Under the pieces are notes generated by a model. The model worked only from the letters and a program-made list of their open reading frames with translations. It had not been told where the DNA came from and ran no database searches. A stretch of 64,000 bases of DNA, taken from positions 1 through 64,000 of the forward strand of contig JABFGH010000007.1 of NCBI GenBank assembly GCA_013112585.1. Direction: 5' to 3'. The position numbers and the translations under genes are program-made. The stretch is from Ignavibacteriota bacterium. Lineage in GTDB: Bacteria > Bacteroidota > Ignavibacteria > Ignavibacteriales > Melioribacteraceae. Positions 1-64,000 of the stretch are shown here, piece by piece; position 1 is the first letter of the stretch; each line of letters starts with the position of its first letter.

Positions 1-2
1 CA

Positions 3-89
3 ATACAAGAAATAACCGGAAGATCGATGAAAGTAGTAAAAGAATATATTAAATTGTATTATGATCTAAATCCGGAAACAAATAAATAA
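3..89 (+). CDS. C-terminal end of an unidentified protein (truncated by window edge)
   Basis: An open frame enters from the left edge and stops with TAA at 87-89. The last 28 residues read like a helix-turn-helix end (ITGRSMKVVKEYIKLYYDL). The rest of the gene lies outside the window, so I assign no function; a DNA-binding C-terminus is only a guess from the 'TGRS..VV.EYI' pattern. No U-rich terminator follows, although a short palindrome (ggtaaa/tttacc) lies at 91-103. Confidence 0.45.
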   Translation: MQEITGRSMKVVKEYIKLYYDLNPETNK

Positions 90-246
90 AGGTAAATTTT
101 ACCAGGCGACAAATGTCGGTATTGTAAATAGTTCTAGTGATATAAATAATTTTAATTTCTATTATGCCGTTTATTTCCAGCCAATAATTATCTCATAATT
201 ATTAAATTGCGTAAAGAAACTCAATTTTTATTTCAATGAGGAATAC

Positions 247-1875
247 ATGAAAAACAACTTATTTTTATCAATTTTATTATTGGTTTTAGCAAACGGAATT
301 ATATTTGGTCAAAATGATCATCTCAAAAGTTCCTTGGACAGTTTAAAAAAAGAAATTATTAACAACGCTGACGCTAAAAATTCATTAGGCTCTTTTTTAA
401 CTAATGCCAGTGAGATAAAAAAACAAATATGGACAGGAACTACAATAAATGTTAAAGCTAGTGGAGCTGTTGGTAACGGCATTGAGGATGACACCAAAAT
501 TATTCAATCAATTTTTGATTCTTTACTAACTAGTGTATCGAATAATGGCATAGGTGGCACAATATATTTTCCACCTGGGATTTACAAAATAAGTGAACCA
601 TTAAAAATTCCGCCACGAGTAATAATAAAAGGAAGCGGAGCATTTACACAGGAACATGCCCGTGATCGAAGTTGGTCTAAGAACAAAGATTACAATAAAT
701 TTTTACCATCCGTTATCAGATTAGCGAATAATTCAAACTGCAATATTATTGAGCCATTTGTGGATAGCAATAATTTTCCAAGATTTAAACCTTTTGAATC
801 TGTAATTATTGAACAGATAGTTCTCGACGGCAACAGATATGAACAATCTGGAAATGTAAACGAAACAGCAGGAATATACATGCCGGAGCTTCAATATGCT
901 GTAAGGTCGGGTATGGTTGTTCAGAATGTTTTGATTATTGATGTTAATGGTACTGGATTTTATAACGGACATAAGCAGAATGAATTTTTACTTATGAATG
1001 TATTTACTAGAAATAACGCGAAGAATGGATTCTACATTGGCGGTGAAGATATTTCAATGTATAGGGTTGCCTCGGGCGAAAATGATTTGTATGGTTTTCA
1101 TTTTAAAGATAGAGGCGCTTATAAATGTATAGATCTGGATTCTTGGGGTAACAAAAAGGGTGTTGTTATTGAAGATGCTGTTAATGGGAATTTTATAAGA
1201 CTGCAGTGCGATATAAATAGTGAAGAAGGATTGATCCTTAAAGGTGCTGAGGATATGACATTTGTTGCATCAGTTTTTGCTACAAACTCTAAAAGAAGCG
1301 ACAAAATGGTTTATTCTGAAATTAAATTAGAAAACACCAACGTAAATGGTTATGGCCCTTTTGGAATTAAGTTTATCGGCTGCACAATTGGATCGGGAAA
1401 TATTAAAAATCAGGCAAAGCATGGTATTGAAGATTTAAGTGAAATACCTAGAGAAAATATTATTGTCGGCACAACTTTTAAGGCACACGAATTCATTTAT
1501 GATGTCGTAAATGATAATGTCTATAAATATTACATGATCAATTCAAGTACTACTGGGAATTTTGGCGCAGAAAGTTTTGACATCGATTTTTTTGCAGTTA
1601 AAGAGAATTACTTTGAATTAACCCCTAGGCATAACACAATATTTATTGATGGGGTGACTGATTGCAAATTAGTGCTGCCCTCCCGGAGTAGAACAAAATT
1701 GGGTAAAGATTATAAAATTCGAAAGTCATCAACAAATATTGAGTTATCTTTTATTTCAAAGGATGATACCATAATTGAAACAATCAAATCAAGCAATGAT
1801 TTTAATAATAAAAGTTTTCTAACAGCAACAGTAATTTTTCTTGGCGATCACTGGGTGCTCTATAAAGATAATTGA
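247..1875 (+). CDS. Secreted right-handed beta-helix (pectate-lyase-3-like) protein
   Basis: 542 residues with an N-terminal signal peptide (about residues 1-22, ending near IIFGQ). At residues 65-135 the pattern INVKASGAVGNG-EDDT, then GGTIYFPPGIYKIS and VIIKGSG, is the classic start of a pectate-lyase-3 type right-handed parallel beta-helix, the fold of polysaccharide lyases, glycoside hydrolase family 28 relatives and phage tailspikes. The middle contains repeating short strand-turn units (NGFYIGG, YGFHFKD, GVVIEDAVNGNFI) that fit helix coils. The last 130 residues lack a T9SS sorting domain. It probably acts on or binds a polysaccharide outside the inner membrane; the substrate cannot be read from sequence. 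It stands alone, 157 bp after the partial gene. Confidence 0.75.
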   Translation: MKNNLFLSILLLVLANGIIFGQNDHLKSSLDSLKKEIINNADAKNSLGSFLTNASEIKKQIWTGTTINVKASGAVGNGIEDDTKIIQSIFDSLLTSVSNNGIGGTIYFPPGIYKISEPLKIPPRVIIKGSGAFTQEHARDRSWSKNKDYNKFLPSVIRLANNSNCNIIEPFVDSNNFPRFKPFESVIIEQIVLDGNRYEQSGNVNETAGIYMPELQYAVRSGMVVQNVLIIDVNGTGFYNGHKQNEFLLMNVFTRNNAKNGFYIGGEDISMYRVASGENDLYGFHFKDRGAYKCIDLDSWGNKKGVVIEDAVNGNFIRLQCDINSEEGLILKGAEDMTFVASVFATNSKRSDKMVYSEIKLENTNVNGYGPFGIKFIGCTIGSGNIKNQAKHGIEDLSEIPRENIIVGTTFKAHEFIYDVVNDNVYKYYMINSSTTGNFGAESFDIDFFAVKENYFELTPRHNTIFIDGVTDCKLVLPSRSRTKLGKDYKIRKSSTNIELSFISKDDTIIETIKSSNDFNNKSFLTATVIFLGDHWVLYKDN

Positions 1876-2199
1876 TTTTTTAAGACTTAATAGCGAATTG
1901 ATTTTTTTAGCAGTTTAAACTAATAATCATCAATAATAATTAATAATTGCATTATTACGAGTAAGTTAATAATGTCTCCCTAAACTTACTTACGCCTTAT
2001 TATCGGTGGTCACAACCCATCCCCCAAAAATTTCATTAAGAAATAATTTTTTTCATCTAAACATATTGTAATTAGGATTGTAAAGTATTAATATAGATGT
2101 TTAAAAATATAAGGCTCGTGTATAAATAAAATATATTGTCTTATTATTCTGTTTAATAATCGATTATAAATTAAATACTAAATAATAATTAAAGAATTC
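1876..2199. other. AT-rich spacer before the nqr operon
   Basis: About 320 bp with no credible reading frame. It presumably carries the nqr promoter and 5' untranslated region, but I cannot point to a clear -35/-10 pair or a T-tailed terminator hairpin for the upstream gene. Confidence 0.4.
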
Positions 2200-3549
2200 A
2201 TGGGAATAACAAAAATTAAACACGGCTTAGATTTACCGATTACCGGTGAGCCGAGTCAAAATTCAATTGATGCTAAAAATGTTAAGCACGTTGCAATTCT
2301 TGGCAGAGATTACGTAGGTATGAAACCTACTATGGAAGTGCATGTCGGCGATAAAGTAAAACTCGGGCAGCTTCTTTTTACCGATAAGAAAATGGAAGGT
2401 GTTAAATACACTGCACCCGGCGCCGGTAAAGTAATTGAAATAAACCGTGGCGAAAAAAGAATTTTCCTATCTCTGGTAATTGAACTTGAAGGGAACGAAG
2501 AGGTTACCTTTAAATCATATACAGAAGGAGAATTAAAAACCATTGATAAGGATACGGTTAAATCCCAGCTTATCGATTCCGGAATGTGGACATCAATTAA
2601 GAGTCGTCCTTTTGGTAAAGTGGCTGAGCCTAAATCCGAACCTCACTCCATTTTTGTAACTGCTATGGATACTAACCCATTAGCCCCTTCTGTTGAAAAG
2701 ATTTTGGAAGGCAATGAAAACAACTTTAAGAATGGATTGACTCTACTTTCAAAGTTGACCGAAGGAAAGTTGTATCTGTGTAAAAAACCAAATGAAAAAA
2801 TTCCTTTACCAGAAATTTCAAATTTATCAGTTGAAGAATTTGACGGTCCGCACCCAGCAGGTGCTCCCGGAACTCATATTCATTTTCTCGATCCGGTAAG
2901 TCGGAATAAAACAGTTTGGAACATTAATGCACAAGATGTTGCTGCAATCGGCAGTTTATTTACTACAGGCAAAATTAATGTTGAACGCATTGCTGCAATT
3001 TGCGGACCTTCAGCTAAAAATCCCAGACTAATAAAAACCAGAGTGGGTGCTTCAATTAAAGAGTTGACCGAAGGTGAAGTTAAAGAAGGTGAAGTTAGAA
3101 TAGTTTCCGGATCGGTGTTATCCGGCAGGCATGCAGTTGATGCCGAAGAATATCTTGGAAGATTTCATCAGCAGATTAGCTTGCTTGAAGAAGGAACGAA
3201 AAGAGAATTTTTGGGCTGGCTGTCGCCGGGATCAAATCTTTATTCGGTAAAAAATATTGTAATCTCAAAATTATTTAGAAATAAAAAATTCAACTTTACT
3301 ACTTCAACTAACGGCGGTCCAAGAGCTATTGTGCCAATCGGCAGTTACGAAACTGTAATGCCGCTGGATATAATACCAACATACTTATTACGTGCGCTTG
3401 CTGTTGATGATGTTGAAGATGCTGAGGCATTAGGTGTTTTAGAACTTGATGAAGAAGATTTGGCTCTGTGTACCTATGTCTGTCCGTCAAAAATTGATCA
3501 TGGAATAAATTTAAGAAGAAACTTAACTTTAATAGAGAAGGAAGGCTAG
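2200..3549 (+). CDS. nqrA: Na+-translocating NADH:quinone reductase subunit A
   Basis: 449 residues, close to the usual ~447 for NqrA. The N-terminus ([14 protein letters not shown]) and the barrel-sandwich segment ([18 protein letters not shown], then YTAPGAGKV) are typical of the family. NqrA is the peripheral cytoplasmic subunit that, with NqrB, contributes to quinone reduction in the six-subunit sodium pump. It is the first gene of nqrABCDEF. Its TAG stop overlaps the GTG start of nqrB by one base, so the two are translationally coupled. Confidence 0.97.
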
Positions 3550-4757
3550 TGAAAATTTTAAGAAACTTTCTCGATTCTCAGGAGAAACACTTCGAGAAGG
3601 GCGGAAAACTCGAAAAGATTTACCCGCTCTACGAGGCTATTGATTCTTTCCTTTATACATCGGGCTCTGTTACCAAAAGCGGTTCGCATGTTAGGGATGC
3701 TCTTGATTTAAAGAGAATGATGGTGATGGTAGTTTATGCTTTAATTCCAACTGTGCTTATGGCTTTATATAATACGGGTCTGCAGGCAAATTTGGAAATT
3801 GCTAAACTTGGCGCTGCTTTTACTGAAGGTAATTGGCAGCAGGATGTTTTAGTTTGGCTGGGTGTTGGTTTTGACCCGAATAATATTTTTGCAAATGCCG
3901 TTCACGGGGCACTCTACTTTTTGCCGGCTTACATTGTTACAATGTCTGTAGGCGGATTTTGGGAAGTGTTGTTTGCATCTGTTAGAAAGCATGAAATTAA
4001 TGAAGGCTTTCTTGTAACCGGACTTTTATTCCCGCTTATTCTTCCTCCTGATATTCCTTACTGGCAAATAGCGATTGGTATTACATTCGGTGTTGTAATT
4101 GGTAAGGAAGTATTCGGCGGTGTTGGAATGAATATTCTTAATCCTGCTTTAACCGCAAGAGCATTTTTGTTTTTTGCATATCCCGCAGAAATATCAGGCG
4201 ATAAAGTTTGGGTAGCAGTTGACGGAGTAAGTAAAGCTACTCCGCTTGCAGAGTTTGCAGATACTGCCATGACAACAACAGTTAGCTGGATGGATGCTTT
4301 TTTAGGAGTTATCCCCGGTTCAATGGGCGAAACCTCTGCATTGGCGTGCCTTATTGGTGCCGTAATATTAATTGTATCACGAGTCGGGTCATGGAAAATA
4401 ATGTTAAGTGTTCTTGTAGGAATGGTTGGAATGACCCTAGTTCTTAATTGGATAGGCAGTGATACAAACCCGATGTTTAACGTAACTCCAATGTGGCATT
4501 TAGTTCTCGGCGGATTTGCATTCGGTGCCGTATATATGGCAACAGATCCGGTTAGTGCTGCTTATACCGAAAAAGGAAAAATTGTTTACGGCTTGTTTAT
4601 TGGAATATTGGTTGTTCTGGTAAGGGTTGTAAATCCTGCCTTCCCCGAAGGAATGATGCTTGCAATATTATTCATGAATGTATTTGCCCCAATTATTGAT
4701 AAGTATTTTATAAACAGCAACATAAAAAGGAGGCTTGCCAGAAATGTCGTCGGATAG
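3549..4757 (+). CDS. nqrB: Na+-translocating NADH:quinone reductase subunit B
   Basis: 402 residues, an integral membrane protein with about ten hydrophobic segments (for example residues 54-74, 117-140, 150-190, 255-300). The motif [12 protein letters not shown] around residue 231 contains the S-x-A-T threonine that carries covalently bound FMN in this family. NqrB forms the core membrane channel with NqrD/E and hosts riboflavin/FMN. It starts with GTG inside the nqrA stop codon. The end overlaps nqrC by 14 bases, and the nqrC ribosome-binding site AGGAGG (4728-4733) lies within this gene. Confidence 0.97.
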
Positions 4758-5544
4758 CACAAAAAAAACAATTATTGTAGCTCTCGGTATCTGCCTGGTT
4801 TGTTCAATACTGGTATCCTCTGCCGCAGTAGCTCTCAGTAAAATTCAAGAAGAAAATAAAGAACTGGATAAAATTACAAATATTCTTTTAGCGGGTGATT
4901 TAATGGCTGAAGGAAAACCCGTAAGAGAAATTTATAAAGAATCCGTAGTACCAATACTTATTGACCTAAACACGGGTGAAGCAGTTAAAAAAGAAAATTA
5001 TCCTGAAAAAATAAATATTGAAACCTTTAGTATAAAAAATCTTGTATCGGACCCGGAGCTGAGTGAAAGAATTGACCCCAAAAACGATATTGCCGATATA
5101 AAACGAAAACCAAAGTATATGGTTATTTATGAGGTTTTTGATGGAGATAAAGTTGATAAATTTATTCTCCCAATATACGGAAAAGGTTTATGGTCAACCC
5201 TTTATGGGTTTATTGCTATAGATAGCGACTTACAAACTATTAAAGGATTAACCTTTTACGAGCACGGAGAAACTCCGGGACTTGGCGGAGAGATTGATAA
5301 TCCAAAATGGAAAAACTCTTGGAAAGGTAAGCAGGCATTTAATGACGAAGGTAAAGTGATTATTCAAGTTATTAAAGGAATCGTCGATCAATCAAGCCCT
5401 GCTTCAAATCACCAGATTGATGGTTTGTCCGGCTCCACAATTACAACACGCGGTGTTGATTATCTAGTCAATTTTTGGTTAGGTGAAAACGGATACGGAC
5501 CATTTTTTGAAAAACTGAAAGGGGAGGCGCATGAGCAAGTATAA
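4744..5544 (+). CDS. nqrC: Na+-translocating NADH:quinone reductase subunit C
   Basis: I place the start at ATG 4744 because AGGAGG at 4728-4733 gives normal spacing; a TTG at 4735 in the same frame is only one base from that site. The protein is 266 residues: a short cytoplasmic tail, one transmembrane helix (about residues 8-30), then a periplasmic FMN-binding domain. The motif [14 protein letters not shown] includes the FMN-attachment threonine near residue 232, matching the S-G-A/S-T-x-T consensus. NqrC passes electrons on the periplasmic side. Its flavin is attached by ApbE, encoded at 8555-9589. It overlaps nqrD by 14 bases. Confidence 0.96.
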
Positions 5545-6151
5545 AGCGATTCTGCTGGATCCTATTTTTAATAATAACCCAATTGCCTTACAGATATTAG
5601 GTATCTGTTCCGCACTGGCTGTTACTTCAAAGTTAGAAACTTCAATTGTAATGTCGCTTGCAGTAATTTTTGTTATGACGTTATCAAACTTTTCTGTAAG
5701 CGTAATACGCAAGCATGTGCCGGGCAGTATAAGAATATTAGTTGAAATGACAATTATTGCTTCATTAGTAATTATAGCCGATCAGTTGATCAAAGCTTTT
5801 GCTTATGATATAAGCAAGCAGCTTTCGGTTTATGTAGGTTTGATTATTACAAACTGCATTATTATGGGAAGGGCGGAAGCGTTTGCACTTAAAAACCCGC
5901 CTATACCAAGCATTATGGATGGAATCGGAAACGGTTTAGGCTACTCATTTGTTTTATTGTTTGTAGGATTTTTTAGAGAATTATTAGGTTCGGGTAAATT
6001 ACTTGGATTTACAATCTTTTCAATTAATACCGAGGGCGGATGGTACGTGCCTAACGGAATGATGCTGTTATCACCAAGTGCATTTATTTTAATCGGATTA
6101 CTTATTTGGGCAATCCGTACATGGAAACCAGAGCAAGTTGAAGAGGAATAA
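5531..6151 (+). CDS. nqrD: Na+-translocating NADH:quinone reductase subunit D
   Basis: 206 residues with six hydrophobic helices. The conserved segment [18 protein letters not shown] in mid-protein is the cysteine-bearing region shared by NqrD, NqrE and the related RnfA/RnfE; together these cysteines coordinate an iron centre inside the membrane. The short N-terminal stretch [16 protein letters not shown] is also characteristic. It overlaps the end of nqrC and is three bases from nqrE. Confidence 0.96.
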
Positions 6152-6154
6152 CAA

Positions 6155-6766
6155 ATGTTAGAACATTATATAAGTTTACTTGTAAAATCTATTTTTATTG
6201 AAAATATGGCACTTGCCTTTTTCTTGGGCATGTGTACCTTTATCGCTGTATCAAGAAGAGTTGAAACGGCTATTGGGCTTGGAATTGCCGTTATTGTTGT
6301 ACAGGCAATTACAGTACCGGTTAATAATTTAATTTATAATTACGTGCTTCAAAAAGGTGCGCTTGCTTGGGCTGGCTTACCGGAACTTGATTTAGCGTTC
6401 CTTGGACTGGTTACATACATTGGCGTAATAGCAGCAATGGTGCAGATACTTGAAATGGCTTTAGATAAATTTGTACCTGCACTTTATAACTCACTCGGAA
6501 TTTTCCTTCCGCTTATTACAGTTAACTGTGCAATATTAGGCGGTACACTGTTTATGGTAGAGCGTGATTATATGTTCGGTGAAAGTATAGTTTTCGGTAT
6601 CGGTTCGGGAGCCGGCTTTGCTTTAGCTATAATTGCTTTAGCCGGTATTAGAGAAAAAATGAAATATAGTAATGTGCCTGCCGGACTAAGAGGATTAGGC
6701 ATTACATTTATAGTTGTTGGATTAATGGCAATTGCCTTTATGTTGTTTTCAGGAATTCAATTGTAG
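6155..6766 (+). CDS. nqrE: Na+-translocating NADH:quinone reductase subunit E
   Basis: 203 residues, six transmembrane helices, inverted-topology partner of NqrD. The motif [13 protein letters not shown] supplies the second cysteine of the intramembrane iron site. The early [22 protein letters not shown] is diagnostic for NqrE/RnfA. Gene order and the NqrA and NqrF partners identify this as NQR rather than RNF, since there is no RnfB or RnfC. Confidence 0.96.
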
Positions 6767-6778
6767 GGGAAGTTTTAT

Positions 6779-8014
6779 ATGGACGGTTTGACAATCGTTG
6801 TAACTAGTGTAATAATGTTTACGATAATTATTTTAGTTTTGGTAATTATCATTCTATTTGCAAAATCAAAACTAGTAGCAAGCGGAAGCGTTAAAATTAC
6901 TATTAATGATGATCCGGAAAAATCAATAAAATCGCCAATTGGTGATAAATTACTTAATGCACTTTCAAATGCAGAAATTTACCTGCCCTCTGCATGCGGC
7001 GGAGGCGGCACCTGCGGTGAATGTAAATGCATTATTACCGATGGCGGCGGAGATATTCTGCCTACCGAAAAAGGTCAGCTAACTAGAAAACAGGTTAGGG
7101 AAAATTACAGACTTTCATGCCAGGTGCCTGTAAAAACCGATATGAAAATTGAAGTTCCGCCGGAAGTTTTTGATATTCAAAAATGGGAATGTATTGTCCG
7201 GTCAAATGATAACGTTGCTACATTCATTAAAGAATTGGTACTTGAACTGCCGGAAGGTGAATCAGTTGATTTCCGTGCAGGCGGGTACATTCAAATTGAA
7301 GCCCCGCCTCATCGTGTTGAGTATAAAAACTTTAAAGTGAGTGCCGAATACAGAGATGATTGGGATAAATTCGATCAATGGAAATATGTTTCCGATGTTG
7401 GTGAGCCAATTGTACGAGCTTACTCAATGGCAAATTACCCCGAAGAAAAGGGAATAATTATGCTTAACATTAGAATTGCCAGTCCTCCGCCAAACAACCC
7501 CGATGTTCCTCCCGGACAAATGTCTTCATTCTTGTTCAACTTAGAGAAGGGTGATAAGGTTACAATCTCCGGTCCTTACGGCGAGTTTTTTGCAAAAGAC
7601 ACAGATGCCGAAATGGTATTTGTTGGCGGCGGCGCAGGTATGGCGCCAATGCGGTCTCATATTTTCGATCAATTAAAAAGATTAAATTCAAAAAGAAAAA
7701 TATCTTTCTGGTATGGTGCAAGAAGTTTGCGGGAAGCTTTTTATACCGATGAGTTTGATAAACTAGCAGAGGAACATGATAATTTTACATGGCATCTTGC
7801 ACTATCGGAACCGCTGCCCGAAGATAATTGGGATGGTTATACCGGTTTTATTCATCAAGTTTTGCTGGATAACTACCTAAAGGATCATCCGGCTCCTGAA
7901 GATAATGAATACTACATGTGCGGACCTCCGATGATGAATAACGCGGTAATTCAAATGCTTGAAAATCTAGGAGTTGAACCTGAAAATATAGCACTTGATG
8001 ATTTTGGCGGTTAG
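6779..8014 (+). CDS. nqrF: Na+-translocating NADH:quinone reductase subunit F
   Basis: 411 residues. One N-terminal transmembrane helix (about 4-28) is followed by a 2Fe-2S ferredoxin domain with cysteines at about residues 73, 79 and 82 ([12 protein letters not shown]) and 114 (LSC). A ferredoxin-reductase module follows, with the FAD motif RAYSMANYP and the NADH-site motif [12 protein letters not shown]. The C-terminus (YYMCGPPMM, then LDDFGG) is standard. NqrF is the electron entry point, oxidising cytoplasmic NADH. It is the last structural subunit; the CBS gene begins 49 bp downstream. Confidence 0.97.
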
Positions 8015-8063
8015 GTTTTATCGAATTTTTAAATGTACTTATTAAAATTAATTTGGAGAAAAA

Positions 8064-8525
8064 ATGATAACAGCTGAAGATATATTGAAGGAAAAAGGAG
8101 GAGATATAATTTGTGTTTCTCCTGAAAGCACATTAGAAGAAGCATTAAAAATTATGCTCGATAAAAAAATAGGTGCTATAGTTGTAAAAGATGGGGAAGA
8201 ATATGTAGGTATTTGGACTGAACGAGATTTAATGCACAATACTGTTAATGAAAACTTTGATCCATCAAAGGCAAAAATAAAAGACTTCATGAGCACTCAT
8301 TTATTATCTGCTCTTTACACCGACTTGATATACAATCTTATGGATAAATTTTTAGGAAAAAGAATAAGACACTTGATGATTGAAAAAGATGGGAAATACA
8401 TTGGGTTTCTGTCATCAGGAGATGTAACAAAAGCCTTGCTGGTAGAAAAATCAGAGGAGCTTGATAAGCTTAGCAAAATTGTAAATATGGATTATTACGA
8501 AAACTGGCGTTGGAAAAATAAATAA
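8064..8525 (+). CDS. CBS-pair domain protein in the nqr operon
   Basis: 153 residues made almost entirely of two CBS motifs (about 1-65 and 68-130: IMLDKKIGAIVVKDGEEYVGIWTERD, split here only for description, and IRHLMIEKDGKYIGFLSSGD). CBS pairs bind adenosine nucleotides or similar ligands and regulate partners. No catalytic domain is fused. TTGGAGAA upstream gives a good ribosome-binding site. It lies between nqrF and apbE on the same strand, so a role tied to NQR expression or activity, for example adenylate or NADH sensing, is plausible but is inference only. Confidence 0.85.
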   Translation: MITAEDILKEKGGDIICVSPESTLEEALKIMLDKKIGAIVVKDGEEYVGIWTERDLMHNTVNENFDPSKAKIKDFMSTHLLSALYTDLIYNLMDKFLGKRIRHLMIEKDGKYIGFLSSGDVTKALLVEKSEELDKLSKIVNMDYYENWRWKNK

Positions 8526-8554
8526 CGGCAGAACTGTTTTAATCAGATTATTCT

Positions 8555-9589
8555 ATGTACTTAAAAAATCTCATATATCTGCTTATACTTTTGCTCCCGG
8601 TTTCGTGCAGCCGAGTTCAAAATGAGTTTGAGCAAATTGCTTTATCGGGCACGACTATGGGTACTACTTATTCAATTAAAATTGCTGCCGATAAAGATCA
8701 AATAGAAAAGATTGATGCCGAAAAATTTCAGAACAGTGTTGATAGTATTCTTATACAAGTAAATAAGGAAATGTCAACATACATACCCGAATCTGAAATC
8801 TCAATATTTAATCAGAGTAAATCGACAGAGTGGTTTCCAATTTCAAAAGACTTTGCAAATGTTATGGAAATGTCACTCTACATTTCTCAAAAATCAGCGG
8901 GCGCTTTTGATATTACCGTAGGTCCTATAGTTAATCTTTGGGGATTTGGACCTGATTACAAATTGGAATATGTGCCCACACAAAAAGAAATTGAAATGGG
9001 ATTACTTTCTGTGGGCTATAATAATATTTTTGTAAATCCCGAACCTCCCTCAATTAAGAAAAAAATAAAAGATATTTACATTGATCTATCAGCAATAGCA
9101 AAAGGCTTTGGTGTTGATAAAGTGTCCGATTATCTTGAAGTAAAAAACATTGAAAATTACATGGTGGAAATTGGCGGCGAAGTTAGGACCAGTGGTAAAA
9201 ATGCTAAAAGTAATAAATGGCAGATAGGCATTTCTACCCCCGATGGAGGAGTAAACCTTCAGCGGGTTGTTTCTTTAAGCGGTAACTCAATTGCAACTTC
9301 GGGCGATTACAGAAATTATTTTGAGAAAGACGGCGTAAGATATTCACATACTATCGACCCAAGAACAGGAATGCCGATAAATCACACACTTGCTTCTGTA
9401 ACTGTAATTCACGGCTCCTGTATGATTGCCGATGGAATGGCAACCGCTATTACTGTTTTAGGTCCTGATGAAGGATACGAACTTGCAATTAAAGAGGAAC
9501 TTCCTATTTTTATGATTGTTAGAGAAGGTAACGAGTTTGTTGAAAAAATGACTCCAAGTTTTAAACAGTTCTTAACAGAAGTGGAATAA
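8555..9589 (+). CDS. apbE: FAD:protein FMN transferase (flavin transferase), lipoprotein
   Basis: 344 residues beginning with a lipoprotein signal (LLILLLPVSC, lipobox cysteine near residue 18). Family motifs are GTTMGTTYSIKI near residue 31, the acidic/aromatic segment AGAFDITVGPIVNLWGFG, DLSAIAKGFGVDKV and the Mg-binding region HTIDPRTGMP. ApbE moves FMN from FAD onto threonines of target proteins on the periplasmic side, here most likely the NqrB and NqrC threonines encoded just upstream. No strong Shine-Dalgarno precedes it, which fits operon read-through. Confidence 0.95.
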   Translation: MYLKNLIYLLILLLPVSCSRVQNEFEQIALSGTTMGTTYSIKIAADKDQIEKIDAEKFQNSVDSILIQVNKEMSTYIPESEISIFNQSKSTEWFPISKDFANVMEMSLYISQKSAGAFDITVGPIVNLWGFGPDYKLEYVPTQKEIEMGLLSVGYNNIFVNPEPPSIKKKIKDIYIDLSAIAKGFGVDKVSDYLEVKNIENYMVEIGGEVRTSGKNAKSNKWQIGISTPDGGVNLQRVVSLSGNSIATSGDYRNYFEKDGVRYSHTIDPRTGMPINHTLASVTVIHGSCMIADGMATAITVLGPDEGYELAIKEELPIFMIVREGNEFVEKMTPSFKQFLTEVE

Positions 9590-9604
9590 TTGATTTTAAT
9601 AGCT

Positions 9605-9641
9605 CCGACATACCCGCCTTCCGGACGAGCAGGAATGTCGG
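9605..9641. repeat. Palindromic element between apbE and nqrM-like gene
   Basis: Outer arms ccgacat (9605-9611) and atgtcgg (9635-9641) enclose an imperfect inner stem around a tccgg-type centre. The reverse complement closely matches the element at 22342-22374, so this is a dispersed repeat family. It has no T-run and is unlikely to be a terminator; it probably forms an mRNA hairpin between the two cistrons. Confidence 0.75.
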
Positions 9642-9711
9642 TGCAATTATATGTTTTTCAATTACCCGCAATTTTGGGTGAACGAAAAAAGAAAGATTAA
9701 TGGTGAAATAA

Positions 9712-9921
9712 ATGACACAGATTTTAATAGTAATAGGATTTTTTATAGCAGCATTTTCATTGATGGCAGTTTCTCTTCATTTTAGTAAATATAAAAAGAG
9801 AGACTCCGGATGCTGCGGAGGCGGCAACTGTTCAACAGATGAAAATGGAAATAAGGTTAGTTCATGCTACAGCAGCAAAAGTGAATTTGTTGATAGCTAT
9901 TCCAAGACTCCAACCAACTAA
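9712..9921 (+). CDS. nqrM: NqrM-like small membrane protein (Na+-NQR maturation)
   Basis: 69 residues: an N-terminal hydrophobic helix (about 3-23), a basic stretch (KYKKRDSG), then four cysteines at residues 34, 35, 40 and 52 (CCGGGNC plus one further). NqrM (DUF539) is known as a small one-helix, four-cysteine protein needed for Na+-NQR assembly, probably for iron delivery to the NqrD/E site. Length, topology, cysteine count and position after apbE all agree. Cysteine spacing differs from what I remember of gammaproteobacterial NqrM, so the symbol is a contextual call. A terminator follows at 9944-9986. Confidence 0.7.
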   Translation: MTQILIVIGFFIAAFSLMAVSLHFSKYKKRDSGCCGGGNCSTDENGNKVSSCYSSKSEFVDSYSKTPTN

Positions 9922-9943
9922 AATAAAAAGTTTAAATTTTGAT

Positions 9944-9986
9944 AAGCCGCTTTTCATTTAAATATGATTAGCGGCTTTTTTATTTT
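9944..9986 (+). terminator. Rho-independent terminator of the nqr operon
   Basis: Stem aagccgc (9944-9950) pairs with gcggctt (9971-9977), followed by a T-run. It closes the nine-gene nqr-CBS-apbE-nqrM unit. A closely similar copy, including flanks, ends the gene at 12462-14144. Confidence 0.85.
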
Positions 9987-10107
9987 CTGCCAATCAAGAT
10001 TGTATTTCTGAAAGAGTTAATATCTTTGAGTGACACAACCTGAAACAATGTTAAATGTACTGGCAGCTAACATTTTATACTATTTTAAAAACACAAAAGG
10101 ATAACCC

Positions 10108-10144
10108 GTCTTATTAAATAAGACTTGCTTGTTTTTTTTTTTTT
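10108..10144 (+). terminator. Possible weak terminator with 13-T run
   Basis: AT-rich palindrome gtcttatt-a-aataagac (10108-10124) followed seven bases later by thirteen T residues. The weak stem and the gap make termination uncertain, and no strong gene ends just before it. Confidence 0.3.
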
Positions 10145-10205
10145 GATTTATTTTACTTCAAGAGTTTTTGTACTATTTGGAAATGTTTAGAGAAACGGCA
10201 GCCAA

Positions 10206-10358
10206 ATGAAAAATCTAATTCCCACTAATTTTATACAATTATTATTTGTATCAATCCCAAATAATTCAATAGATATTTTAGGTCTGAGAAACAGATCTCC
10301 AGAAAATAAAGTTTATGTGGATACATGGCTGAATTTTAAATTTGATAACCAAGCATAA
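10206..10358 (+). CDS. Doubtful 50-residue reading frame
   Basis: ATG at 10206 to TAA at 10358 in a gene-free spacer. The second half (RSPENKVYVDTWLNFKF) has protein-like composition, but the ribosome-binding site is weak and I recognise no family. It may be the remnant of a larger gene. Confidence 0.2.
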   Translation: MKNLIPTNFIQLLFVSIPNNSIDILGLRNRSPENKVYVDTWLNFKFDNQA

Positions 10359-10467
10359 AATAACCGTTACTTTGAACACTTTTATAAACAGTAAACAAAT
10401 GAATTGACCAAGGAAAATAATCCAAGGTTTAAAATTATTTTTTAACTAATTATAGATAGAGAGTGAT

Positions 10468-12219
10468 ATGATAGTCAGTAGTTTATTTAGGGTTCTATTC
10501 TTCTTAATACTTTCAATAAACATCTTATATGCGCAAAATGGGGATGAAGTTATTGAAAGGCTTGGATTAGATGAACATAGGGTTATTGAGAGAGTAACTA
10601 CTACTTCAGAGATTTATAAAATAACAGATAAGTTAAGCGGCAAAGTCTATTATAAAAATCTTAGTAATTACAAAACAACAATAACTAAAAATACTACGCA
10701 AGTAGATACAACAGTAATTTACCCCGATCTGGTTGATACGACACAATTTTCAGGCATGTATGAATATTGGACTTCAGTTCCAGTTGGAAATAGCGGACCG
10801 TTCCCCATTATAGCTGGCGATGTTAATAAAAATGGAAGGACTGAATTATACGGTGCCAGAATAAATACCTACTTAAATATTAATGAAAGAAGTATGTATG
10901 AGTATAATCCGAATCTGAAAGTTTTTGAATTCAAAACTGATATGCCTTGGGATAGTCTCGGTGATTACGGTTCATTTAAGCAAATTTACGATATCAATCA
11001 AGACGGCGAAGAAAATGTCTTTATAACGGGTAATGAACCCGGTTCTGATACATTATCAGGTATAAGAGTTGCAAGAACGTTGAAGGTAAATGATTCAACA
11101 AATTTACCTACTGATATACTGTTTGATTACAAACAATGGAACCAGATGAATGATCCGCTATGGGGGGAGTATGATAATAAAGAAGGGACTGATCTATTTT
11201 ATTGTGGTGAAAGCATTGACCTGCGCGTTGCAGCGGCAAAGTATGATAAAAATACAAATACTGCATCAACTGTTTATGTATATCTTGTTCCGGACAGCAT
11301 ATTCTACCTGGCAGGCTTATCGAATTGGGATATAGACGAAGACGGATATGCGGATTTAGTAACCGGAGGTCTAAGGGGTGATATAGTAATTTTTGAATAT
11401 GATGAAAGCATACAAAATTACCGGGATGTTTGGTACGGAGACGGTGGGACTTTTAATGTTTACATACATTTTAACACAAATGATATAGACGGTAACGGTA
11501 AAAAGGAAATTTGGGTCGGAGGAGATGCAACTTACAATGGAGTTCCAAAAACCAGGCTTACCTGCTTGGAAGCAATTGGAGATAACCAATACATGGCAAA
11601 GCATGTAATTGATATCGTGGGAAGAATGTCCTTTGATGCTTATAACGGATTTGCAGTAGATATAGATAAAGATGGAACTGATGAAATTGGTTTATGTTTA
11701 GATCAGACGTTTATGATATTTGAATTTAAGGGCTCTTCAGATGATTGGGGCTTTGATCTGTTTTATCTGAAATTAAATTCAATTGTGAATAGCTCTTATT
11801 TTGGGGCAATAATGCAAGATGCAAATGATGATGATTCTGAAGAAATATTAGTTTCAATGGATGATGATCCCCCAGGATTAGGTAGTAGAATTCTGTTAAC
11901 AAGAGTTTATAAGCCTACGGGTTTGGTTGGAGTATCGGAATCGGAAATAAAAGTGTTTTCATATAAATTATTTCAAAACTACCCAAATCCTTTCAACCCT
12001 TCGACAAAAATAAAATATGAAATTCCAGGCCAAAGCTTAGTTAATATTTCCATATTTAATTTAATTGGAGAAAAAATTTTTGAATTAGTTAATGAAGAAA
12101 AAAATAAAGGAGAATACAGCATAACGTTTGATGGACAAAGTTTTCCTAGCGGTGTGTATTTCATTAAAATGACAGCCGGTAAATATGTAAAAACAATTAA
12201 AGCTTTATTAATTAAATAG
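10468..12219 (+). CDS. Secreted FG-GAP/VCBS-like repeat protein with T9SS sorting domain
   Basis: 583 residues with a signal peptide (about 1-22, ending ILYAQ). The middle (residues ~100-480) contains several Asp/Gly-rich repeats of FG-GAP/VCBS type (GDVNKNGRTELYG, DINQDGEENVFITG, DIDEDGYADLVTGG, DIDGNGKKEIWVGG, DIDKDGTDEIGL), which bind calcium and build a beta-propeller. The last ~80 residues are a type A T9SS sorting domain (QNYPNPFNPSTKIKYEIP, then GVYFIKM). The product is therefore exported through T9SS and attached or released at the cell surface. Enzymatic activity is not evident. The loop after the proline of the sorting domain has normal length here, unlike the genes at 38.9-44.4 kb. 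Confidence 0.85.
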   Translation: MIVSSLFRVLFFLILSINILYAQNGDEVIERLGLDEHRVIERVTTTSEIYKITDKLSGKVYYKNLSNYKTTITKNTTQVDTTVIYPDLVDTTQFSGMYEYWTSVPVGNSGPFPIIAGDVNKNGRTELYGARINTYLNINERSMYEYNPNLKVFEFKTDMPWDSLGDYGSFKQIYDINQDGEENVFITGNEPGSDTLSGIRVARTLKVNDSTNLPTDILFDYKQWNQMNDPLWGEYDNKEGTDLFYCGESIDLRVAAAKYDKNTNTASTVYVYLVPDSIFYLAGLSNWDIDEDGYADLVTGGLRGDIVIFEYDESIQNYRDVWYGDGGTFNVYIHFNTNDIDGNGKKEIWVGGDATYNGVPKTRLTCLEAIGDNQYMAKHVIDIVGRMSFDAYNGFAVDIDKDGTDEIGLCLDQTFMIFEFKGSSDDWGFDLFYLKLNSIVNSSYFGAIMQDANDDDSEEILVSMDDDPPGLGSRILLTRVYKPTGLVGVSESEIKVFSYKLFQNYPNPFNPSTKIKYEIPGQSLVNISIFNLIGEKIFELVNEEKNKGEYSITFDGQSFPSGVYFIKMTAGKYVKTIKALLIK

Positions 12220-12261
12220 CCCAACTTTATCAGTTGACCAAAAACAGGCAAGGAGGAAAAT

Positions 12262-12424
12262 ATGTCACGTGACAAATTTTTATAACCAACTGTAGTAGCC
12301 AATTAAAAATGCTTTTGTAATATACAAAAGCGGACAAAAACCTTACGCAAAGCTTTTTGACCGGCACGGCATAAAAGCAAATACTTGGGGCTTTTACCCG
12401 CATTTAAAGATAAAAGCTACCTAA
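12262..12424 (+). pseudogene. Decayed small gene with intact ribosome-binding site
   Basis: AGGAGG (12251-12256) precedes ATG TCA CGT, but the frame stops after MSRDKFL. Removing one T from the T-run at 12276-12281 would give MSRDKFYNQL, then two stop codons, then an uninterrupted stretch from 12299 to the TAA at 12422-12424 with convincing protein composition (IYKSGQKPYAKLFDRHGIKA, ending LKIKAT). One frameshift plus two stops indicates a dead gene of about 55 codons. I do not recognise the family. Confidence 0.45.
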
Positions 12425-12461
12425 GTTAAAAAAATATCATTTAATTTAGGAGAAAAACACT

Positions 12462-14144
12462 ATGAAAAAGATTTTTATACTCATCATGTTATTTACAATT
12501 TCAATTTCAGCGCAAAGCTGGAATTCAATAATTACATCAAGTATAAATGTTACAAATGTTAAATATATTGAAAACTATGCTGACAAAGATGGTATTCATA
12601 TTGTAACATTTGATTCAGGAGATGATATAAAGTATTATCTGCTTAATACTAGCGGTTCAACAATTAGAAGTGCTACAATTTCAACGAATGGTGAATACCC
12701 GAATATTGTCGGTGATAATGAAGCCGTATATATTGTTTATCGTGAAGGATCAAATATTCGTGTAAAAAAATCTACCAATGCCGGTGCAAGCTGGTCTCAG
12801 AGAACAGAACAATCAATCGGATCAAATCAGTGTAGCGGTATAGATGCTGCAATTAGTGATGATGGAATACATGTTGTTTGGTCTATAGCTGATAGTTACG
12901 GCTGGATGGAAACAAATTATAAAAGATTCGATGATGGTAATAATAATTGGAACGACTTTAAAAATGTAACAGATTACACAGATGGATATGGTACCAGTCC
13001 AACTGTCGCAATTTCTACGGATAGAGTTCATGTTGGTTATAATTCATTAGAATATATGCCAGATACATATTATACATTTGATGCTGATGAAATGAGCCGA
13101 ACGAAATATAATTCTACCTGGCAAACTCAGCAAACTATAGCATCACATCAATCCGGCAGAGGAAAAATTTTTGCGGCATCAAATAAACTGTATGATTTTT
13201 ATTATGATTTTGTTCCTGGAATGGGTTCATTTTATACTTTGTTATACTTTAAGTATCGGAATTACGGATCAACCGCTTGGTCTTCGTCAACACTTTTAGA
13301 TTATATTGATCCTACTGTTAACAGCACAGTTTGCGAGACTGCAAATGGAAATGTTCATGTATATTTTGCAAATGGCGTAGTAGAAGAAAAGATAATAATA
13401 AATGGCTCAGTAAACAGCACTTCAGCCATATCAGCTTATAATTCAATTTATGCTTTAAGTGCAAAATCAATTCATAATGATATTTATTTAAATTGGTGTG
13501 AAAATAATTCAACATACCTAAAATTGCGTCAATATGATGCGGCTCCTTCAACACCACAAAACCTAAGCATAACTTCATATAATAGTCATCCAAAACTTGT
13601 TTGGAATAAAAATATTGATGCAGATATTGATTATTATAGAATTTATAAAAAGAAAGGAACAACAAACTTTGTTTTATATGCTACTTCAACAACAGCCGAG
13701 TATGTTGATAATGAGGAAATTTATTTATCCTCTCCTCATGCTTTTGATGGAATAGCTAAATATAAAATCATGGCAATAGATTTAAGTGGTTATGAATCAA
13801 GTTTTTCAAATGAGGTTGAAGTAAGAGTTGCAGGAGAACCTCTTGAAAAAGGGAGTGTAACAAATCATCCTGATGAGTTTAAAAATTATGAATTAGCTCA
13901 AAACTTCCCAAATCCTTTTAACCCAACAACAAGTATTAAGTATAGCGTAAAAGAAAGAGGGTTTGTTTCCTTAAAAGTTTACGATTTGCTTGGAAAAGAA
14001 GTAGCAGATTTAGTAAATGAAACAAAAAATATCGGGCACTATTCAGCGAATTTTGATGCAAGCGAATTACCAAGTGGGGTTTATATATATTCCTTGAGAG
14101 TTAATGATTTTGTTCAGAACCGGAAAATGTCATTATTGAAGTAG
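12462..14144 (+). CDS. Secreted sialidase-like propeller/FN3 protein with T9SS sorting domain
   Basis: 560 residues, signal peptide about 1-17 (ends ISISAQ). Residues ~30-360 carry Asp-box-like and propeller-style repeats (SGDDIKYYLL, STNAGASWSQRT, DDGIHVVWSI) resembling sialidase/BNR propellers, although the catalytic residues of a sialidase are not evident. A fibronectin-III-like segment follows at ~365-455 (LSITSYNSHPKLVWNKN). The end is a T9SS sorting domain (QNFPNPFNPTTSIKYSV). The role is surface or extracellular and the substrate is unknown. A good ribosome-binding site (TAGGAGAAA) lies before the ATG, and a terminator follows at 14196-14235. Confidence 0.82.
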   Translation: MKKIFILIMLFTISISAQSWNSIITSSINVTNVKYIENYADKDGIHIVTFDSGDDIKYYLLNTSGSTIRSATISTNGEYPNIVGDNEAVYIVYREGSNIRVKKSTNAGASWSQRTEQSIGSNQCSGIDAAISDDGIHVVWSIADSYGWMETNYKRFDDGNNNWNDFKNVTDYTDGYGTSPTVAISTDRVHVGYNSLEYMPDTYYTFDADEMSRTKYNSTWQTQQTIASHQSGRGKIFAASNKLYDFYYDFVPGMGSFYTLLYFKYRNYGSTAWSSSTLLDYIDPTVNSTVCETANGNVHVYFANGVVEEKIIINGSVNSTSAISAYNSIYALSAKSIHNDIYLNWCENNSTYLKLRQYDAAPSTPQNLSITSYNSHPKLVWNKNIDADIDYYRIYKKKGTTNFVLYATSTTAEYVDNEEIYLSSPHAFDGIAKYKIMAIDLSGYESSFSNEVEVRVAGEPLEKGSVTNHPDEFKNYELAQNFPNPFNPTTSIKYSVKERGFVSLKVYDLLGKEVADLVNETKNIGHYSANFDASELPSGVYIYSLRVNDFVQNRKMSLLK

Positions 14145-14195
14145 AAGTTGTCAAATAGAATTCAAACTAAGAATTTAATTAAAATAAATTTTGAT

Positions 14196-14235
14196 AAGCC
14201 GCTTTTCCTTAAATATGATTGGCGGTTTTTTATTT
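14196..14235 (+). terminator. Rho-independent terminator, paralogue of the nqr terminator
   Basis: Stem aagccgc (14196-14202) with ggcggtt (14221-14227), one G-U pair, then a T-rich tail. The loop (tttaaatatgatt core) and both flanks match the terminator at 9944-9986, so the two are duplicates that kept pairing through a G-U change. Confidence 0.8.
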
Positions 14236-14606
14236 TCGTTAAGATGGCATCTCTGAAAAAGATTACATCTTTGGAAAGCATTGTCTCTCAATTTATTTTT
14301 AACTCATACTTCCGATGAAAAAGAAAAAAATTAAAATCATTAATCTTAGAAAATATGATTTACGATTATTCCTGCCTGTCCCAAAGGGATACCTATGGTA
14401 CCGGTAGGCAGGGATTGCAGCTTTTAGATTTGAGAAGTAAAAAACGATCAATAATCGAAAATCGATAATCAATCATAACTAATAAATTAGAATTCTTTCC
14501 AAAGATCCTATCTTCAAAAGGCGAAGAAATGATCTTGATTTACAAGATCGCATTTCAGTTTTTTACTTCAATTGGTATTTGTCATTTGTTATTTGCCTTT
14601 TGTCAT
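14236..14606. other. Gene-free spacer with palindromic and tandem repeats
   Basis: No gene seen. It contains a multi-stem palindromic element (14371-14412), a perfect 7-bp inverted repeat gatcttg/caagatc (14531-14549), and a degenerate short tandem array (14573-14612) abutting the stop codon of the U32 gene. An 'aatcgaaaatcgataatc' type low-complexity stretch lies at 14447-14475. Confidence 0.6.
14371..14412. repeat. cctgcct/aggcagg palindromic element
   Basis: Outer arms cctgcct (14371-14377) and aggcagg (14406-14412) enclose a second small stem tccc-aaa-ggga (14379-14389). It belongs to the CCTGCC...GGCAGG family seen at 22342-22374, 39177-39197 and 42304-42347. Confidence 0.65.
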
Positions 14607-14612
14607 TTATAT
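14573..14612. repeat. Degenerate 'tttgtcatttg' tandem array
   Basis: About four imperfect units of tttgtcattt/tttgttattt directly after the stop codon of the minus-strand U32 gene. Similar short arrays abut minus-strand gene ends at 24172-24236 and 32721-32765, and another lies at 54796-54875. Confidence 0.5.
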
Positions 14613-15833
14613 TTTCTTCTCTGCTTCAACCTGCACAACTTTATAAACCTGGTCTCGCGGTCTCACTAATTCCTCACACTTAAAAGTAACCTCATCACCT
14701 TTAACCGCTTCGGCAATTTTATTTTCCTCTTTTACCATTTCGGTCAATGTTTTTTCAACTACTCCGGTTGTGTCGCCGATAAAATATAGTTCATCACCAA
14801 GTTTAATATCTTTTGTTTCAATTTTAATATGTACGATGGCGCTCTTTTTAAAATAGTTTACAACCTTACCAACGTACACTTTTTTTGTAGTTGCGGAACT
14901 GCCGTATTTTATTGTGTATTCATCACCGCCGGGAGTACCAAAATAAAACCCTGTAGAAAAACCGCGATTGTAAACTTTCTGGAGTTCTTTAAAATATTCT
15001 TTCTTTAACTCTTGTGTAAGCTTGTCTTCAAAATAATTATCAATCGCTTTTCGGTAAGTTGAAATAACTTTTGCAATATATTCGGGACTCCGTTTGCGTC
15101 CTTCAATTTTAAATGAATCAATACCCGCTTCAATCAACTGATCAACAAACTCAATCGTGCAAAGGTCTTTGGGAGACATAACATAATCTTGCCCAATCAG
15201 CAATTCGGTTTCGCCGTCCTTATCGTAAATGGAATACTCTCTTCTGCACGGCTGTATGCACTCACCGCGGTTTGCACTTTTGTTAAAAATGTGATGACTC
15301 ATAAAACATCTTCCGCTAACGGCAACACACATTGCACCGTGTACAAAAGTTTCTACGGCAATGTTCACATTTTGCTTTATCTCTTTAATTTTTTCGAGTG
15401 TGCATTCGCGTGCAAGAACAATTCTTTCGGCTCCGAGCTTTTCGTACATTTTTGCCGAGGCAGAATTGGAGATTGATGCCTGCGTGCTTATACAGAAAGG
15501 CATTTCATATTCTATACATTTTTGAATTACAGCCATATCCCAGCAGATGACCAAATCGACACCCGCCTTTTTTGCCGCAGGAATTATTACATCGACTTCA
15601 TCCAGTTCATTTTCGTAAACTATAGAGTTGATTGTTAAATGAGTATCAACATTATTCTCTTTGCAGAATTTAACTATTTCATCAAGTTCATCTATGGTGA
15701 AATTTTTTGCTTTTGCCCGCATGTTTAATTTATCAACGCCAAAATAAACTGCATCGGCACCATGTTTAACGGCTGTTCTAAGCATTGTCCAATCACCTGC
15801 CGGGGCAAGCAGTTCAGGTTTATTTAATTTCAT
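14607..15833 (-). CDS. trhP: Peptidase U32 family protein, TrhP/YegQ-like
   Basis: 408 residues, full length for the family. The N-terminus KPELLAPAGDWTMLRTAVKH plus ADAVYFGV is the U32 signature. Residues ~165-200 hold the cysteine-containing segment (VHGAMCVAVSGRCFMS, then NRGECIQPCRREY), which together with a later Cys-bearing region binds an iron-sulfur cluster in this family. SFKIEGRKRSPEY follows. In Escherichia coli TrhP (YegQ) is needed for 5-hydroxyuridine formation at tRNA position 34; the older label 'collagenase-like protease' is poorly supported. The C-terminal beta domain is present. Assignment to TrhP rather than another U32 subgroup (RlhA, UbiU/V) rests on length and overall pattern. 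Confidence 0.85.
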   Translation of the reverse strand: MKLNKPELLAPAGDWTMLRTAVKHGADAVYFGVDKLNMRAKAKNFTIDELDEIVKFCKENNVDTHLTINSIVYENELDEVDVIIPAAKKAGVDLVICWDMAVIQKCIEYEMPFCISTQASISNSASAKMYEKLGAERIVLARECTLEKIKEIKQNVNIAVETFVHGAMCVAVSGRCFMSHHIFNKSANRGECIQPCRREYSIYDKDGETELLIGQDYVMSPKDLCTIEFVDQLIEAGIDSFKIEGRKRSPEYIAKVISTYRKAIDNYFEDKLTQELKKEYFKELQKVYNRGFSTGFYFGTPGGDEYTIKYGSSATTKKVYVGKVVNYFKKSAIVHIKIETKDIKLGDELYFIGDTTGVVEKTLTEMVKEENKIAEAVKGDEVTFKCEELVRPRDQVYKVVQVEAEKKI

Positions 15834-15951
15834 ATTTGTTCTCCTATGACTTGCAAAAATATGAAAAGATAAATTAAAAATGTTGTGAAAATTAAATCAG
15901 CAGACGTATATTTTTAGATTCAAAAAAAATCAATAGTAATTACCTATTGTA

Positions 15952-15973
15952 GAGACGTTCGGAAGAACGTCTC
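15952..15973. repeat. gagacgtt palindromic element (intergenic copy)
   Basis: Perfect 9-bp inverted repeat: gagacgttc (15952-15960) and gaacgtctc (15965-15973). The same stem occurs at 38869-38890 and, inside a coding region, at 40475-40496. Confidence 0.8.
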
Positions 15974-15996
15974 AAACTAATTGTAGTTGTAGAAGT

Positions 15997-16064
15997 AGAT
16001 TGCCTGTTCCCAAATAATCACTTGGCGGCAATCTTCTTATTGAATTAACAGATTGCAAGCAATC
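15997..16064. repeat. Two further palindromes upstream of the MFS gene
   Basis: First, agattgcc (15997-16004) with ggcaatct (16027-16034) around a 22-base centre. Second, gattgc-aa-gcaatc (16051-16064), which repeats the GATTGC word of the first. Either could influence the start of the gene at 16085 but neither has a terminator-like T-run. Confidence 0.65.
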
Positions 16065-16084
16065 TATTTTACATTTGTCAAATT

Positions 16085-17212
16085 ATGAAAAATCCACTTA
16101 TTGCTGCTTTAATCGGAATTACAATTGGAGGTGTAGGTTTTGGTCTGCTTACACCGGTAACCGTAATTTTACTTGAACAGAGCGGTGCTCCAAGCTGGAT
16201 AACTGGAAGTTCAACAACTCTCGGTTATCTGGCAGTTGTTTTGGCATCCCCTTTCACAGGCAGACTAATAGATCGGTTCGGTGTAAAATTCATTTTAAAT
16301 TCCGGTATGATAATTTGGCTTATCGGGTCACTCGGGCATATTTTCTGGTACAACTATTATGTTCTATTTCCTATAAGATTAATTACCGGCTTTGGCGCTA
16401 CTTTTATTTTTATTGCAACTGAAGTAATTATAAATCGGTGCAGTAACGAAAACAACAGAGGGCACAATATAGGTTTGTATGCAGTGCTGCTTTCAATTGG
16501 AATTGCTGCAGGTACATTACTAATTTTTACCGTTGAATATGGCGATTGGGTACCTTTTGTAATTGGTTCATCAATTATGCTGCTGGCTTTATTTTTTATG
16601 ATATACTTTTTACAAGTTACAGATGAAGCGGTTTTTGATAGTATCAAGATTATAAAAATGAAATTTAAAGAAATGCCCTTTCTTAGTCTTGCCTCCGCCG
16701 GGCTATACGGTATTTTTGAATCGGCAATTATTGTTGTGCTTCCGCTCTATGGCTTGCGTAACGGATTTAATCAAATTGAAGTCTCATATTTTTTAACCTC
16801 ATTTGTTATCGGCGGAATTGTGCTGCTTTACTTTTTAAGTAAGTTATCGGATTTATATTCGAGCGCAAAACTCCTTCTAATAATATCGCTATTATTAGGA
16901 ATTTTTATGCTGATTCCAACTCTTAGTTTATCATTAACATTTTTGATTATTGTATTTTTTATAATAGGCGGATTTGTTCCTGCTTACTATACAATCGGTT
17001 TAAACTTTACGGTTCAAAGCATTGAAAAAAAACATATTGCACAGGCAAATTCGTTCTTTATTATGATGTACGGTCTTGGAACACTTATTGGTCCCATAAT
17101 TGGCTCGATGATTGTTGAAATAAGTAAGCGGTATGGATTCTGGATTATTTCAGCAGCACTATGTTTCAGCTTCTTTTTAATTGTTTTACGCAAATATTTG
17201 CCAAATAAATAA
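16085..17212 (+). CDS. MFS transporter
   Basis: 375 residues with about twelve hydrophobic helices. The loop between helices 2 and 3 reads SPFTGRLIDRFGVK, close to the major-facilitator signature GxLaDrxGrk. The N-terminal half shows a drug-efflux style layout (LIAALIGITIGGVGFGLLTPV). No substrate can be assigned. It is a single-gene unit between the U32 gene and the signalling cassette; the ATG follows an AT-rich region with palindromes. Confidence 0.85.
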   Translation: MKNPLIAALIGITIGGVGFGLLTPVTVILLEQSGAPSWITGSSTTLGYLAVVLASPFTGRLIDRFGVKFILNSGMIIWLIGSLGHIFWYNYYVLFPIRLITGFGATFIFIATEVIINRCSNENNRGHNIGLYAVLLSIGIAAGTLLIFTVEYGDWVPFVIGSSIMLLALFFMIYFLQVTDEAVFDSIKIIKMKFKEMPFLSLASAGLYGIFESAIIVVLPLYGLRNGFNQIEVSYFLTSFVIGGIVLLYFLSKLSDLYSSAKLLLIISLLLGIFMLIPTLSLSLTFLIIVFFIIGGFVPAYYTIGLNFTVQSIEKKHIAQANSFFIMMYGLGTLIGPIIGSMIVEISKRYGFWIISAALCFSFFLIVLRKYLPNK

Positions 17213-17263
17213 TAAACTTTAAAATTATTATCGGGCTAAATGATATATTTTTCTTAAATTGAG

Positions 17264-19594
17264 ATGTATCATTTTGATAACCAAAATATGAATGGAAAGA
17301 TAAACAACATACTTAAACTAATTTGCGGGATGAACGGAAGCAATTACGGCGTTCTGCTGAAAATCAGCAGCAATGGTTTTTCCATTCGTGCAGCTCATGG
17401 AAATTTGGATTTAAATGATATTTCACTAAAAACATTTTGTGAAGACCTGAGAATCACGCAAAACTTTGATCCTTCTCAAGTAATCTTTCTTGAATCCTAC
17501 ATCAAATTAGCTGAGCAGAATAATATTCAGTCACTCGGCATAAAGGAAGTTTTCAAATCCGAAAGATTTATTCTGCTCCTATTATGTTTTTCATCTGAAA
17601 AAGAAATGAAAGATGTTGAAGTTGCAAACATGGATACGGCATCTGAAATGATTTATGAATTTTTAGAAGAAGAAAAAACATTTAGTACCGAGGCTAATTT
17701 AGAAAGCACAATAGAAAATGCAAATCTCGCAGTTCTGTTTTCAGATAATAAAGGAAACCCGGTTTATACAAATAATAGATTTAGAGAAACTTTTAATCTA
17801 AAAGGTGTTTCTCATTTTAATAACGAACTTTTTAAACTTTTTGATGAAGAGGGCAACTATATAGAAAATTTCGATTATCCTTATCAAATTGCTGCACGGA
17901 ATAATAAAAGTTTGAATGATAGAACCTACAAGTTTATTAATGACAAAGGTGAAGAAAAGTGGTTTAGGGTAAACTCTATTTTAGTGCCCGATATGAGTAA
18001 TGATGATCAAAAAATATTAACTACTTTTGAAGACATTACAACGGTGATGGATATTAAGCAGAGGATGAAAGCTGAAATGGCTCCGCCAGATGTTGTTTAT
18101 TATTCATCAGATCCATCCGGAACAGAATATTCATTCATATCCGATTCTGCAAAAAAAATGTTCGGCTACCTGCCCGAAGAAATTTTTGATAACCGCTACA
18201 TGATTGCCAGCAGAATTTTTTCTGAATACTTAGATAAATTTAAAAATTTTATCAGGGATTTAAGCCGCGGCAGCCAGCTTGCTATTGAATATAAAATTAG
18301 AGATGCAAAAAATAAAACAAGATTTGTAAGACATCTCGGCATTCCGGTTCTCGAAAATTATGAAGTGGTAAAAATTGTAGGCGTTATTAGCGATATAACA
18401 AATGAAAAAAAGATTACAGAAAAACTATTATTCGCCGAAGAAAAATTGAACTTGATTTTTGAAAACTCTGATGAATTTATTTTTAGTCTAAATGAAAACT
18501 TTGAATTTGATTTAGTAAACCAGCTTGGTGCAAGATTTTTAGGTTACGAACCTGAAGAATTAATTGGTTGCAGTATTAGTGATTACTTGAAAGACGACAA
18601 CAAAAAAAAGCTGATGAATGTTTTAAAAGAAGTTAGCAGTTCCGATGAGCTATTAACATTTACGGCTAACTTTAGAGCAAGAAACCATAAAACGGTTCAA
18701 ATAAAATTTAAAGCGAAAACAATACAGTGTGAAGGAATTGATAAAACAATTTTAGGTGTGGGCAGAAACATTTCTGAATATCAGAAAGATGAATTGAAAA
18801 TTAAAGAGCTAAGTGAAAAACTGAATAATGCCAATAAGATTATCGAAAATGAAAAAAACAAAGTTTCACATCATTTAAATGTAAGCGACGAAATAAATAA
18901 ACTTAAAAATGATTTTATCTCAAACATATCGCACGAACTTAGAACACCTCTAACATCGATAGTTGGTTTCGCAGAAACAATAGCCTCCGATTCTGAAATT
19001 GAAAAAAATATGATTCAAGAGTTCGGAAAAGTAATTTTGGAAGAAGGGCAGAGACTTTCGCGTTTGATAGATGAAATTTTAGATTTTTCCGAGTACGAAT
19101 CCGGTTTACGAAAACTGGTTAAAATTAAATTTAATGTTGTTGACATGCTCGAACAGCTTGTTGATTCTGTTAGAGAACAATTTGATTCAAAAAATATTAA
19201 GCTTACTATTGTAAGTAAGCAAAACCATTTAGATTTAATTGGCGATAGAATTACTCTATATAAAGCTTTCGATAACCTGCTATCGAATGCATATAAGTTT
19301 ACCGATATAGGCGGCAAAGTTGAAATTATTGTAAACGATATAGATGAAGCAGTTGAATTTATTGTTGCGGATAACGGGGTTGGAATTCATGAAGCTGACA
19401 TATCAATACTTTTTCAAAAATTTAAAAAATTAAGTAGAACCGGAAGCCAAATTCCTGGTGCGGGATTTGGACTTGTAACGGTTCAGCAAATTATAGACAT
19501 GCATTTTGGTACTATTGGTATTGAAAGCAAATTAAACCAAGGAACTAAAATTATTATACGAATCCCTAAAAATCTTACTGTTGGAGAAAAATAG
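17264..19594 (+). CDS. PAS-domain sensor histidine kinase
   Basis: 776 residues, no transmembrane segment visible, so probably cytoplasmic. Order: an N-terminal GAF-like region (~1-140), then three PAS-like domains (~150-275, 285-395, 400-520), a short coiled coil, a HisKA dimerisation domain with the phospho-acceptor His near residue 557 (SNISHELRTPL), and an HATPase domain with N box DNLLSNAYKFTD and G boxes DNGVGI and GAGFGL. An alternative ATG at 17288 would shorten it by eight residues. The TAG stop overlaps the GTG of the next gene, an NtrC-type regulator, so the two probably form a cognate pair. Confidence 0.9.
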   Translation: MYHFDNQNMNGKINNILKLICGMNGSNYGVLLKISSNGFSIRAAHGNLDLNDISLKTFCEDLRITQNFDPSQVIFLESYIKLAEQNNIQSLGIKEVFKSERFILLLLCFSSEKEMKDVEVANMDTASEMIYEFLEEEKTFSTEANLESTIENANLAVLFSDNKGNPVYTNNRFRETFNLKGVSHFNNELFKLFDEEGNYIENFDYPYQIAARNNKSLNDRTYKFINDKGEEKWFRVNSILVPDMSNDDQKILTTFEDITTVMDIKQRMKAEMAPPDVVYYSSDPSGTEYSFISDSAKKMFGYLPEEIFDNRYMIASRIFSEYLDKFKNFIRDLSRGSQLAIEYKIRDAKNKTRFVRHLGIPVLENYEVVKIVGVISDITNEKKITEKLLFAEEKLNLIFENSDEFIFSLNENFEFDLVNQLGARFLGYEPEELIGCSISDYLKDDNKKKLMNVLKEVSSSDELLTFTANFRARNHKTVQIKFKAKTIQCEGIDKTILGVGRNISEYQKDELKIKELSEKLNNANKIIENEKNKVSHHLNVSDEINKLKNDFISNISHELRTPLTSIVGFAETIASDSEIEKNMIQEFGKVILEEGQRLSRLIDEILDFSEYESGLRKLVKIKFNVVDMLEQLVDSVREQFDSKNIKLTIVSKQNHLDLIGDRITLYKAFDNLLSNAYKFTDIGGKVEIIVNDIDEAVEFIVADNGVGIHEADISILFQKFKKLSRTGSQIPGAGFGLVTVQQIIDMHFGTIGIESKLNQGTKIIIRIPKNLTVGEK

Positions 19595-20976
19595 TGGAAG
19601 ACAAATTAATTTTTATTGTTGATGATGAACCCTCGATATTAAAACTGCTAACGTTTTGGGTACAGGAAAAATGGAAATACAAAATTAAAACCTTTGATAG
19701 AGGCGGCGGAGTTTTAGATGCTTTATCGGACGGACCGAGTTTAGTACTGCTTGATATTATGCTGCCTGATATTAATGGTGTTGATCTGCTTACTGAAATT
19801 AAAAAAGTAAATTCTAATCTGCCGGTAATTTTGCTTTCCGCACAAGGCAGTATCGAAGTTGCACTTAAGTCCTTAAAAGAAGGCGCTTATGATTACTTTC
19901 CGAAACCGCTTGATTACAGAAGATTAGAGCCTGTTATAAAAAATGCTATCAGTAATTATGATTTGATACAGGAACTGGAAAGACTTAAGCATGACTTAGA
20001 AGAGGAATATAAGTTTGATAATATTATTACCTCTGATAAAAAAATGCACGAAATATTTTCTATGGTTTCTAAAGTTCTTAATAATGACATAACAGTTTTA
20101 GTTAACGGAGAAAGCGGAACAGGTAAAGAACTTATTGCACGCGCAATACATTATAACGGAATGCGTAAGGATAAACCATTTGTTGTGGTTAATTGTGCAT
20201 CCATACCGCGCGAATTGTTAGAGAGTGAATTATTCGGGCATGAGAAAGGTTCGTTTACCGGAGCGTACCAAAAGAAAATAGGTAAGTTTGAATATGCACA
20301 AGGCGGCACCTTATTTTTAGATGAAATTAGTGAAATGGATGTTTCACTTCAGGCTAAAATTTTAAGATTGGTGCAGGAAAAAGAATTTGAACGTGTCGGC
20401 GGAAATGAAATTATTAAATCTGATGTAAGAATTATTTCTGCTACAAATAAAGATTTGAAAGAATGTGTAGATAACGGTGAATTTAGAGAAGACCTATATT
20501 ATAGGTTAAACTCATTTCCTTTATTACTGCCCCCGCTTCGAGAAAGAAGAAGAGATGTAATATTGCTGGTAAATTATTTTGTTGATAAATTTAATAAAAA
20601 ATTCGGCAAGGATGTTAAAGGGTTCAACAAAAAAGCACTTAAACAAATGTATGATTACGAATGGCCCGGAAATGTTAGAGAATTAGAAAACACAGTTGAA
20701 AGGTGCATGGTGCTTACCGATACAGAGCTAATTGAAGAAAATGTTCTGCCCCCGCAGCTTTTAAGCTCTAACGGTTCAGGTAGTATAAAACTGAACGGAC
20801 CTCTCTTTTCGGAGGAATCGCCAATTATTCCTTTCGAGAAACTGAAGGAGGAAGCAATAAGACATGCATTAAAAGTTACTAACGGCAATATTGTTGAAGC
20901 CGCTAAAAAACTTAATGTAGGCAGGGCAACAATTTATAGAATAATTGATAAGTATAACATCGATGCAAAAAGATAA
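19594..20976 (+). CDS. NtrC-family sigma-54-dependent response regulator
   Basis: 460 residues in the standard three-part layout. The receiver is at 1-120 with phospho-acceptor Asp near residue 54 (LLDIMLPD). The AAA+ domain (~145-375) has Walker A GESGTGKE near 172, the sigma-54 contact loop GSFTGA (a normal variant of GAFTGA) and Walker B GTLFLDEI. A Fis-type helix-turn-helix lies at 420-458 (NIVEAAKKLNVGRATIYRII). It should activate sigma-54 promoters after phosphorylation by the upstream kinase. Start is GTG overlapping the kinase stop (TAGTG). A candidate sigma-54 promoter in this window lies at 54486-54501. Confidence 0.95.
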   Translation: MEDKLIFIVDDEPSILKLLTFWVQEKWKYKIKTFDRGGGVLDALSDGPSLVLLDIMLPDINGVDLLTEIKKVNSNLPVILLSAQGSIEVALKSLKEGAYDYFPKPLDYRRLEPVIKNAISNYDLIQELERLKHDLEEEYKFDNIITSDKKMHEIFSMVSKVLNNDITVLVNGESGTGKELIARAIHYNGMRKDKPFVVVNCASIPRELLESELFGHEKGSFTGAYQKKIGKFEYAQGGTLFLDEISEMDVSLQAKILRLVQEKEFERVGGNEIIKSDVRIISATNKDLKECVDNGEFREDLYYRLNSFPLLLPPLRERRRDVILLVNYFVDKFNKKFGKDVKGFNKKALKQMYDYEWPGNVRELENTVERCMVLTDTELIEENVLPPQLLSSNGSGSIKLNGPLFSEESPIIPFEKLKEEAIRHALKVTNGNIVEAAKKLNVGRATIYRIIDKYNIDAKR

Positions 20977-22141
20977 CATAGTTGATAAAGTAAAAAATAT
21001 GAACAATTTTAATTTTGAAAATGCAAAACTACTTTTAGTTGAAGATGATAAAAGCATATCAACTTTATTTAAGTATAATTTAACCCGTGCAGGATTTTCA
21101 GTTGAAGTAGCAAAAAACGGAAAAGAAGGTTATGAAACTGCCCGCCGAATAATTCCTTCAATTATTATTAGCGATGTTATGATGCCGGTGATGGACGGAT
21201 TTGAATTTAGAAAAAAATTATTGAATGATGAAAACTTGAAAGGGATACCATTCGTATTTTTAACCGCAAAGGGTGAAGACGAAGATGTACTGATGGGATA
21301 TGATTTGAACATTGAAGATTATATCGTTAAGTCATCCAGTATGAAAGTAGTTGTTGCTAAAGTTAGAGCAATACTCAACAGTTTAGAAAAAGAGCGGTCG
21401 AAAACGGTTGGCGAAGTACAGAAAGCTGCCGATAATTTAGCAGCCACAGTGGTGCCCGATTCGTATCCGCAATTTGAAAATTTCAGTATTAAACATTGGC
21501 ATTTGCCTTATCAAAATGTGCCCGGCGGAGACTTTATTGATTACTTTAAATTTGATGATGATAATATTGTTATAGTTTTAGGCGATGTAATGGGTAAGCG
21601 GTGGGGTGCGTTTTATTTTGCAATTGCTTATGCCGGTTATGTACGCAGTTCTGTTCGTTTTGCCTTGCAGTCAGCTAAAAATCTTTCGCCCGGCGAAATT
21701 CTTGATCGCGTAAATGAATCGGTCTTTAATGATGAAAGAATTTCAGAAGTGTTTATAACTCTTTCGGTAGTTATTGTGAATAAAAAAACAATGACGGCAA
21801 AATATTGCGGAGCCGGGGATTTACCCCTTGTTCATAAATCAAAATCTGTAAGAATTATAAAAAGCAACGGTTTGCTGCTCGGCTTTGATAAAGAAGGCGA
21901 GTATGAAGATGCTGAAATAAAATTATCAAAAGGCGATGCATTGTTTTTATTTACAGATGGAATTACTGAATCAAGAATCGCTGAAAGTAATGAGCAAATT
22001 GGTGAGGATTATATTTACAAGTTTATTGAAAAAATGAATTCCGGTAATGATATGATTGAAGCAGTAAAAGAAGAAGTTGTCTCAGTTACCAATAATAAAT
22101 TTTCTGATGATATTAGTTTAATCTGTATTCAATCAATTTAA
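20963..22141 (+). CDS. Response regulator with PP2C (RsbU/SpoIIE-type) phosphatase output
   Basis: About 392 residues. The receiver domain is KLLLVEDDKSIS through ISDVMMPVMDGFEF (acceptor Asp in SDVMM). A SpoIIE-like serine phosphatase domain follows, with metal-site motifs VPGGDFIDYF, LGDVMGK, FTDGITES and a terminal DDISL. Such proteins dephosphorylate anti-sigma-factor antagonists and control general-stress or partner-switch pathways. The start is ambiguous: ATG 20963 overlaps the previous gene by 14 bases, while ATG 20999 sits just before the receiver fold; neither has a strong ribosome-binding site. It is the third gene of the kinase/NtrC/phosphatase unit. No anti-sigma partner is nearby. 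Confidence 0.88.
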   Translation: MQKDNIVDKVKNMNNFNFENAKLLLVEDDKSISTLFKYNLTRAGFSVEVAKNGKEGYETARRIIPSIIISDVMMPVMDGFEFRKKLLNDENLKGIPFVFLTAKGEDEDVLMGYDLNIEDYIVKSSSMKVVVAKVRAILNSLEKERSKTVGEVQKAADNLAATVVPDSYPQFENFSIKHWHLPYQNVPGGDFIDYFKFDDDNIVIVLGDVMGKRWGAFYFAIAYAGYVRSSVRFALQSAKNLSPGEILDRVNESVFNDERISEVFITLSVVIVNKKTMTAKYCGAGDLPLVHKSKSVRIIKSNGLLLGFDKEGEYEDAEIKLSKGDALFLFTDGITESRIAESNEQIGEDYIYKFIEKMNSGNDMIEAVKEEVVSVTNNKFSDDISLICIQSI

Positions 22142-22208
22142 CTACTTCTCTAAAACCATTTGTTTAAGATTTCCAACAAGCAGTTCAAACTTATCTCCCG
22201 ATAAAAAG

Positions 22209-22278
22209 TAATAAACCAGTAAACTGGTTGTGAATCATTTTGCATTTTTATTTGCCAACGACTGAAGTCGTTGGTTAA
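22209..22278 (+). repeat. Composite repeat unit, copy 1
   Basis: About 70 bp containing the aaccagt/actggtt hairpin, the spacer gaatcattttgcattt and the ccaacgac hairpin followed by ttaa. It is directly repeated at 22830-22893 with a few substitutions and one short length change. Confidence 0.85.
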
Positions 22279-22829
22279 TCCCGAATTATGCATTAGAAAT
22301 AATTTATAAAGCTAAATAAAAATTGTCCTTGTAAATGCACTGTCATTCCTGCCCGTCCGGCAGGCGGGTATGACGGTGATTAATTTTAAAATTATGTAAG
22401 GGGCTTTAGCCCGCCTTTGCCGGCAGGCAGGCCCAAAACCATTTGGGTTATCCCAAGGATTCCTTTGGAAAAACCCAATATTTATGTTTGCTCAATATTC
22501 ACGGCGCTGAAGCACCGTGCTATTATCTCTTTTGCATAATTCGGGTTAATTTACCTGCCGAAATTTATTACCGTTTTATTTTATCCGTGGTTATTAAATA
22601 TTTGCGTCTCCGATATAATTTTACGGGACTACGAAGTAGTCAAATATAAATAACCATAGGAGAATCCTATGGAATAAAGGAACTAGCATATAACTTCAAC
22701 CCCGGCGGGGTTGAAGTATAAGTTCTGTAATTAGAACATTGACATATTTAAAAGAGTTAAGTTGTAGATTTAGGAGAGATAGTTTTATTCAACTTGTATT
22801 CCCGGGTGCTGCATAGCGGAAAACAGGGA

Positions 22830-22893
22830 TAAACCTGTAAACTGGTTATGAATCATTTTGCATTTATTTGCCAACGACTGAAGTCGTTGGTTA
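22830..22893 (+). repeat. Composite repeat unit, copy 2
   Basis: Second copy of the two-hairpin unit, same orientation, about 550 bp downstream of copy 1. The first hairpin is slightly damaged (aacctgt opposite actggtt), while the second (22871-22890) is perfect. Confidence 0.85.
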
Positions 22894-22920
22894 ACTTACC
22901 TGCTAAAAACTATTACCGCT

Positions 22921-23928
22921 TTATAAAACGGTCTGCTTTAAATTTTTAACAAGCAGTTCAAACTTTTCATCCGTTAAACAAATCTGTTTAAAAATACTTT
23001 CTAAATTTTCTTTAGTTATTTTATTAAAATCCTTTTCTAAAGGAGTAATGCATACTCCGCCTATATCTACCGATGCAGGCGATAGTAAAATATTATCCTC
23101 ACCTTCGGCAAAGTAGTAATCGGGTCTATGCTTTTCTCTTGGTATAATAAAAACTTTCCACACATCATTTTCAAATGAAGCAATAACGTTCATCATCGGC
23201 TCTTCCGAATTACCGGATAACTCCTCATAAGCAGAATAGAAATTATTGAATAACTCTATAACTTTTGATTTAACGGAAGATTCAATAACAATAATATTCC
23301 GCAAGTAGGAGTTAATTGTGAAAAGTGAATAATCATTTTCAGAAGTAACTATGCTTTTGTTTTCTGCTATAAAATTTTCATAGTCGCTTTCAATAGGCAT
23401 AAAAAATTTTGTGCCTGCCTGAAAATGCATATGGTCAGGAGCAGAAGCGCCGCATTTAGGTCCATTATAAAAAACAGAATAATGCCGACTTAACGCCTTT
23501 GCCAAGTTTAGCATCTCGGCAAAATTGCTTAATAATTTTTGCGGGGTATGCGAAATTTTTGGAATTGTAAAGTGTTCAGGGAAAATTGGAAAAGGATTAC
23601 ACAAAATTGTATAATCGTTGAATTCAATACCGCGCTGCTGTTCAGGTAAATTTTCAACGCACAAAAAACATTTTCGCTCTTTAATAGATTTAGCATCGAC
23701 CTTTGCTGAGGATGAAGTTATTCGAGCGGGATTAAATTGTACTTTAACAATAAAGCCATCGAAATGAAATTCCTTAACCTTAACATTGCTCAACTGTTCA
23801 TAATTATCGGAAAGCAATTTCCATGAGTTCATTTGCTGTTTGAGCAGACCTTTTGCTTTATCAGCGATTGTATTGCCTTCTGTAAACTTATCCAATTCAT
23901 CGGCTGAAATTATAACTTTGTCAATCAT
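22921..23928 (-). CDS. DUF4922 / HIT-like nucleotidyl-transferase or hydrolase
   Basis: 335 residues, no signal peptide. The region RKCFLCVENLP, then NDYTILCNPFPIFPEHFTIP, and the motif CGASAPDHMHFQAG (about residues 155-170, H-x-H-x-Q core) match HIT-superfamily enzymes of the galactose-1-phosphate uridylyltransferase / Ap4A phosphorylase / GDP-hexose phosphorylase kind; Bacteroidota members carry the DUF4922 label. The reaction is therefore likely phosphorolysis or transfer on a nucleotide or nucleotide sugar, substrate unknown. The glycosyltransferase gene upstream on the same strand suggests glycan metabolism, but 308 bp of repeats separate them. Confidence 0.65.
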   Translation of the reverse strand: MIDKVIISADELDKFTEGNTIADKAKGLLKQQMNSWKLLSDNYEQLSNVKVKEFHFDGFIVKVQFNPARITSSSAKVDAKSIKERKCFLCVENLPEQQRGIEFNDYTILCNPFPIFPEHFTIPKISHTPQKLLSNFAEMLNLAKALSRHYSVFYNGPKCGASAPDHMHFQAGTKFFMPIESDYENFIAENKSIVTSENDYSLFTINSYLRNIIVIESSVKSKVIELFNNFYSAYEELSGNSEEPMMNVIASFENDVWKVFIIPREKHRPDYYFAEGEDNILLSPASVDIGGVCITPLEKDFNKITKENLESIFKQICLTDEKFELLVKNLKQTVL

Positions 23929-24236
23929 TGAGAATTATATATTAATCATTTATGGTTTAATTGCTTAATTGTTAAATGGCTAAAAACATTTAATAGTGTT
24001 TTACTATTTTCGATTCACGATTATTCGATTATCGATTTTACGTCTTCATGTCTTTTCCGATTATTGAGTAGGAGATTCTTCGCCCGACAAAAAGCAGTCG
24101 GACTCTGAATGACAAATTTTGGTTGGCAGCCATAAAAAGAAATTTACGATTACCGATTATTCGATTATCGATTTCCCGTCTTAACGTCTCTACGTTCCCA
24201 CGTCTTTACATCTCTACGTTTCAACGTTCACACGTG
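23929..24236. repeat. Repeat-rich spacer with duplicated cgattattcgatt block and acgtctct array
   Basis: Two copies of a block with core cgattattcgattatcga lie near 24016 and 24151. Between them is a ttcgcccgac...gtcgg hairpin element. From about 24172 to the stop codon of the glycosyltransferase runs a degenerate tandem array of acgtctct-like 8-mers. No gene seen. Confidence 0.65.
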
Positions 24237-25697
24237 CTAAGCATTCTTCAACTGCCTTGCTAATACTTCAATAGTTCTCACTCTGTCTTTGTAAGTATTA
24301 TTGCTGTTAACCTTCTCAACACTTAAAGCGGCATCGGAGTTTCCTTCCCATCGTCGGCATGCATAAATAGCGTGGTAAATTCTGCCGATTTGGTAATTGC
24401 GCGAAATCGCCAATCCTACTGCATAATCTTCGCCATAGCTTACGTTAGGTATTTTAATTTTACGAAGCACAGGTGTATAAAAACCGCGGGGTGCACCGAG
24501 ACCATTAATTCTAATCGCATTGTTTCTGCCATTTTCCGGTGTCCATTCTTTATGGTCGATCAATCCCGGCGGTATTTCGTTTAAATGAAAGTCGGTCATT
24601 TTGTAGCTGCCAATTACCATTGCACATTTTTCTTCATGAAAACAATCAACAATAGTTTGTAAAGTATTTTCATCGATATAAATATCATCACTGTCTAACT
24701 GCACTGAATATCTTCCGCATTTAGGATGATGTACAGCTTCGTTCCAGCAGCCGCCAATCTGCAAATCTTTGCTTTCGGGAATAACATGTAAAACTCTCTC
24801 GTCCTTATCTGCAAACGATTTAATAGTTTCTGTCGTTCCGTCAGTTGAGTAATTATCAACAACAATTAAGTTGAATTTGAAATTGGTTTTCTGTTTTAGA
24901 ACTGATTCTATTGCGTCCCCGATTGTTTTATTTCTATTACGAACAGGAATAATTACAGATGCTTCGAGTTCAAAATTTTCATCTTCAATTTTTACTTCTT
25001 CAAATTTCGGTTCAAGGTAGGCATTAATGTTTTTAAGGTGAGATGTAACCGCCTCTTCCATTTCAATTTGAACTTTTCTGTTTTTAGGATCAACATAATC
25101 AAAAAGTTTTTCGCCCGATTTACGGGTATCGGTTTCAACTACCGTGTATAAGTATTCCGGAAGTCTTAGCAATGCACCTTGCTGTGATAGTCTTAGTCGC
25201 AAATCGTAAAGACCGGCAAATGAAAAATTATCATTCATGGCTTCTGCTGCTTTTTTAACCATGTTTGTACGGCAGCATAAAACGTAACCAAAATTAAAGT
25301 CATCACGCAGGCTGCCTATTTGATAATCAATTACAGGATGATGTTTCCGTACATCGTCTTTTACCTCATCATAATCGGAATAAATAAAAGCTGCGCCTGT
25401 ATCATCGGAGGTGCTGACAAATCTTTCCAATGAAAATTGGCTAAACTCAATTTGCGATTCCTTATTAATAATAAGTGTGTAATCGCTATTCGATTTTTCC
25501 GCTATCAGCTTAATTGTGTTAGTTGACCAGATATCGCTCACATTGATAACTTCGGTATTATCTATGGGCTGTAAATTTTTATCACTGCTTAACAAATATG
25601 TTTTTGAGATAAGCTCTGAGTTTGCTAAATAGTCAATCGTTTTTTTTGATTCTTCCATACCTGAATAAGGTATAAAGGCGGTCAGTCTGTTCTTCAT
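24237..25697 (-). CDS. Two-domain family 2 glycosyltransferase
   Basis: 486 residues. The C-terminal part (~245-480) is a clear GT-A, family 2 fold: [20 protein letters not shown], then [10 protein letters not shown], and the metal/nucleotide D-x-D region QLDSDDIY. The N-terminal ~235 residues look like a second, diverged GT-A domain ([17 protein letters not shown], then FIYSDYDEV) with no clear DxD. No membrane helix, so it is cytoplasmic. The acceptor is unknown. It is transcribed with the TonB-dependent receptor gene upstream (30 bp apart) and toward the DUF4922 gene. Confidence 0.8.
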
Positions 25698-25727
25698 TTT
25701 ATATCCGTTTAATTTATAGATGCTTTT

Positions 25728-27689
25728 TTAATTTTTAAACTCGAGTGAAAAACCGGCAAAAAATTCTCTGCCTGCTTCCGGCAATCCCCATTGGGTGTAA
25801 TATAATTTATCAAATATATTATTAACTCTAAAGAAAATTTCCAAATTAGTATTCTCATTAAATGGAACTAAATAAGATGTTCTGAAATTGAGGAGAAAGT
25901 AGTCATCAAGTTTCTGAAAATATTCGCTTCCTTCTTTTAAGCCGAATTCCTTACCAATAAAGTTTGCTTCGATAATTGAATTAAAATTTTTATTGAAAGT
26001 ATAATCCAATGTTAAGCCGGCGTTAAGTTCCGGTTTATATTCTAAGGTATCGCTAAATTCACCGTTTGTATTTTCGGCAAACGCATTTAAGTAAGTTATA
26101 TTTGCACTAACTTCAAAATTTTTTCTAATAAACAAATTAGTTTTAGCTTCTACTCCAAGTATTCTAATTTTATCTTTATTAATTCGTTTAAATTGGCTTC
26201 CGGGCAGCGACTGCCTTACAATTCCATCATTCATAAAAGTAGCAAAAAGATTTATGTAATTATAGCTGAAAGAATTTTGATAAATAAAATTTACTTCACC
26301 GTTATATGCTTCTTCGGCTTTTAACCCGGGGTTAGGTACAAACCTGCCGAGTGCTCCGGAAAAGGTTTCCCTTAGTGTAGGGAAGCGGGTCTTTCTTCCG
26401 AAATTTAATTTTACTATGTACGCATTGTTAAAGGAATAAATAAAAGATGTATTAAATGAATAATCGGTTATTCCTTCTTTGTCGGGTTTGTCTCCCGTCT
26501 TAGGCGTATATGAGGCATCGTAACTTGCGCCTGCAATTGCAGAAAAGTTGGATTTAATAAATTCATATTCAGCGCCGGCACTAAAAACGTTTTGAGTATA
26601 TTTTAACTCGCTGTAATTACCGCTTAAAAAACTCTCGGTATGGGTTGATGAAAAACCGCTTAACGATGCTCTTAAAATTGAGGAAGAATTAAAAATCCTC
26701 TGCAGATTTACTCTGCCGAAAAAAGTAGCATCCTTTCCTTTCTCAATATCATCAATAGCAGAGTAGCTTAAACTATTATATTGATTTATTTGTGATTCTA
26801 AATTGCTGAATGAAAATGAATAACCAATAATTGTTGATGATAAAATATGCTCACCATTTAAAATTGTTTTAAACTTTTTCCAAACCGGATATTGCCAAAA
26901 GCGCGGACTACCAACATCTATCTCCGCCGGTACTCCTTTTTCTGAATCGATATAAGAGAAAGATAAACCGAGTTTAGAAATTAGAGAAAGCTTATAATTA
27001 AATTTAACAAAGGAGTTTAAGTTTTCGCTGAAACTGTTCAATCTATAATCAGCCGGATTTGAAGCTGTGTTTTTAAATTCGCCGGGTAAAACGAACCCAT
27101 TACTTTTTTTATATGAGATTGAAGCTAAATAAGAAAATTTATCAAAAGAGCTTTGCCAATAACCGGAAAAACGTTTAAAGCTGAAATGCCCCAATTGTGC
27201 CTTAATGCCTCCTAAACTTTTACCGCTTTCAATTTCGCGAGTGTTAATACTTACAACACCGGCTAAAGTATTAGCACCGTAAACAATTGAGGGTATTCCT
27301 TTCGTAACGGCAATGTAGCCTATCACATCAGCCGGTACAAGACTTAAATCAATTCTATTATCCCATGGAATGTTCAGCGGAACACCATCAAAAAAAATTG
27401 AAATTTGACGCGAATTTGAGCCGCGCAAAAATATTTGGCTCTCACCCCTTGAGTTATTTTGAACTTTTACTGAAGGTATAAACTTTGCAAATTCATTTAT
27501 TGATGATGCATCTGATTTTTTAATACTGTTTAGTTTAATTTCAGTTACACTTTTCGGTTCAACTATTAATCCGCTTTTTACAGTTACTTCATCTAACTTG
27601 TAAGTTCTTACTGAATCTTGTGTAAATGAAAAAATTGGATTTTGAACAATAAGCAGTAATAGTGAGGCAGTAATTATAAGATAATTCAT
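25728..27689 (-). CDS. TonB-dependent outer-membrane receptor
   Basis: 653 residues with a signal peptide (about 1-24) and a TonB-box-like segment LDEVTV near residue 33. The plug domain lies at ~40-155 (FIPSVKVQNNS, IFLRGSNSRQISIFFDGVPL, then VYGANTLAGVVSINT). The remainder is a 22-strand-type barrel with alternating aromatic residues, ending in a C-terminal strand (FFAGFSLEFKN). The layout is BtuB/siderophore-receptor like, without a carboxypeptidase-like SusC extension. I looked for a cobalamin riboswitch upstream and saw none, so the ligand is open. It is divergent from the propeller kinase. Confidence 0.88.
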   Translation of the reverse strand: MNYLIITASLLLLIVQNPIFSFTQDSVRTYKLDEVTVKSGLIVEPKSVTEIKLNSIKKSDASSINEFAKFIPSVKVQNNSRGESQIFLRGSNSRQISIFFDGVPLNIPWDNRIDLSLVPADVIGYIAVTKGIPSIVYGANTLAGVVSINTREIESGKSLGGIKAQLGHFSFKRFSGYWQSSFDKFSYLASISYKKSNGFVLPGEFKNTASNPADYRLNSFSENLNSFVKFNYKLSLISKLGLSFSYIDSEKGVPAEIDVGSPRFWQYPVWKKFKTILNGEHILSSTIIGYSFSFSNLESQINQYNSLSYSAIDDIEKGKDATFFGRVNLQRIFNSSSILRASLSGFSSTHTESFLSGNYSELKYTQNVFSAGAEYEFIKSNFSAIAGASYDASYTPKTGDKPDKEGITDYSFNTSFIYSFNNAYIVKLNFGRKTRFPTLRETFSGALGRFVPNPGLKAEEAYNGEVNFIYQNSFSYNYINLFATFMNDGIVRQSLPGSQFKRINKDKIRILGVEAKTNLFIRKNFEVSANITYLNAFAENTNGEFSDTLEYKPELNAGLTLDYTFNKNFNSIIEANFIGKEFGLKEGSEYFQKLDDYFLLNFRTSYLVPFNENTNLEIFFRVNNIFDKLYYTQWGLPEAGREFFAGFSLEFKN

Positions 27690-27932
27690 AAAAATCGTTT
27701 CAGGTTAAATAAGTTTTTCAAAAATAATTTTTAATGTAAGTTCAATTAATTATTAAATACTAAAATACTGAATATTATTGAGAAGGTTAAACGATTTAAC
27801 TGAAATATAGTTTCTAAATTTTACAAAATAGTTGCCGACAATATTTGCCATTGAAAATATTGTAAATTTGTGCAAATTAGTTAGCTTTAATTTTTATTAC
27901 TACTATAAAATAAGACTCCACATAGAGTTTTA

Positions 27933-30900
27933 ATGAATATGAAAAACGTGTTAACAAAAATAGTAATGATGATTTTTTGTATTGCGATCAGCAGTGCAGC
28001 CGTTCACTCATCGGAGCCGGAATATAATTTTACGAACATAGGCATCGAAGATGGTTTATCGCAGAGCACAATATTTGATATTGTGCAGGATAGTAAAAGC
28101 TTTATGTGGTTTGCAACCAATAACGGTTTAAACAGGTATGATGGCTACAACTTTAAAGTTTATACATCCTCTGCTTTCGATACAAATTCTATTTCGGATA
28201 ATGGGGTTACTGCACTATACAAAGATAGTGATGGTGTAATGTGGGCAGGCACTAAGCAAGGTGTGCTTAATAAGTATGATTACAGATCCGATAACTTTGA
28301 AAGATTTTACTTTGATACAGACACCCTGAAGAATAAATTAAACGAAAAACTTTATAGTGAATCATTGATTGCATTTGCACGTAACAGCAGCAGTACAATT
28401 TCAGCTATTGAAGAAGATTCGGATGGGAATTTATGGATTGGTACCTGGGGCGACGGAATAATTAAGTTTAATAAATCTACCGGAAACTGGAGAAGAATTT
28501 TTGCTGCACAGAAAAAAGATAATCAGTTGAGCAGCAATAGGGTAGTTAAACTATTAGTTGATAGCGAGGATGTAGTTTGGGTGGGAACATTCGGTAAAGG
28601 TGTAAATAGATTAAAAAGTATTGGAAGCGATTCATTAAAAATTGATTTTTTTCAATTCAATAGAAGTGACCTTAATAGTCTAAGCAGCAATAATGTTATT
28701 TCTATTTTTGAAGATTCTTTCGGCAATATTTGGATTGGCACTTTTGGTTATGGTTTGAATAAACTGCCTGCCAACGAAAGGAATAGAGCGGCATCTAAAG
28801 TAAAGTTTAAAAAGTTTTACTTTACAAGAGGCAACAGTTTAAGCAGCAACACAATAATTGATATTACCGAGGACAAAGAAAAATATTTATGGATAGCAAC
28901 TATAGGCGGCGGGCTGGATCGGTTAGACCCAACTACAGAAAAATTTATAAACTTTAAGTATGATCCTTTAAATAAAAATTCAATTTATGATAACGATCTT
29001 TTATCGCTCCATTTTGATAAGTCGGGTATATTGTGGATTGGTACACATTTAGGAGCGGGTATTAGTAAACTTAAAAAGAGTAGTAGAAATTTCAAGCATA
29101 TGATTTCTGAGCCGGGCAATGAAAAGAGTTTAAGTGATTATGTGGTTTGGGCAATTTACCAAGATGCTGAAGATATACTTTGGGTCGGTACTTACCGCGG
29201 TGGACTGAATAGAATTGATAGAGAGAAAAATGAGTTTAAAGTTTTTAAACGAGATCCTTTAAATCAAAAAACAATTAGTGATAATCACATACGCTCAATT
29301 GCCGAGGACAAATACGGTTTTCTATGGATCGGTACTTTCAGCGGCGGATTAAACAAGTTTAACAAATCAACCGGTGAGGTAAAAAGATATCAGTATAATC
29401 CGAATGATAAATTTTCATTAGCATCAAATCAAATTCAATCTATTTACATTGATGAGGATGAAATAGCCTGGATTGCCGCTTACGGCGGGGGCTTATGCAG
29501 CTTTGATACCCGCAGCCCGATAAATGAAAAAATTAAATTTAACAGGTATCAGAATATCCCAAATGATGAAAACTCACTCGGAGATAATAGAGTTTATCAT
29601 ATAATTGAAAGCTCTAATGGTAAACTATGGCTTGCTACTCACGGCGGCGTATCGGTTTTCGATAAACAAGAAAAAACATTTGAAAATTACACTCATGATC
29701 CATTAGATTTTTCAACAATTGCCGCCGATAAAAATATGAGTGTTATTGAAGACAGCTATCAAAATATTTGGACGGGTTCTTACGGCGGGGGATTAAATAA
29801 ATTTGATAACGATACGAAAACATTTCTACGATATTCCGAAATGGGCAAGTTTCCCAGTGATGCTATTTACGGAATGCTTGAGGATGATTCGAAAAATTTA
29901 TGGATCAGTTCTGACGACGGGCTTTTTAAGTTTTCTATTGATGATGAATATACCGTTCATTATAAAACTTCCGATGGATTGCAGAGCCGTGAATTTAGCG
30001 GCGGTGCATATTTGAAAAACAAAAATGGCGAAATGTTCTTCGGCGGTATAAACGGTTTGAATTATTTTTTCCCCGACAGTATTAAAGATAACAGCTATAT
30101 ACCAGATGTAAGAATAACTTCAATTAAAATTTTTGATGATGAAGTTAGCGGTGAACCGGATGAATTAACGCTCTCTTACAATGATAATTTTTTCTCAATT
30201 GAATTTACATCACTCGATTATACTAGTCCAAGCGAAAATCAATATTCATATATGTTAAGCGGATTGGAATCCGATTGGCGGTTTACTAATGCAAGAAATA
30301 GAAAAGTGTTTTATACTAATCTGCAGCCCGGTGAATACATATTTAAAGTACGCGGAACAAATAGTGACGGAGTTTGGAATAACGAGGGCGATCAAGTAAA
30401 AATAACTATTCTCCCCCCTTTCTGGATGACATGGTGGTTTATTGCCGCTATTATTGTTCTTTCCGCTATATTGCTTTATTATATTTTTACTTTAAGGTAT
30501 AGACAATTATTGGCAATTGAAAAATTAAAAACCAAATTAGCCGCTGATTTACATGATAACGTCGGCGCCGGATTAACTGAAATTGCTATACTTACAGAGT
30601 TAGCAACTAATGAACTTGGAGAAAAGAAACAGAGTAATAATGATAAGCTGAATAAAATCAGTGATAAGGCAAGAGTGCTTGTTGATAATATGAGTGATAT
30701 TGTTTGGGTTGTAAATCCTAAGCGCGATTCCCTATACGATTTGATAGTAAGGTTAAAAGAATCATACAGAGATTTTCTTTCTTCACTCGGTATATCATTA
30801 AAGACGAATGATTTAAATAGATTGTCAGAAATAAAACTTCCTATGGATTATAAGCAGAATTTATTTTTAATTTTTAAGGAAGCAATTCATAATGCTATAA

Positions 30901-31157
30901 AACACAGCGAGTGTAAAAATATATTTTTAGAAGTTTTAGTTAAGGGTGATGAACTTGAAATGTCCCTTAAAGATGACGGAATTGGAATGGAGAAAATAGG
31001 GTCGGTAACCGGAGAAGGAATAAGAAATATACATAACAGAGCTGCATTAATTGGCGGTTCGTTAAAATGGTATTCCAACTTAAACGAGGGAACCACCTTA
31101 GTTTTTGTCGGTAAAATTAATCGTGCAAACAAAATTAGATTATTATTAAGGTATTAA
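27933..31157 (+). CDS. Propeller-type (Reg_prop/Y_Y_Y) sensor histidine kinase
   Basis: 1074 residues. A signal sequence (~1-26) is followed by some 12-14 two-component-regulator propeller repeats with the core WIGT.GGGLN (residues ~35-700), forming two periplasmic beta-propellers. A Y_Y_Y domain (~735-825, ending QPGEYIFKVRGTNSDG) precedes a transmembrane helix (~836-857, WWFIAAIIVLSAILLYYI). The kinase core is HisKA_3 type with His near residue 874 (AADLHDNVGAGLTE) and HATPase motifs. There is no fused receiver or AraC domain, unlike Bacteroides hybrid systems; the receiver is the next gene, 8 bp downstream. ATG 27939 is an alternative start. Confidence 0.92.
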   Translation: MNMKNVLTKIVMMIFCIAISSAAVHSSEPEYNFTNIGIEDGLSQSTIFDIVQDSKSFMWFATNNGLNRYDGYNFKVYTSSAFDTNSISDNGVTALYKDSDGVMWAGTKQGVLNKYDYRSDNFERFYFDTDTLKNKLNEKLYSESLIAFARNSSSTISAIEEDSDGNLWIGTWGDGIIKFNKSTGNWRRIFAAQKKDNQLSSNRVVKLLVDSEDVVWVGTFGKGVNRLKSIGSDSLKIDFFQFNRSDLNSLSSNNVISIFEDSFGNIWIGTFGYGLNKLPANERNRAASKVKFKKFYFTRGNSLSSNTIIDITEDKEKYLWIATIGGGLDRLDPTTEKFINFKYDPLNKNSIYDNDLLSLHFDKSGILWIGTHLGAGISKLKKSSRNFKHMISEPGNEKSLSDYVVWAIYQDAEDILWVGTYRGGLNRIDREKNEFKVFKRDPLNQKTISDNHIRSIAEDKYGFLWIGTFSGGLNKFNKSTGEVKRYQYNPNDKFSLASNQIQSIYIDEDEIAWIAAYGGGLCSFDTRSPINEKIKFNRYQNIPNDENSLGDNRVYHIIESSNGKLWLATHGGVSVFDKQEKTFENYTHDPLDFSTIAADKNMSVIEDSYQNIWTGSYGGGLNKFDNDTKTFLRYSEMGKFPSDAIYGMLEDDSKNLWISSDDGLFKFSIDDEYTVHYKTSDGLQSREFSGGAYLKNKNGEMFFGGINGLNYFFPDSIKDNSYIPDVRITSIKIFDDEVSGEPDELTLSYNDNFFSIEFTSLDYTSPSENQYSYMLSGLESDWRFTNARNRKVFYTNLQPGEYIFKVRGTNSDGVWNNEGDQVKITILPPFWMTWWFIAAIIVLSAILLYYIFTLRYRQLLAIEKLKTKLAADLHDNVGAGLTEIAILTELATNELGEKKQSNNDKLNKISDKARVLVDNMSDIVWVVNPKRDSLYDLIVRLKESYRDFLSSLGISLKTNDLNRLSEIKLPMDYKQNLFLIFKEAIHNAIKHSECKNIFLEVLVKGDELEMSLKDDGIGMEKIGSVTGEGIRNIHNRAALIGGSLKWYSNLNEGTTLVFVGKINRANKIRLLLRY

Positions 31158-31164
31158 AAAAAAT

Positions 31165-31803
31165 ATGGTAAATGTAGCAATAATAGAAGACAACAATACA
31201 ATACGAGAAGGATTAGCAGCACTGATTAATGGCACAACCGATTATCAGTGTATTGGTGCATTCCCGGAATGCGAAACTTTTTTAGAAAAGCTGCCTGACT
31301 TAAATGTTGATGTGGCATTGATGGATATTCAGCTTCCGGGAATCAGCGGAATTGAAGGAGTAAAAGAAGCAAAAAAAATTGATCCCAACATAAATATTTT
31401 GATGCTTACAATTTACGAGGAAAGTAATGTTGTATTTGAGGCACTGTGCGCCGGAGCCTGCGGTTACCTTGTTAAAAAAACACCCCCTTCAAGGCTGCTC
31501 GATGCAATAAGAGAAGTACACGAAGGCGGATCTCCGATGAGTTCTCACATTGCACGTCAAGTTATTAATGTATTTCAAGAAATGAAAACTCCTAAGAAAG
31601 ATGATTCAGAATACCTGCTATCAGAAAGAGAAACCCAGGTACTATTCTTTTTAGGTGAAGGAAATAACTATCAGCAAATTGCAGATGAACTTTTTATCAG
31701 CGTTGATACAGTGAGGCATCATATAAGAAATATTTATAAAAAACTTCACGTACATTCACAATCCGAAGCAGTAGCTAAAGCAATTCGTAAAGGTTTAATT
31801 TAG
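31165..31803 (+). CDS. NarL/LuxR-family response regulator
   Basis: 212 residues: receiver at 1-120 with acceptor Asp near 54 (ALMDIQLPG) and conserved switch residues (LMLTIYEE, LVKKTPP); LuxR helix-turn-helix at ~150-210 (LSERETQVLFFLGEGNNYQQ, then VRHHIRNIYKKLHVHS). It is the obvious partner of the HisKA_3 propeller kinase encoded immediately upstream. Likely targets include the divergent TonB-receptor operon, but that is inference from position. Confidence 0.93.
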   Translation: MVNVAIIEDNNTIREGLAALINGTTDYQCIGAFPECETFLEKLPDLNVDVALMDIQLPGISGIEGVKEAKKIDPNINILMLTIYEESNVVFEALCAGACGYLVKKTPPSRLLDAIREVHEGGSPMSSHIARQVINVFQEMKTPKKDDSEYLLSERETQVLFFLGEGNNYQQIADELFISVDTVRHHIRNIYKKLHVHSQSEAVAKAIRKGLI

Positions 31804-32078
31804 CTTACCAACCGCATATATATGCAGTTCCCATTTAATACCTGATTAAAAACAACACAAAACCACACGTATATGCAGTTGAATAGGCTGTAATAATTAT
31901 CTATTTAGATTTTAGGATTTAGACGCTGCAGCAATAATTTTCTTACAGCAAAATTTTAGCATAAAAGCTGATTAAAATTTTGGGGGAGCAGCTTCGAAAA
32001 ACAGCAGTTTAGTTTTGAATAATGATCTTTAAAATTTGAATTTACTTTAACCAATAACAAAAACTATTTGGGGGATGT
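31804..32078. promoter_or_regulatory. Spacer with repeated atatgcagtt words and a 10-bp inverted repeat
   Basis: gcatatatatgcagtt near 31813 and cgtatatgcagtt near 31869 form a spaced direct repeat, the first part itself palindromic. Further down, caaaatttta (31949-31958) and taaaattttg (31973-31982) form a perfect 10-bp inverted repeat about 100 bp before the small gene at 32079. These could be operator sites or an RNA hairpin; no T-run follows. Confidence 0.4.
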
Positions 32079-32330
32079 ATGAGAGACATTAAGTTACACC
32101 CTGGCGACAACCCGATATCAGAATTAATTAGTGATGATATCTACGATCTTTTAGATGAAAGAGGTCTTATTGATCACAAGTCATTAAGGGACTACAAAAT
32201 AAGATCAAAATTCAAAACACTGCGTGCTTCAAAATTTAGTGCAGGCGATGCAATCGATCTTATTAGAGAAGAGTATCCTTATCTGCAATTTGATACAATT
32301 AGAAAAATAGTTTACGCTAGCAGAAAGTAA
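32079..32330 (+). CDS. Small hypothetical protein with strong translation signal
   Basis: 83 residues, mixed charge, predicted mostly helical (ISELISDDIYDLLDERGL, then AGDAIDLIREEYPYL). The GGGGG-ATGT ribosome-binding region directly before ATG and a good terminator after the stop (32376-32414) show an independent single-gene unit. No signal peptide, no cysteines, no motif I recognise. The DDIYDLLDERGLID start resembles small adaptor or DNA-associated proteins only loosely, so I do not assign a function. Confidence 0.8.
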   Translation: MRDIKLHPGDNPISELISDDIYDLLDERGLIDHKSLRDYKIRSKFKTLRASKFSAGDAIDLIREEYPYLQFDTIRKIVYASRK

Positions 32331-32375
32331 TTTTCATAAAATAGTTTCCTTTGATTGTGGTAAATAGAGTGTTCG

Positions 32376-32414
32376 AAAACCCCATGAGATTTTCTTGTGG
32401 GGTTTTTGTTTTTA
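32376..32414 (+). terminator. Rho-independent terminator of the 83-residue gene
   Basis: Stem aaacccca (32377-32384) pairs with tggggttt (from 32398) around an 13-base loop, followed by a T-rich tail. Confidence 0.85.
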
Positions 32415-32463
32415 AAGTGAGATTTTAATTCAAAGTTATTTAAACGATGTTTCTAAATTTTTT

Positions 32464-32595
32464 ACACACCCCTAAATCCCCTCTCGAGAGGGGACTTTTT
32501 GTATTGAATTGGTTAGTGTCTGCTCATAATCGGAATTATCATATCGTCAATCATATTATTTTTTCCCCTCTTGAGAGGGGATTAAAGGGGTGTGT
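32464..32595. repeat. MITE-like pair of inverted 'cccctctcgagagggg' elements
   Basis: The left arm (32464-32494) begins acacacccctaaat and ends in the palindrome cccctctcgagagggg. The right arm (32564-32595) is its imperfect reverse complement (cccctcttgagagggg, then attaaaggggtgtgt). The ~69-bp centre is AT-rich and has no gene. The ~132-bp unit has the shape of a miniature inverted-repeat element. A related ccctctcc/ggagaggg stem occurs inside a coding region at 42304-42347. A frame at 32447-32653 reads SPLERGL twice purely because of the repeat. Confidence 0.75.
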
Positions 32596-32660
32596 TCCGT
32601 TGTTTATTTTTGTTAAGGCAATAAATACTCCAACATCAACAAGCAATTGTTAAGAAGAAT

Positions 32661-32710
32661 AAAAAAGCCGGACCTTCCTGCCATTAGGCAGGTTTTAAGT
32701 CCGGCTTTTC
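32661..32710 (-). terminator. Strong two-tier terminator (probably bidirectional)
   Basis: Outer stem gccggac (32667-32673) with gtccggc (32699-32705); inner stem cctgcc/ggcagg. A-run on the left and T-run on the right allow termination in both directions. On the minus strand it ends the M36 peptidase gene. The inner stem is the same cctgcc word used by the dispersed palindromes. Confidence 0.85.
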
Positions 32711-32720
32711 TAAATCTTTC

Positions 32721-32765
32721 TACTAACTACTAAATTCTAACTCCTAACTCCTAACTCCTAACTAC
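32721..32765. repeat. Heptamer tandem array (ctaactc)n
   Basis: Imperfect then perfect heptamers (ctaactcctaactcctaact core) running up to the stop codon of the minus-strand M36 gene. Confidence 0.8.
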
Positions 32766-35761
32766 TTCATTAACATCATTTTCTTTGATGAAACAAAGTT
32801 TGTTCCGTCAACACCAATTGCTTCAATTGTGTAGAAGTAAACACCGCTTGAAAGATTCGAGGCGTTGAAATCGATTCTTTGATTTCCTGCAGCAAAATCA
32901 CTGTTTGCTATCTGAGCAACTCTTTCACCTAATGTGTTAAATAGATTAATTGTTACTTTAGATTCAACTGGTAATCCGAATTTAATTGTTGTTGATGGGT
33001 TAAACGGATTGGGATAATTTTGTGAAATTGAGAAATCCGCTGGAATGTTTAAGTCAACTTCAACTACATTTGAATAGCTGTAGCTTCCGTCAAAATCAAT
33101 TTGCTTTAATCTATAATAAGCGTTTGAAGAATTAACTTTTGTATCAACGTAACTATAGTTTGAAGTTTTTGCAGTAGTTCCGTTGCCATCAACAAACGAT
33201 ATTGAATTAAAGTTTACATTATCAACGCTTTTTTCAATTGAGAATCCTGAGTTGTTTGTTTCAGTTGCGGTAGTCCACTCAAGTTGCACTGTGCCGTTTA
33301 CAAGCGATGCGCTAAATCCCGTAAGCTCAACCGGCACTACTCCTGTTTCACCAAAGACTGCAATGTTATCAACAACCCACCACCAGTCCCAGCCGGGCTG
33401 AATTGAAACGATTCTTATCCAAACAGTTGCTTGACTGTCAGCTTCAGCAGATAAGTCAACAATCTCATGCATTTCTCTTACTGAAGACCCATTGTAAAGA
33501 AGTTTAGTTATCCAGTTCACACTATCTGTACTAACTTCAACTTTGCAAATATCATCAGAATCGAGCGCTCTAAAATCAGAATCAAACTCGAGCAGCACAT
33601 TTGACCAGTCAGATAAATTTAACGGGGTACTTAGAGTGGCAGTTGATAAAAATGTTGTGCTGCTTCCTGCTTCATCCGAATCAGCTGCTAATAAGCTGCC
33701 CGATGCTGTAAGCGGCAAAGTGTAGGAATTTGGAAATGGCGGTGATAAAACTTCCCAAACTGCAGATCCGCCATCATTGGTAATTGTCCAATTACCGGCA
33801 CCGCTTTCAAAATCATCCATCCAAACCAGCATATCTGACCTAGCTTTAATGTAGGCTGTTTTTGTTGTTGTAAGAATATTCGTTCCATCACCGGCAGTTA
33901 AGCTTACATCATAAACTCCTGCTGATGTATAAACAAAAGTTGGGTTTTCAACTGCTGCATCTTCATTGCCGTCACCATCTAAATCCCACGACCATGAGGT
34001 AATCGGACCTTCAATAGAACTGGAAAGGTCAGTAAAGTTTACAGTCAAAGGAATACCGCCAACAGTAACATCAGCTTCAAAATCTACAGTTAACGGACCG
34101 GAAACATAACCGCGTGCCTGGAATACCGAATAAATATCAGGTAAATGTGCACCGGCAAATAAATCTGTATCTGCTTGAATAAAAGCATTTGCAGCATCTT
34201 CCTGACTTGAACTACCGTTAAGCATTGATAATGCTTCTAAAAATAATTCATCTGTTGTTTCACGTCCGATCAGATCCCAAACCTGCATTAAGGAAGAAGC
34301 CCAAATTTGTCCGTCTGTGTGAATTTGCCCAACTAAACCACCTGGATAAAGAGCCGCATAGTTAGTAAGTCTTCCATTCCAAAATTCGTTATGACCATCC
34401 CATGGGAATGACCAATTGTATTCAGGATCAGCAGAAGTAAAATTAGTTACACTTCTTAGATACGACATAGCCCAGTAGTCGCCGCTTCCTTCGCTTAATC
34501 CGTCAACTTGAGATAATGCTCCGTTTGTTACCCAGTCATGCAAACCATGACCAAGTTCATGAAGCACGACAAACAAATCTTCAGCATCATCAACACCGCC
34601 GTCGCCGAATGCAACTTCACCTGTGCTGCTTATGTAGTGTGAGTTATCGGCACCGCCTAATCCATGAGGATCAACTCTTACACCGCCGGAATATTGAAAC
34701 GGCATAAGTGTGAAATTCAATGTTTCATTAATGTAGCGCATTGATTGATCGATATGAAAATAGCAGTTAACTGCTTCAAAAGCGCTCTGGCTTCTCGTGA
34801 AGTGAAAGTTCGCACTATCTTGTTCATAAAGCCCTGTAAATGGAGATTCAGAATCAACTATTTGAGCGTATGGACCAACAAGTTTGTAAGTGCTTCCATC
34901 AAGGGTAACATCCAGCAAATCACGCTGAACAGTATGAGCAAATAATGAATCTGAATCAGCATCACCCGCATCTGAAAAACCGGGATCGCCGTAACTTGCT
35001 GTGGAACTGGTTATTGGATCGGGATCAAATAACCAGCCGCTTGCAGTTGCTGTTTGTGTGCTGTGTGCACCGCCGCTGTAGTGAGATTTATCTTCTGCCT
35101 TTAAAATTGTTCCGGTTTCAGCATCAATATAAAATTCCCAATCGCCGATATTTTTTTCAGCAGGTACTAAATTTACTTTATTAACAAAATATGATTTACC
35201 GCCATTGTAAAAGACCACAATTTCGGATTTTTCAAAATTTACCCTTCCGCTTAATTCAATATGCCGGCGGGCTGTTTCAAGCGCAGCGCTTTCAGCAATT
35301 GAAATTGAATTTGTAATATCAATATTTGGTTTATATCCATTCATTACAAAAACAATGTTATTCTTTCGGTTAATGCTTACGGTTATTACTGCACCATCCA
35401 CCGGGTAATTATCATAATATTGCTGAAATCTAACACGGTAACCTGCGCGGGTTTCTCTTTCGGATAGATAACGTAAGTCATCCAACTGCGGCTTTAATCC
35501 TAGCTGCGTATGGTTTTCCTGTAAATATGCCAGAGCCATTTTTTCGGGCGTACTGTAGGAAACAGGATAGTTTATATTATAGAGTGCAACGGGAATATTT
35601 AAATCTAAATCGTAACGAATACTGCCTTTAGTAATAAAATTTGATTGTGAGGCAGGCAGAATTTCCAATTGCTTGTGCTCGTAAGGTTTTTCTTTTTGAG
35701 CATTGATTGAGGTAATAAAAATTAGAGAAAATGTTAAAACGAATAGGAACACTTTTTTCAC
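32762..35761 (-). CDS. Secreted M36 (fungalysin-type) metallopeptidase with PKD and T9SS sorting domains
   Basis: 999 residues from a GTG start with GGAGAA upstream. Signal peptide ~1-22; FTP/pro-domain ~30-215. The catalytic domain has the zinc motif HELGHGLHDW near residues 398-407 and the third ligand/Glu region LSEGSGDYWA about 20 residues later. A PKD domain lies at ~560-645 (SWSWDLDGDGNED), followed by a jelly-roll-like region (~650-800), a discoidin/FN3-like part and a T9SS sorting domain starting near residue 915 (QNYPNPFNPSTTIKFGLP). It is an extracellular protease that is processed after T9SS export. The sorting-domain loop has normal length. It ends in a heptamer array and a strong terminator. 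Confidence 0.92.
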   Translation of the reverse strand: MKKVFLFVLTFSLIFITSINAQKEKPYEHKQLEILPASQSNFITKGSIRYDLDLNIPVALYNINYPVSYSTPEKMALAYLQENHTQLGLKPQLDDLRYLSERETRAGYRVRFQQYYDNYPVDGAVITVSINRKNNIVFVMNGYKPNIDITNSISIAESAALETARRHIELSGRVNFEKSEIVVFYNGGKSYFVNKVNLVPAEKNIGDWEFYIDAETGTILKAEDKSHYSGGAHSTQTATASGWLFDPDPITSSTASYGDPGFSDAGDADSDSLFAHTVQRDLLDVTLDGSTYKLVGPYAQIVDSESPFTGLYEQDSANFHFTRSQSAFEAVNCYFHIDQSMRYINETLNFTLMPFQYSGGVRVDPHGLGGADNSHYISSTGEVAFGDGGVDDAEDLFVVLHELGHGLHDWVTNGALSQVDGLSEGSGDYWAMSYLRSVTNFTSADPEYNWSFPWDGHNEFWNGRLTNYAALYPGGLVGQIHTDGQIWASSLMQVWDLIGRETTDELFLEALSMLNGSSSQEDAANAFIQADTDLFAGAHLPDIYSVFQARGYVSGPLTVDFEADVTVGGIPLTVNFTDLSSSIEGPITSWSWDLDGDGNEDAAVENPTFVYTSAGVYDVSLTAGDGTNILTTTKTAYIKARSDMLVWMDDFESGAGNWTITNDGGSAVWEVLSPPFPNSYTLPLTASGSLLAADSDEAGSSTTFLSTATLSTPLNLSDWSNVLLEFDSDFRALDSDDICKVEVSTDSVNWITKLLYNGSSVREMHEIVDLSAEADSQATVWIRIVSIQPGWDWWWVVDNIAVFGETGVVPVELTGFSASLVNGTVQLEWTTATETNNSGFSIEKSVDNVNFNSISFVDGNGTTAKTSNYSYVDTKVNSSNAYYRLKQIDFDGSYSYSNVVEVDLNIPADFSISQNYPNPFNPSTTIKFGLPVESKVTINLFNTLGERVAQIANSDFAAGNQRIDFNASNLSSGVYFYTIEAIGVDGTNFVSSKKMMLMK

Positions 35762-35903
35762 TTGGTTCTCCTTATTTAATAATTGGTTTGTGGTTAATAG
35801 CGGTACAAAATAATAAAAAATAAATGATTATTAAAATTAGAATATTAAAAATTAAATTAAGATAAAATTGAATGTATTTTGAACTCACTTTGCCCGGTAT
35901 ATT

Positions 35904-35930
35904 AAAAAGGCGGTTTAAAACCGCCTTTAT
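35904..35930 (-). terminator. Rho-independent terminator of the outer-membrane barrel gene
   Basis: Perfect palindrome aaaggcggttt-aaaaccgccttt spanning 35906-35928, with a T-run on the minus strand. It lies 18 bp after the stop of the gene at 35949-37268. Confidence 0.85.
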
Positions 35931-35948
35931 AAAATATATTATCAAAAA

Positions 35949-37268
35949 TTATGGAAGAGCGTAACCTGCCGATAGATAAGCAAATGTTCTAGCAGTTGCA
36001 CCGCCGCCGCCAAAGTTATTTAATCCTTGTCTTAAAACGTCTTCGTTAATTAAGGCATCAAGTGAAAAATCTCCGAAGCGGAAACCTAAGCCAACTGTAA
36101 CACCACGCTGAGATGGTCCATAAAAGCTAAAAACACTTTCTGTTATTGCATTTGGATCAGTTCCGGTAGGTGTACTTGCCTCAAGTGTTGTTGAACCGGT
36201 AATTGCAACATAACCAAGTCTTGCTACCAGCCAGTTTGTCATATTCCATTCTAAACCGATATTCCAAAGCGGAAATAGAAACGCACTGTTTGTAAGTTCA
36301 GGTGAAACATTTTCCACTGCAGGAGTTGTTAAACTTACTGATGATAAAGATGGACCGCCTGCAAGTAAAAAATCACCCACTTTGTAATTAAAGCCAATTC
36401 CAAAACCGATTAGCATTACAGAATTCAAATCGCTTGAAGTGCTGTTAGTACCTCCGCTATCGAATGAGCCGCTGATATTCATAAAAGTAACAAGCGGAAC
36501 AACAGATACTTTTTTGGAAAGTGCATAAAAGGCTCTCACATTTGCAAGTATAACTGTTTGGCTGGCTTCAATTGGACTTGCATTTGCAACAGGTGCTTGA
36601 TAAGATGCACTTGGAAGAATAAAAGAAACGCCTGCATCGATTAAAAATTTTCTGCTGATTTTATGAAGTATTCCGGCATTAAACCCAATTTGACTTGCCG
36701 AACCTTCAGTATTTGGTAAATTAGCAGGTGTTGCCGGCGGAATAATTTCTCTTGTTGATTTTGCGTATGCTACTCCAAAACCAAATGAAGTGTTGTTTAC
36801 AGAAAATGTTGCAAAAAGTTCTATGTTGTTATCCAAAGGAGTAACAGTACCGCCTGCGTTATTTACCGTTGATACAACTCCTGTAAAAGGAACACCGATC
36901 ACATTGTTGATATTTGTTCCGGGATCTACCAAAGAAATACCTAAACCGTTAAAATCATTTCTGGTCAGCATTCCACCAATGGTTAAGTTTTTATTTAATC
37001 TAAAACTTCCGGCAAAAAACTGTCCAAAACCTCCGGCAGCAAAAGCACCGTTATTTGAACCGATATCAAGAAAGACATAATCGTCGTAAACTGCTCCCCA
37101 TGCAGGGTTTACAGTTATGAAATAAGGGTCGGCAACAAACTGATTTGCACCCAAACCGGACACTCTTGCAAATCCCCCGGTTTTTTTAAGGTCTTTTTCC
37201 AACTGTGCATTTGTTGTGGAAATTATGAGTGTAGAAGTAATAAATAAAAAGATTAACTTTTTAAACAT
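35949..37268 (-). CDS. Outer-membrane beta-barrel protein (porin-like, family not identified)
   Basis: 439 residues with a signal peptide (~1-21, ending TTNAQ). The remainder alternates hydrophobic and small polar residues in many amphipathic strands (for example FAGSFRLNKNLTIGGMLT, KISRKFLIDAGVSFIL, GVTVGLGFRFGDFSLDALI), typical of a barrel of perhaps 12-14 strands. The early segment RVSGLGANQFVADPYFITVN resembles the start of FadL/OmpP1-like or PorV-like proteins, but I cannot place it firmly. GGAGG lies seven bases before the ATG. It is a single gene with its own terminator, divergent from the gene at 37476. Confidence 0.7.
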   Translation of the reverse strand: MFKKLIFLFITSTLIISTTNAQLEKDLKKTGGFARVSGLGANQFVADPYFITVNPAWGAVYDDYVFLDIGSNNGAFAAGGFGQFFAGSFRLNKNLTIGGMLTRNDFNGLGISLVDPGTNINNVIGVPFTGVVSTVNNAGGTVTPLDNNIELFATFSVNNTSFGFGVAYAKSTREIIPPATPANLPNTEGSASQIGFNAGILHKISRKFLIDAGVSFILPSASYQAPVANASPIEASQTVILANVRAFYALSKKVSVVPLVTFMNISGSFDSGGTNSTSSDLNSVMLIGFGIGFNYKVGDFLLAGGPSLSSVSLTTPAVENVSPELTNSAFLFPLWNIGLEWNMTNWLVARLGYVAITGSTTLEASTPTGTDPNAITESVFSFYGPSQRGVTVGLGFRFGDFSLDALINEDVLRQGLNNFGGGGATARTFAYLSAGYALP

Positions 37269-37475
37269 ACAGCCTCCTAATAAATTGATTGAAATAATAA
37301 CGGTTAATTTGTTATTATATAAACGATTATAATTATAATGGATGCAAAAATCAATAAAATAAAAGTAACTTTATTTAATTCAGTAATTTCATTTAGATAA
37401 TGCTTTTTTACAAAACTGCGTATTTTGCTGCAATATTTATAAACATAACTATTAAAGTTTTAAGGAAACCGATTT

Positions 37476-38453
37476 ATGAAATTTTTAAATAATGTGTTAG
37501 AACTATATGATTTACTGGTTGGACAAAATTCAAATTTAGATAAAATCAATTCCTTGAGCGGCTACTTAAAGTTGATTGACAAAAATCTTTATTCAGCTAA
37601 ATTGAAAGAAAACTTTAAAATAGATATGCACTCAATTTTAGATGAAAGACTTAAATTTTGCAGTGATGATATTGACTACTTAAGAAAGTTGAAAGATATA
37701 GCCTATTATGAGGATTCTATGGCAGTCTATTCAACAATAATTATTTTTTGGGCAAAGTATAACAATGCCGGATTAACAAATGAAGAATTATCAAAATTAT
37801 CCGAAGCGACATTTATTGGGGTGATCGGTTATAAATTAATTGATATTCATAATGATGAAAACGTTTTAGGAAAGGAAGCCTCAATACTTGGTAATTATTT
37901 GATCCATATTCACGAGGAGATTCTACTTGATATTTTTAAAAATGCGTATGCTATGAAAACGATAAACAAATATGTTGGGATGTACGCCGAGGCTGAATTT
38001 TTAGAGAAAAGAAATAGATGGAAACAATGCCCATTCGATTGGGAGTATCCTCAAAAGATCGGTTGGAAAGCTGCGCCGCTCTTTGCAATTTTTGAGCTTC
38101 TATTTTTAAATGCCGCTGTTAATGAAAGGGAAATAGAGAAAAAAATAGACGGTTTAATTTTGGCTTCGGCGGCTCTGCAAATGGCTGATGATTTTATGGA
38201 TTCTGTAAAGGATTTAAATAATGGAATTGAAACCTTGATAATGAGCGGGTTTTATGAATTACACGGCAATGAAAAAGAAATAACGATTGAAATGGTTGAT
38301 CAATTTTTAGAAGATGAAAAAGTAATGCGGTTTTATGATACTATTCAAAAATTTTATGATTCGGCGAGAGAAATGTTTAACGGTACTGATGACATACTAA
38401 GTCTTTTTTTGGAATTGCAGAATTACAGATTCAACAAATCGTTAAGCTCCTGA
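37476..38453 (+). CDS. Class 1 isoprenoid-synthase-like protein
   Basis: 325 residues, nearly all alpha-helical, no signal peptide. Residues ~235-260 read ALQMADDFMDSVKDLNNG, which matches the second aspartate-rich motif (Q..DDxxD...D...G) of trans-prenyl synthases. Around residue 120 YKLIDIHNDEN may stand in for the first Asp-rich motif (D-x-x-x-D), but the canonical DDxxD is absent, as is the usual lysine/arginine region near the N-terminus. It is therefore a diverged terpenoid-fold protein, possibly a cyclase or a non-prenyltransferase relative. No isoprenoid genes lie nearby. A 48-residue basic protein is encoded just downstream. Confidence 0.6.
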   Translation: MKFLNNVLELYDLLVGQNSNLDKINSLSGYLKLIDKNLYSAKLKENFKIDMHSILDERLKFCSDDIDYLRKLKDIAYYEDSMAVYSTIIIFWAKYNNAGLTNEELSKLSEATFIGVIGYKLIDIHNDENVLGKEASILGNYLIHIHEEILLDIFKNAYAMKTINKYVGMYAEAEFLEKRNRWKQCPFDWEYPQKIGWKAAPLFAIFELLFLNAAVNEREIEKKIDGLILASAALQMADDFMDSVKDLNNGIETLIMSGFYELHGNEKEITIEMVDQFLEDEKVMRFYDTIQKFYDSAREMFNGTDDILSLFLELQNYRFNKSLSS

Positions 38454-38527
38454 TATTCTATTTTACTTGATAGAGAAATAAAGATTAGTTATCTTTTTTC
38501 GTCATTCCAAACATTGTGAGGTGCAGT

Positions 38528-38674
38528 TTGAAAAAAGTAAAAAAAATTACAGATAAAATTCAAAAAGAGAACAAGTCTCTTAAAAACAAAATCAAAAGAG
38601 ATCCTCAAAAAATTAAAAGTAAATTTTTAACCGATCCAAATAGGCTGCTTACCGGCTGGCCCGTATATTGGTGA
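38528..38674 (+). CDS. Very basic 48-residue small protein
   Basis: TTG start with GAGG (38518-38521) at good spacing, TGA stop at 38672-38674. The N-terminal two thirds are Lys-rich and helical (KKVKKITDKIQKENKSLKNK); the tail is distinctive (TDPNRLLTGWPVYW) and looks conserved rather than random. An in-frame GTG at 38516 is an alternative start. It may bind nucleic acid or membranes. No family recognised. Confidence 0.45.
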   Translation: MKKVKKITDKIQKENKSLKNKIKRDPQKIKSKFLTDPNRLLTGWPVYW

Positions 38675-38706
38675 AAATTTCAGCTAACATAATTTATGCA
38701 CTGAAT

Positions 38707-38945
38707 CTATTTCAAATCATTCACTAACATCATTTGTTTTGTAATTGAATAATTGCCTACCGTCAATTTATAAAAACAAATTCCGCTTCATAACTGCCCT
38801 GGGATTTTTGTTCACCGCCAATGCTGCAATTTTATTGCAATGTATATCGCAAATTGTTAATTGTATGTGAGATGTTTTGCCAAACGTCTCTACGATTTTC
38901 GGGAATTACAAAGTTAATTATTGTTGAAGGGTTAAAAGGATTAAA
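38707..38945 (-). pseudogene. Remnant of a T9SS sorting domain carrying a palindromic insert
   Basis: Minus-strand translation gives FNPFNPSTIINFVIPE, then residues encoded by the gagatgttt/aaacgtctc palindrome (RRDVWQNIS), an in-frame stop, GGEQKSQGSYEAEF, and after a frameshift GICFYKLTVGNYSI followed by TKQMMLV and a stop. This is a complete sorting-domain outline with at least one stop and one frameshift. Its left end (coding sense) is cut by the cacgg/ccgtg palindrome at 38948-38970. It lies just downstream of the intact gene at 38975-40165, so it may be the end of a former neighbour. Confidence 0.8.
38869..38890. repeat. gagacgtt palindromic element inside the sorting-domain remnant
   Basis: gagatgttt (38869-38877) with aaacgtctc (38882-38890), one wobble position. 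Same family as 15952-15973 and 40475-40496. Confidence 0.75.
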
Positions 38946-38947
38946 GG

Positions 38948-38970
38948 CAGTCACGGCGGCACCGTGACTG
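38948..38970. repeat. cagtcacgg/ccgtgactg palindrome
   Basis: Perfect 9-bp arms with loop cggca. It marks the boundary between the gene at 38975-40165 (stop five bases away) and the sorting-domain remnant. The cacgg/ccgtg core is shared with 22500-22519. No T-run, so not a typical terminator. Confidence 0.8.
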
Positions 38971-38974
38971 AAAA

Positions 38975-40165
38975 TTATTTAAGTAATATCATTTTACGAG
39001 ATTGAGTATAGTTTCCCGCAGTCAATTTGTAAAAATAAACTCCGCTCGATAGTCCATCGCTATTGAAGACTACCTCGTATGTACCGGGAGATTTTTGTTG
39101 ATCAACTAAAACAGCTAATTCATTTCCAATTATATTATACACTGTTATTTTTACATTTGAGCTTTCACTTTTCACACCTGCCTGCCCGAAAGCTAGGTTT
39201 GACGGCACTTCATATTTAATTGTTGTTGTTGGATTAAACGGGTTCGGATAGTTTTGTTCGAGCACAAAATTTTTCGGAGCAGTTCTCTCATTATCAGAAA
39301 TATTTGTTAGTGGCGTCCATCCGGCTAAGCTTGCCCATAGCCACCAAGCAGCATAAGCTTTTTGGTTCGCATTTAAAGGCTGTGAATGGGCTGACGGACA
39401 ATCATACCAATCAACACCCTCTGTATGAGCGTTCTGCCATTCGATTGCCCAATTGCCATCGCGTGAGCCATTGCCGTCTGTGTCGTAATCGCAATTGTCA
39501 TTTGGAATTTTATCGCCGAAATAATTTAAGTCGGGATCCCATGCTTCAATGTCGGCAAAGTCGTAAAGAATTTTATCATTGTCCGAACAATAATTTCGTA
39601 TCTGCTCATTACGTAAATGAAGATTTCCTGAAAGCCCTGTTCCATCCAAATGTCCCGTCATATAAACAAACATAACATTCGGGAAATCAATTTCGAGCTG
39701 ATTCATCAAACTTAGATAAGTATTTATATCTACCTCCGTTGCTGAACTTACTTGTCCGCACCATGACCAGATAATAACATTAACATCCGAGTAAGAAGAG
39801 TTGTTCAAATAATTTCTTGTAGCATCAGCCCATGCAGTTCGGTTCGGATTCCCAAGGTCACTAGCACCGGATATACCTCTGTCGTGCAAATCTAAAGCGC
39901 CGCCGCTTCCGCCGTTATTCCATTCGTATTGACTGCCTGCAAAAGAAACAAGTCCTGTCATTCCGGTTGTAAGCTGACTGCCGTGTGAAGTATGCCCGTA
40001 GGCGATATGTAATTTACTCTTCGCGCTGTCAATCCATTCTGCGGGAATTTGCTGCAGCTTTGTGCATTGATGATCAATGATTAATGGACGAGTAATTTGA
40101 GCAAGCGATGAAGTAGCCGCTGAAAATATGAAGCTGAAAGTTAATAGTAGTAGAATCTTTTTCAT
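38975..40165 (-). CDS. Secreted SGNH-like hydrolase with T9SS sorting domain
   Basis: 396 residues. Signal peptide ~1-22 (SSLAQ). The body (~25-285) has conserved-looking blocks IAYGHTSHGSQL, VIIWSWCGQ, VYMTGHLDGTG and a terminal SAHSQPLNANQKAYAAWWL, consistent with a diverged SGNH/GDSL-type esterase (His near the end, Ser in HTSHGS), though I am not certain of the catalytic Ser. The sorting domain starts at QNYPNPFNPTTTIKYEVP. Between that proline and the next strand (VKITVYNIIG) lies an extra segment NLAFGQAGVKSESS, encoded by a cctgcctgcccg-type element at about 39177-39197. A paralogous position is filled by other palindromes in the genes at 40293 and 42108. Confidence 0.8.
   Translation of the reverse strand: MKKILLLLTFSFIFSAATSSLAQITRPLIIDHQCTKLQQIPAEWIDSAKSKLHIAYGHTSHGSQLTTGMTGLVSFAGSQYEWNNGGSGGALDLHDRGISGASDLGNPNRTAWADATRNYLNNSSYSDVNVIIWSWCGQVSSATEVDINTYLSLMNQLEIDFPNVMFVYMTGHLDGTGLSGNLHLRNEQIRNYCSDNDKILYDFADIEAWDPDLNYFGDKIPNDNCDYDTDGNGSRDGNWAIEWQNAHTEGVDWYDCPSAHSQPLNANQKAYAAWWLWASLAGWTPLTNISDNERTAPKNFVLEQNYPNPFNPTTTIKYEVPSNLAFGQAGVKSESSNVKITVYNIIGNELAVLVDQQKSPGTYEVVFNSDGLSSGVYFYKLTAGNYTQSRKMILLK
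39177..39197. repeat. cctgcctgcccg element inside a T9SS sorting domain
   Basis: acctgcctgcccg...taggt with weak outer arms acct/aggt. It encodes FGQAG on the minus strand, similar to VRQAG encoded by the better-preserved copy at 42322-42336. The palindrome is partly eroded, so the assignment rests on word content and on its position in the sorting domain. Confidence 0.55.
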
Positions 40166-40292
40166 TTTGAATCTCAGTTTATTTCGGCAATAGCAATAAG
40201 AGTCAAAAAAGATACCATTTGAAGATTATTAAAAACTATCTATTTAAAATTAAATTTAATTGGTTTTTTCAATTTCTCAATTATGTTGGCTT

Positions 40293-41579
40293 TTACTTCA
40301 TTAGGAGCATTTTTTTAGTGATTAAATAGGTCCCGGACTTCAATTGGTAAAAATATATTCCAGATGAAAGATTCGAAGCATCAAATTCAACTTCATAAGT
40401 ACCTGTAGTTTTTGCTTCATTAACAAGAGTTGTTATTTCATTTCCGAGTATGTCGTACACTTTTAATTGTACTTGAGACGTTTTTCCAAACGTCTCTACG
40501 CTGCCGGGGATTGTGAATTTTATTTTTGTTGTCGGGTTAAATGGGTTTGGGTAGTTTTGGGATAATGAAAATTTGAAATTACTACCTGAGCCATAATCAT
40601 CAATAGATGTAACAAGATTAACTCCATTTTTGAGAACTGAGACACCATTTCCCCATGTCCCAACCCAAACATCTGAATTATCAAATGTAACACAAAGTGC
40701 AGATGCATCGTTCAAGCCATTATTCTGATCAAAAATGACCCATCTGTTTCTATCAAAAAATGCTAGTCCACCAAATGTCGTCCCTACCCATAAATTTTCA
40801 TTTGTGTCTAGTTCTACAAAAATTAAATCATCACTCATTAAGCCAGAATTGGTTGCATTGTAGATAAACCAATTAATCCCATCGTATTGGACTAACCCCC
40901 CACCCTCCGTTGCTATCCATTTATTGTTTTGCGAATCAATTGCAATATCGATTACTGTATTGTGAGGCAAGGGACAGTTATCCATGTTATAAACTATCCA
41001 TTCTATATCATTATATTTGGCAAATCCATTATACCATGTTCCAATCCACTTATTATTATCAGGATCAATAGTTATAGATAATATTTCATTACCTGGTAAG
41101 CCAGAGTTGCTTATATGATAATTAGTCCAATTTGAACCATCAAATTTAGAAATCCCTCCTATTAAAGTTCCTATCCAAAGGTTTCCTAGTGTATCAAAAG
41201 TTAGTGAATGAATTTGATTATTAGATAAGCCAGAATTAGAACTATTGAATAAAGTCCGAATATTTCCATTTATCTTTAATAGTCCACCTTTATTTGTACC
41301 ACAGCCTATCCATTTATTATGTTCCTTATCAATACCGATCGACCATACAAGATTACTAGGTAGAAATTGTCCAGTTGTGTCAAAAGTTGCCCATGTGTTA
41401 TTTTGATAAATAGCAATTCCATCACCATAAGTGCCAATCCACTTGGCATTGTTATCATCAACTATTATTGAAGTAATCCAACCACCGATCGGTGAATTTG
41501 AATAATTATAATAAACCCATTCAAATTCTTGAGCCCAAATACTTATTGAGAAAATAAAAAATAAAAATGTTTTTAACAT
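40293..41579 (-). CDS. Secreted propeller (Reg_prop-type) protein with T9SS sorting domain
   Basis: 428 residues, signal peptide ~1-16 (ending SIWAQ). Residues ~30-330 contain about seven repeats of the two-component-regulator propeller type (NKWIGTYGDGIAIYQ, NKWIGCGTNKGGLLKI, NLWIGTLIGGISKFDG, NKWIATEGGGLVQYDG), enough for one beta-propeller with no kinase attached. The T9SS sorting domain begins QNYPNPFNPTTKIKFTIP and ends MLLMK. After the proline an insert GSVETFGKTSQ is encoded by the perfect gagacgttt/aaacgtctc palindrome (40475-40496). The product is likely a surface ligand-binding protein. It resembles the sensor part of the kinase at 27933. Confidence 0.85.
   Translation of the reverse strand: MLKTFLFFIFSISIWAQEFEWVYYNYSNSPIGGWITSIIVDDNNAKWIGTYGDGIAIYQNNTWATFDTTGQFLPSNLVWSIGIDKEHNKWIGCGTNKGGLLKINGNIRTLFNSSNSGLSNNQIHSLTFDTLGNLWIGTLIGGISKFDGSNWTNYHISNSGLPGNEILSITIDPDNNKWIGTWYNGFAKYNDIEWIVYNMDNCPLPHNTVIDIAIDSQNNKWIATEGGGLVQYDGINWFIYNATNSGLMSDDLIFVELDTNENLWVGTTFGGLAFFDRNRWVIFDQNNGLNDASALCVTFDNSDVWVGTWGNGVSVLKNGVNLVTSIDDYGSGSNFKFSLSQNYPNPFNPTTKIKFTIPGSVETFGKTSQVQLKVYDILGNEITTLVNEAKTTGTYEVEFDASNLSSGIYFYQLKSGTYLITKKMLLMK
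40475..40496. repeat. gagacgtt palindromic element inside a coding region
   Basis: Arms gagacgttt (40475-40483) and aaacgtctc (40488-40496), perfect 9 bp. Located in frame within the sorting-domain loop of the gene at 40293-41579. Intergenic copy at 15952-15973. Confidence 0.85.
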
Positions 41580-41648
41580 TTTCTAGATCCTCTATAATTT
41601 GTTTTAATAGTATTTTCACAATTACATAGTGGCTTCATAAAAAATCCC

Positions 41649-42083
41649 TTACTTTGCTGGAATTAGTTGTAAATCAATCTCATAATCAAAATCAGGATAG
41701 GCTGTTGCGTAAGAAAAAACGAAATTTTCAGAAGTAGTTAGAGTTACCTGCCATGAAGAATCAAAATAAATTGCTTTTACAGTACGATCACCATATCCAT
41801 AGGGACAAATCATTATGCTGTAATATCCGTTGTTGTTAGTATAGGTTTGTGCAAGAACCGACTGCTCCTCATCAAGAAGTTGAACTGTAGCACTACATTG
41901 AGGATTTCTTCCTTTATACACGATTCCATGTACGTAAGTATCTGGTATTTTATAGAAAGAATTAGTCAACTGATTGTGCTCATTATCAGGTGTTGAGGTT
42001 GGTTTTGTAATTTCGACCTGACAATTAGCGAACAAAAAAATGAATACCAAATAATAAATTACTTGATTAATTGTAAGTTTCAT
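41649..42083 (-). CDS. Lipoprotein with carboxypeptidase-regulatory-like domain
   Basis: 144 residues. Lipoprotein signal with lipobox FLFANC (Cys ~21). The mature part (~50-140) looks like a single Ig-like carboxypeptidase regulatory domain (HGIVYKGRNPQCSATVQLLD, then YTNNNGYYSIMICPYG), a common surface or periplasmic module. It lies 24 bp after the gene at 42108-44387 on the same strand, so the two may be co-transcribed. Confidence 0.7.
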   Translation of the reverse strand: MKLTINQVIYYLVFIFLFANCQVEITKPTSTPDNEHNQLTNSFYKIPDTYVHGIVYKGRNPQCSATVQLLDEEQSVLAQTYTNNNGYYSIMICPYGYGDRTVKAIYFDSSWQVTLTTSENFVFSYATAYPDFDYEIDLQLIPAK

Positions 42084-42107
42084 TTTTAACTACAAGTTAG
42101 TGAATAA

Positions 42108-44387
42108 TTATTTTATTAGAACCATCTTTTGGTTTTGAAAAAAACTCTCTGCTTTTAGTTGATAAAAATAAACCCCTGAAGACAATCCTTGTCCATCAAA
42201 TTCAACCTCATAAGTGCCTGCAGTTTTTGCTTCATTAACTAATGTTTTTATTTCATTTCCGAGTATGTCGTAAACTTTTAAAGTTACCAACCTCTCACTA
42301 TTTCCCTCTCCTTGGTAACCTGCCTGCCGGACAGGCTGGGGAGAGGGGTTAAAGGGTGAGGTAGGGATAGTGAATTTAATTTTTGTAGTTGGATTGAATG
42401 GGTTAGGGTAGTTTTGAGAAAGCGAAAATGTTTTTGGAAATGCCTCAAAATTATTTCTCTCATCAACTGAAACCACTACGCCCGGTTTGTACGCGAAGAG
42501 ATAACCGTTTGCAGTTGCAATAAGAGCGGTCTTACCGCCTGCCCAAGTAATTCGCTGTAAGCCATGTTCGGCTGTTAATGTTAGCGGTACAAATAAATTA
42601 TTGAATGCATCGTAAACAAAATATTCATTTGGTTCTCCGGTAACATTGGTATTCAAAACTATATAACCCGACCATTGTTTACCAAACGCCTTGGGAGTTA
42701 TATATTCACTGTACTCATGTTTATTCATGCTGTAACCGATATATTTTCCATTTTGTGTGTACATTAAAAAAACTTTTTCACGAGCGTACACATCGTTTAT
42801 AGATGATGCCGAAGTAAAATGATATTCTTGATTTGTGTAGCCGTCGTAAAAGTAGGTTTGGTTAATATTTGTTAAATTTAGGTAAAAGTAATTTCCCAAC
42901 GATCCGAAATAGGATGTTGATGCTCTGTCTTTTTCTATCCAATTATTAAAGCGCGGAGAATACAAAAAGAATTTTGTGACTGCACCTAGATCCGTAGCCA
43001 GTAAAGCATAAAAATCACTCCCTCTATAAACCGAGCTTGAAAGTTCACTGGGAATAACAAAAGAAATTAAATTATTGTCATCACGCGTATAACTGAAAAC
43101 ATGTGCTGTATCAGCGTATTGTTCATTATATGCAAATACATCCCAAAAGTTTGCCGTGCCTCTTGCTGCAATATCGGGATGAACACTTTGAGTCCATTGA
43201 ACAGGGTGTGTAAACGAGCTGCCTGTTTTTACATCATACATATAAAAGTTATTTTCATCATATGCGTCAATTATTTCACCGCCGCATATAAAACTCATCA
43301 GACCCCAATTAAACAAAGGTGTATCAAAATGTGTATAGGAATTTGTTTCTGCCGAATAAACAATATACTCAAGCTTATCACCCTGTGCACCATTCCGAAT
43401 TATAACACATGCAATCTGTCCGCCGCATTTTCTACCGGCAACCTGGTAATCACTTCCGGCATAAGTATATTCAAAAGTGTGTTCTGCAAAATCACCAATC
43501 ACTGTATTAAATACCCAGAAATAATACCTAAATAAATCACCGCTAATTTGTTCGTTAGTAACAAACATCTCGCAAATTAAAGGGGAAACTAATTCTTCAT
43601 AAACATCCGGTCCTACTGCTTCAATTAAACGAGTGTGAGATTTAGTTTTAAACTGACCTGAATAAGCACTATATCCAATAGCAAGGTAAGGCGGTTCATT
43701 CCTTTGTTCGTAGGCGAATCCATGATCTAAATGTTTTGCAAGAAGAATATAATTCTTGGCGATACTATCAAAAGTTTTTGTTATTAAGCTATAAGCGGTA
43801 AGTGTTCTTGGTGGTTCGTTCAAAATTGAGAGACTCAAATAAATATAATCATTCTTCCCAATTACGCCCCCCTGAAATGGTGCGGAACCCGGAGTTTGAT
43901 AAGTAGTTGAGTGCCAGGTCCCATCCTCTGCATCAAACACATAAAACAACTGATCCGTTACAAAATAGGCAAAATTATCCAAGCAGCCGTAGGTATATCC
44001 ACCTGTGTTTAACAAGGTGCCGGAATAATTAATAGCGGAAAAAGTATGAGTTAATGCACTGTAGCCGACTACAATAGAATCATTATAAATCATAGCAGCA
44101 TTACCATGGGCTTCGGAGTCTTCCCAATCTAATTCCGTAGGAACGAGAAGCACTTGCCAATCACCGTATTCAATATCGAATGCATAAACAGCCTGACTTG
44201 TGTCGTCAGCAAAAATGATGCATGTTTCACCTAATGAATAATTATAAAGTCCGGGAAAAGTGCCGGGCAGTTGAGTGCTGATCCATTCTGCTGTTTGGCA
44301 GAAGCTGTTGTTATAGAGAACAAGAAAAAGTAGGGCAGTAGATAATAACCGGATAGGAATAAGTAAACATGCTTTGATCGTTTTCAT
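42108..44387 (-). CDS. Large secreted protein with T9SS sorting domain interrupted by a palindromic insert
   Basis: 759 residues from ATG 44387, which has GGAGG at proper spacing; a GTG at 44399 would add four residues and leave no ribosome-binding site. Signal peptide ~1-31. Residues ~35-660 are repetitive, aromatic and strand-rich (YAFDIEYGDWQVLL, FYVFDAEDGTWHSTTY, then YMYDVKTGSSF), suggesting kelch/propeller-like blades; no enzyme motif seen. The sorting domain (QNYPNPFNPTTKIKFTIP) is followed by an insert of ~21 residues containing PVRQAGYQGEGN before LKVYDILG resumes. The insert is encoded by the nested palindrome at 42304-42347. Confidence 0.8.
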   Translation of the reverse strand: MKTIKACLLIPIRLLSTALLFLVLYNNSFCQTAEWISTQLPGTFPGLYNYSLGETCIIFADDTSQAVYAFDIEYGDWQVLLVPTELDWEDSEAHGNAAMIYNDSIVVGYSALTHTFSAINYSGTLLNTGGYTYGCLDNFAYFVTDQLFYVFDAEDGTWHSTTYQTPGSAPFQGGVIGKNDYIYLSLSILNEPPRTLTAYSLITKTFDSIAKNYILLAKHLDHGFAYEQRNEPPYLAIGYSAYSGQFKTKSHTRLIEAVGPDVYEELVSPLICEMFVTNEQISGDLFRYYFWVFNTVIGDFAEHTFEYTYAGSDYQVAGRKCGGQIACVIIRNGAQGDKLEYIVYSAETNSYTHFDTPLFNWGLMSFICGGEIIDAYDENNFYMYDVKTGSSFTHPVQWTQSVHPDIAARGTANFWDVFAYNEQYADTAHVFSYTRDDNNLISFVIPSELSSSVYRGSDFYALLATDLGAVTKFFLYSPRFNNWIEKDRASTSYFGSLGNYFYLNLTNINQTYFYDGYTNQEYHFTSASSINDVYAREKVFLMYTQNGKYIGYSMNKHEYSEYITPKAFGKQWSGYIVLNTNVTGEPNEYFVYDAFNNLFVPLTLTAEHGLQRITWAGGKTALIATANGYLFAYKPGVVVSVDERNNFEAFPKTFSLSQNYPNPFNPTTKIKFTIPTSPFNPSPQPVRQAGYQGEGNSERLVTLKVYDILGNEIKTLVNEAKTAGTYEVEFDGQGLSSGVYFYQLKAESFFQNQKMVLIK
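42304..42347. repeat. Nested palindromic element inside a coding region
   Basis: Outer arms ccctctcc (42304-42311) and ggagaggg (42340-42347), inner arms gcctg/caggc within 42322-42336. It combines the ccctctcc family (see 32464-32595) and the cctgcc family (see 22342-22374). Flanking ttaaagggtgagg at 42349-42361 is also typical of the intergenic element. It is in frame in the sorting domain of the gene at 42108-44387. Confidence 0.85.
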
Positions 44388-44455
44388 CTTTTCCTCCACG
44401 TTTGTTTATCTATTTAATTAAAGAAACATATTACGCAGATTTTAATATTGGGCTT

Positions 44456-44594
44456 CGCAAAGCTATTCCTTCGGGAAAAGTCCATTGAAATATTGTTTAA
44501 CTTGTCTCCGCCTTAAAGAGGCGGATTGCTAGTTATTGAATTCTATTATTTGCTCCGTCCTTTTCCCAAGGGGATCACTATGTGAAGGGCGGAG
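44456..44594. repeat. Three palindromes between lipoprotein fragment and T9SS gene
   Basis: ttcc-ttcg-ggaa lies near 44466-44477; tccgcct (44507-44513) pairs with aggcgga (44519-44525); ctccgtcctt (44553-44562) pairs with aagggcggag (44585-44594) with one mismatch. The last one lies inside the 3' part of the frame at 44529-44867. Confidence 0.7.
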
Positions 44595-44867
44595 GTTAAT
44601 TTTGTTCCGGACGAAATATTTTCTGCATTTGGTTGGGCGTATGGAATTACAAAATGGGTTAACTCTAAAAATGCCCCCTTCGTATTGCCATTCTTTCGGA
44701 ACAGGAATACTGAACGCATTTTCTTCAAGTTCATTAATTCGTTTGAAGACTAAGGCATCATTTTGATTAGCCTTAGTTTGGTTGGGGTTACTGCCTGTAT
44801 TGACTGATGCATCATTACAATTAGTCAGCAGAAAAAGTACAATAATTGTAATTTTGAAATACCTCAT
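44529..44867 (-). CDS. Small lipoprotein, probably truncated at its 3' end by repeats
   Basis: 112 residues. A lipoprotein signal (IVLFLLTNC, Cys ~17) and a plausible mature start (residues 18-65, ending VPKEWQYEGGIFRVNP). After about residue 70 the composition changes (CNSIRPTKCRKYFVRNKINL), coinciding with the palindrome at 44553-44594, so I suspect the original C-terminus was lost by repeat insertion or frameshift. A functional short lipoprotein cannot be excluded. Confidence 0.45.
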   Translation of the reverse strand: MRYFKITIIVLFLLTNCNDASVNTGSNPNQTKANQNDALVFKRINELEENAFSIPVPKEWQYEGGIFRVNPFCNSIRPTKCRKYFVRNKINLRPSHSDPLGKRTEQIIEFNN

Positions 44868-44943
44868 CTTAATCCTCTTAAATTAAATGAAGAATTCAAA
44901 ACTTAGTTTATTTAGAGTACTACTTACTTTCTGCTAACTGATT

Positions 44944-46602
44944 TTAATTTCCGCAAACTTGTTCGAAAACTCGTTTAAAGTTTCCGCCTAAAATTTTTTC
45001 AACTTCTGATCTCGTATAACCATGCTCCAGCAATGCTAATGTTAATGCCGGAAATTTAGAAACATCTTCTAAACCGTTTACTGTGTTATCTCCAATTCCG
45101 TCAAAGTCGGAGCCGATTGCTACGTATTCTATTCCGACTAAGTTTACTATGTGGTCTATATGTGAAATTACTGTATTAATGTCAACTGATGAACTTGGTG
45201 ATCCAAGAAAAGGAGGATAAAAAACTATTCCAACTACTCCGCCGGAATTTGCAATATCAACAATTTGTGAGTCGTATAGGTTTCTGTAATGATCTTCAAT
45301 TGCTCTTGCGCCGGAGTGTGAGGCAATTATCGGGTTCGTCGTCTCTTCCAAAATATCCTGAATAGTTTTAATTCCTGTATGGGAAACATCGATCATTATT
45401 CCGAGCGAATCCATTGTTCTAATTACCTCTCTGCCGAAATCACTCAGTCCAACAGTGGTTGAATCTGCATCTTGCGCGGATACCGCCCAATCCGTGCTGT
45501 TATTCCATGTAATCGTCATGTATCTCATTCCGTCGTTGTAGAGGTCTATAAGTTTATCAATGCTGTTTTCAATTGTGTGTCCGCCCTCAACAGCGAGCAC
45601 TGCTGCAATTTTTCCGCTTTCGTTTATTGTTTCAGCTTGTGCTAAAGTGCGGGCTTGGCTAATATCGTTACCGTTTACAAAAAGTTCAGCGTTAAAAATC
45701 TGAACCATGTTTTGACTTTCCTGGTAAGGGTTATTGGGGAAATTATAGGGACTAACCCAGATGGCAAAAAATTGTATATCCACTCCACCGATTTTCATAC
45801 GGGGAATATCGGTATGATTATAATTATGCGGATCAGCAAGATGATAATTCGGATCGCCTGCCATTACTTCGAGCACATCGTTATGTAAATCTATTAACGT
45901 TGCAGCAGAGTGAACAGTCTGCAGTGTATAATCAAAATGCTGATTACCGGAAATTGTAACATTTATTGTATCGGAAATGTAACCAAGTTTTGAAGTAACA
46001 ATACTTAAATCAAAAGAGCTGCTTTTGGTTAGCGGTTCATTAGAAAAATTTATACCTTGCCGAATTTCTGATAAACCAAAAGTTTCGCCGCCATCAAGCT
46101 GAATCATTTTTTTTGTAATAGACTGATTGTTAAAAGTAATAGTATAAAAATATACTCCGGCACTTTTACCGCCCTGCCAGTCAATTGAGTAATTGCCCGG
46201 TGATAGAAACTGTGAGCGTGAATCAATTAATTGTCCCAATACATTATGCACTGAAATTTGTGTGATACCATCAGAATTAATTTTAAACTGAATTTTAGTA
46301 GAAGGATTAAACGGATTAGGATAATTTTGAGCAACGTAAAATGAACTTGGTGAAAAGTTATCGTCATCTACTGTGGTAAGTATATTGTATTGCCAATTCC
46401 CGATTGAGTTGGCTGTAACAGTATCTCTAGTCAGATTAGAATTATTTATAATTTCTATTTGAGGATTTTTTACTCGAGTGTTGGATGTTAAGTCAGTTAC
46501 AGTTCCGGTTAAAGTTTGGGAGAACAAGAGACTGCCGGTTATAATAGAAAGTTGAAATGTTAATAAAAATAGTTTGAATATGTTTTTTAATTGTTCAATC
46601 AT
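44944..46602 (-). CDS. M19 membrane-dipeptidase-like enzyme with an internal T9SS-type domain
   Basis: 552 residues. Signal peptide ~1-29; a short carboxypeptidase-regulatory-like stretch (TLTGTVTDLTSNTRVKNPQI). At ~92-170 there is a complete sorting-domain-like module (AQNYPNPFNPSTKIQFKI, then VHNVLGQLIDS, SAGVYFYTITFNNQ and KKMIQL), normally found only at the extreme C-terminus. The dipeptidase domain follows at ~235-550 with all expected metal and catalytic residues: LHNDV (His/Asp), VEGGHT (bridging Glu), VSHTG, ASHSGARA and GSDFDG. It should hydrolyse dipeptides or related amides outside the cytoplasm. It ends without a second sorting domain (FKRVFEQVCGN). Confidence 0.88.
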   Translation of the reverse strand: MIEQLKNIFKLFLLTFQLSIITGSLLFSQTLTGTVTDLTSNTRVKNPQIEIINNSNLTRDTVTANSIGNWQYNILTTVDDDNFSPSSFYVAQNYPNPFNPSTKIQFKINSDGITQISVHNVLGQLIDSRSQFLSPGNYSIDWQGGKSAGVYFYTITFNNQSITKKMIQLDGGETFGLSEIRQGINFSNEPLTKSSSFDLSIVTSKLGYISDTINVTISGNQHFDYTLQTVHSAATLIDLHNDVLEVMAGDPNYHLADPHNYNHTDIPRMKIGGVDIQFFAIWVSPYNFPNNPYQESQNMVQIFNAELFVNGNDISQARTLAQAETINESGKIAAVLAVEGGHTIENSIDKLIDLYNDGMRYMTITWNNSTDWAVSAQDADSTTVGLSDFGREVIRTMDSLGIMIDVSHTGIKTIQDILEETTNPIIASHSGARAIEDHYRNLYDSQIVDIANSGGVVGIVFYPPFLGSPSSSVDINTVISHIDHIVNLVGIEYVAIGSDFDGIGDNTVNGLEDVSKFPALTLALLEHGYTRSEVEKILGGNFKRVFEQVCGN

Positions 46603-46849
46603 GAAGTTTCCGAATTATTTATAGACGCTGATTAAAAATAGGTAAGTTCATTCTTTTCAACAACGATAAAATCAAAAGGCAATATTTGAATTATAGAACA
46701 ATTCAATTTAAAAATTTAAACAAGCCGAATTGATTTTTACGAATTATGATTATAGCCAATCAAATGCTTACTAATAAGTATTTATTTTCATCATAAAATA
46801 AAAGAAGTTATTATAAATTATTGTTCTCGTTTTCGGCATCAGTTTATAT

Positions 46850-48058
46850 CTAATATTCCTTTTGATCTTCAAGTTTACCAACCATTGTTTTTATTATTAG
46901 AACCATTAAAAGAGCTATTGCGGCTGTTAATAAAAATACGGGCTTCAAACTTTCATTTATATAAAAAAGCGAAGCCGCAACCGGACCAATGGTTTGACCG
47001 ATTCTTAATACCATGCTATTGATCGACATAAATGCGGCTCTTTCAGAAATGGGAGCCATTCCAACTAATGCTGATTGGATATTGGGCAGGAAGAAGCCAT
47101 GGGCAACACCGAATAGCATAACACCAAGAATTAGTGCTGCCCAATTTAAGGCAAAGGCTAATATTGTTAACGAGAGCATGTAAACTATAGAGCTTAGGTA
47201 AAGTAAATTTTGTGAAGATACCGCTTTGCGAACCCGTCCTAATTGCGAGGAACAAATAGCTGTTGTAACCGACATGAGAGCCATAGTAACTCCAATTACA
47301 AAGGAGTCGGATTGAAATCTGCTTTCCATAAGTATGGGTAAAAATGAAAGATAGGCTCCGTACAAAATTATGAATATCATAATGTTAATTAAAAAAAGCC
47401 CAAATACTTTTTTACTATTTACAATTTTCCAAACATTTCCGAGGTATGTGTTTAATGAAATATCTTTTTCAATGCGCGGGGTTTTTAATCGCGCTATAAT
47501 TAACAAGGCAAAGGGAAAAACAAGAAGAGGAAGATAAAACACAAAACTCCAATGGAATAAGGCTAACAACCCGCCAATAGCAGGAAACGATGCTGTGCTA
47601 ATACTTAACACACTTGCGTTGTAACCAACTGCCTTAACCCGTTCTTTTCCTTCGTAAAGGTCGCCCAGCAATGTAATATTTATTGTTCCCAAAGCAGCGG
47701 CTCCCACTCCCTGAAAAAAACGCATTATGAGCAAATTTTCGTAAGTGGTTTGGAGTGAGCACAAAAAACCTGCCGTACCAAAGATAACCAATGACGGAAT
47801 TAAAATTTTCTTTCTGCCGTATCTGTCGGCAAGTATTCCCATTAATGGTGTTAATAAAATGCCCGGCAGTGTAAAGGATGTAATTAAATATCCTATTTGT
47901 TCAACAGTTAAATTAAAGTGCTTAATTATTAGAGGGAATGCCGGTGTAATACTCGAGACACCCATTACTGCAAATGATGTTATGCTGAAAATTAAGTGGA
48001 GATTAAAATCACGTAAAAGTGAGTTGTTTGATTTATTTTTTGCTTCGTCTGATTTCAA
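46850..48058 (-). CDS. MFS transporter, drug-efflux-like
   Basis: 402 residues, about twelve membrane helices. The helix 2-3 loop LMGILADRYGRKKIL fits the major-facilitator signature, and VGAAALGTINITLLGDLYEG resembles the antiporter motif C region of drug:proton exchangers. The frame begins at TTG with no clear ribosome-binding site, so the exact start is uncertain. Single gene; substrate unknown. Confidence 0.85.
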   Translation of the reverse strand: MKSDEAKNKSNNSLLRDFNLHLIFSITSFAVMGVSSITPAFPLIIKHFNLTVEQIGYLITSFTLPGILLTPLMGILADRYGRKKILIPSLVIFGTAGFLCSLQTTYENLLIMRFFQGVGAAALGTINITLLGDLYEGKERVKAVGYNASVLSISTASFPAIGGLLALFHWSFVFYLPLLVFPFALLIIARLKTPRIEKDISLNTYLGNVWKIVNSKKVFGLFLINIMIFIILYGAYLSFLPILMESRFQSDSFVIGVTMALMSVTTAICSSQLGRVRKAVSSQNLLYLSSIVYMLSLTILAFALNWAALILGVMLFGVAHGFFLPNIQSALVGMAPISERAAFMSINSMVLRIGQTIGPVAASLFYINESLKPVFLLTAAIALLMVLIIKTMVGKLEDQKEY

Positions 48059-48220
48059 GTTAAACTACATTATTAGAGTTACAGTTTTAAAAATAACTTT
48101 TTCTTAAATGAAAAACAGATTGACTATGAAGGTCAAAAAAAATATTTATACTTTTGCATTCACTTAAATTTTTTTTGCTGTTATTAATCGATCTTAGCCA
48201 ATTTTTAGAAATGAATTATA

Positions 48221-49063
48221 CTAATGCACTAATGAAAACAGATGAGGGTCATAATAATTAAGCGGGCAATCACAATTAGCGGCAGGGCAAATTTTTGTTT
48301 TCTTTTTAAAATTAATTTCAGAATAAATATTACCGAGCTTTTCCTTTACTTGAAAACATGAATGCACATTTCCATTTGGGTAAACTACTGCTGCATTAAA
48401 ACCCGCATTGCAAATGTTTCCTTTTTGTTTGAACACGCTCATGTTTTCGTTTTCAAGATTAAATTTTTCTAATTCATCATCTGAATAATTCTGCGGATAA
48501 GCTTTGTTATTGTACTCACCTATAAACGGTCCAAATGAAAAGTTAATTTCGTGCAGGCTTAAATAATCACGAAAATAATTAATATCACTTTCATTTAAGG
48601 AAGGATGCGCAACAGCTTCCGCAAATATTTTAAATCCATTTGCCCGAAGCAAATTAAAGTTTGCAGCAAATTTGTCAACCAGGTTTAATTTTATTAATTC
48701 TTCTATATGGAGAGATGCATGAAAAAATAATACCCTTTCCGGCAAAATAGATTCTGCAAATTCCTTTACACCCGGCAAAACAAGATTTGTATTAAATGAT
48801 ACAAAATGCTTTTCGGTAATTGTACTGCATGCTTCAATTATATTTGGAATTAAAAATGGTTCGCCGCCGGTAAAACTTATTCTAAATGTTTTTCCGGTTT
48901 TATCCAAGGCTTCTATTAATTTTTCAATATTAATTTTGTTAATTGAATTTTTAACAAAGGGAGTTTTGCCGAAACAATACTCACAATTAAAATTACACTG
49001 ACTTGAAATATTCCAATGCAGCCATGCATTATAATCTTGATTATTTGTTTTACTAAAAATCAT
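48221..49063 (-). CDS. Radical SAM protein with C-terminal cysteine cluster
   Basis: 280 residues. The N-terminal motif SSQCNFNCEYCFGK supplies the CxxxCxxC cluster for S-adenosylmethionine, followed by RISFTGGEPFL (GGEP motif). The C-terminal ~70 residues contain further cysteines (GNICNAGFNAAVVYPNGNVH, SCFQV and ICPAANCDCPLN), a SPASM/twitch-like auxiliary cluster. SPASM-type enzymes often mature peptides or sulfatases. No precursor-peptide gene is evident next to it; it is divergent from a NUDIX gene with 57 bp between starts. Confidence 0.85.
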   Translation of the reverse strand: MIFSKTNNQDYNAWLHWNISSQCNFNCEYCFGKTPFVKNSINKINIEKLIEALDKTGKTFRISFTGGEPFLIPNIIEACSTITEKHFVSFNTNLVLPGVKEFAESILPERVLFFHASLHIEELIKLNLVDKFAANFNLLRANGFKIFAEAVAHPSLNESDINYFRDYLSLHEINFSFGPFIGEYNNKAYPQNYSDDELEKFNLENENMSVFKQKGNICNAGFNAAVVYPNGNVHSCFQVKEKLGNIYSEINFKKKTKICPAANCDCPLNYYDPHLFSLVH

Positions 49064-49120
49064 TCAATCAAAATATAATTATATTTGAGAAACTATTAAG
49101 AATTTATAAGTGTTACGCAA

Positions 49121-49777
49121 ATGGAAAATATGAAAGAAGATAAAAATAAAAAAGAAAATGAAAAACAACGCTGGCTTGATTGGGCGAGGGAAATACAATC
49201 ACTTTGCCAAACCGGACTCGCATTCAGCCAAACGAATTATGAAGTTGAACGCTACAATAGATTGATTGAAATTGCTGCTGAAATGGTTTCTGAAAATTCA
49301 AATTTAGAAAAGGTAAAGTTAGCAAAACAATTTGTTGAGCATCCGGGGTATGCAACACCTAAAATTGATGTTCGCGCAGCAGTTGTGCACGAAGGCAAAA
49401 TTTTATTGGTTCATGAAATATCGGATGATAAATGGGCGATGCCCGGCGGCTGGGCTGATGTCGGCGATTATCCATCGCAAGTTGTAATACGCGAAACTAA
49501 AGAGGAGAGCGGATATGACGTGCTGCCGTTAAAAGTAATTGGTGTTTTTGATGCTAACAGAAATGGTCGTCCAATTGAATTTTTTCATGCATTTAAAATT
49601 TTATTTTTATGTGAGCTGGTTGGCGGCGAAGCAAAAATAAGTGATGAAACAAAGGATGTAAGATTTTTTGAATTTGATGATCTGCCGGAGTTTTCGCCTA
49701 ATAGAACTAATATGAATCACATTAACGAGATACTTGAACATATTAAAGATGAACAACGACCCGCAGCATTTGATTAG
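49121..49777 (+). CDS. NUDIX hydrolase with N-terminal NUDIX-associated domain
   Basis: 218 residues. Residues ~10-70 (WLDWAREIQSLCQTGLAFSQ) form the helical N-terminal domain seen in ADP-ribose/CDP-choline type NUDIX proteins; the NUDIX fold spans ~75-205. The NUDIX box is GWADVGDYPSQ followed by VVIRETKEESGY, where the usual first Glu is Asp, a conservative change common in this subgroup. It cleaves a nucleoside diphosphate linked to another moiety; the exact substrate is not readable. An alternative start is ATG 49130. Confidence 0.88.
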   Translation: MENMKEDKNKKENEKQRWLDWAREIQSLCQTGLAFSQTNYEVERYNRLIEIAAEMVSENSNLEKVKLAKQFVEHPGYATPKIDVRAAVVHEGKILLVHEISDDKWAMPGGWADVGDYPSQVVIRETKEESGYDVLPLKVIGVFDANRNGRPIEFFHAFKILFLCELVGGEAKISDETKDVRFFEFDDLPEFSPNRTNMNHINEILEHIKDEQRPAAFD

Positions 49778-49876
49778 GGTAACGCGAAATTTATTCCGCT
49801 AGCAGTTGAACTTCCTTGCTTTTCTTTTTTAGTTAATCAAATTATAAAAATATTAGCGAGATGAATCTCGCTTTAC

Positions 49877-50049
49877 AAAAAAATACCCCCGTCTAAAAAA
49901 AAGATCGGGGGTTAAATCCTTTCCCGCATAAATTGCGGTCTAGTTATTTAAAGGAGGTTATGCCGGACCTCCTGGATGATTCGCCTTATATTATGTTTTT
50001 CGGTTTTACTCATTCAACCCATTTACATTAAGTTTACGGTTCCTCATCT
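49877..50049 (-). ncRNA. Candidate structured small RNA, about 170 nt
   Basis: On the minus strand a promoter (50056-50084) predicts initiation near 50049. The transcript then contains hairpins aggaggt/acctcct (49952-49973), ccgca/tgcgg (49924-49938) and a terminator acccccg/cgggggt (49885-49912) with a T-run to about 49877. No protein gene fits; only a 21-codon frame (start near 50011) is present. The second-hairpin sequence contains ACCTCCTTT, identical to the anti-Shine-Dalgarno end of 16S rRNA, paired with its complement AGGAGGT. I compared it mentally with SRP RNA, 6S and tmRNA and do not see their conserved cores, so I leave it unnamed. Confidence 0.6.
49885..49912 (-). terminator. Rho-independent terminator of the candidate small RNA
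   Basis: Stem acccccg (49885-49891) with cgggggt (49906-49912). On the minus strand it is followed by seven T residues (49883-49877). The plus-strand side lacks a T-run, so it is oriented against the NUDIX gene. Confidence 0.8.
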
Positions 50050-50055
50050 GTTTAT

Positions 50056-50084
50056 ATTGTAATTAAAATTTAGGTGTATGTCAA
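50056..50084 (-). promoter_or_regulatory. Near-consensus sigma-70-type promoter for the candidate small RNA
   Basis: On the minus strand: TTGACA (50084-50079), a 17-base spacer, then TACAAT (50061-50056), five of six -10 bases. This is the best housekeeping promoter I found in the window and suggests strong constitutive transcription. Confidence 0.65.
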
Positions 50085-50260
50085 GTTTTTAACTTTTTGA
50101 TTTTTCAATTTATTTTTGATTTAAAAATAATAATTATTTATGCTATTATTTTATATTCCTAATACTTTTTGATATCTGTTCGATAATAATTTATTAAATG
50201 ATTGATTATTTTTACTCTAATTGTAATTGAAAACTATTTTACACATTCGGAAATTCGATA

Positions 50261-53200
50261 ATGAAAAAAGATTTATCAAAACTTAAAAAATCAGAATTGA
50301 TAGACGAGTTTATCAGAGTTCAAGAAAAATATAGTAATAATATTAGCTTTACTTCTGATAATGGAAATATTTTTGTTTTGCCGGATGAATTTCCCTTTGC
50401 GTATTTCATTGTTACTGCCGATCTCAAAATAAATTTTGTAAATGAGAGATTTACAAAGTTGTTGGGTTATACTATTAAGGATATTCCAACTATAGAAGTA
50501 TGGTATAAAAAGGCTTATAGAGATTTGGATTACAGGACGCAAGTTAAAAAGGAATGGAATGAAGGTATTGAAAAAAAATACGGCACTATTGAAATACCGA
50601 AAACATATACAGTTAATTGTAAACGAAATAAAATAAAACAGATAAAGTATTTTGCTAACCGATTAGAAGATGACTCGATTATAATTTTTGTTGAAGATGT
50701 TACTGAACTGCATAATTCACAATTAAAACTATTACAAAGCGAAAAAAAATACCGAGAATTTTTTAGTCAGGTTAATGACCCGATTTATTTGTGGAATATT
50801 AATAAAGACGGAACAATTGGTAAATGTGTAGAGGCAAACAAAGCAGCTTCAAAAATGCTTGGCTATACAAAAACTGAATTTAGAAAATTTACTCCTGCAG
50901 AGATAACCGCCAAGACATATATAAAAAAGTTAGCAAAAAATGTAAGAGTATTATTGGATAACGAAATTGTGAAATTCCGGACAAAACATGTTTCGAAAAG
51001 CGGTAAAATAGTTAATGTTGAAATAAACTCACGGTTAGTTGAACTCAACAATAAAAAATATGCTCTTTCCATTGCCCGCAATATTGACGAAAGAATTAAA
51101 TATGAAAATGCTATTTCCGATAGCGAGGAAAGATTTAGAGGTATTGTTGAAAATTCACAAGCGGGCATCTTTGTTGTAAATTCAGAATATTTATTTGAGT
51201 ACGTTAACACCAAGTTGTGCGATATATTAAAATGTACCGAAGAGGAGATTATAGGGGCTGATTTCCGAAATTTTTTATCAGCTGAATCACACTCATTGGT
51301 TCTTGAACGATACCGGTTGCGTCAGAAAGGTGAAGACATTCCCTCAGAATATGAAATAAAAATAAAACGCAAAGATGGAATAGAAAGAGATGTAAGAATT
51401 AATGCCTCCGTTTATAAAAATAGCAGGGGGCAAGTTAAAACCATGGCTCAAATTCTTGATATTACTGATAACCTTATTGCACAAAAAAGTGCCCAGTTGT
51501 TTGAAGAAAGATTTAAAATTTTTGCTGATAACTCCAACGACGGAATAATAATGACTGATGATTCATTTAAGATATCTTATGTAAATAGTGAGTTATGCAG
51601 AATGATGGGCTATAATAAAAGTGAATTTCTCAATAAAGATTTCAGGAAGTTCCTTACGCAAGATAATTTAGAACAAATTATTAATTTATACCAACGAGGA
51701 ATGGAGAAGGAACTTAGTGAAGTTCAGGAAGAGTTTATATTTAAAACTAAAAAAGGCAAGAGTATTATATGTGAGGTAAATGCACTTTTAATTGAAGATT
51801 CCACCGGCAAATTAAGTACGATGGCTCAAATAAAAAATATTACCGAGAGGAAACGAAGCGAATTAATACAAAATGTTCTACTTAAAATATCTCATGCCGT
51901 TAATGAAACAAAAAACTTAAAAGATTTTTTAGCTGTTGTTCATTGTGAACTTTCGGTTATACTTGATACTACAAATTTCTATGTAGCACTTTATGATAAA
52001 GATAGTGATACATATTCTTTTCCATACCATGTCGATCAATTTGATAAGATAGATGATTTCACACAAATTCAATTAAAGGATAGTTTAACTGACTATGTAA
52101 GAAGAAAAAAAGAAGCAATATTAGTAAACAGCAGCAAGCAGAAGAAACTGGAAGAGCAGAAAGAAATTGAAGGTATTGTCGGTGTTTTATCTCCGGTGTG
52201 GGTTGGTGCTCCTTTGATTGTAGGAAAACATGCAGTAGGGGTTATCGCACTTCAAGATTATAAAAAGGAAGATGCTTTCAATCAAGGCGACTTAAACGTG
52301 CTAAAAATAGTTTCTGAAAATATAAGCACTGCAATATTAAGAAGACAAATTGAAGATAAACTTGCCGCCAGCGAAAAACGCTACCGTGATTTTATTGCAA
52401 GAAGTACAGAGGGTATTTACCGCGTTGATTTTACCGAACCTATTGACATTACCTTGCCCGTTGATCAACAAATTGATTTGATTGTTAAAAGTTCTCGAAT
52501 AAATGAATGTAATGATTCAATGGCGCAGATGTATGGTGCCGATTCAATTACAGAAATTCTCTCAAAGAGCATCTTGGATTTATACGGGGGAAATTTATCT
52601 GAAGACAATTATTTAGCCAATAAATTATTTGTAGAATCGAACTATAGAATTAAAGATGTAGAGACAACTGAATTAGATGAAAAAGGTGAAGCAGTTTACT
52701 TTTTGAACAACTCGATTGGAATTGTTGAAGATAAAAAATTAGTAACCATTTGGGGAATACAAAGTGATATTACAAACAGCAGAAAAGCTCATGAAGCTTT
52801 GAGAGAAAGTGAGCAGCGATTAAAAACAGTAATTGATTCAAATCCTATTGTGCTTTGGACAGCAGACATGAATGGTATATTTACTTTTTCCGATGGTAAA
52901 GGATTAGAATTACTTGGACTAGAACCGGGGCAGGTAGTTGGGCAGTCACTATTTGAAGTTTATAAACTTAATTCAAAAATTATTGATTGTGTTAAAAAGG
53001 CGCTGAATGGTGAACATGTATCAGAAATTGTTTTTGTAAACGGTATTTATTTTCAATCCTTTTACAGACCATTATTTGATAAAAACAAAAATGTAAATGG
53101 CATAATGGGTACGGCTTTCGATATCACGGAAACCAAGAAGAAAGAAGAAGTATTAAGAACAATTGCAGAAAGTATCTCAACCGAATCGGGCGAGTTATTT

Positions 53201-54337
53201 TTTAAGCTTTTAGTTGAGTACCTGGCTAAAACCCTTCAAATTGATTATGCGTTTGTAGGGGAATATAATGAGATTAAAGAAACAATAAATACCTTAGCTT
53301 TTTGGAAGAAGGATGAAATTGGTAAAAATTTTGAATATCAAATTTCAAATACGCCTTGTGAGCAATGTTTGAACGACGGCAGTGCCGCTTATCCGGATAA
53401 TGCAGCAGGTCACTTTCCTAAAGATCAATTGCTGAAAGAAATGAATATTGAGTGTTACATGGGTAATTCACTTTATGATTCTACCGGAAAGCCAATGGGT
53501 ATTTTGGTTATTATGAACGAGACTAAAATTGAGAATTTAGAGTTTGTACAATCAGTATTAAGAATTTTTGCAGTAAGAAGTTCAGCCGAATTGGAAAGAC
53601 TAAATTACGTTAATGAATTAGTGCAGGCAAAAAATGATGCAGAAAAAGCTAATGTTTTGAAAAGTGAATTTCTTGCACAAATGTCGCACGAAATTAGAAC
53701 ACCGATTAATACAATTTTAAGTTTCTCAAGTCTTGTGCAGGAAGAGCTTTATGATCAGGTTGATGAAGAACTTAAAAGTAGTTTTTATTCAATCAGCAAT
53801 GCAGGTAAAAGAATCATCCGCACAATTGATTTGATACTAAATATGTCCGAAGTTCAGGCGGGAACTTATTTGCCGCGTTTTTCAAAAATTAATATTAAAC
53901 AAGATGTGTTAGATGATATTTATGGAGAGTTTTATTTTCATGCAAAAAATAAAGGTTTAACACTCGATTTAATTTGTCAAACTAACAATTATTTTGTTGA
54001 TGCCGATATTTATACCGTTGGTCAAATTTTTAATAATCTTGTTGATAATGCCGTTAAGTACACTAAGCAGGGCAGTGTTAAAATATTAGTAGAGCGGGAC
54101 GATTCCGATTCATTAGTTGTTTCGGTAGCAGATACAGGTATCGGTATGTCAGATAATTATTTCCCCTTCTTGTTTACACCTTTCACACAAGAAGATTCCG
54201 GATATACGAGAAAGTTCGAAGGAAACGGGCTTGGTTTGGCATTGGTAAAAAAGTATTGCGGCATTAATAAAGCAAAGGTAGAAGTTGAAACTGAAAAAGG
54301 AATAGGTTCAACATTTAGGGTAACTTTTAATCAATAG
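50261..54337 (+). CDS. Multi-PAS/GAF sensor histidine kinase
   Basis: 1358 residues with no obvious transmembrane helix. A short coiled start (SKLKKSELIDEFIRVQEKY) is followed by four PAS domains to ~550 (PAS-associated motif ends such as IIFVEDVTEL, LDITDNL, IKNITERK), a GAF domain ~560-700 (HCELSVILDTTNFYVALYD), two more PAS domains ~705-965, a second GAF-like domain ~970-1120, then HisKA with His near residue 1143 (AQMSHEIRTPINT) and HATPase (NNLVDNAVKYTKQG, DTGIGMSD, GNGLGLALVKKY). No receiver is fused or adjacent, so its partner is elsewhere. It is likely a cytoplasmic redox, ligand or light sensor; the PAS ligands are not readable. Confidence 0.92.
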   Translation: MKKDLSKLKKSELIDEFIRVQEKYSNNISFTSDNGNIFVLPDEFPFAYFIVTADLKINFVNERFTKLLGYTIKDIPTIEVWYKKAYRDLDYRTQVKKEWNEGIEKKYGTIEIPKTYTVNCKRNKIKQIKYFANRLEDDSIIIFVEDVTELHNSQLKLLQSEKKYREFFSQVNDPIYLWNINKDGTIGKCVEANKAASKMLGYTKTEFRKFTPAEITAKTYIKKLAKNVRVLLDNEIVKFRTKHVSKSGKIVNVEINSRLVELNNKKYALSIARNIDERIKYENAISDSEERFRGIVENSQAGIFVVNSEYLFEYVNTKLCDILKCTEEEIIGADFRNFLSAESHSLVLERYRLRQKGEDIPSEYEIKIKRKDGIERDVRINASVYKNSRGQVKTMAQILDITDNLIAQKSAQLFEERFKIFADNSNDGIIMTDDSFKISYVNSELCRMMGYNKSEFLNKDFRKFLTQDNLEQIINLYQRGMEKELSEVQEEFIFKTKKGKSIICEVNALLIEDSTGKLSTMAQIKNITERKRSELIQNVLLKISHAVNETKNLKDFLAVVHCELSVILDTTNFYVALYDKDSDTYSFPYHVDQFDKIDDFTQIQLKDSLTDYVRRKKEAILVNSSKQKKLEEQKEIEGIVGVLSPVWVGAPLIVGKHAVGVIALQDYKKEDAFNQGDLNVLKIVSENISTAILRRQIEDKLAASEKRYRDFIARSTEGIYRVDFTEPIDITLPVDQQIDLIVKSSRINECNDSMAQMYGADSITEILSKSILDLYGGNLSEDNYLANKLFVESNYRIKDVETTELDEKGEAVYFLNNSIGIVEDKKLVTIWGIQSDITNSRKAHEALRESEQRLKTVIDSNPIVLWTADMNGIFTFSDGKGLELLGLEPGQVVGQSLFEVYKLNSKIIDCVKKALNGEHVSEIVFVNGIYFQSFYRPLFDKNKNVNGIMGTAFDITETKKKEEVLRTIAESISTESGELFFKLLVEYLAKTLQIDYAFVGEYNEIKETINTLAFWKKDEIGKNFEYQISNTPCEQCLNDGSAAYPDNAAGHFPKDQLLKEMNIECYMGNSLYDSTGKPMGILVIMNETKIENLEFVQSVLRIFAVRSSAELERLNYVNELVQAKNDAEKANVLKSEFLAQMSHEIRTPINTILSFSSLVQEELYDQVDEELKSSFYSISNAGKRIIRTIDLILNMSEVQAGTYLPRFSKINIKQDVLDDIYGEFYFHAKNKGLTLDLICQTNNYFVDADIYTVGQIFNNLVDNAVKYTKQGSVKILVERDDSDSLVVSVADTGIGMSDNYFPFLFTPFTQEDSGYTRKFEGNGLGLALVKKYCGINKAKVEVETEKGIGSTFRVTFNQ

Positions 54338-54485
54338 TAAGAAAATTTTTTTAATTATCATCTCACTGAAGTAAAATTGAGCCGTACAAGAAAATCAGCT
54401 GATTTATTTCTTCAATTGAATCTCAAATTAATTCATCCCGAAATTTAGTTAACCTTAGAATAGTTCTAAAAACCGCGTATTTACA

Positions 54486-54501
54486 TGGCATAGATATTGC
54501 A
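54486..54501 (+). promoter_or_regulatory. Sigma-54-type promoter
   Basis: TGGCAT-AGATA-TTGCA: the -24 GG and -12 GC are exactly ten bases apart and 10 of 11 commonly conserved bases agree with TGGCAC-N5-TTGCA. Initiation near 54512 would leave a ~29-base leader with GGAGG before the ATG at 54541. A sigma-54 activator is encoded at 19594-20976. Confidence 0.6.
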
Positions 54502-54540
54502 TCGTAAGATTATAGTGAACTATTCAAGTGGAGGAAGTTT

Positions 54541-54771
54541 ATGGAACTTTATTATGATGAAAATTTAGCCGCTCAAATACTACTTAATGAAGTATTAAAA
54601 GAATTAAAATTAAGTGGAAAAACCGAGGAAATTGTTAAAAATAGCAATATTGAGAGAATTTTAAGAAAACTGAATAGAATTATTAAAAGAAGATATTCAG
54701 TAGTAAAACAAGGCGTTTTGAAGAAAAACATCTTCTCAATTCTTAGAAATGATTACGGAATTCAATTTTAA
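54541..54771 (+). CDS. Small basic helical protein behind a sigma-54-type promoter
   Basis: 76 residues, helical and Lys/Arg-rich in the second half (NIERILRKLNRIIKRRYSVV, then QGVLKKNIFSILRNDYGIQF). A strong GTGGAGGAAG ribosome-binding site precedes the ATG. No signal peptide or cysteines and no recognised domain. It is a single-gene unit between the 1358-residue kinase and a heptamer array. The inferred sigma-54 promoter suggests regulated expression, for example under nitrogen, stress or envelope signals. Confidence 0.75.
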   Translation: MELYYDENLAAQILLNEVLKELKLSGKTEEIVKNSNIERILRKLNRIIKRRYSVVKQGVLKKNIFSILRNDYGIQF

Positions 54772-54795
54772 TTTAAATGACTTTAAAGCTATTTT

Positions 54796-54875
54796 TCTGA
54801 CTTCTGACTTCTGACTTCTGACTTCTGACTTCTGACTTTTGAATTCTGACTTTTGAATTCTGACTTTTGACTTCT
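54796..54875. repeat. Heptamer tandem array (ttctgac)n
   Basis: About six perfect ttctgac heptamers followed by a degenerate 14-mer version (ttctgacttttgaa) repeated twice more. It lies between the 76-residue gene and the convergent zinc-ribbon gene. Same unit length as the array at 32721-32765 but a different word. Confidence 0.85.
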
Positions 54876-54916
54876 TAATTACAAAATCGACCGATGATTT
54901 TCATTTTTCAAATAAA

Positions 54917-55138
54917 TTAATCTTTACCTAACTTTTCCTCTTTCTTCCATTCCTTACCGCAACTATTACACGTATAATCCGGGCTATCGTCCCTAACGCA
55001 GCATCCGCCTAATTTTGTTTCACCACTTTTAATTTCGTCCATCAGCTTGGATGAAAAAGCGGGCATGCCATACATAATTAATGTAATATTTTCAGAGCTG
55101 CATGCCGGACAAATTATTTTCTCAGATTTAGAATTCAC
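54917..55138 (-). CDS. Small zinc-ribbon protein
   Basis: 73 residues with two paired-cysteine knuckles, IICPACSSEN near the start and YTCNSCGKEW near the end, plus a central CC pair (LGGCCVRDD). The CxxC...CxxC arrangement indicates a structural zinc ribbon. It lies 48 bp downstream of the cheB-like gene on the same strand and is probably co-transcribed with it. Function unknown. Confidence 0.75.
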   Translation of the reverse strand: MNSKSEKIICPACSSENITLIMYGMPAFSSKLMDEIKSGETKLGGCCVRDDSPDYTCNSCGKEWKKEEKLGKD

Positions 55139-55186
55139 TAATTATTCTCAAATTTATTTTTAATTAATTCGGTTTGTTTAACAAAA

Positions 55187-56176
55187 TTATTTAAGCAAAG
55201 CCTGTTTAAGAATTCTCGGCATTTCGGAAATGGATATCACCTTATCGGCTAGATTTAATTTACTTACAAGTGCGGGCATATTCGCCAGTATAGCTGTTTT
55301 AGGGTCCTCAACAAAAACCTTTCCATCGGATGCTTTGATGTAACCCGCTCCAAATGAGCCGTCACTCCCCATTCCGGTAAAAACAAGCGCAATACTTTTA
55401 CTGCCGAAAATATAAGCCATACTTTTAAACAAAGGGTCGGCAGCAGGTTTAACAAAATTAATTGGTTCAGTGTCCAGCAAATTTATCGCAACAGGTTCTT
55501 CTCCAACTACCATATGTTTTTTACCCGGAGCAATGTAAACTATTCCGGGTACAACTTCTAAGTTTTCCTCACCCAGCAGCACGGGCATTTTTGTAACTTT
55601 CTGCAATGAATCTACAAATGATTCAAGCATCCAAGCCGGACCATGCTGCACAATTAAAAATGCTGCATTTTTAATTACACCAAGTTCTTTAAAGAATCTA
55701 ATTAATGTTTGAGGTCCGCCCGTACTTGTAGCAATGCCGACAGCGTAAAAATCCATTTTAGGTTTTGTAATTACCTTCCATTTCTTGTGCCTAATCGGTT
55801 TAGATTGTTTCTTAATTACTGCGTTATTAATTATTTGCAGCAGTCTATCTTTAAACACAGGTTTTGCAACATAGTCATCAGCACCGGCAAACAGGGCTTT
55901 ATTTTTAGCATCGCGGGAGTTAACAGCGGTAAGCACAATTATTATCGGCTGTACTTTAATTTCTAAACGGATTTTTTCTGTCAGTTTTAATCCGTCCATC
56001 TCCGGCATTAGCCAATCGGTAATTACAATTTCAATTTGGTTTTTCTTCAAAATCTCCATTGCTTCATCGCCATTTGCAGCGGCAAAAACTTTAAAGTCGC
56101 TGCCGGTAAACATTTTTCGCAACAAAATTCTTTGCGCTGCTTGGTCATCTACAATTAATATATTTTTGGTTTCCAT
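55187..56176 (-). CDS. cheB: CheB-type receiver-methylesterase
   Basis: 329 residues. N-terminal receiver (~1-120) with Asp near 54 (VITDWLMPEMDG); linker; CheB catalytic domain (~140-325) with the triad Ser near 151 (ATSTGGPQT), His near 178 (VQHGPAWM) and Asp near 272 (TGMGSDGS). CheB removes methyl groups from chemoreceptor glutamates. No cheR, cheA, mcp or flagellar gene lies in this window, so it is orphaned here and may serve a non-motility pathway. The domain order is the usual one. Confidence 0.9.
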   Translation of the reverse strand: METKNILIVDDQAAQRILLRKMFTGSDFKVFAAANGDEAMEILKKNQIEIVITDWLMPEMDGLKLTEKIRLEIKVQPIIIVLTAVNSRDAKNKALFAGADDYVAKPVFKDRLLQIINNAVIKKQSKPIRHKKWKVITKPKMDFYAVGIATSTGGPQTLIRFFKELGVIKNAAFLIVQHGPAWMLESFVDSLQKVTKMPVLLGEENLEVVPGIVYIAPGKKHMVVGEEPVAINLLDTEPINFVKPAADPLFKSMAYIFGSKSIALVFTGMGSDGSFGAGYIKASDGKVFVEDPKTAILANMPALVSKLNLADKVISISEMPRILKQALLK

Positions 56177-56277
56177 AGTTGCTCTTACTGACGAAAGTGA
56201 TTTAATTGCTTTATCACAAAATAAGATATTTCTTTTTAATATTTGTGGATTAAGTGGTTATTCAATCAAAAATAATA

Positions 56278-56307
56278 GAAAAAAAAGAGCACAAAATAAT
56301 GTGCTCC
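56278..56307 (-). terminator. Rho-independent terminator of the metal-efflux operon
   Basis: Stem gagcac (56287-56292) and gtgctc (56301-56306) with eight-base loop; on the minus strand a run of T residues follows (56286-56278). It lies about 65 bp after the stop of the RND pump gene. Confidence 0.85.
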
Positions 56308-56370
56308 ATTAAATAACATTTTCCTCTTATTAGGTACACTTAAAAATTTCTTAGAATACTTTAAGCAATT

Positions 56371-59300
56371 CTATTTTATCTTTTCCTCAATTGATTTCGG
56401 CACGAACCATTTATACAAAGCCGGTAAAACTATAAGCGTTAAAATAGTAGAAGTAAACAATCCGCCTACGACTACAGTGGCAAGCGGTCTTTGAACCTCA
56501 CTGCCGATGCCCGCTGCCAGAAGTAAGGGCAGTAGTCCGAGCATTGTGGTTAATGCAGTCATCAGCACGGGGCGCAATCTAAGTTTTGCTCCTTCAACTG
56601 ATGCTTCATTAATTGATTTGCCTTCAAGCAATAATTGATTTAAGTAGGTTATCAGCACCATTCCGTTCTGTAAGGCAATGCCGAATAATGCAATGAACCC
56701 GACCGAAGAAGGCACAGATAGATTTTGCCCTGAAACCCAAAGTGCAACAATACCGCCAACCAGGGCTAATGGTATGTTAATGAAAATGAGCATTGTATTT
56801 TTTATGGAGTTAAAACTTGAAAAAAGCAAAAAGAATACAAGCAATAAAGTAATGGGAACTACAATTGCAAAACGCTTGTTTGCTTCCTGCTGAAGTTTAT
56901 ACTGCCCGCCCCATGTTGTAAAATATCCTATAGGCAGATTAACTTCATCCTCGATTTTTTGCTGACTCTCATTAACAAACGAACCGATATCCCTGCCCAC
57001 AACATTGCATTGAATTGTAATAAATCTTTGGTTTTGTTCACGGGTAATTTGTCTGGGTCCTTCAAGCTCCTCAAACTCTGCAACTTGACTTAACGGCACT
57101 TTCATTCCGGCCGGCGTATTTATTATAAGTTCTTTAATGATTGATTCATTATCCCGGTACTCGGGAGCCAATCGAACGAAAATATCAAAACGCCGAATGC
57201 CTTCAAAAATTTGTCCCGCAGTTTCTCCGCCAATTGCAGTTTTAATTACATTCTGCACGTCCAGTAAATTCAAACCGTAGCGTGCAATTGCATGTCTATC
57301 AACAGTTATTTTTAATTGCGGCTTACCGCTAATTTGGTCAATTTGAATATCCGCTGCCCCTCGAACATTTCTAAGCGTGCCGGCTATTTTCTCAGCATTC
57401 ATTTTTAATAGATCTAAGTCATCACCAAATAACTTAACCGCCAGCTCAGCTTTTACACCTTCTAAAAGTTCATCAACCGCCATCTGAATCGGCTGAGTAA
57501 AATTGACCAAAATACCGGGGAATGATTTTAGCTTTTCCCTGATGGCATCCTCAATATCCGTTTGTGTGTATCCGCTTCGCCATTCCGATTCCGGCTTTAA
57601 CAGAACAGTAATTTCGGCACTGTTAATTGGGTCGGTGTGCGCACCAACTTCACCTCGTCCAATTCTTGTTACTGTTTCTTCCACTTCATCAACGGTATTT
57701 ACCCGCTTCTCTATCAGCAGCGTGGTCCTTTTACTTTCATTAAGCGAAATGGATGGCGCCATTGAAACTTTTACAACCAATGTTCCTTCTTTTAATTGAG
57801 GAGTAAACTCGGAGCCAAGCTGCGGGTAAATAATAGCCCCGCTTGCTAAAATAATTAGGCTGAGTACTATAGCAGCAATTCTATTTTTAACAAAATAATT
57901 TATAATTAGTGTATAAATTATTAGCAAATATTTGATGATAATATTTTCTTTCTGACTTTTATTGCCGGTGCCTTCAACAGTTTTTAACTTTCTTTTCATC
58001 AATAAAGTTGAAAAGACCGGAGCTAAAATCAGGGCATAAATTAATGATCCGAGCATTGCTAAAACAATTGTATAAGCAAGCGGACTAAAGGTTTTCCCTT
58101 CAACACCCTGTAAAGTGAATAGCGGAATAAATACAGTTATAATAATTATTATCGAAAATAATATTGGTCTTAAAACTTCCTTACTTGCTTTGGAAATTAC
58201 AACAGCTAAACTTTCATCTCCGGGTGATTCCCGTTTTAGGCGGTCAATATTTTCAACTAAAACAATGCTGCCGTCCACCATCATGCCTATAGCTATTGCC
58301 AATCCGCCGAACGACATAAGGTTGATTGAAATATTAAAATACTGCATACCAATAAATGCGAAGAGTACTGAAAAAGGAATTGATACAGCGACAACAAAGC
58401 TTGGGCGGATTGACCCCATAAATAAAATAAGTACAATTACCACCATAACAATGCCCTGAAGCAAGGCATTTGTTACAGTGCTTACGGCTGCTTCCACCAA
58501 CGATTTCTGTTCATAGTAAGGTACAATATTAACTCCTTCGGGAAGTGCTTTGTTAATTTCTTCCATTTTCTTTTCAACTGCACTTATAACTTTTGAGGAG
58601 TTTGTACCGAACAGTTTTATTACTTGTCCCGAAATTACTTCTTCAATACCGTTTCTCGTTTGAAGTCCTCTTCGGATTGCTCCGCCGATTTCTATCTCAG
58701 CTACTTGATTTAAATAAACCGGTGTACCGGCTTCAGATTTTATAACTACATTTTCGAGGTCTTCAATTTTTGTTGCAAGTCCAACCGATCTTACTAAAAA
58801 TTCTTCGGCATCTTTTTCGATAAATGAAGCGCCTACATTCAAATTGTTTTTCTTTAATATTTCAACAAGATCATTAATGGCAATATCATATCTTAATAAA
58901 GCTTTAGGATTTACAACTACATGAAATTGTTTTTCAAACCCGCCTATGCCTAATACCTCGGTTACACCGGGCACGGTTTGAAGCTGAAATTTAATAATCC
59001 AATCCTGTATTGTCCGTAATTCTTCAAGCGAATATTTTCCTGTTGTGTCATCTAAATAATAAAATAATATCAAACCCATTCCGGTTGAAATAGGACCCAT
59101 TTGCGGATCGCCGAATCCTTCGGGAACTTGTTCCCGTGCTTCCTGCAGCCGTTCGTTAACAATTTGACGGGCAAAATAAATATCTGTACCATCCTTAAAA
59201 TAAATATTAACGACAGATAACCCGAAGTTTGAAACTGATCTTACATTTTCCAAATCTGGCAATCCATTCATTGCAGTTTCAATGGGGAATGTTACATATT

Positions 59301-59484
59301 TTTCAACCTCTTCCGGTGCTAAGCCTTCTGTTACGGTAAAAACCTGTACCAGAGAGGGAGAGACATCGGGGAAAGCATCGATGGGCAATACCTTATAACT
59401 GAAATAACCGCCGGCAAAAACAACTAATGCCACTACTGCAATCAGCAGCCGGTTTACCAACACAAAATCTATTATTCTATTCAT
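56371..59484 (-). CDS. Heavy-metal efflux RND pump (CusA/CzcA family)
   Basis: 1037 residues, standard length. It has twelve membrane helices, a large periplasmic domain after helix 1 (ALVVFAGGYFSYKVLPIDAF, then DVSPSLVQV) and a second after helix 7. The helix 4 motif GGLAIAIGMMVDGSIVLVEN keeps the Asp and Glu of the proton relay; the first acidic position typical of divalent-cation CzcA pumps (DFGxxVD) is Ala/Gly here, which is the CusA-like pattern. That hints at monovalent ions (Cu/Ag), but divalent export cannot be excluded. It is the last gene of a four-gene unit with its adaptor, TolC-like channel and a Cys/His-rich secreted protein. Confidence 0.92.
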   Translation of the reverse strand: MNRIIDFVLVNRLLIAVVALVVFAGGYFSYKVLPIDAFPDVSPSLVQVFTVTEGLAPEEVEKYVTFPIETAMNGLPDLENVRSVSNFGLSVVNIYFKDGTDIYFARQIVNERLQEAREQVPEGFGDPQMGPISTGMGLILFYYLDDTTGKYSLEELRTIQDWIIKFQLQTVPGVTEVLGIGGFEKQFHVVVNPKALLRYDIAINDLVEILKKNNLNVGASFIEKDAEEFLVRSVGLATKIEDLENVVIKSEAGTPVYLNQVAEIEIGGAIRRGLQTRNGIEEVISGQVIKLFGTNSSKVISAVEKKMEEINKALPEGVNIVPYYEQKSLVEAAVSTVTNALLQGIVMVVIVLILFMGSIRPSFVVAVSIPFSVLFAFIGMQYFNISINLMSFGGLAIAIGMMVDGSIVLVENIDRLKRESPGDESLAVVISKASKEVLRPILFSIIIIITVFIPLFTLQGVEGKTFSPLAYTIVLAMLGSLIYALILAPVFSTLLMKRKLKTVEGTGNKSQKENIIIKYLLIIYTLIINYFVKNRIAAIVLSLIILASGAIIYPQLGSEFTPQLKEGTLVVKVSMAPSISLNESKRTTLLIEKRVNTVDEVEETVTRIGRGEVGAHTDPINSAEITVLLKPESEWRSGYTQTDIEDAIREKLKSFPGILVNFTQPIQMAVDELLEGVKAELAVKLFGDDLDLLKMNAEKIAGTLRNVRGAADIQIDQISGKPQLKITVDRHAIARYGLNLLDVQNVIKTAIGGETAGQIFEGIRRFDIFVRLAPEYRDNESIIKELIINTPAGMKVPLSQVAEFEELEGPRQITREQNQRFITIQCNVVGRDIGSFVNESQQKIEDEVNLPIGYFTTWGGQYKLQQEANKRFAIVVPITLLLVFFLLFSSFNSIKNTMLIFINIPLALVGGIVALWVSGQNLSVPSSVGFIALFGIALQNGMVLITYLNQLLLEGKSINEASVEGAKLRLRPVLMTALTTMLGLLPLLLAAGIGSEVQRPLATVVVGGLFTSTILTLIVLPALYKWFVPKSIEEKIK

Positions 59485-59499
59485 AATTTTCTCCGGATT

Positions 59500-60480
59500 T
59501 TAATGAGCATGACCGCCGCCAAATGATTCTTTTAGCAGTTCAGATTTAATTACAAATGCTCCTTCGGCAATGTATATCTGCTTGATATTTAAACCGCTTA
59601 AAATTTCGGCATAGTCAGTATTTGTTTTACCTATTGTTACCTGCTTCGGTTTAAATGCTTTACCATCCTTTACAAACACAACTTTCCGGTTTTCAAAATT
59701 TTGTATTGCATTAAGTTTAACAGCTTTTTCTACATCAATAAAATTGGTAAGTACCTTTGCAGCAATAAACATTCCCGGTTTCCAGTAACCTGAAAAATTA
59801 TTTAATCGTACCCGCGCGGTTGCTGTGCGTGTATGTTTATCTAAAGTGGGGCTTAAATAAAATATACTGCCTTTTATTGCGTTATCTAATTCATCAAAAT
59901 AAATCAATGCACTTTGCCCGACTTTAATCTTATTCAAATCCTTTTGATAAACATTTAGTTCAGCCCATACAGTGGTTAAATCTGCCACAGTTACAACATG
60001 TTTTTCATCACCAATTAATTCTCCGGGTGTCATGTGCATTTCAAGCACCACGCCCTTTATTGAAGACTTCACATCATAGGTTACAAGACTTTCATTACTT
60101 TCAATTACGGCAATCACTTCATCCTTTTCCACTCTATCGCCAATTGCCTTATGCACGCTTTTTACTATGCCGGTAAATCTTGGAACAAGGTGAGCGAGCT
60201 TATCCGGATTGGGTACTATTTCTCCGGTTAAGCCCGTGTGCATTTGCAATTTAACTGAGCCGACAGTCTCTAATTGAATTCCCAGTTCCTCTATTTCACT
60301 ATTTGTAAGAGTTACACTATTTTCATCGGAATGAATGCCGGGCTTTTTATTACCACTGTCATTTTTTTTGTGCATGTAATCTGTATTTCCGCTGTTCAGT
60401 AACGCTGATGCCGCAAACATTAATGCTGCACCAATAACAATTCCGATTACTACAAAAATATATTTGCTTTTATTATTCAT
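59500..60480 (-). CDS. RND efflux periplasmic adaptor (CusB/CzcB-like)
   Basis: 326 residues with an N-terminal membrane anchor (~7-27, IFVVIGIVIGAALMFAASAL). Barrel-sandwich halves are visible at VKSVHKAIGDRVEKDEVIAV and YDVKSSIKGVVLEMHMTPGE, with a beta-barrel after that (YFLSPTLDKHTRTATARVRL). It is shorter than typical CusB. The far C-terminus is Gly/His-rich (SFGGGHAH) and the N-terminal periplasmic part contains His and Lys (DYMHKKNDSG), both potential metal contacts. It links the inner-membrane pump and TolC-like channel. It lies 15 bp before the pump gene. Confidence 0.9.
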   Translation of the reverse strand: MNNKSKYIFVVIGIVIGAALMFAASALLNSGNTDYMHKKNDSGNKKPGIHSDENSVTLTNSEIEELGIQLETVGSVKLQMHTGLTGEIVPNPDKLAHLVPRFTGIVKSVHKAIGDRVEKDEVIAVIESNESLVTYDVKSSIKGVVLEMHMTPGELIGDEKHVVTVADLTTVWAELNVYQKDLNKIKVGQSALIYFDELDNAIKGSIFYLSPTLDKHTRTATARVRLNNFSGYWKPGMFIAAKVLTNFIDVEKAVKLNAIQNFENRKVVFVKDGKAFKPKQVTIGKTNTDYAEILSGLNIKQIYIAEGAFVIKSELLKESFGGGHAH

Positions 60481-60491
60481 TTAAAATTTCC

Positions 60492-61793
60492 TTAGTTAAT
60501 TTCTTCGGCTATCAAATTTTCTATTTCAATTTTTACTAATTGAATTTCTGAGGTTAAGTTCAGGTACTGATTTTGGAGATCGAATAATGTGCGTTCGGCA
60601 TCAAGCACATCCAGCACTGTAAACCTGCCAACAAGGCTTCCTTCCTTAATTATTCTAAAGGCTTCTTCCGCTTTTGGAATTGAATTAGTTTGAAGCTGTT
60701 TGCCGATTTCAGTTAATGCATTAAATTTTCTGTACAATAAATTTAAGCGCATCACTAAATTATTTTTAATTGAATTGTATTCACTCTTTTTCTGATCTGA
60801 CCTAATCCGGGTTTCCTGGATTGAGCCTTGATTTCTATTGAATAGAGGAATGGGAATTGAAGCACCGATTAGAAATGTATTTGCTCCAATATCATTTGAT
60901 CTTTTATAACCTGCACTTACCGTTAGATCGGGTACTCCTATTGCTTCTTCTAAATCGAGCAGAGCATTCTGTTTTTCAAATTCGCTTTCAAATTTTTTTA
61001 ATTTTGGATTATTCTCCAATAGAGCTAACAGTGAATCATAACCGGGTAAAAGAAGTGGATATTGTAAATCGCCGATTAATTGATTAATGGAAAAATCCGG
61101 CTCATAAATTAGTGACTCCAATTCTGATATTGCGAGATGATAATTTGATTGCAGCTTGGTTAATTCTATCTGCAGCGAGTTAAAAATTATTTCTGCACGT
61201 GAAACTTCCGCGGGCGAAATTTTTCCTGCATTAACTCGTTTCTTCAGGTTCGCTAAAAATTCATTCGAAATATTTATCAGTTCTTCATTTTTTTTAATAA
61301 GTAGTTTTGCAGAAAGAGCTTGATGAAAAACTTGTTTAACATTAGTAATTATCTCAAGTCGTTTTTCCTTGTAATCCCATTCAGCTAATGAAACATTTGC
61401 CTCGGCAACTTTTTCGCTTTTACTTAATTTGCCTGCCAGTAAAAAGTTCTGACTCATCTTTGCAGTTATCTCACTGCCGGAAAAGCCTCTTAGATCATCA
61501 CTGCCTAAAATATTTTCAGCTTCAATTTCAAATTCAGGATTAGGACTTAAGCCGCTTTGTAATTTTGCCGCTTCACGGGCAGATACTTCCATTCTTAGCA
61601 TTTGCAGTTCGGGATTATTTTTAATCGCCATATTAACTGCCCTATTTATCGTCAGAGTATCTGAATTAAAAATATCAGAACTTTCATTAACATTTATTTT
61701 TGTTAACCTGGAATTGTAACTTTGGGCATTTACAGATTTTATTAACAACAGAGCACACACAAACACTGTGCGGCACTTGTGGATTAGGCGCAT
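60492..61793 (-). CDS. TolC-family outer-membrane channel (CzcC/CusC-like)
   Basis: 433 residues, signal peptide ~1-23 (ending SVNAQ). It has two OEP repeats with long coiled helices (LTINRAVNMAIKNNPELQML, then AGKISPAEVSRAEIIF, and in the second half RIIKEGSLVGRFTVLDVLDA followed by ERTLFDLQNQYLNL). It forms the outer-membrane exit duct of the tripartite metal pump. There are eleven bases between its stop and the adaptor start. Confidence 0.9.
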   Translation of the reverse strand: MRLIHKCRTVFVCALLLIKSVNAQSYNSRLTKINVNESSDIFNSDTLTINRAVNMAIKNNPELQMLRMEVSAREAAKLQSGLSPNPEFEIEAENILGSDDLRGFSGSEITAKMSQNFLLAGKLSKSEKVAEANVSLAEWDYKEKRLEIITNVKQVFHQALSAKLLIKKNEELINISNEFLANLKKRVNAGKISPAEVSRAEIIFNSLQIELTKLQSNYHLAISELESLIYEPDFSINQLIGDLQYPLLLPGYDSLLALLENNPKLKKFESEFEKQNALLDLEEAIGVPDLTVSAGYKRSNDIGANTFLIGASIPIPLFNRNQGSIQETRIRSDQKKSEYNSIKNNLVMRLNLLYRKFNALTEIGKQLQTNSIPKAEEAFRIIKEGSLVGRFTVLDVLDAERTLFDLQNQYLNLTSEIQLVKIEIENLIAEEIN

Positions 61794-61856
61794 TTGTACC
61801 TCAATAAAGATTATGTTAAAATTATTTCTTAGACTAATTGTATTAGGATCTGTTGT

Positions 61857-62264
61857 CTAAATAAGCAGGGCAGATATGCGCTTTATTGTAAGGGGAAGGG
61901 GTTTAATTTCAACTCGTTTTATTAAGTTTAAGTGTGCAGATGATTTTTCATCATCTGTAAGTTTAGGAAATATAGCTGCGGAGATGGGCAGTATATTTTT
62001 TTTATTAATTTTATTTGCCGCATAAAATTCATCTTGATGTTCCAGCAGTAAATCATCTTTACAATCGGAAGAAAAAACTAAGCTATTGATGGGAATTGCT
62101 GAATGGCAGTGATTATCTAAATTAACATTTTCAAAATGAGTATTGTTTTCCTCGTAACACATTACCCATCCTTCAGCAAAAGGGTGCATGGCTGTTAAAT
62201 GAATAATCATTCCGGCAAGCAGAAAAGTGCTGATGATTTTATATGTAAATTTATTTTTGTTCAA
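61857..62264 (-). CDS. Small secreted Cys/His-rich protein heading the metal-efflux operon
   Basis: 135 residues from a TTG start (the first plausible one; the initiation signal is weak). A hydrophobic N-terminal segment (~10-28, IISTFLLAGMIIHLTAMHP) is a signal peptide or anchor. The mature part holds clustered metal-ligand residues: GWVMCYEENNTHFENVNLDN, HCHS, SDCKDD and LEHQDEF. It is the first gene of the efflux unit, 63 bp before the TolC-like gene, so periplasmic metal binding or sensing is a reasonable inference. No family recognised. Confidence 0.65.
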   Translation of the reverse strand: MNKNKFTYKIISTFLLAGMIIHLTAMHPFAEGWVMCYEENNTHFENVNLDNHCHSAIPINSLVFSSDCKDDLLLEHQDEFYAANKINKKNILPISAAIFPKLTDDEKSSAHLNLIKRVEIKPLPLTIKRISALLI

Positions 62265-62372
62265 TAATAATTTATAAATTAAAAATTCTTCTGTCTAAAC
62301 TTATTTGAAATGTTACTTTTATACAATAGTTAAATTTGTAGAAAATTTTGCATTCAAAAATTTCAAGTTCAA

Positions 62373-63584
62373 TTAAAATTTTAAACAATCAATAAATATT
62401 TTTTCTCCATTGCAATTCGTTGTGAAAAATAAAAAATGTTGACCACCATCCTTCAGCTTAAATTGTTCTTTTATCTCTTCCGGCTTTAAGGGAAAATTAC
62501 TTCGGGCAATGTTAGCTTTTGTAATGTTTTGTTCCTTCAAATATTTTTTGATTTCTTTATCATTATAGATTGCCGTGTACTCAATTTTAAATTTACGACC
62601 GGAGAAATGATTAATTGCTTTTTGAGAAACCAGATAGTCTGAAATAGGGTTAACAAATTTCATCTTAAATTTATCTGCAATCAGTTTTGTTAAATCTGCC
62701 TTCCTAATTGCGGCATTTGGCTCGTAGAAATATAATTTGTCCGAAACGTCCGCAAACTGTTTTTCCCGGCTTTCATCAATGCCTGCACTAAAATATTCTG
62801 CATCTTCACGCTCATGCAGCATTACTGCCGATTTAATTTTACCGAGCGACTTGGTCTTTTCTTCGAAATTAAAAAACAACAAAACTTCTTTACATTCATT
62901 ATTTACGGAAACAACAGAAAACTCATTCAATGCGGGAAAAAGTTTAAATGCTTCAGTAATATCAAAAGCTGGCGCAAGTTTTAACATTAGGTTTTTAGTT
63001 TTGCTTTTAAGCAATTCAAAATTTTTAATTACATCAGGTGTATAAAATTTAATATCAACGGAGCGTTTCATTTGATTACGGCGGGAAGGGTCGGCGTAAA
63101 TCCAATCAAAAAAATTATCTTCATAGTTTTTTAATATTTCAATTCCGTCACCATTTATAATTTGAATATTATTAATATTCAGAACATTAAAGTTATACTC
63201 CGCAATCTCGCATAATTCTTTTTTCAGTTCACAGTAAATTACTTTATCAAACACATTTGCAAAATAAATTGAATCAATTCCTAATCCGCCGGTTAAATCA
63301 ATAATGTGCTTACCGTTTATCCTGCTGCTTTTAAAGTCGGCAGTTAATTCCGATGAAGCCTGTTCGAGAGATACTTTTTTGTAGATCAAGTTATGTTTAC
63401 TTAAGGCGGGCAATTTTTTACGCGCTTTTATTCTGCATTCAATTTGTTCGGCAATCTCTTTAATCGGCAAATCAGTTTTACCGGAATATTTAAGCAGAAT
63501 TTTTTGAACGGAAATATGCGAGTTGCTTTTTATAAACTGTTTAACTTTTTCGCTGTTCAGAATATTTGTTATAGAATTGTTCAT
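62373..63584 (-). CDS. SAM-dependent methyltransferase with THUMP-like domain
   Basis: 403 residues. A helical N-terminus (~1-90) is followed by a Rossmann methyltransferase core with motif I IDLTGGLGIDSIYFA near residue 100, YCELKKE (motif II) and YADPSRR (motif IV, DP-S-R-R). A C-terminal ~130-residue segment (YEPNAAIRKADL, SDYLVSQKAINHFSGRKFKI) is typical of the THUMP-like domain found in these Bacteroidota proteins. The target is probably RNA or ribosome-related but unproven. It is a single gene between the metal operon and the kinase fragment. Confidence 0.8.
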   Translation of the reverse strand: MNNSITNILNSEKVKQFIKSNSHISVQKILLKYSGKTDLPIKEIAEQIECRIKARKKLPALSKHNLIYKKVSLEQASSELTADFKSSRINGKHIIDLTGGLGIDSIYFANVFDKVIYCELKKELCEIAEYNFNVLNINNIQIINGDGIEILKNYEDNFFDWIYADPSRRNQMKRSVDIKFYTPDVIKNFELLKSKTKNLMLKLAPAFDITEAFKLFPALNEFSVVSVNNECKEVLLFFNFEEKTKSLGKIKSAVMLHEREDAEYFSAGIDESREKQFADVSDKLYFYEPNAAIRKADLTKLIADKFKMKFVNPISDYLVSQKAINHFSGRKFKIEYTAIYNDKEIKKYLKEQNITKANIARSNFPLKPEEIKEQFKLKDGGQHFLFFTTNCNGEKIFIDCLKF

Positions 63585-63630
63585 CTTTATTTATTCAATA
63601 ATAAATAAAAATTGTTTGGCATGGGATGAA

Positions 63631-64000
63631 TTATTTTGAAGGAGGATTTTTAGGCAGAGAAAAAATAAATTTGCTTCCTTTATTAACGCTGCTTTCAACC
63701 CAAATTTTACCGCCGTGTTTTTCGATAATTTCTTTACATAAATTAAGCCCTAACCCGGAGCCCTCTTCGTTGAGGGTTCCTTTACTTGTAAATAGTGAAT
63801 CTATTTTAAATAAATTATCAATATAGTTTTCAGCAATTCCAACACCATTATCTTTAACGGTAATATGAATTTCGTTTTCATGAATAGATGAAGAGAGAGT
63901 TACTTTTCCATTACGATTAGTGAATTTTATACTATTAGATATCAAATTTCGAAGCACCAGATAAATCATATTTTTATCAGCAGGTACAATAATATTAGCA
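63631..64000 (-). CDS. C-terminal HATPase part of a sensor histidine kinase (truncated by window edge)
   Basis: The frame continues without a stop to the right edge (reading ANIIVPADKN before the first Met), so the apparent start at 63969 is internal. Visible motifs: N box LVLRNLISNSIKFTN, G1 DNGVGIAE, F box LFKIDSLFTSKG, G2 GSGLGLNLCKEI, and the family's end KGSKFIFSLP. The H box and sensor lie outside the window. Confidence 0.9.
   Translation of the reverse strand, partial: ANIIVPADKNMIYLVLRNLISNSIKFTNRNGKVTLSSSIHENEIHITVKDNGVGIAENYIDNLFKIDSLFTSKGTLNEEGSGLGLNLCKEIIEKHGGKIWVESSVNKGSKFIFSLPKNPPSK

Follow-up and report, generated by a model that had tools for sequence, protein, structure and literature searches.

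Palindromes often appear as odd peptides in predicted proteins. Rickettsia palindromic elements (RPEs) turn up in a wide range of unrelated genes, at varied sites. Inteins and homing endonucleases place a nuclease in frame inside enzymes, and proteins with the DUF559 endonuclease domain (PF04480) are of unknown function according to Pfam. In the parts of PMC3733652 that bear on such repeats, RPEs are short palindromes lying in frame in protein genes, REP elements of the GTAG superfamily are palindromes of 20-40 bp with GTAG at one end, and the REP cases occur in many genes and at many positions.

The T9SS type A sorting domain (TIGR04183 / PF18962; CTD below) is the host domain of the inserts described here. 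In published CTDs, the motifs essential for export are Lβ3β4 and the C terminus, loop length is highly variable outside Lβ3β4, and a CTD with an insertion in Lβ5β6 is exported normally. In the CTDs studied here, extra residues occur in Lβ2β3 (and Lβ5β6), and many of them are repeat-derived. They resemble RPEs in being short palindromes in frame in protein genes. Unlike RPEs, however, nearly all copies found in real genes of the sampled DNA fall in one loop of one domain family.

Results

The window is the whole stretch of DNA analysed, 64,000 nt at positions 1 to 64,000 of contig JABFGH010000007.1 of an Ignavibacteriota bacterium. In profile searches, all seven window proteins tested reached the TIGR04183 cut-off (at least 23 bits), and in six of them, including all three with inserts, the sorting domain is C-terminal. 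In the remaining one, 44944 (552 residues), the sorting domain spans residues 94-167 and precedes an M19 dipeptidase domain; a length filter keeps this gene outside the CTD counts below. It had been listed among four sorting domains with a normal loop, a description that fits the other three (10468, 12462 and 32762), which have the standard 18-residue spacing.

The insertion place in the window CTDs follows the 'TTKIKFxIP' strand and precedes the 'VxLKVYDILG' strand. The names Lβ2β3 and Lβ5β6 follow from equating YDILGNE with the published Lβ3β4 motif and not from coordinates; on this assignment, the insertion loop would be Lβ2β3, away from the motifs required for export. In the insert-bearing CTD genes, the reading frame stays open on both sides of the insert. 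An AF2 model showed high confidence for the core and low confidence for the insert loop, and Foldseek returned Ig-like folds, none below E 0.001, with the T9SS CTDs 8qb1, 8glk, and 5m11 among the weak hits. The inserted peptide is probably a flexible, tolerated loop with no function.

Gene 42108 (42108..44399, minus strand) encodes a 763-aa protein with a C-terminal T9SS type A sorting domain (TIGR04183, 23.3 bits against a cut-off of 23; PF18962, 31.7 bits). Its Lβ2β3 loop, with the peptide TSPFNPSPQPVRQAGYQGEGNSERL (42288-42362), holds a C-type palindromic element in frame at 42290..42363 on the minus strand (74 nt including a nested element; MFE of -31.7 kcal/mol and z of -3.9 for C and B together). 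The nested part is the B-type palindrome CAGCCTGTCCGGCAGGCAGGT (cctgcc/ggcagg; 42318..42338, minus strand), a separate palindrome that confirms the cctgcc/ggcagg element predicted for this gene and that is absent from most C copies in other CTDs. The adjacent gene 40293 (40293..41579, minus strand) encodes a 428-aa Reg_prop propeller protein with a C-terminal sorting domain (38.1 bits) and carries the GTAG-headed A-type palindrome GTAGAGACGTTTGGAAAAACGTCTCAA in frame in its Lβ2β3 loop (40473..40499, minus strand; peptide VETFGKTSQ). The A-type palindrome (gagacgttt/aaacgtctc) recurs as GAGATGTTTTGCCAAACGTCTC at 38869..38890 (plus strand), within a decayed sorting-domain remnant whose pieces lie in different frames with stops (38707..38974, minus strand), and as the intergenic element GTAGAGACGTTCGGAAGAACGTCTC at 15949..15973 (plus strand), each in agreement with the original prediction.

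That prediction had placed palindromes at one loop in four adjacent domains, which holds for 40293, 42108, and the remnant but only partially for 38975 (38975..40165, minus strand). The latter encodes a 396-aa protein whose C-terminal sorting domain (28.4 bits) has a long loop, SNLAFGQAGVKSESSN, at 39155-39202. Its insert, NLAFGQAGVKSESSN, has no perfect hairpin and no match elsewhere in the sampled genome DNA, and the cctgcc/ggcagg element ascribed to it is a partial B-like stretch at 39177..39196 (minus strand), which is weak evidence for an element. Between genes, the window also holds a B-type palindrome at 22348..22368 and D-type elements at 32464..32494 (ACACACCCCT..CCCCTCTCGAGAGGGGA) and 32565..32595 (CCCCTCTTGAGAGGGGATTAAAGGGGTGTGT), all on the plus strand. 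The stretch 32464-32595 had been taken for intergenic copies of the 42108 element, but it belongs to the sister type D (ACACACCCC..CCCCTCTCGAGAGGGG) and not to type C (ACCTCACCC..CCCTCTCCTT..AAGGAGAGGG), whose intergenic copies lie elsewhere in the genome. When orthologues of the window genes were sought, the CTD of 42108 alone was matched, in two of the 20 genomes compared, its own included; the nearest genomes compared are other genera, and paralogues and other genera were used instead.

Palindromes in this loop extend beyond the extent originally given. The genome sample comprised 1.17 Mb of this genome (G000), the relatives were Ignavibacteria, and genes were called by simple ORF rules. 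The β2-β3 spacing was standard in 125 of the 166 CTDs parsed and long (at least 22 residues up to the next strand) in 36; in the part of the genome that was listed in full, where 100 CTD motif places gave 90 parsed and 10 unparsed CTDs, 25 of the 90 were long-looped. A perfect hairpin was present in 17/36 long loops versus 1/125 standard loops (p=4e-12). Some long loops have no palindrome (VKGQMAN type, NYTGANYFI, and GKWKSDNG in L157), and a second insertion site, Lβ5β6, was counted 15 times. Both observations, as well as the nuclease link reported below, go beyond the original prediction.

Strong hairpins (stem of at least 8 with at least 4 GC pairs) were counted in stretches chosen around CTDs. 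The loop had 9 (4.35 kb), the rest of the CTD sequence 0 (31.5 kb), other coding DNA 19 (~945 kb), and intergenic DNA 100 (133 kb). Their density in the loop is ~100 times that of other coding DNA (p=6e-15), and the loop value of 2.07 per kb compares with 0.75 per kb between genes (p=0.008). For hairpins in general, this excess over intergenic density is modest.

The matches of the inserts outside CTDs fell in 43 intergenic and 4 coding places, against 12 intergenic and 74 coding places for control CTD segments (p=3e-19), with distinct places counted for inserts and controls alike and three decayed CTDs removed. The bare rates of any non-CTD match are not far apart (24/36 inserts versus 62/125 controls), the difference being where the matches lie, and 12 of the 36 inserts had no match outside CTDs in the sampled DNA. 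An all-intergenic search detected 15 CTD loops (4.6 kb) versus 21 places in the remaining coding DNA (960 kb); the 15 become 12 when one low-complexity stretch and two loops whose sole match is a decayed CTD are removed. A looser repeat-library criterion (15 nt, 88%), which produced many chance hits in AT-rich coding DNA, gave way to a stricter one.

About ten element types, by our own grouping, use the Lβ2β3 loop, and further types occur in other genera. Copies of A, C, D, and other types are found between genes too; for A2, E, and the AACGAAAATTTTCGTT type, no copy was found outside CTDs within the sampled DNA. In G000, 7 of the 14 copies of type C lie in CTD loops, 6 are intergenic, and one is in a CTD-like remnant, with no copy seen in another real gene. 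Given intergenic DNA ~100 times longer than the loops, this loop bias has a p of ~1e-11 from rough lengths; the p-values for A and C take 196 loops of 30 nt each and an intergenic share of 12%, with the CTD-like remnant left out. The C hairpin is strong (-33.5 kcal/mol, z -5.4). Among the relatives, all six genome copies of the G282 palindrome are in CTD loops, a count unchanged at 3 mismatches, as are both copies of the G191 palindrome.

Like the REP elements of the GTAG superfamily (PMC3733652), most A copies and the A2, E, and AACGAAAATTTTCGTT-type elements are palindromes of 20-40 bp with GTAG at one end, the exception to the GTAG start being one older A copy. Unlike REP elements, types B, C, and D have no GTAG tag, and copy numbers are low, with A at 9 exact places in 4.94 Mb, 7 of them intergenic. 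The RAYT-like genes of this genome have flanking palindromes of their own, and no A, A2, or E element was found flanking Y1-transposase loci (7/8 loci parsed; L111 gave no ORF).

Equal-length C inserts (6 of the 9 C loops) are ~99% identical, and their flanks 52-79%. Third positions beside the insert gave 0.47-0.59 in C pairs versus 0.43 in uninserted pairs; the insert-identity comparison left out seven entries, namely all four A and three C. Silent sites beside the C inserts are saturated, and the C inserts studied are far younger than their host domains, a combination that points to recent arrival with sharp edges. In the L131 paralogue pair, a D element is present in one member and absent in the other, and 40293 (A) and 42108 (C and B) are mutual nearest neighbors with different elements.

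Within CTDs, all copies of a given type share strand and frame; this holds for A, A2, C, and E. By our own reading, C has two open frames out of six, and independent random insertions would be expected to use both. The single strand and frame are consistent with copying between CTDs as well. The nearest neighbor by DNA distance is itself insert-bearing for 55 of 60 insert-bearing CTDs, which makes an older predisposed subfamily possible; the CTD DNA tree (162 nt, 270 rows) being weakly resolved, this count uses only distance-based nearest neighbors from the same rows, and the tree's label 'oth' lumps unlike loops.

A C-bearing CTD query had matches in 30 of 294 genomes and 26 of 151 genera, where a match alone is no proof of a palindrome. 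A hairpin was present in 16 of the 31 long loops read among the matched genomes and in 9 of 22 long loops of the named relatives. These relative searches, one of them confined to the best 80 matches, used C-bearing queries, and their hits are therefore biased to C-like loops.

GC-rich palindromes of the C/D kind, the most frequent sort among the loop inserts, flank 26 of 30 DUF559 loci from 11 genomes, on both sides in 15, versus 39/623 control ORFs flanked and 0/623 on both sides, the controls coming from G000 only; at the other 4 of the 30 loci, none was found nearby. Eight chosen plasmid loci of DUF559 (six cyanobacterial, one Deinococcus, and one Sphingomonas, representing three phyla beyond the Ignavibacteria relatives) were all flanked, 5 on both sides, compared with 55 and 1 of 784 windows. 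The nuclease and its palindromes lie in frame in MetH (three cases), HsdR (two cases), and one methylase-like protein, and in MetH and HsdR the in-frame nuclease sits at similar places in different genomes. This resembles inteins and homing endonucleases, which also lie in frame inside enzymes, but here the ends are palindromes.

The palindromes in CTD loops clearly match DUF559 flanks of their own genome in G000, for C (46/52 to the C21 flank) and D, and in G177, through an exact 21-nt palindrome. In G191, G282, G221, G291, and G015, the DUF559 flanks are related to the loop palindromes but not the same. None of the 30 DUF559 loci lies within a CTD loop, and the CTD inserts contain no nuclease gene. 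A surface-level literature search found no paper linking DUF559 nucleases and palindromes.

Discussion

We consider it rather likely, in a full account that includes the nuclease, that small palindromic mobile elements of Ignavibacteria and their relatives have repeatedly and preferentially landed in the Lβ2β3 loop of T9SS sorting domains, where they are kept as in-frame peptide inserts. A tolerated or preferred landing site for different palindromic elements had been predicted and is supported; the evidence leans to "preferred" because strong hairpins reach a higher density in the loop than in intergenic DNA and because, in one relative, 6/6 genome copies are in CTD loops. The loop may be used because it is remote from the export motifs, which would make inserts harmless, and because ~200 similar CTDs would present the same target. 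C and D would be short non-autonomous forms of a palindrome-nuclease-palindrome element, mobilized by the DUF559 nuclease in trans through a cut and then copying. The GTAG-headed types may be REP-like and depend on other machinery, perhaps the RAYT-like transposases present, and copying from loop to loop possibly contributes. More tentative, though quite conceivable, is the proposal that DUF559 and the C/D palindromes form an undescribed class of mobile element, in which the nuclease between palindromes enters proteins in frame without splicing and short non-autonomous forms prefer Lβ2β3 of T9SS sorting domains. The Rickettsia analogy originally drawn is apt for in-frame palindromes in proteins but not for their distribution, as far as the REP cases treated in PMC3733652 are dispersed among many genes and positions.

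Random insertion followed by survival where harmless, with this loop as the most harmless and most numerous place, would fit the variable loops other than Lβ3β4 in published CTDs, the harmless Lβ5β6 insertion, the low confidence of the predicted insert, and the mostly intergenic A copies (7/9). It is nevertheless unlikely, since tolerance by itself accounts poorly for a loop density of 2.07 versus 0.75 per kb between genes (p=0.008), for 7 CTD-loop copies of C versus 6 intergenic and one in a CTD-like remnant despite the ~100 times longer intergenic DNA, and for the 6/6 copies of G282. We regard as equally improbable a single insertion per family that was then spread by CTD duplication or gene conversion, copying whole CTDs or tracts around the loop. 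In its favor, the CTD copies of A, A2, C, and E agree in strand and frame within each type, insert-bearing CTDs are mutual neighbors, and a tandem cluster (C6:195913-207638) looks duplicated. Against this stand four identical 53-nt inserts whose adjacent third positions are nearly as diverged as in uninserted pairs, different elements in close paralogues, and left junctions that vary (after KFS/KFT or after IP).

A functional insert, either an mRNA hairpin pacing translation before the sorting domain or a peptide tuning export or anchoring, could draw on the strong hairpins, exemplified by C, on their fixed place near the gene 3' end, and on the recurrence of the peptides; the standard loop in 125/166 CTDs, the very different sequences and lengths of the inserts, and the differences between close paralogues make it very unlikely. 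Least probable of all, to the point of being almost negligible, is ordinary loop-length variation with chance palindromes. The palindrome-free long loops (VKGQMAN type; GKWKSDNG in L157) would suit it, but the reading that these loops merely vary in length, with no repeat-derived sequence, does not hold for most inserts, given hairpins in 17/36 versus 1/125 loops, intergenic-to-coding matches of 43:4 versus 12:74 in controls, and, for several types, the same DNA found between genes.

The preferred landing-site reading describes mobile DNA that, in many genera of one bacterial class, is concentrated in a single loop of a single domain family and not scattered. The inserts also amount to a natural insertion experiment that shows where the T9SS export signal has room to vary. 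Palindromes that appear as odd peptides are tied to a specific nuclease family, and what moves small bacterial palindromes becomes a testable question, culturable cyanobacteria being one suitable setting. If the nuclease proposal is true, a protein-export tag would be the main home of a mobile DNA family.

Palindromic inserts in one loop of the sorting domains

In the standard type A T9SS sorting domains (CTDs) of the window, a loop of 4 residues connects strand TTKIKFxIP to strand VxLKVYDxLG. As originally predicted, this loop is longer in the genes at 38975, 40293 and 42108; a decayed CTD copy is present at 38707. The 40293 loop holds a 27-nt GTAG-headed palindrome (type A), and the 42108 loop a 74-nt type C element with a second palindrome (type B) nested within it. 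The B-like palindrome (cctgcc/ggcagg) claimed for the 38975 loop is only partial there. The intergenic pair at 32464-32595 is indeed palindromic, but of type D, whereas the 42108 loop to which it had been likened is type C. The CTD of the M19 dipeptidase encoded at 44944-46602 lies at residues 94-167 of 552, away from the C-terminus.

Matching the sequence YDILGNE to the Lβ3β4 motif published for T9SS CTDs (PMC11285876) places the main site in Lβ2β3 and a second one in Lβ5β6. An AlphaFold2 model of the 42108 CTD (33 aligned sequences; mean pLDDT 80) gave 58 for residues 21-30 and 46 for residues 31-40, which make up most of the insert, and 87-95 in the blocks from residue 51 on. The insert is best regarded as a flexible and probably harmless loop.

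The loop elements were grouped into types of our own. Type A encodes the loop peptide VETFGKTS, A2 is GTAGGGACAAGTCGCGACTTGTC, and E is GCATTGAATGCGTC, with GTAG at both ends. Type C is 54 nt long with two nested stems, and B occurs in loops alone or nested. Type D and the GTAGGGAACGAAAATTTTCGTTC, 'ATGCTGAACTCGGTTCAGCAT', 'CATTGCGA..' and CCGTCAGCCGACGG types were also found in CTD loops, with further types besides. A2, E and the AACGAAAATTTTCGTT type had no match outside CTDs in a sample of 1,172,864 bases. The second loop, before SSGVYFY, carries inserts of the TCCGTCAGCCGACGGA or B type (e.g., L042, L043, L031); the former (SVSRRI and variants) were recognized by pattern in 15 of 166 CTDs. 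At C12:63176, an A-type loop copy has a stem that differs on both sides (GAGATGT/ACATCTC) with pairing kept; either the two arms changed together or the copy derives from another source element.

Other repeats were seen in the window. The intergenic stretch 22142-22920 is crowded with many differing short palindromes and contains two identical copies of the 32-nt repeat TTTATTTGCCAACGACTGAAGTCGTTGGTTAA. Heptamer arrays lie at 54795-54885 (TTCTGAC) and at 32721-32762 (CTAACTC), the latter reaching the stop codon of gene 32762.

Frequency in the genome and its relatives

The assembly of this genome, G000 (4.94 Mb, 77 contigs), has at least 150 matches to the T9SS sorting-domain profile (150 scored among 241 candidates) and 196 exact PNPFNP DNA motifs. 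From 104 pieces selected around CTDs (the 1,172,864-base sample), 166 CTDs were parsed, with a loop spacing of 18 residues (standard) in 125, 19-21 in 5 and at least 22 in 36. The expected association of extra residues with palindromes was borne out, since perfect hairpins of at least 7 bp occur in 17/36 long loops versus 1/125 standard loops. On contigs 1 to 12, 90 of the 100 listed motif places were parsed, and 25 have long loops. A previous tally over 1,114,218 bases with 149 CTDs gave 9 strong hairpins in the loops (4.35 kb) and 0 in the remaining CTD sequence (31.5 kb), with 19 in coding DNA outside CTDs (~945 kb) and 100 in intergenic DNA (133 kb). Five of the 19 coding hairpins are repeat-like copies, all in spurious-looking ORFs of at most 100 aa.

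The claim that the loop palindromes also occur between genes held when the inserts were used as queries: outside CTDs they matched 43 distinct intergenic and 4 coding places (three decayed CTDs removed), versus 12 intergenic and 74 coding for control CTD segments. Any such match was found for 24/36 inserts and 62/125 controls, so that the two differ in where they match, not in having a match. Conversely, all intergenic DNA compared with everything matched 15 CTD loops, or 12 once a low-complexity stretch and two loops whose sole match was a decayed CTD had been removed. The rest of the coding DNA (960 kb) had 21 matched places, of which many are AT-rich.

Contigs C2, C9, C17 and C33, judged by their first ~137 bases, start 134-137 bases past the end of a sorting domain; the breaks in the assembly therefore seem to lie close to these repeats, and it may lack or have collapsed some of the CTD copies. 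We also read as decayed sorting-domain remnants between genes C8:~121780-122050, C5:~124140-124220 and C17:25456, two of which contain a C-type element.

The best 80 matches to the C-bearing CTDs were mostly in Ignavibacteria and neighbouring groups. Among 80 loci of named relatives, 22/107 CTDs have long loops, and the same association was recovered, with hairpins in 9/22 long versus 1/82 standard loops; the hairpins of those 9 differ between species. A C-bearing CTD query matched 30/294 genomes of the class (26/151 genera), and the 30 loci read from these had hairpins in 16/31 long loops. Owing to this query, both samples are biased to C-like loops.

A tolerated or preferred site

If the loop merely tolerated inserts, intergenic copies should outnumber loop copies, because intergenic DNA is about a hundred times longer. 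Type A behaves in this way, with 7 of 9 copies intergenic. Type C in G000 does not: its 14 exact places comprise 7 CTD loops, 1 putative CTD remnant and 6 intergenic sites, with none in another real gene. In relatives, CTD loops hold 6/6 copies of the G282 palindrome (unchanged with three mismatches allowed), 2/2 in G191, 2/4 in G177 and 3/4 exact C places in G015.

Among C inserts of equal length, found in 6/9 C loops, the 7 pairs show 99% identity, versus 52-79% in flanking 15-nt bins, and third codon positions beside the insert agree at 0.47-0.59 among nine C-bearing CTDs versus 0.43 in uninserted ones. The C copies are thus young and sharp-edged, which makes duplication of whole CTDs and long conversion tracts poor explanations of the insert identity. 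Paralogues also differ: 40293 and 42108 are nearest neighbours yet carry A and C with B, respectively, one member of the L131 pair has a D element and the other has none, and six tandem genes at C6:195913-207638 have four different loops. Counter to independent insertion, each of A, A2, C and E occurs in CTDs on a single strand and in a single frame, and 55 of 60 insert-bearing CTDs have an insert-bearing nearest neighbour.

Known systems and a nuclease link

By their tag, the GTAG-headed types fit the REP superfamily (PMC3733652). The Y1 loci parsed in G000 (7 of 8) include no RAYT (the Y1-type transposase linked to REPs) flanked by GTAG-headed loop types. Three RAYT-like genes among them (L116, L117 and L118, on C10, C37 and C9) have their own palindromes on both sides (GTAGATTGCTTGCAATCT; TGTCGAGGACCATTCCTCGACA). 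In-frame palindromes in proteins are already known from Rickettsia and REP-rich genomes, although there they are scattered across many genes (PMC3733652). Searches of open-licence papers brought up none dealing with palindromes within T9SS sorting domains or alongside DUF559, which does not prove their absence.

Of the four G177 palindrome copies, one is inserted in frame within methionine synthase, adjoining a domain of the endonuclease family DUF559 (PF04480). A search of 12 genomes gave 37 DUF559 matches in 11 of them. Counting C/D-like palindromes (stem of at least 7, containing CCC and GGG) no farther than about 260 bp from the domain, we found one at 26 of the 30 loci read and on both sides at 15, versus 39/623 and 0/623 for control ORFs, all from G000 (p<1e-20); among ORFs from loci that had been selected because of their palindromes, the counts were 9/64 and 0/64. 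In G000, the DUF559 gene at C21:64726 is flanked on one side by a C element with nested B, resembling the 42108 element at 57/69 positions, and on the other by a plain C element that agrees with the CTD-loop C at 46/52 positions, and the one at C42:18400 has D elements on both sides. In five other genomes, the CTD-loop and DUF559-flanking palindromes are related, not identical. Outside the class, eight plasmid loci chosen from 38 records (six cyanobacterial, one Deinococcus, one Sphingomonas) have palindromes at 8/8 and on both sides at 5/8, versus 55/784 and 1/784 control windows.

DUF559 with palindromes is also found in frame in MetH (G177, G221, G012), in HsdR between the HSDR_N domain and the ATPase (L323 of G013, L325 of G012), and in a large, apparently DNA methylase-like protein of Pseudanabaena. 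Both HsdR proteins have an extra palindrome-like peptide upstream. Within a CTD loop, DUF559 was found at 0 of the 30 loci. In Pfam, DUF559 is listed without a known function; the restriction-endonuclease family PF18741 also scored above cut-off for one of the genes. DUF559 is related to Vsr nucleases. We infer that the C/D palindromes are short forms of a palindrome-nuclease-palindrome element, in parallel with REPs, which are likewise thought to be short forms of RAYT genes.
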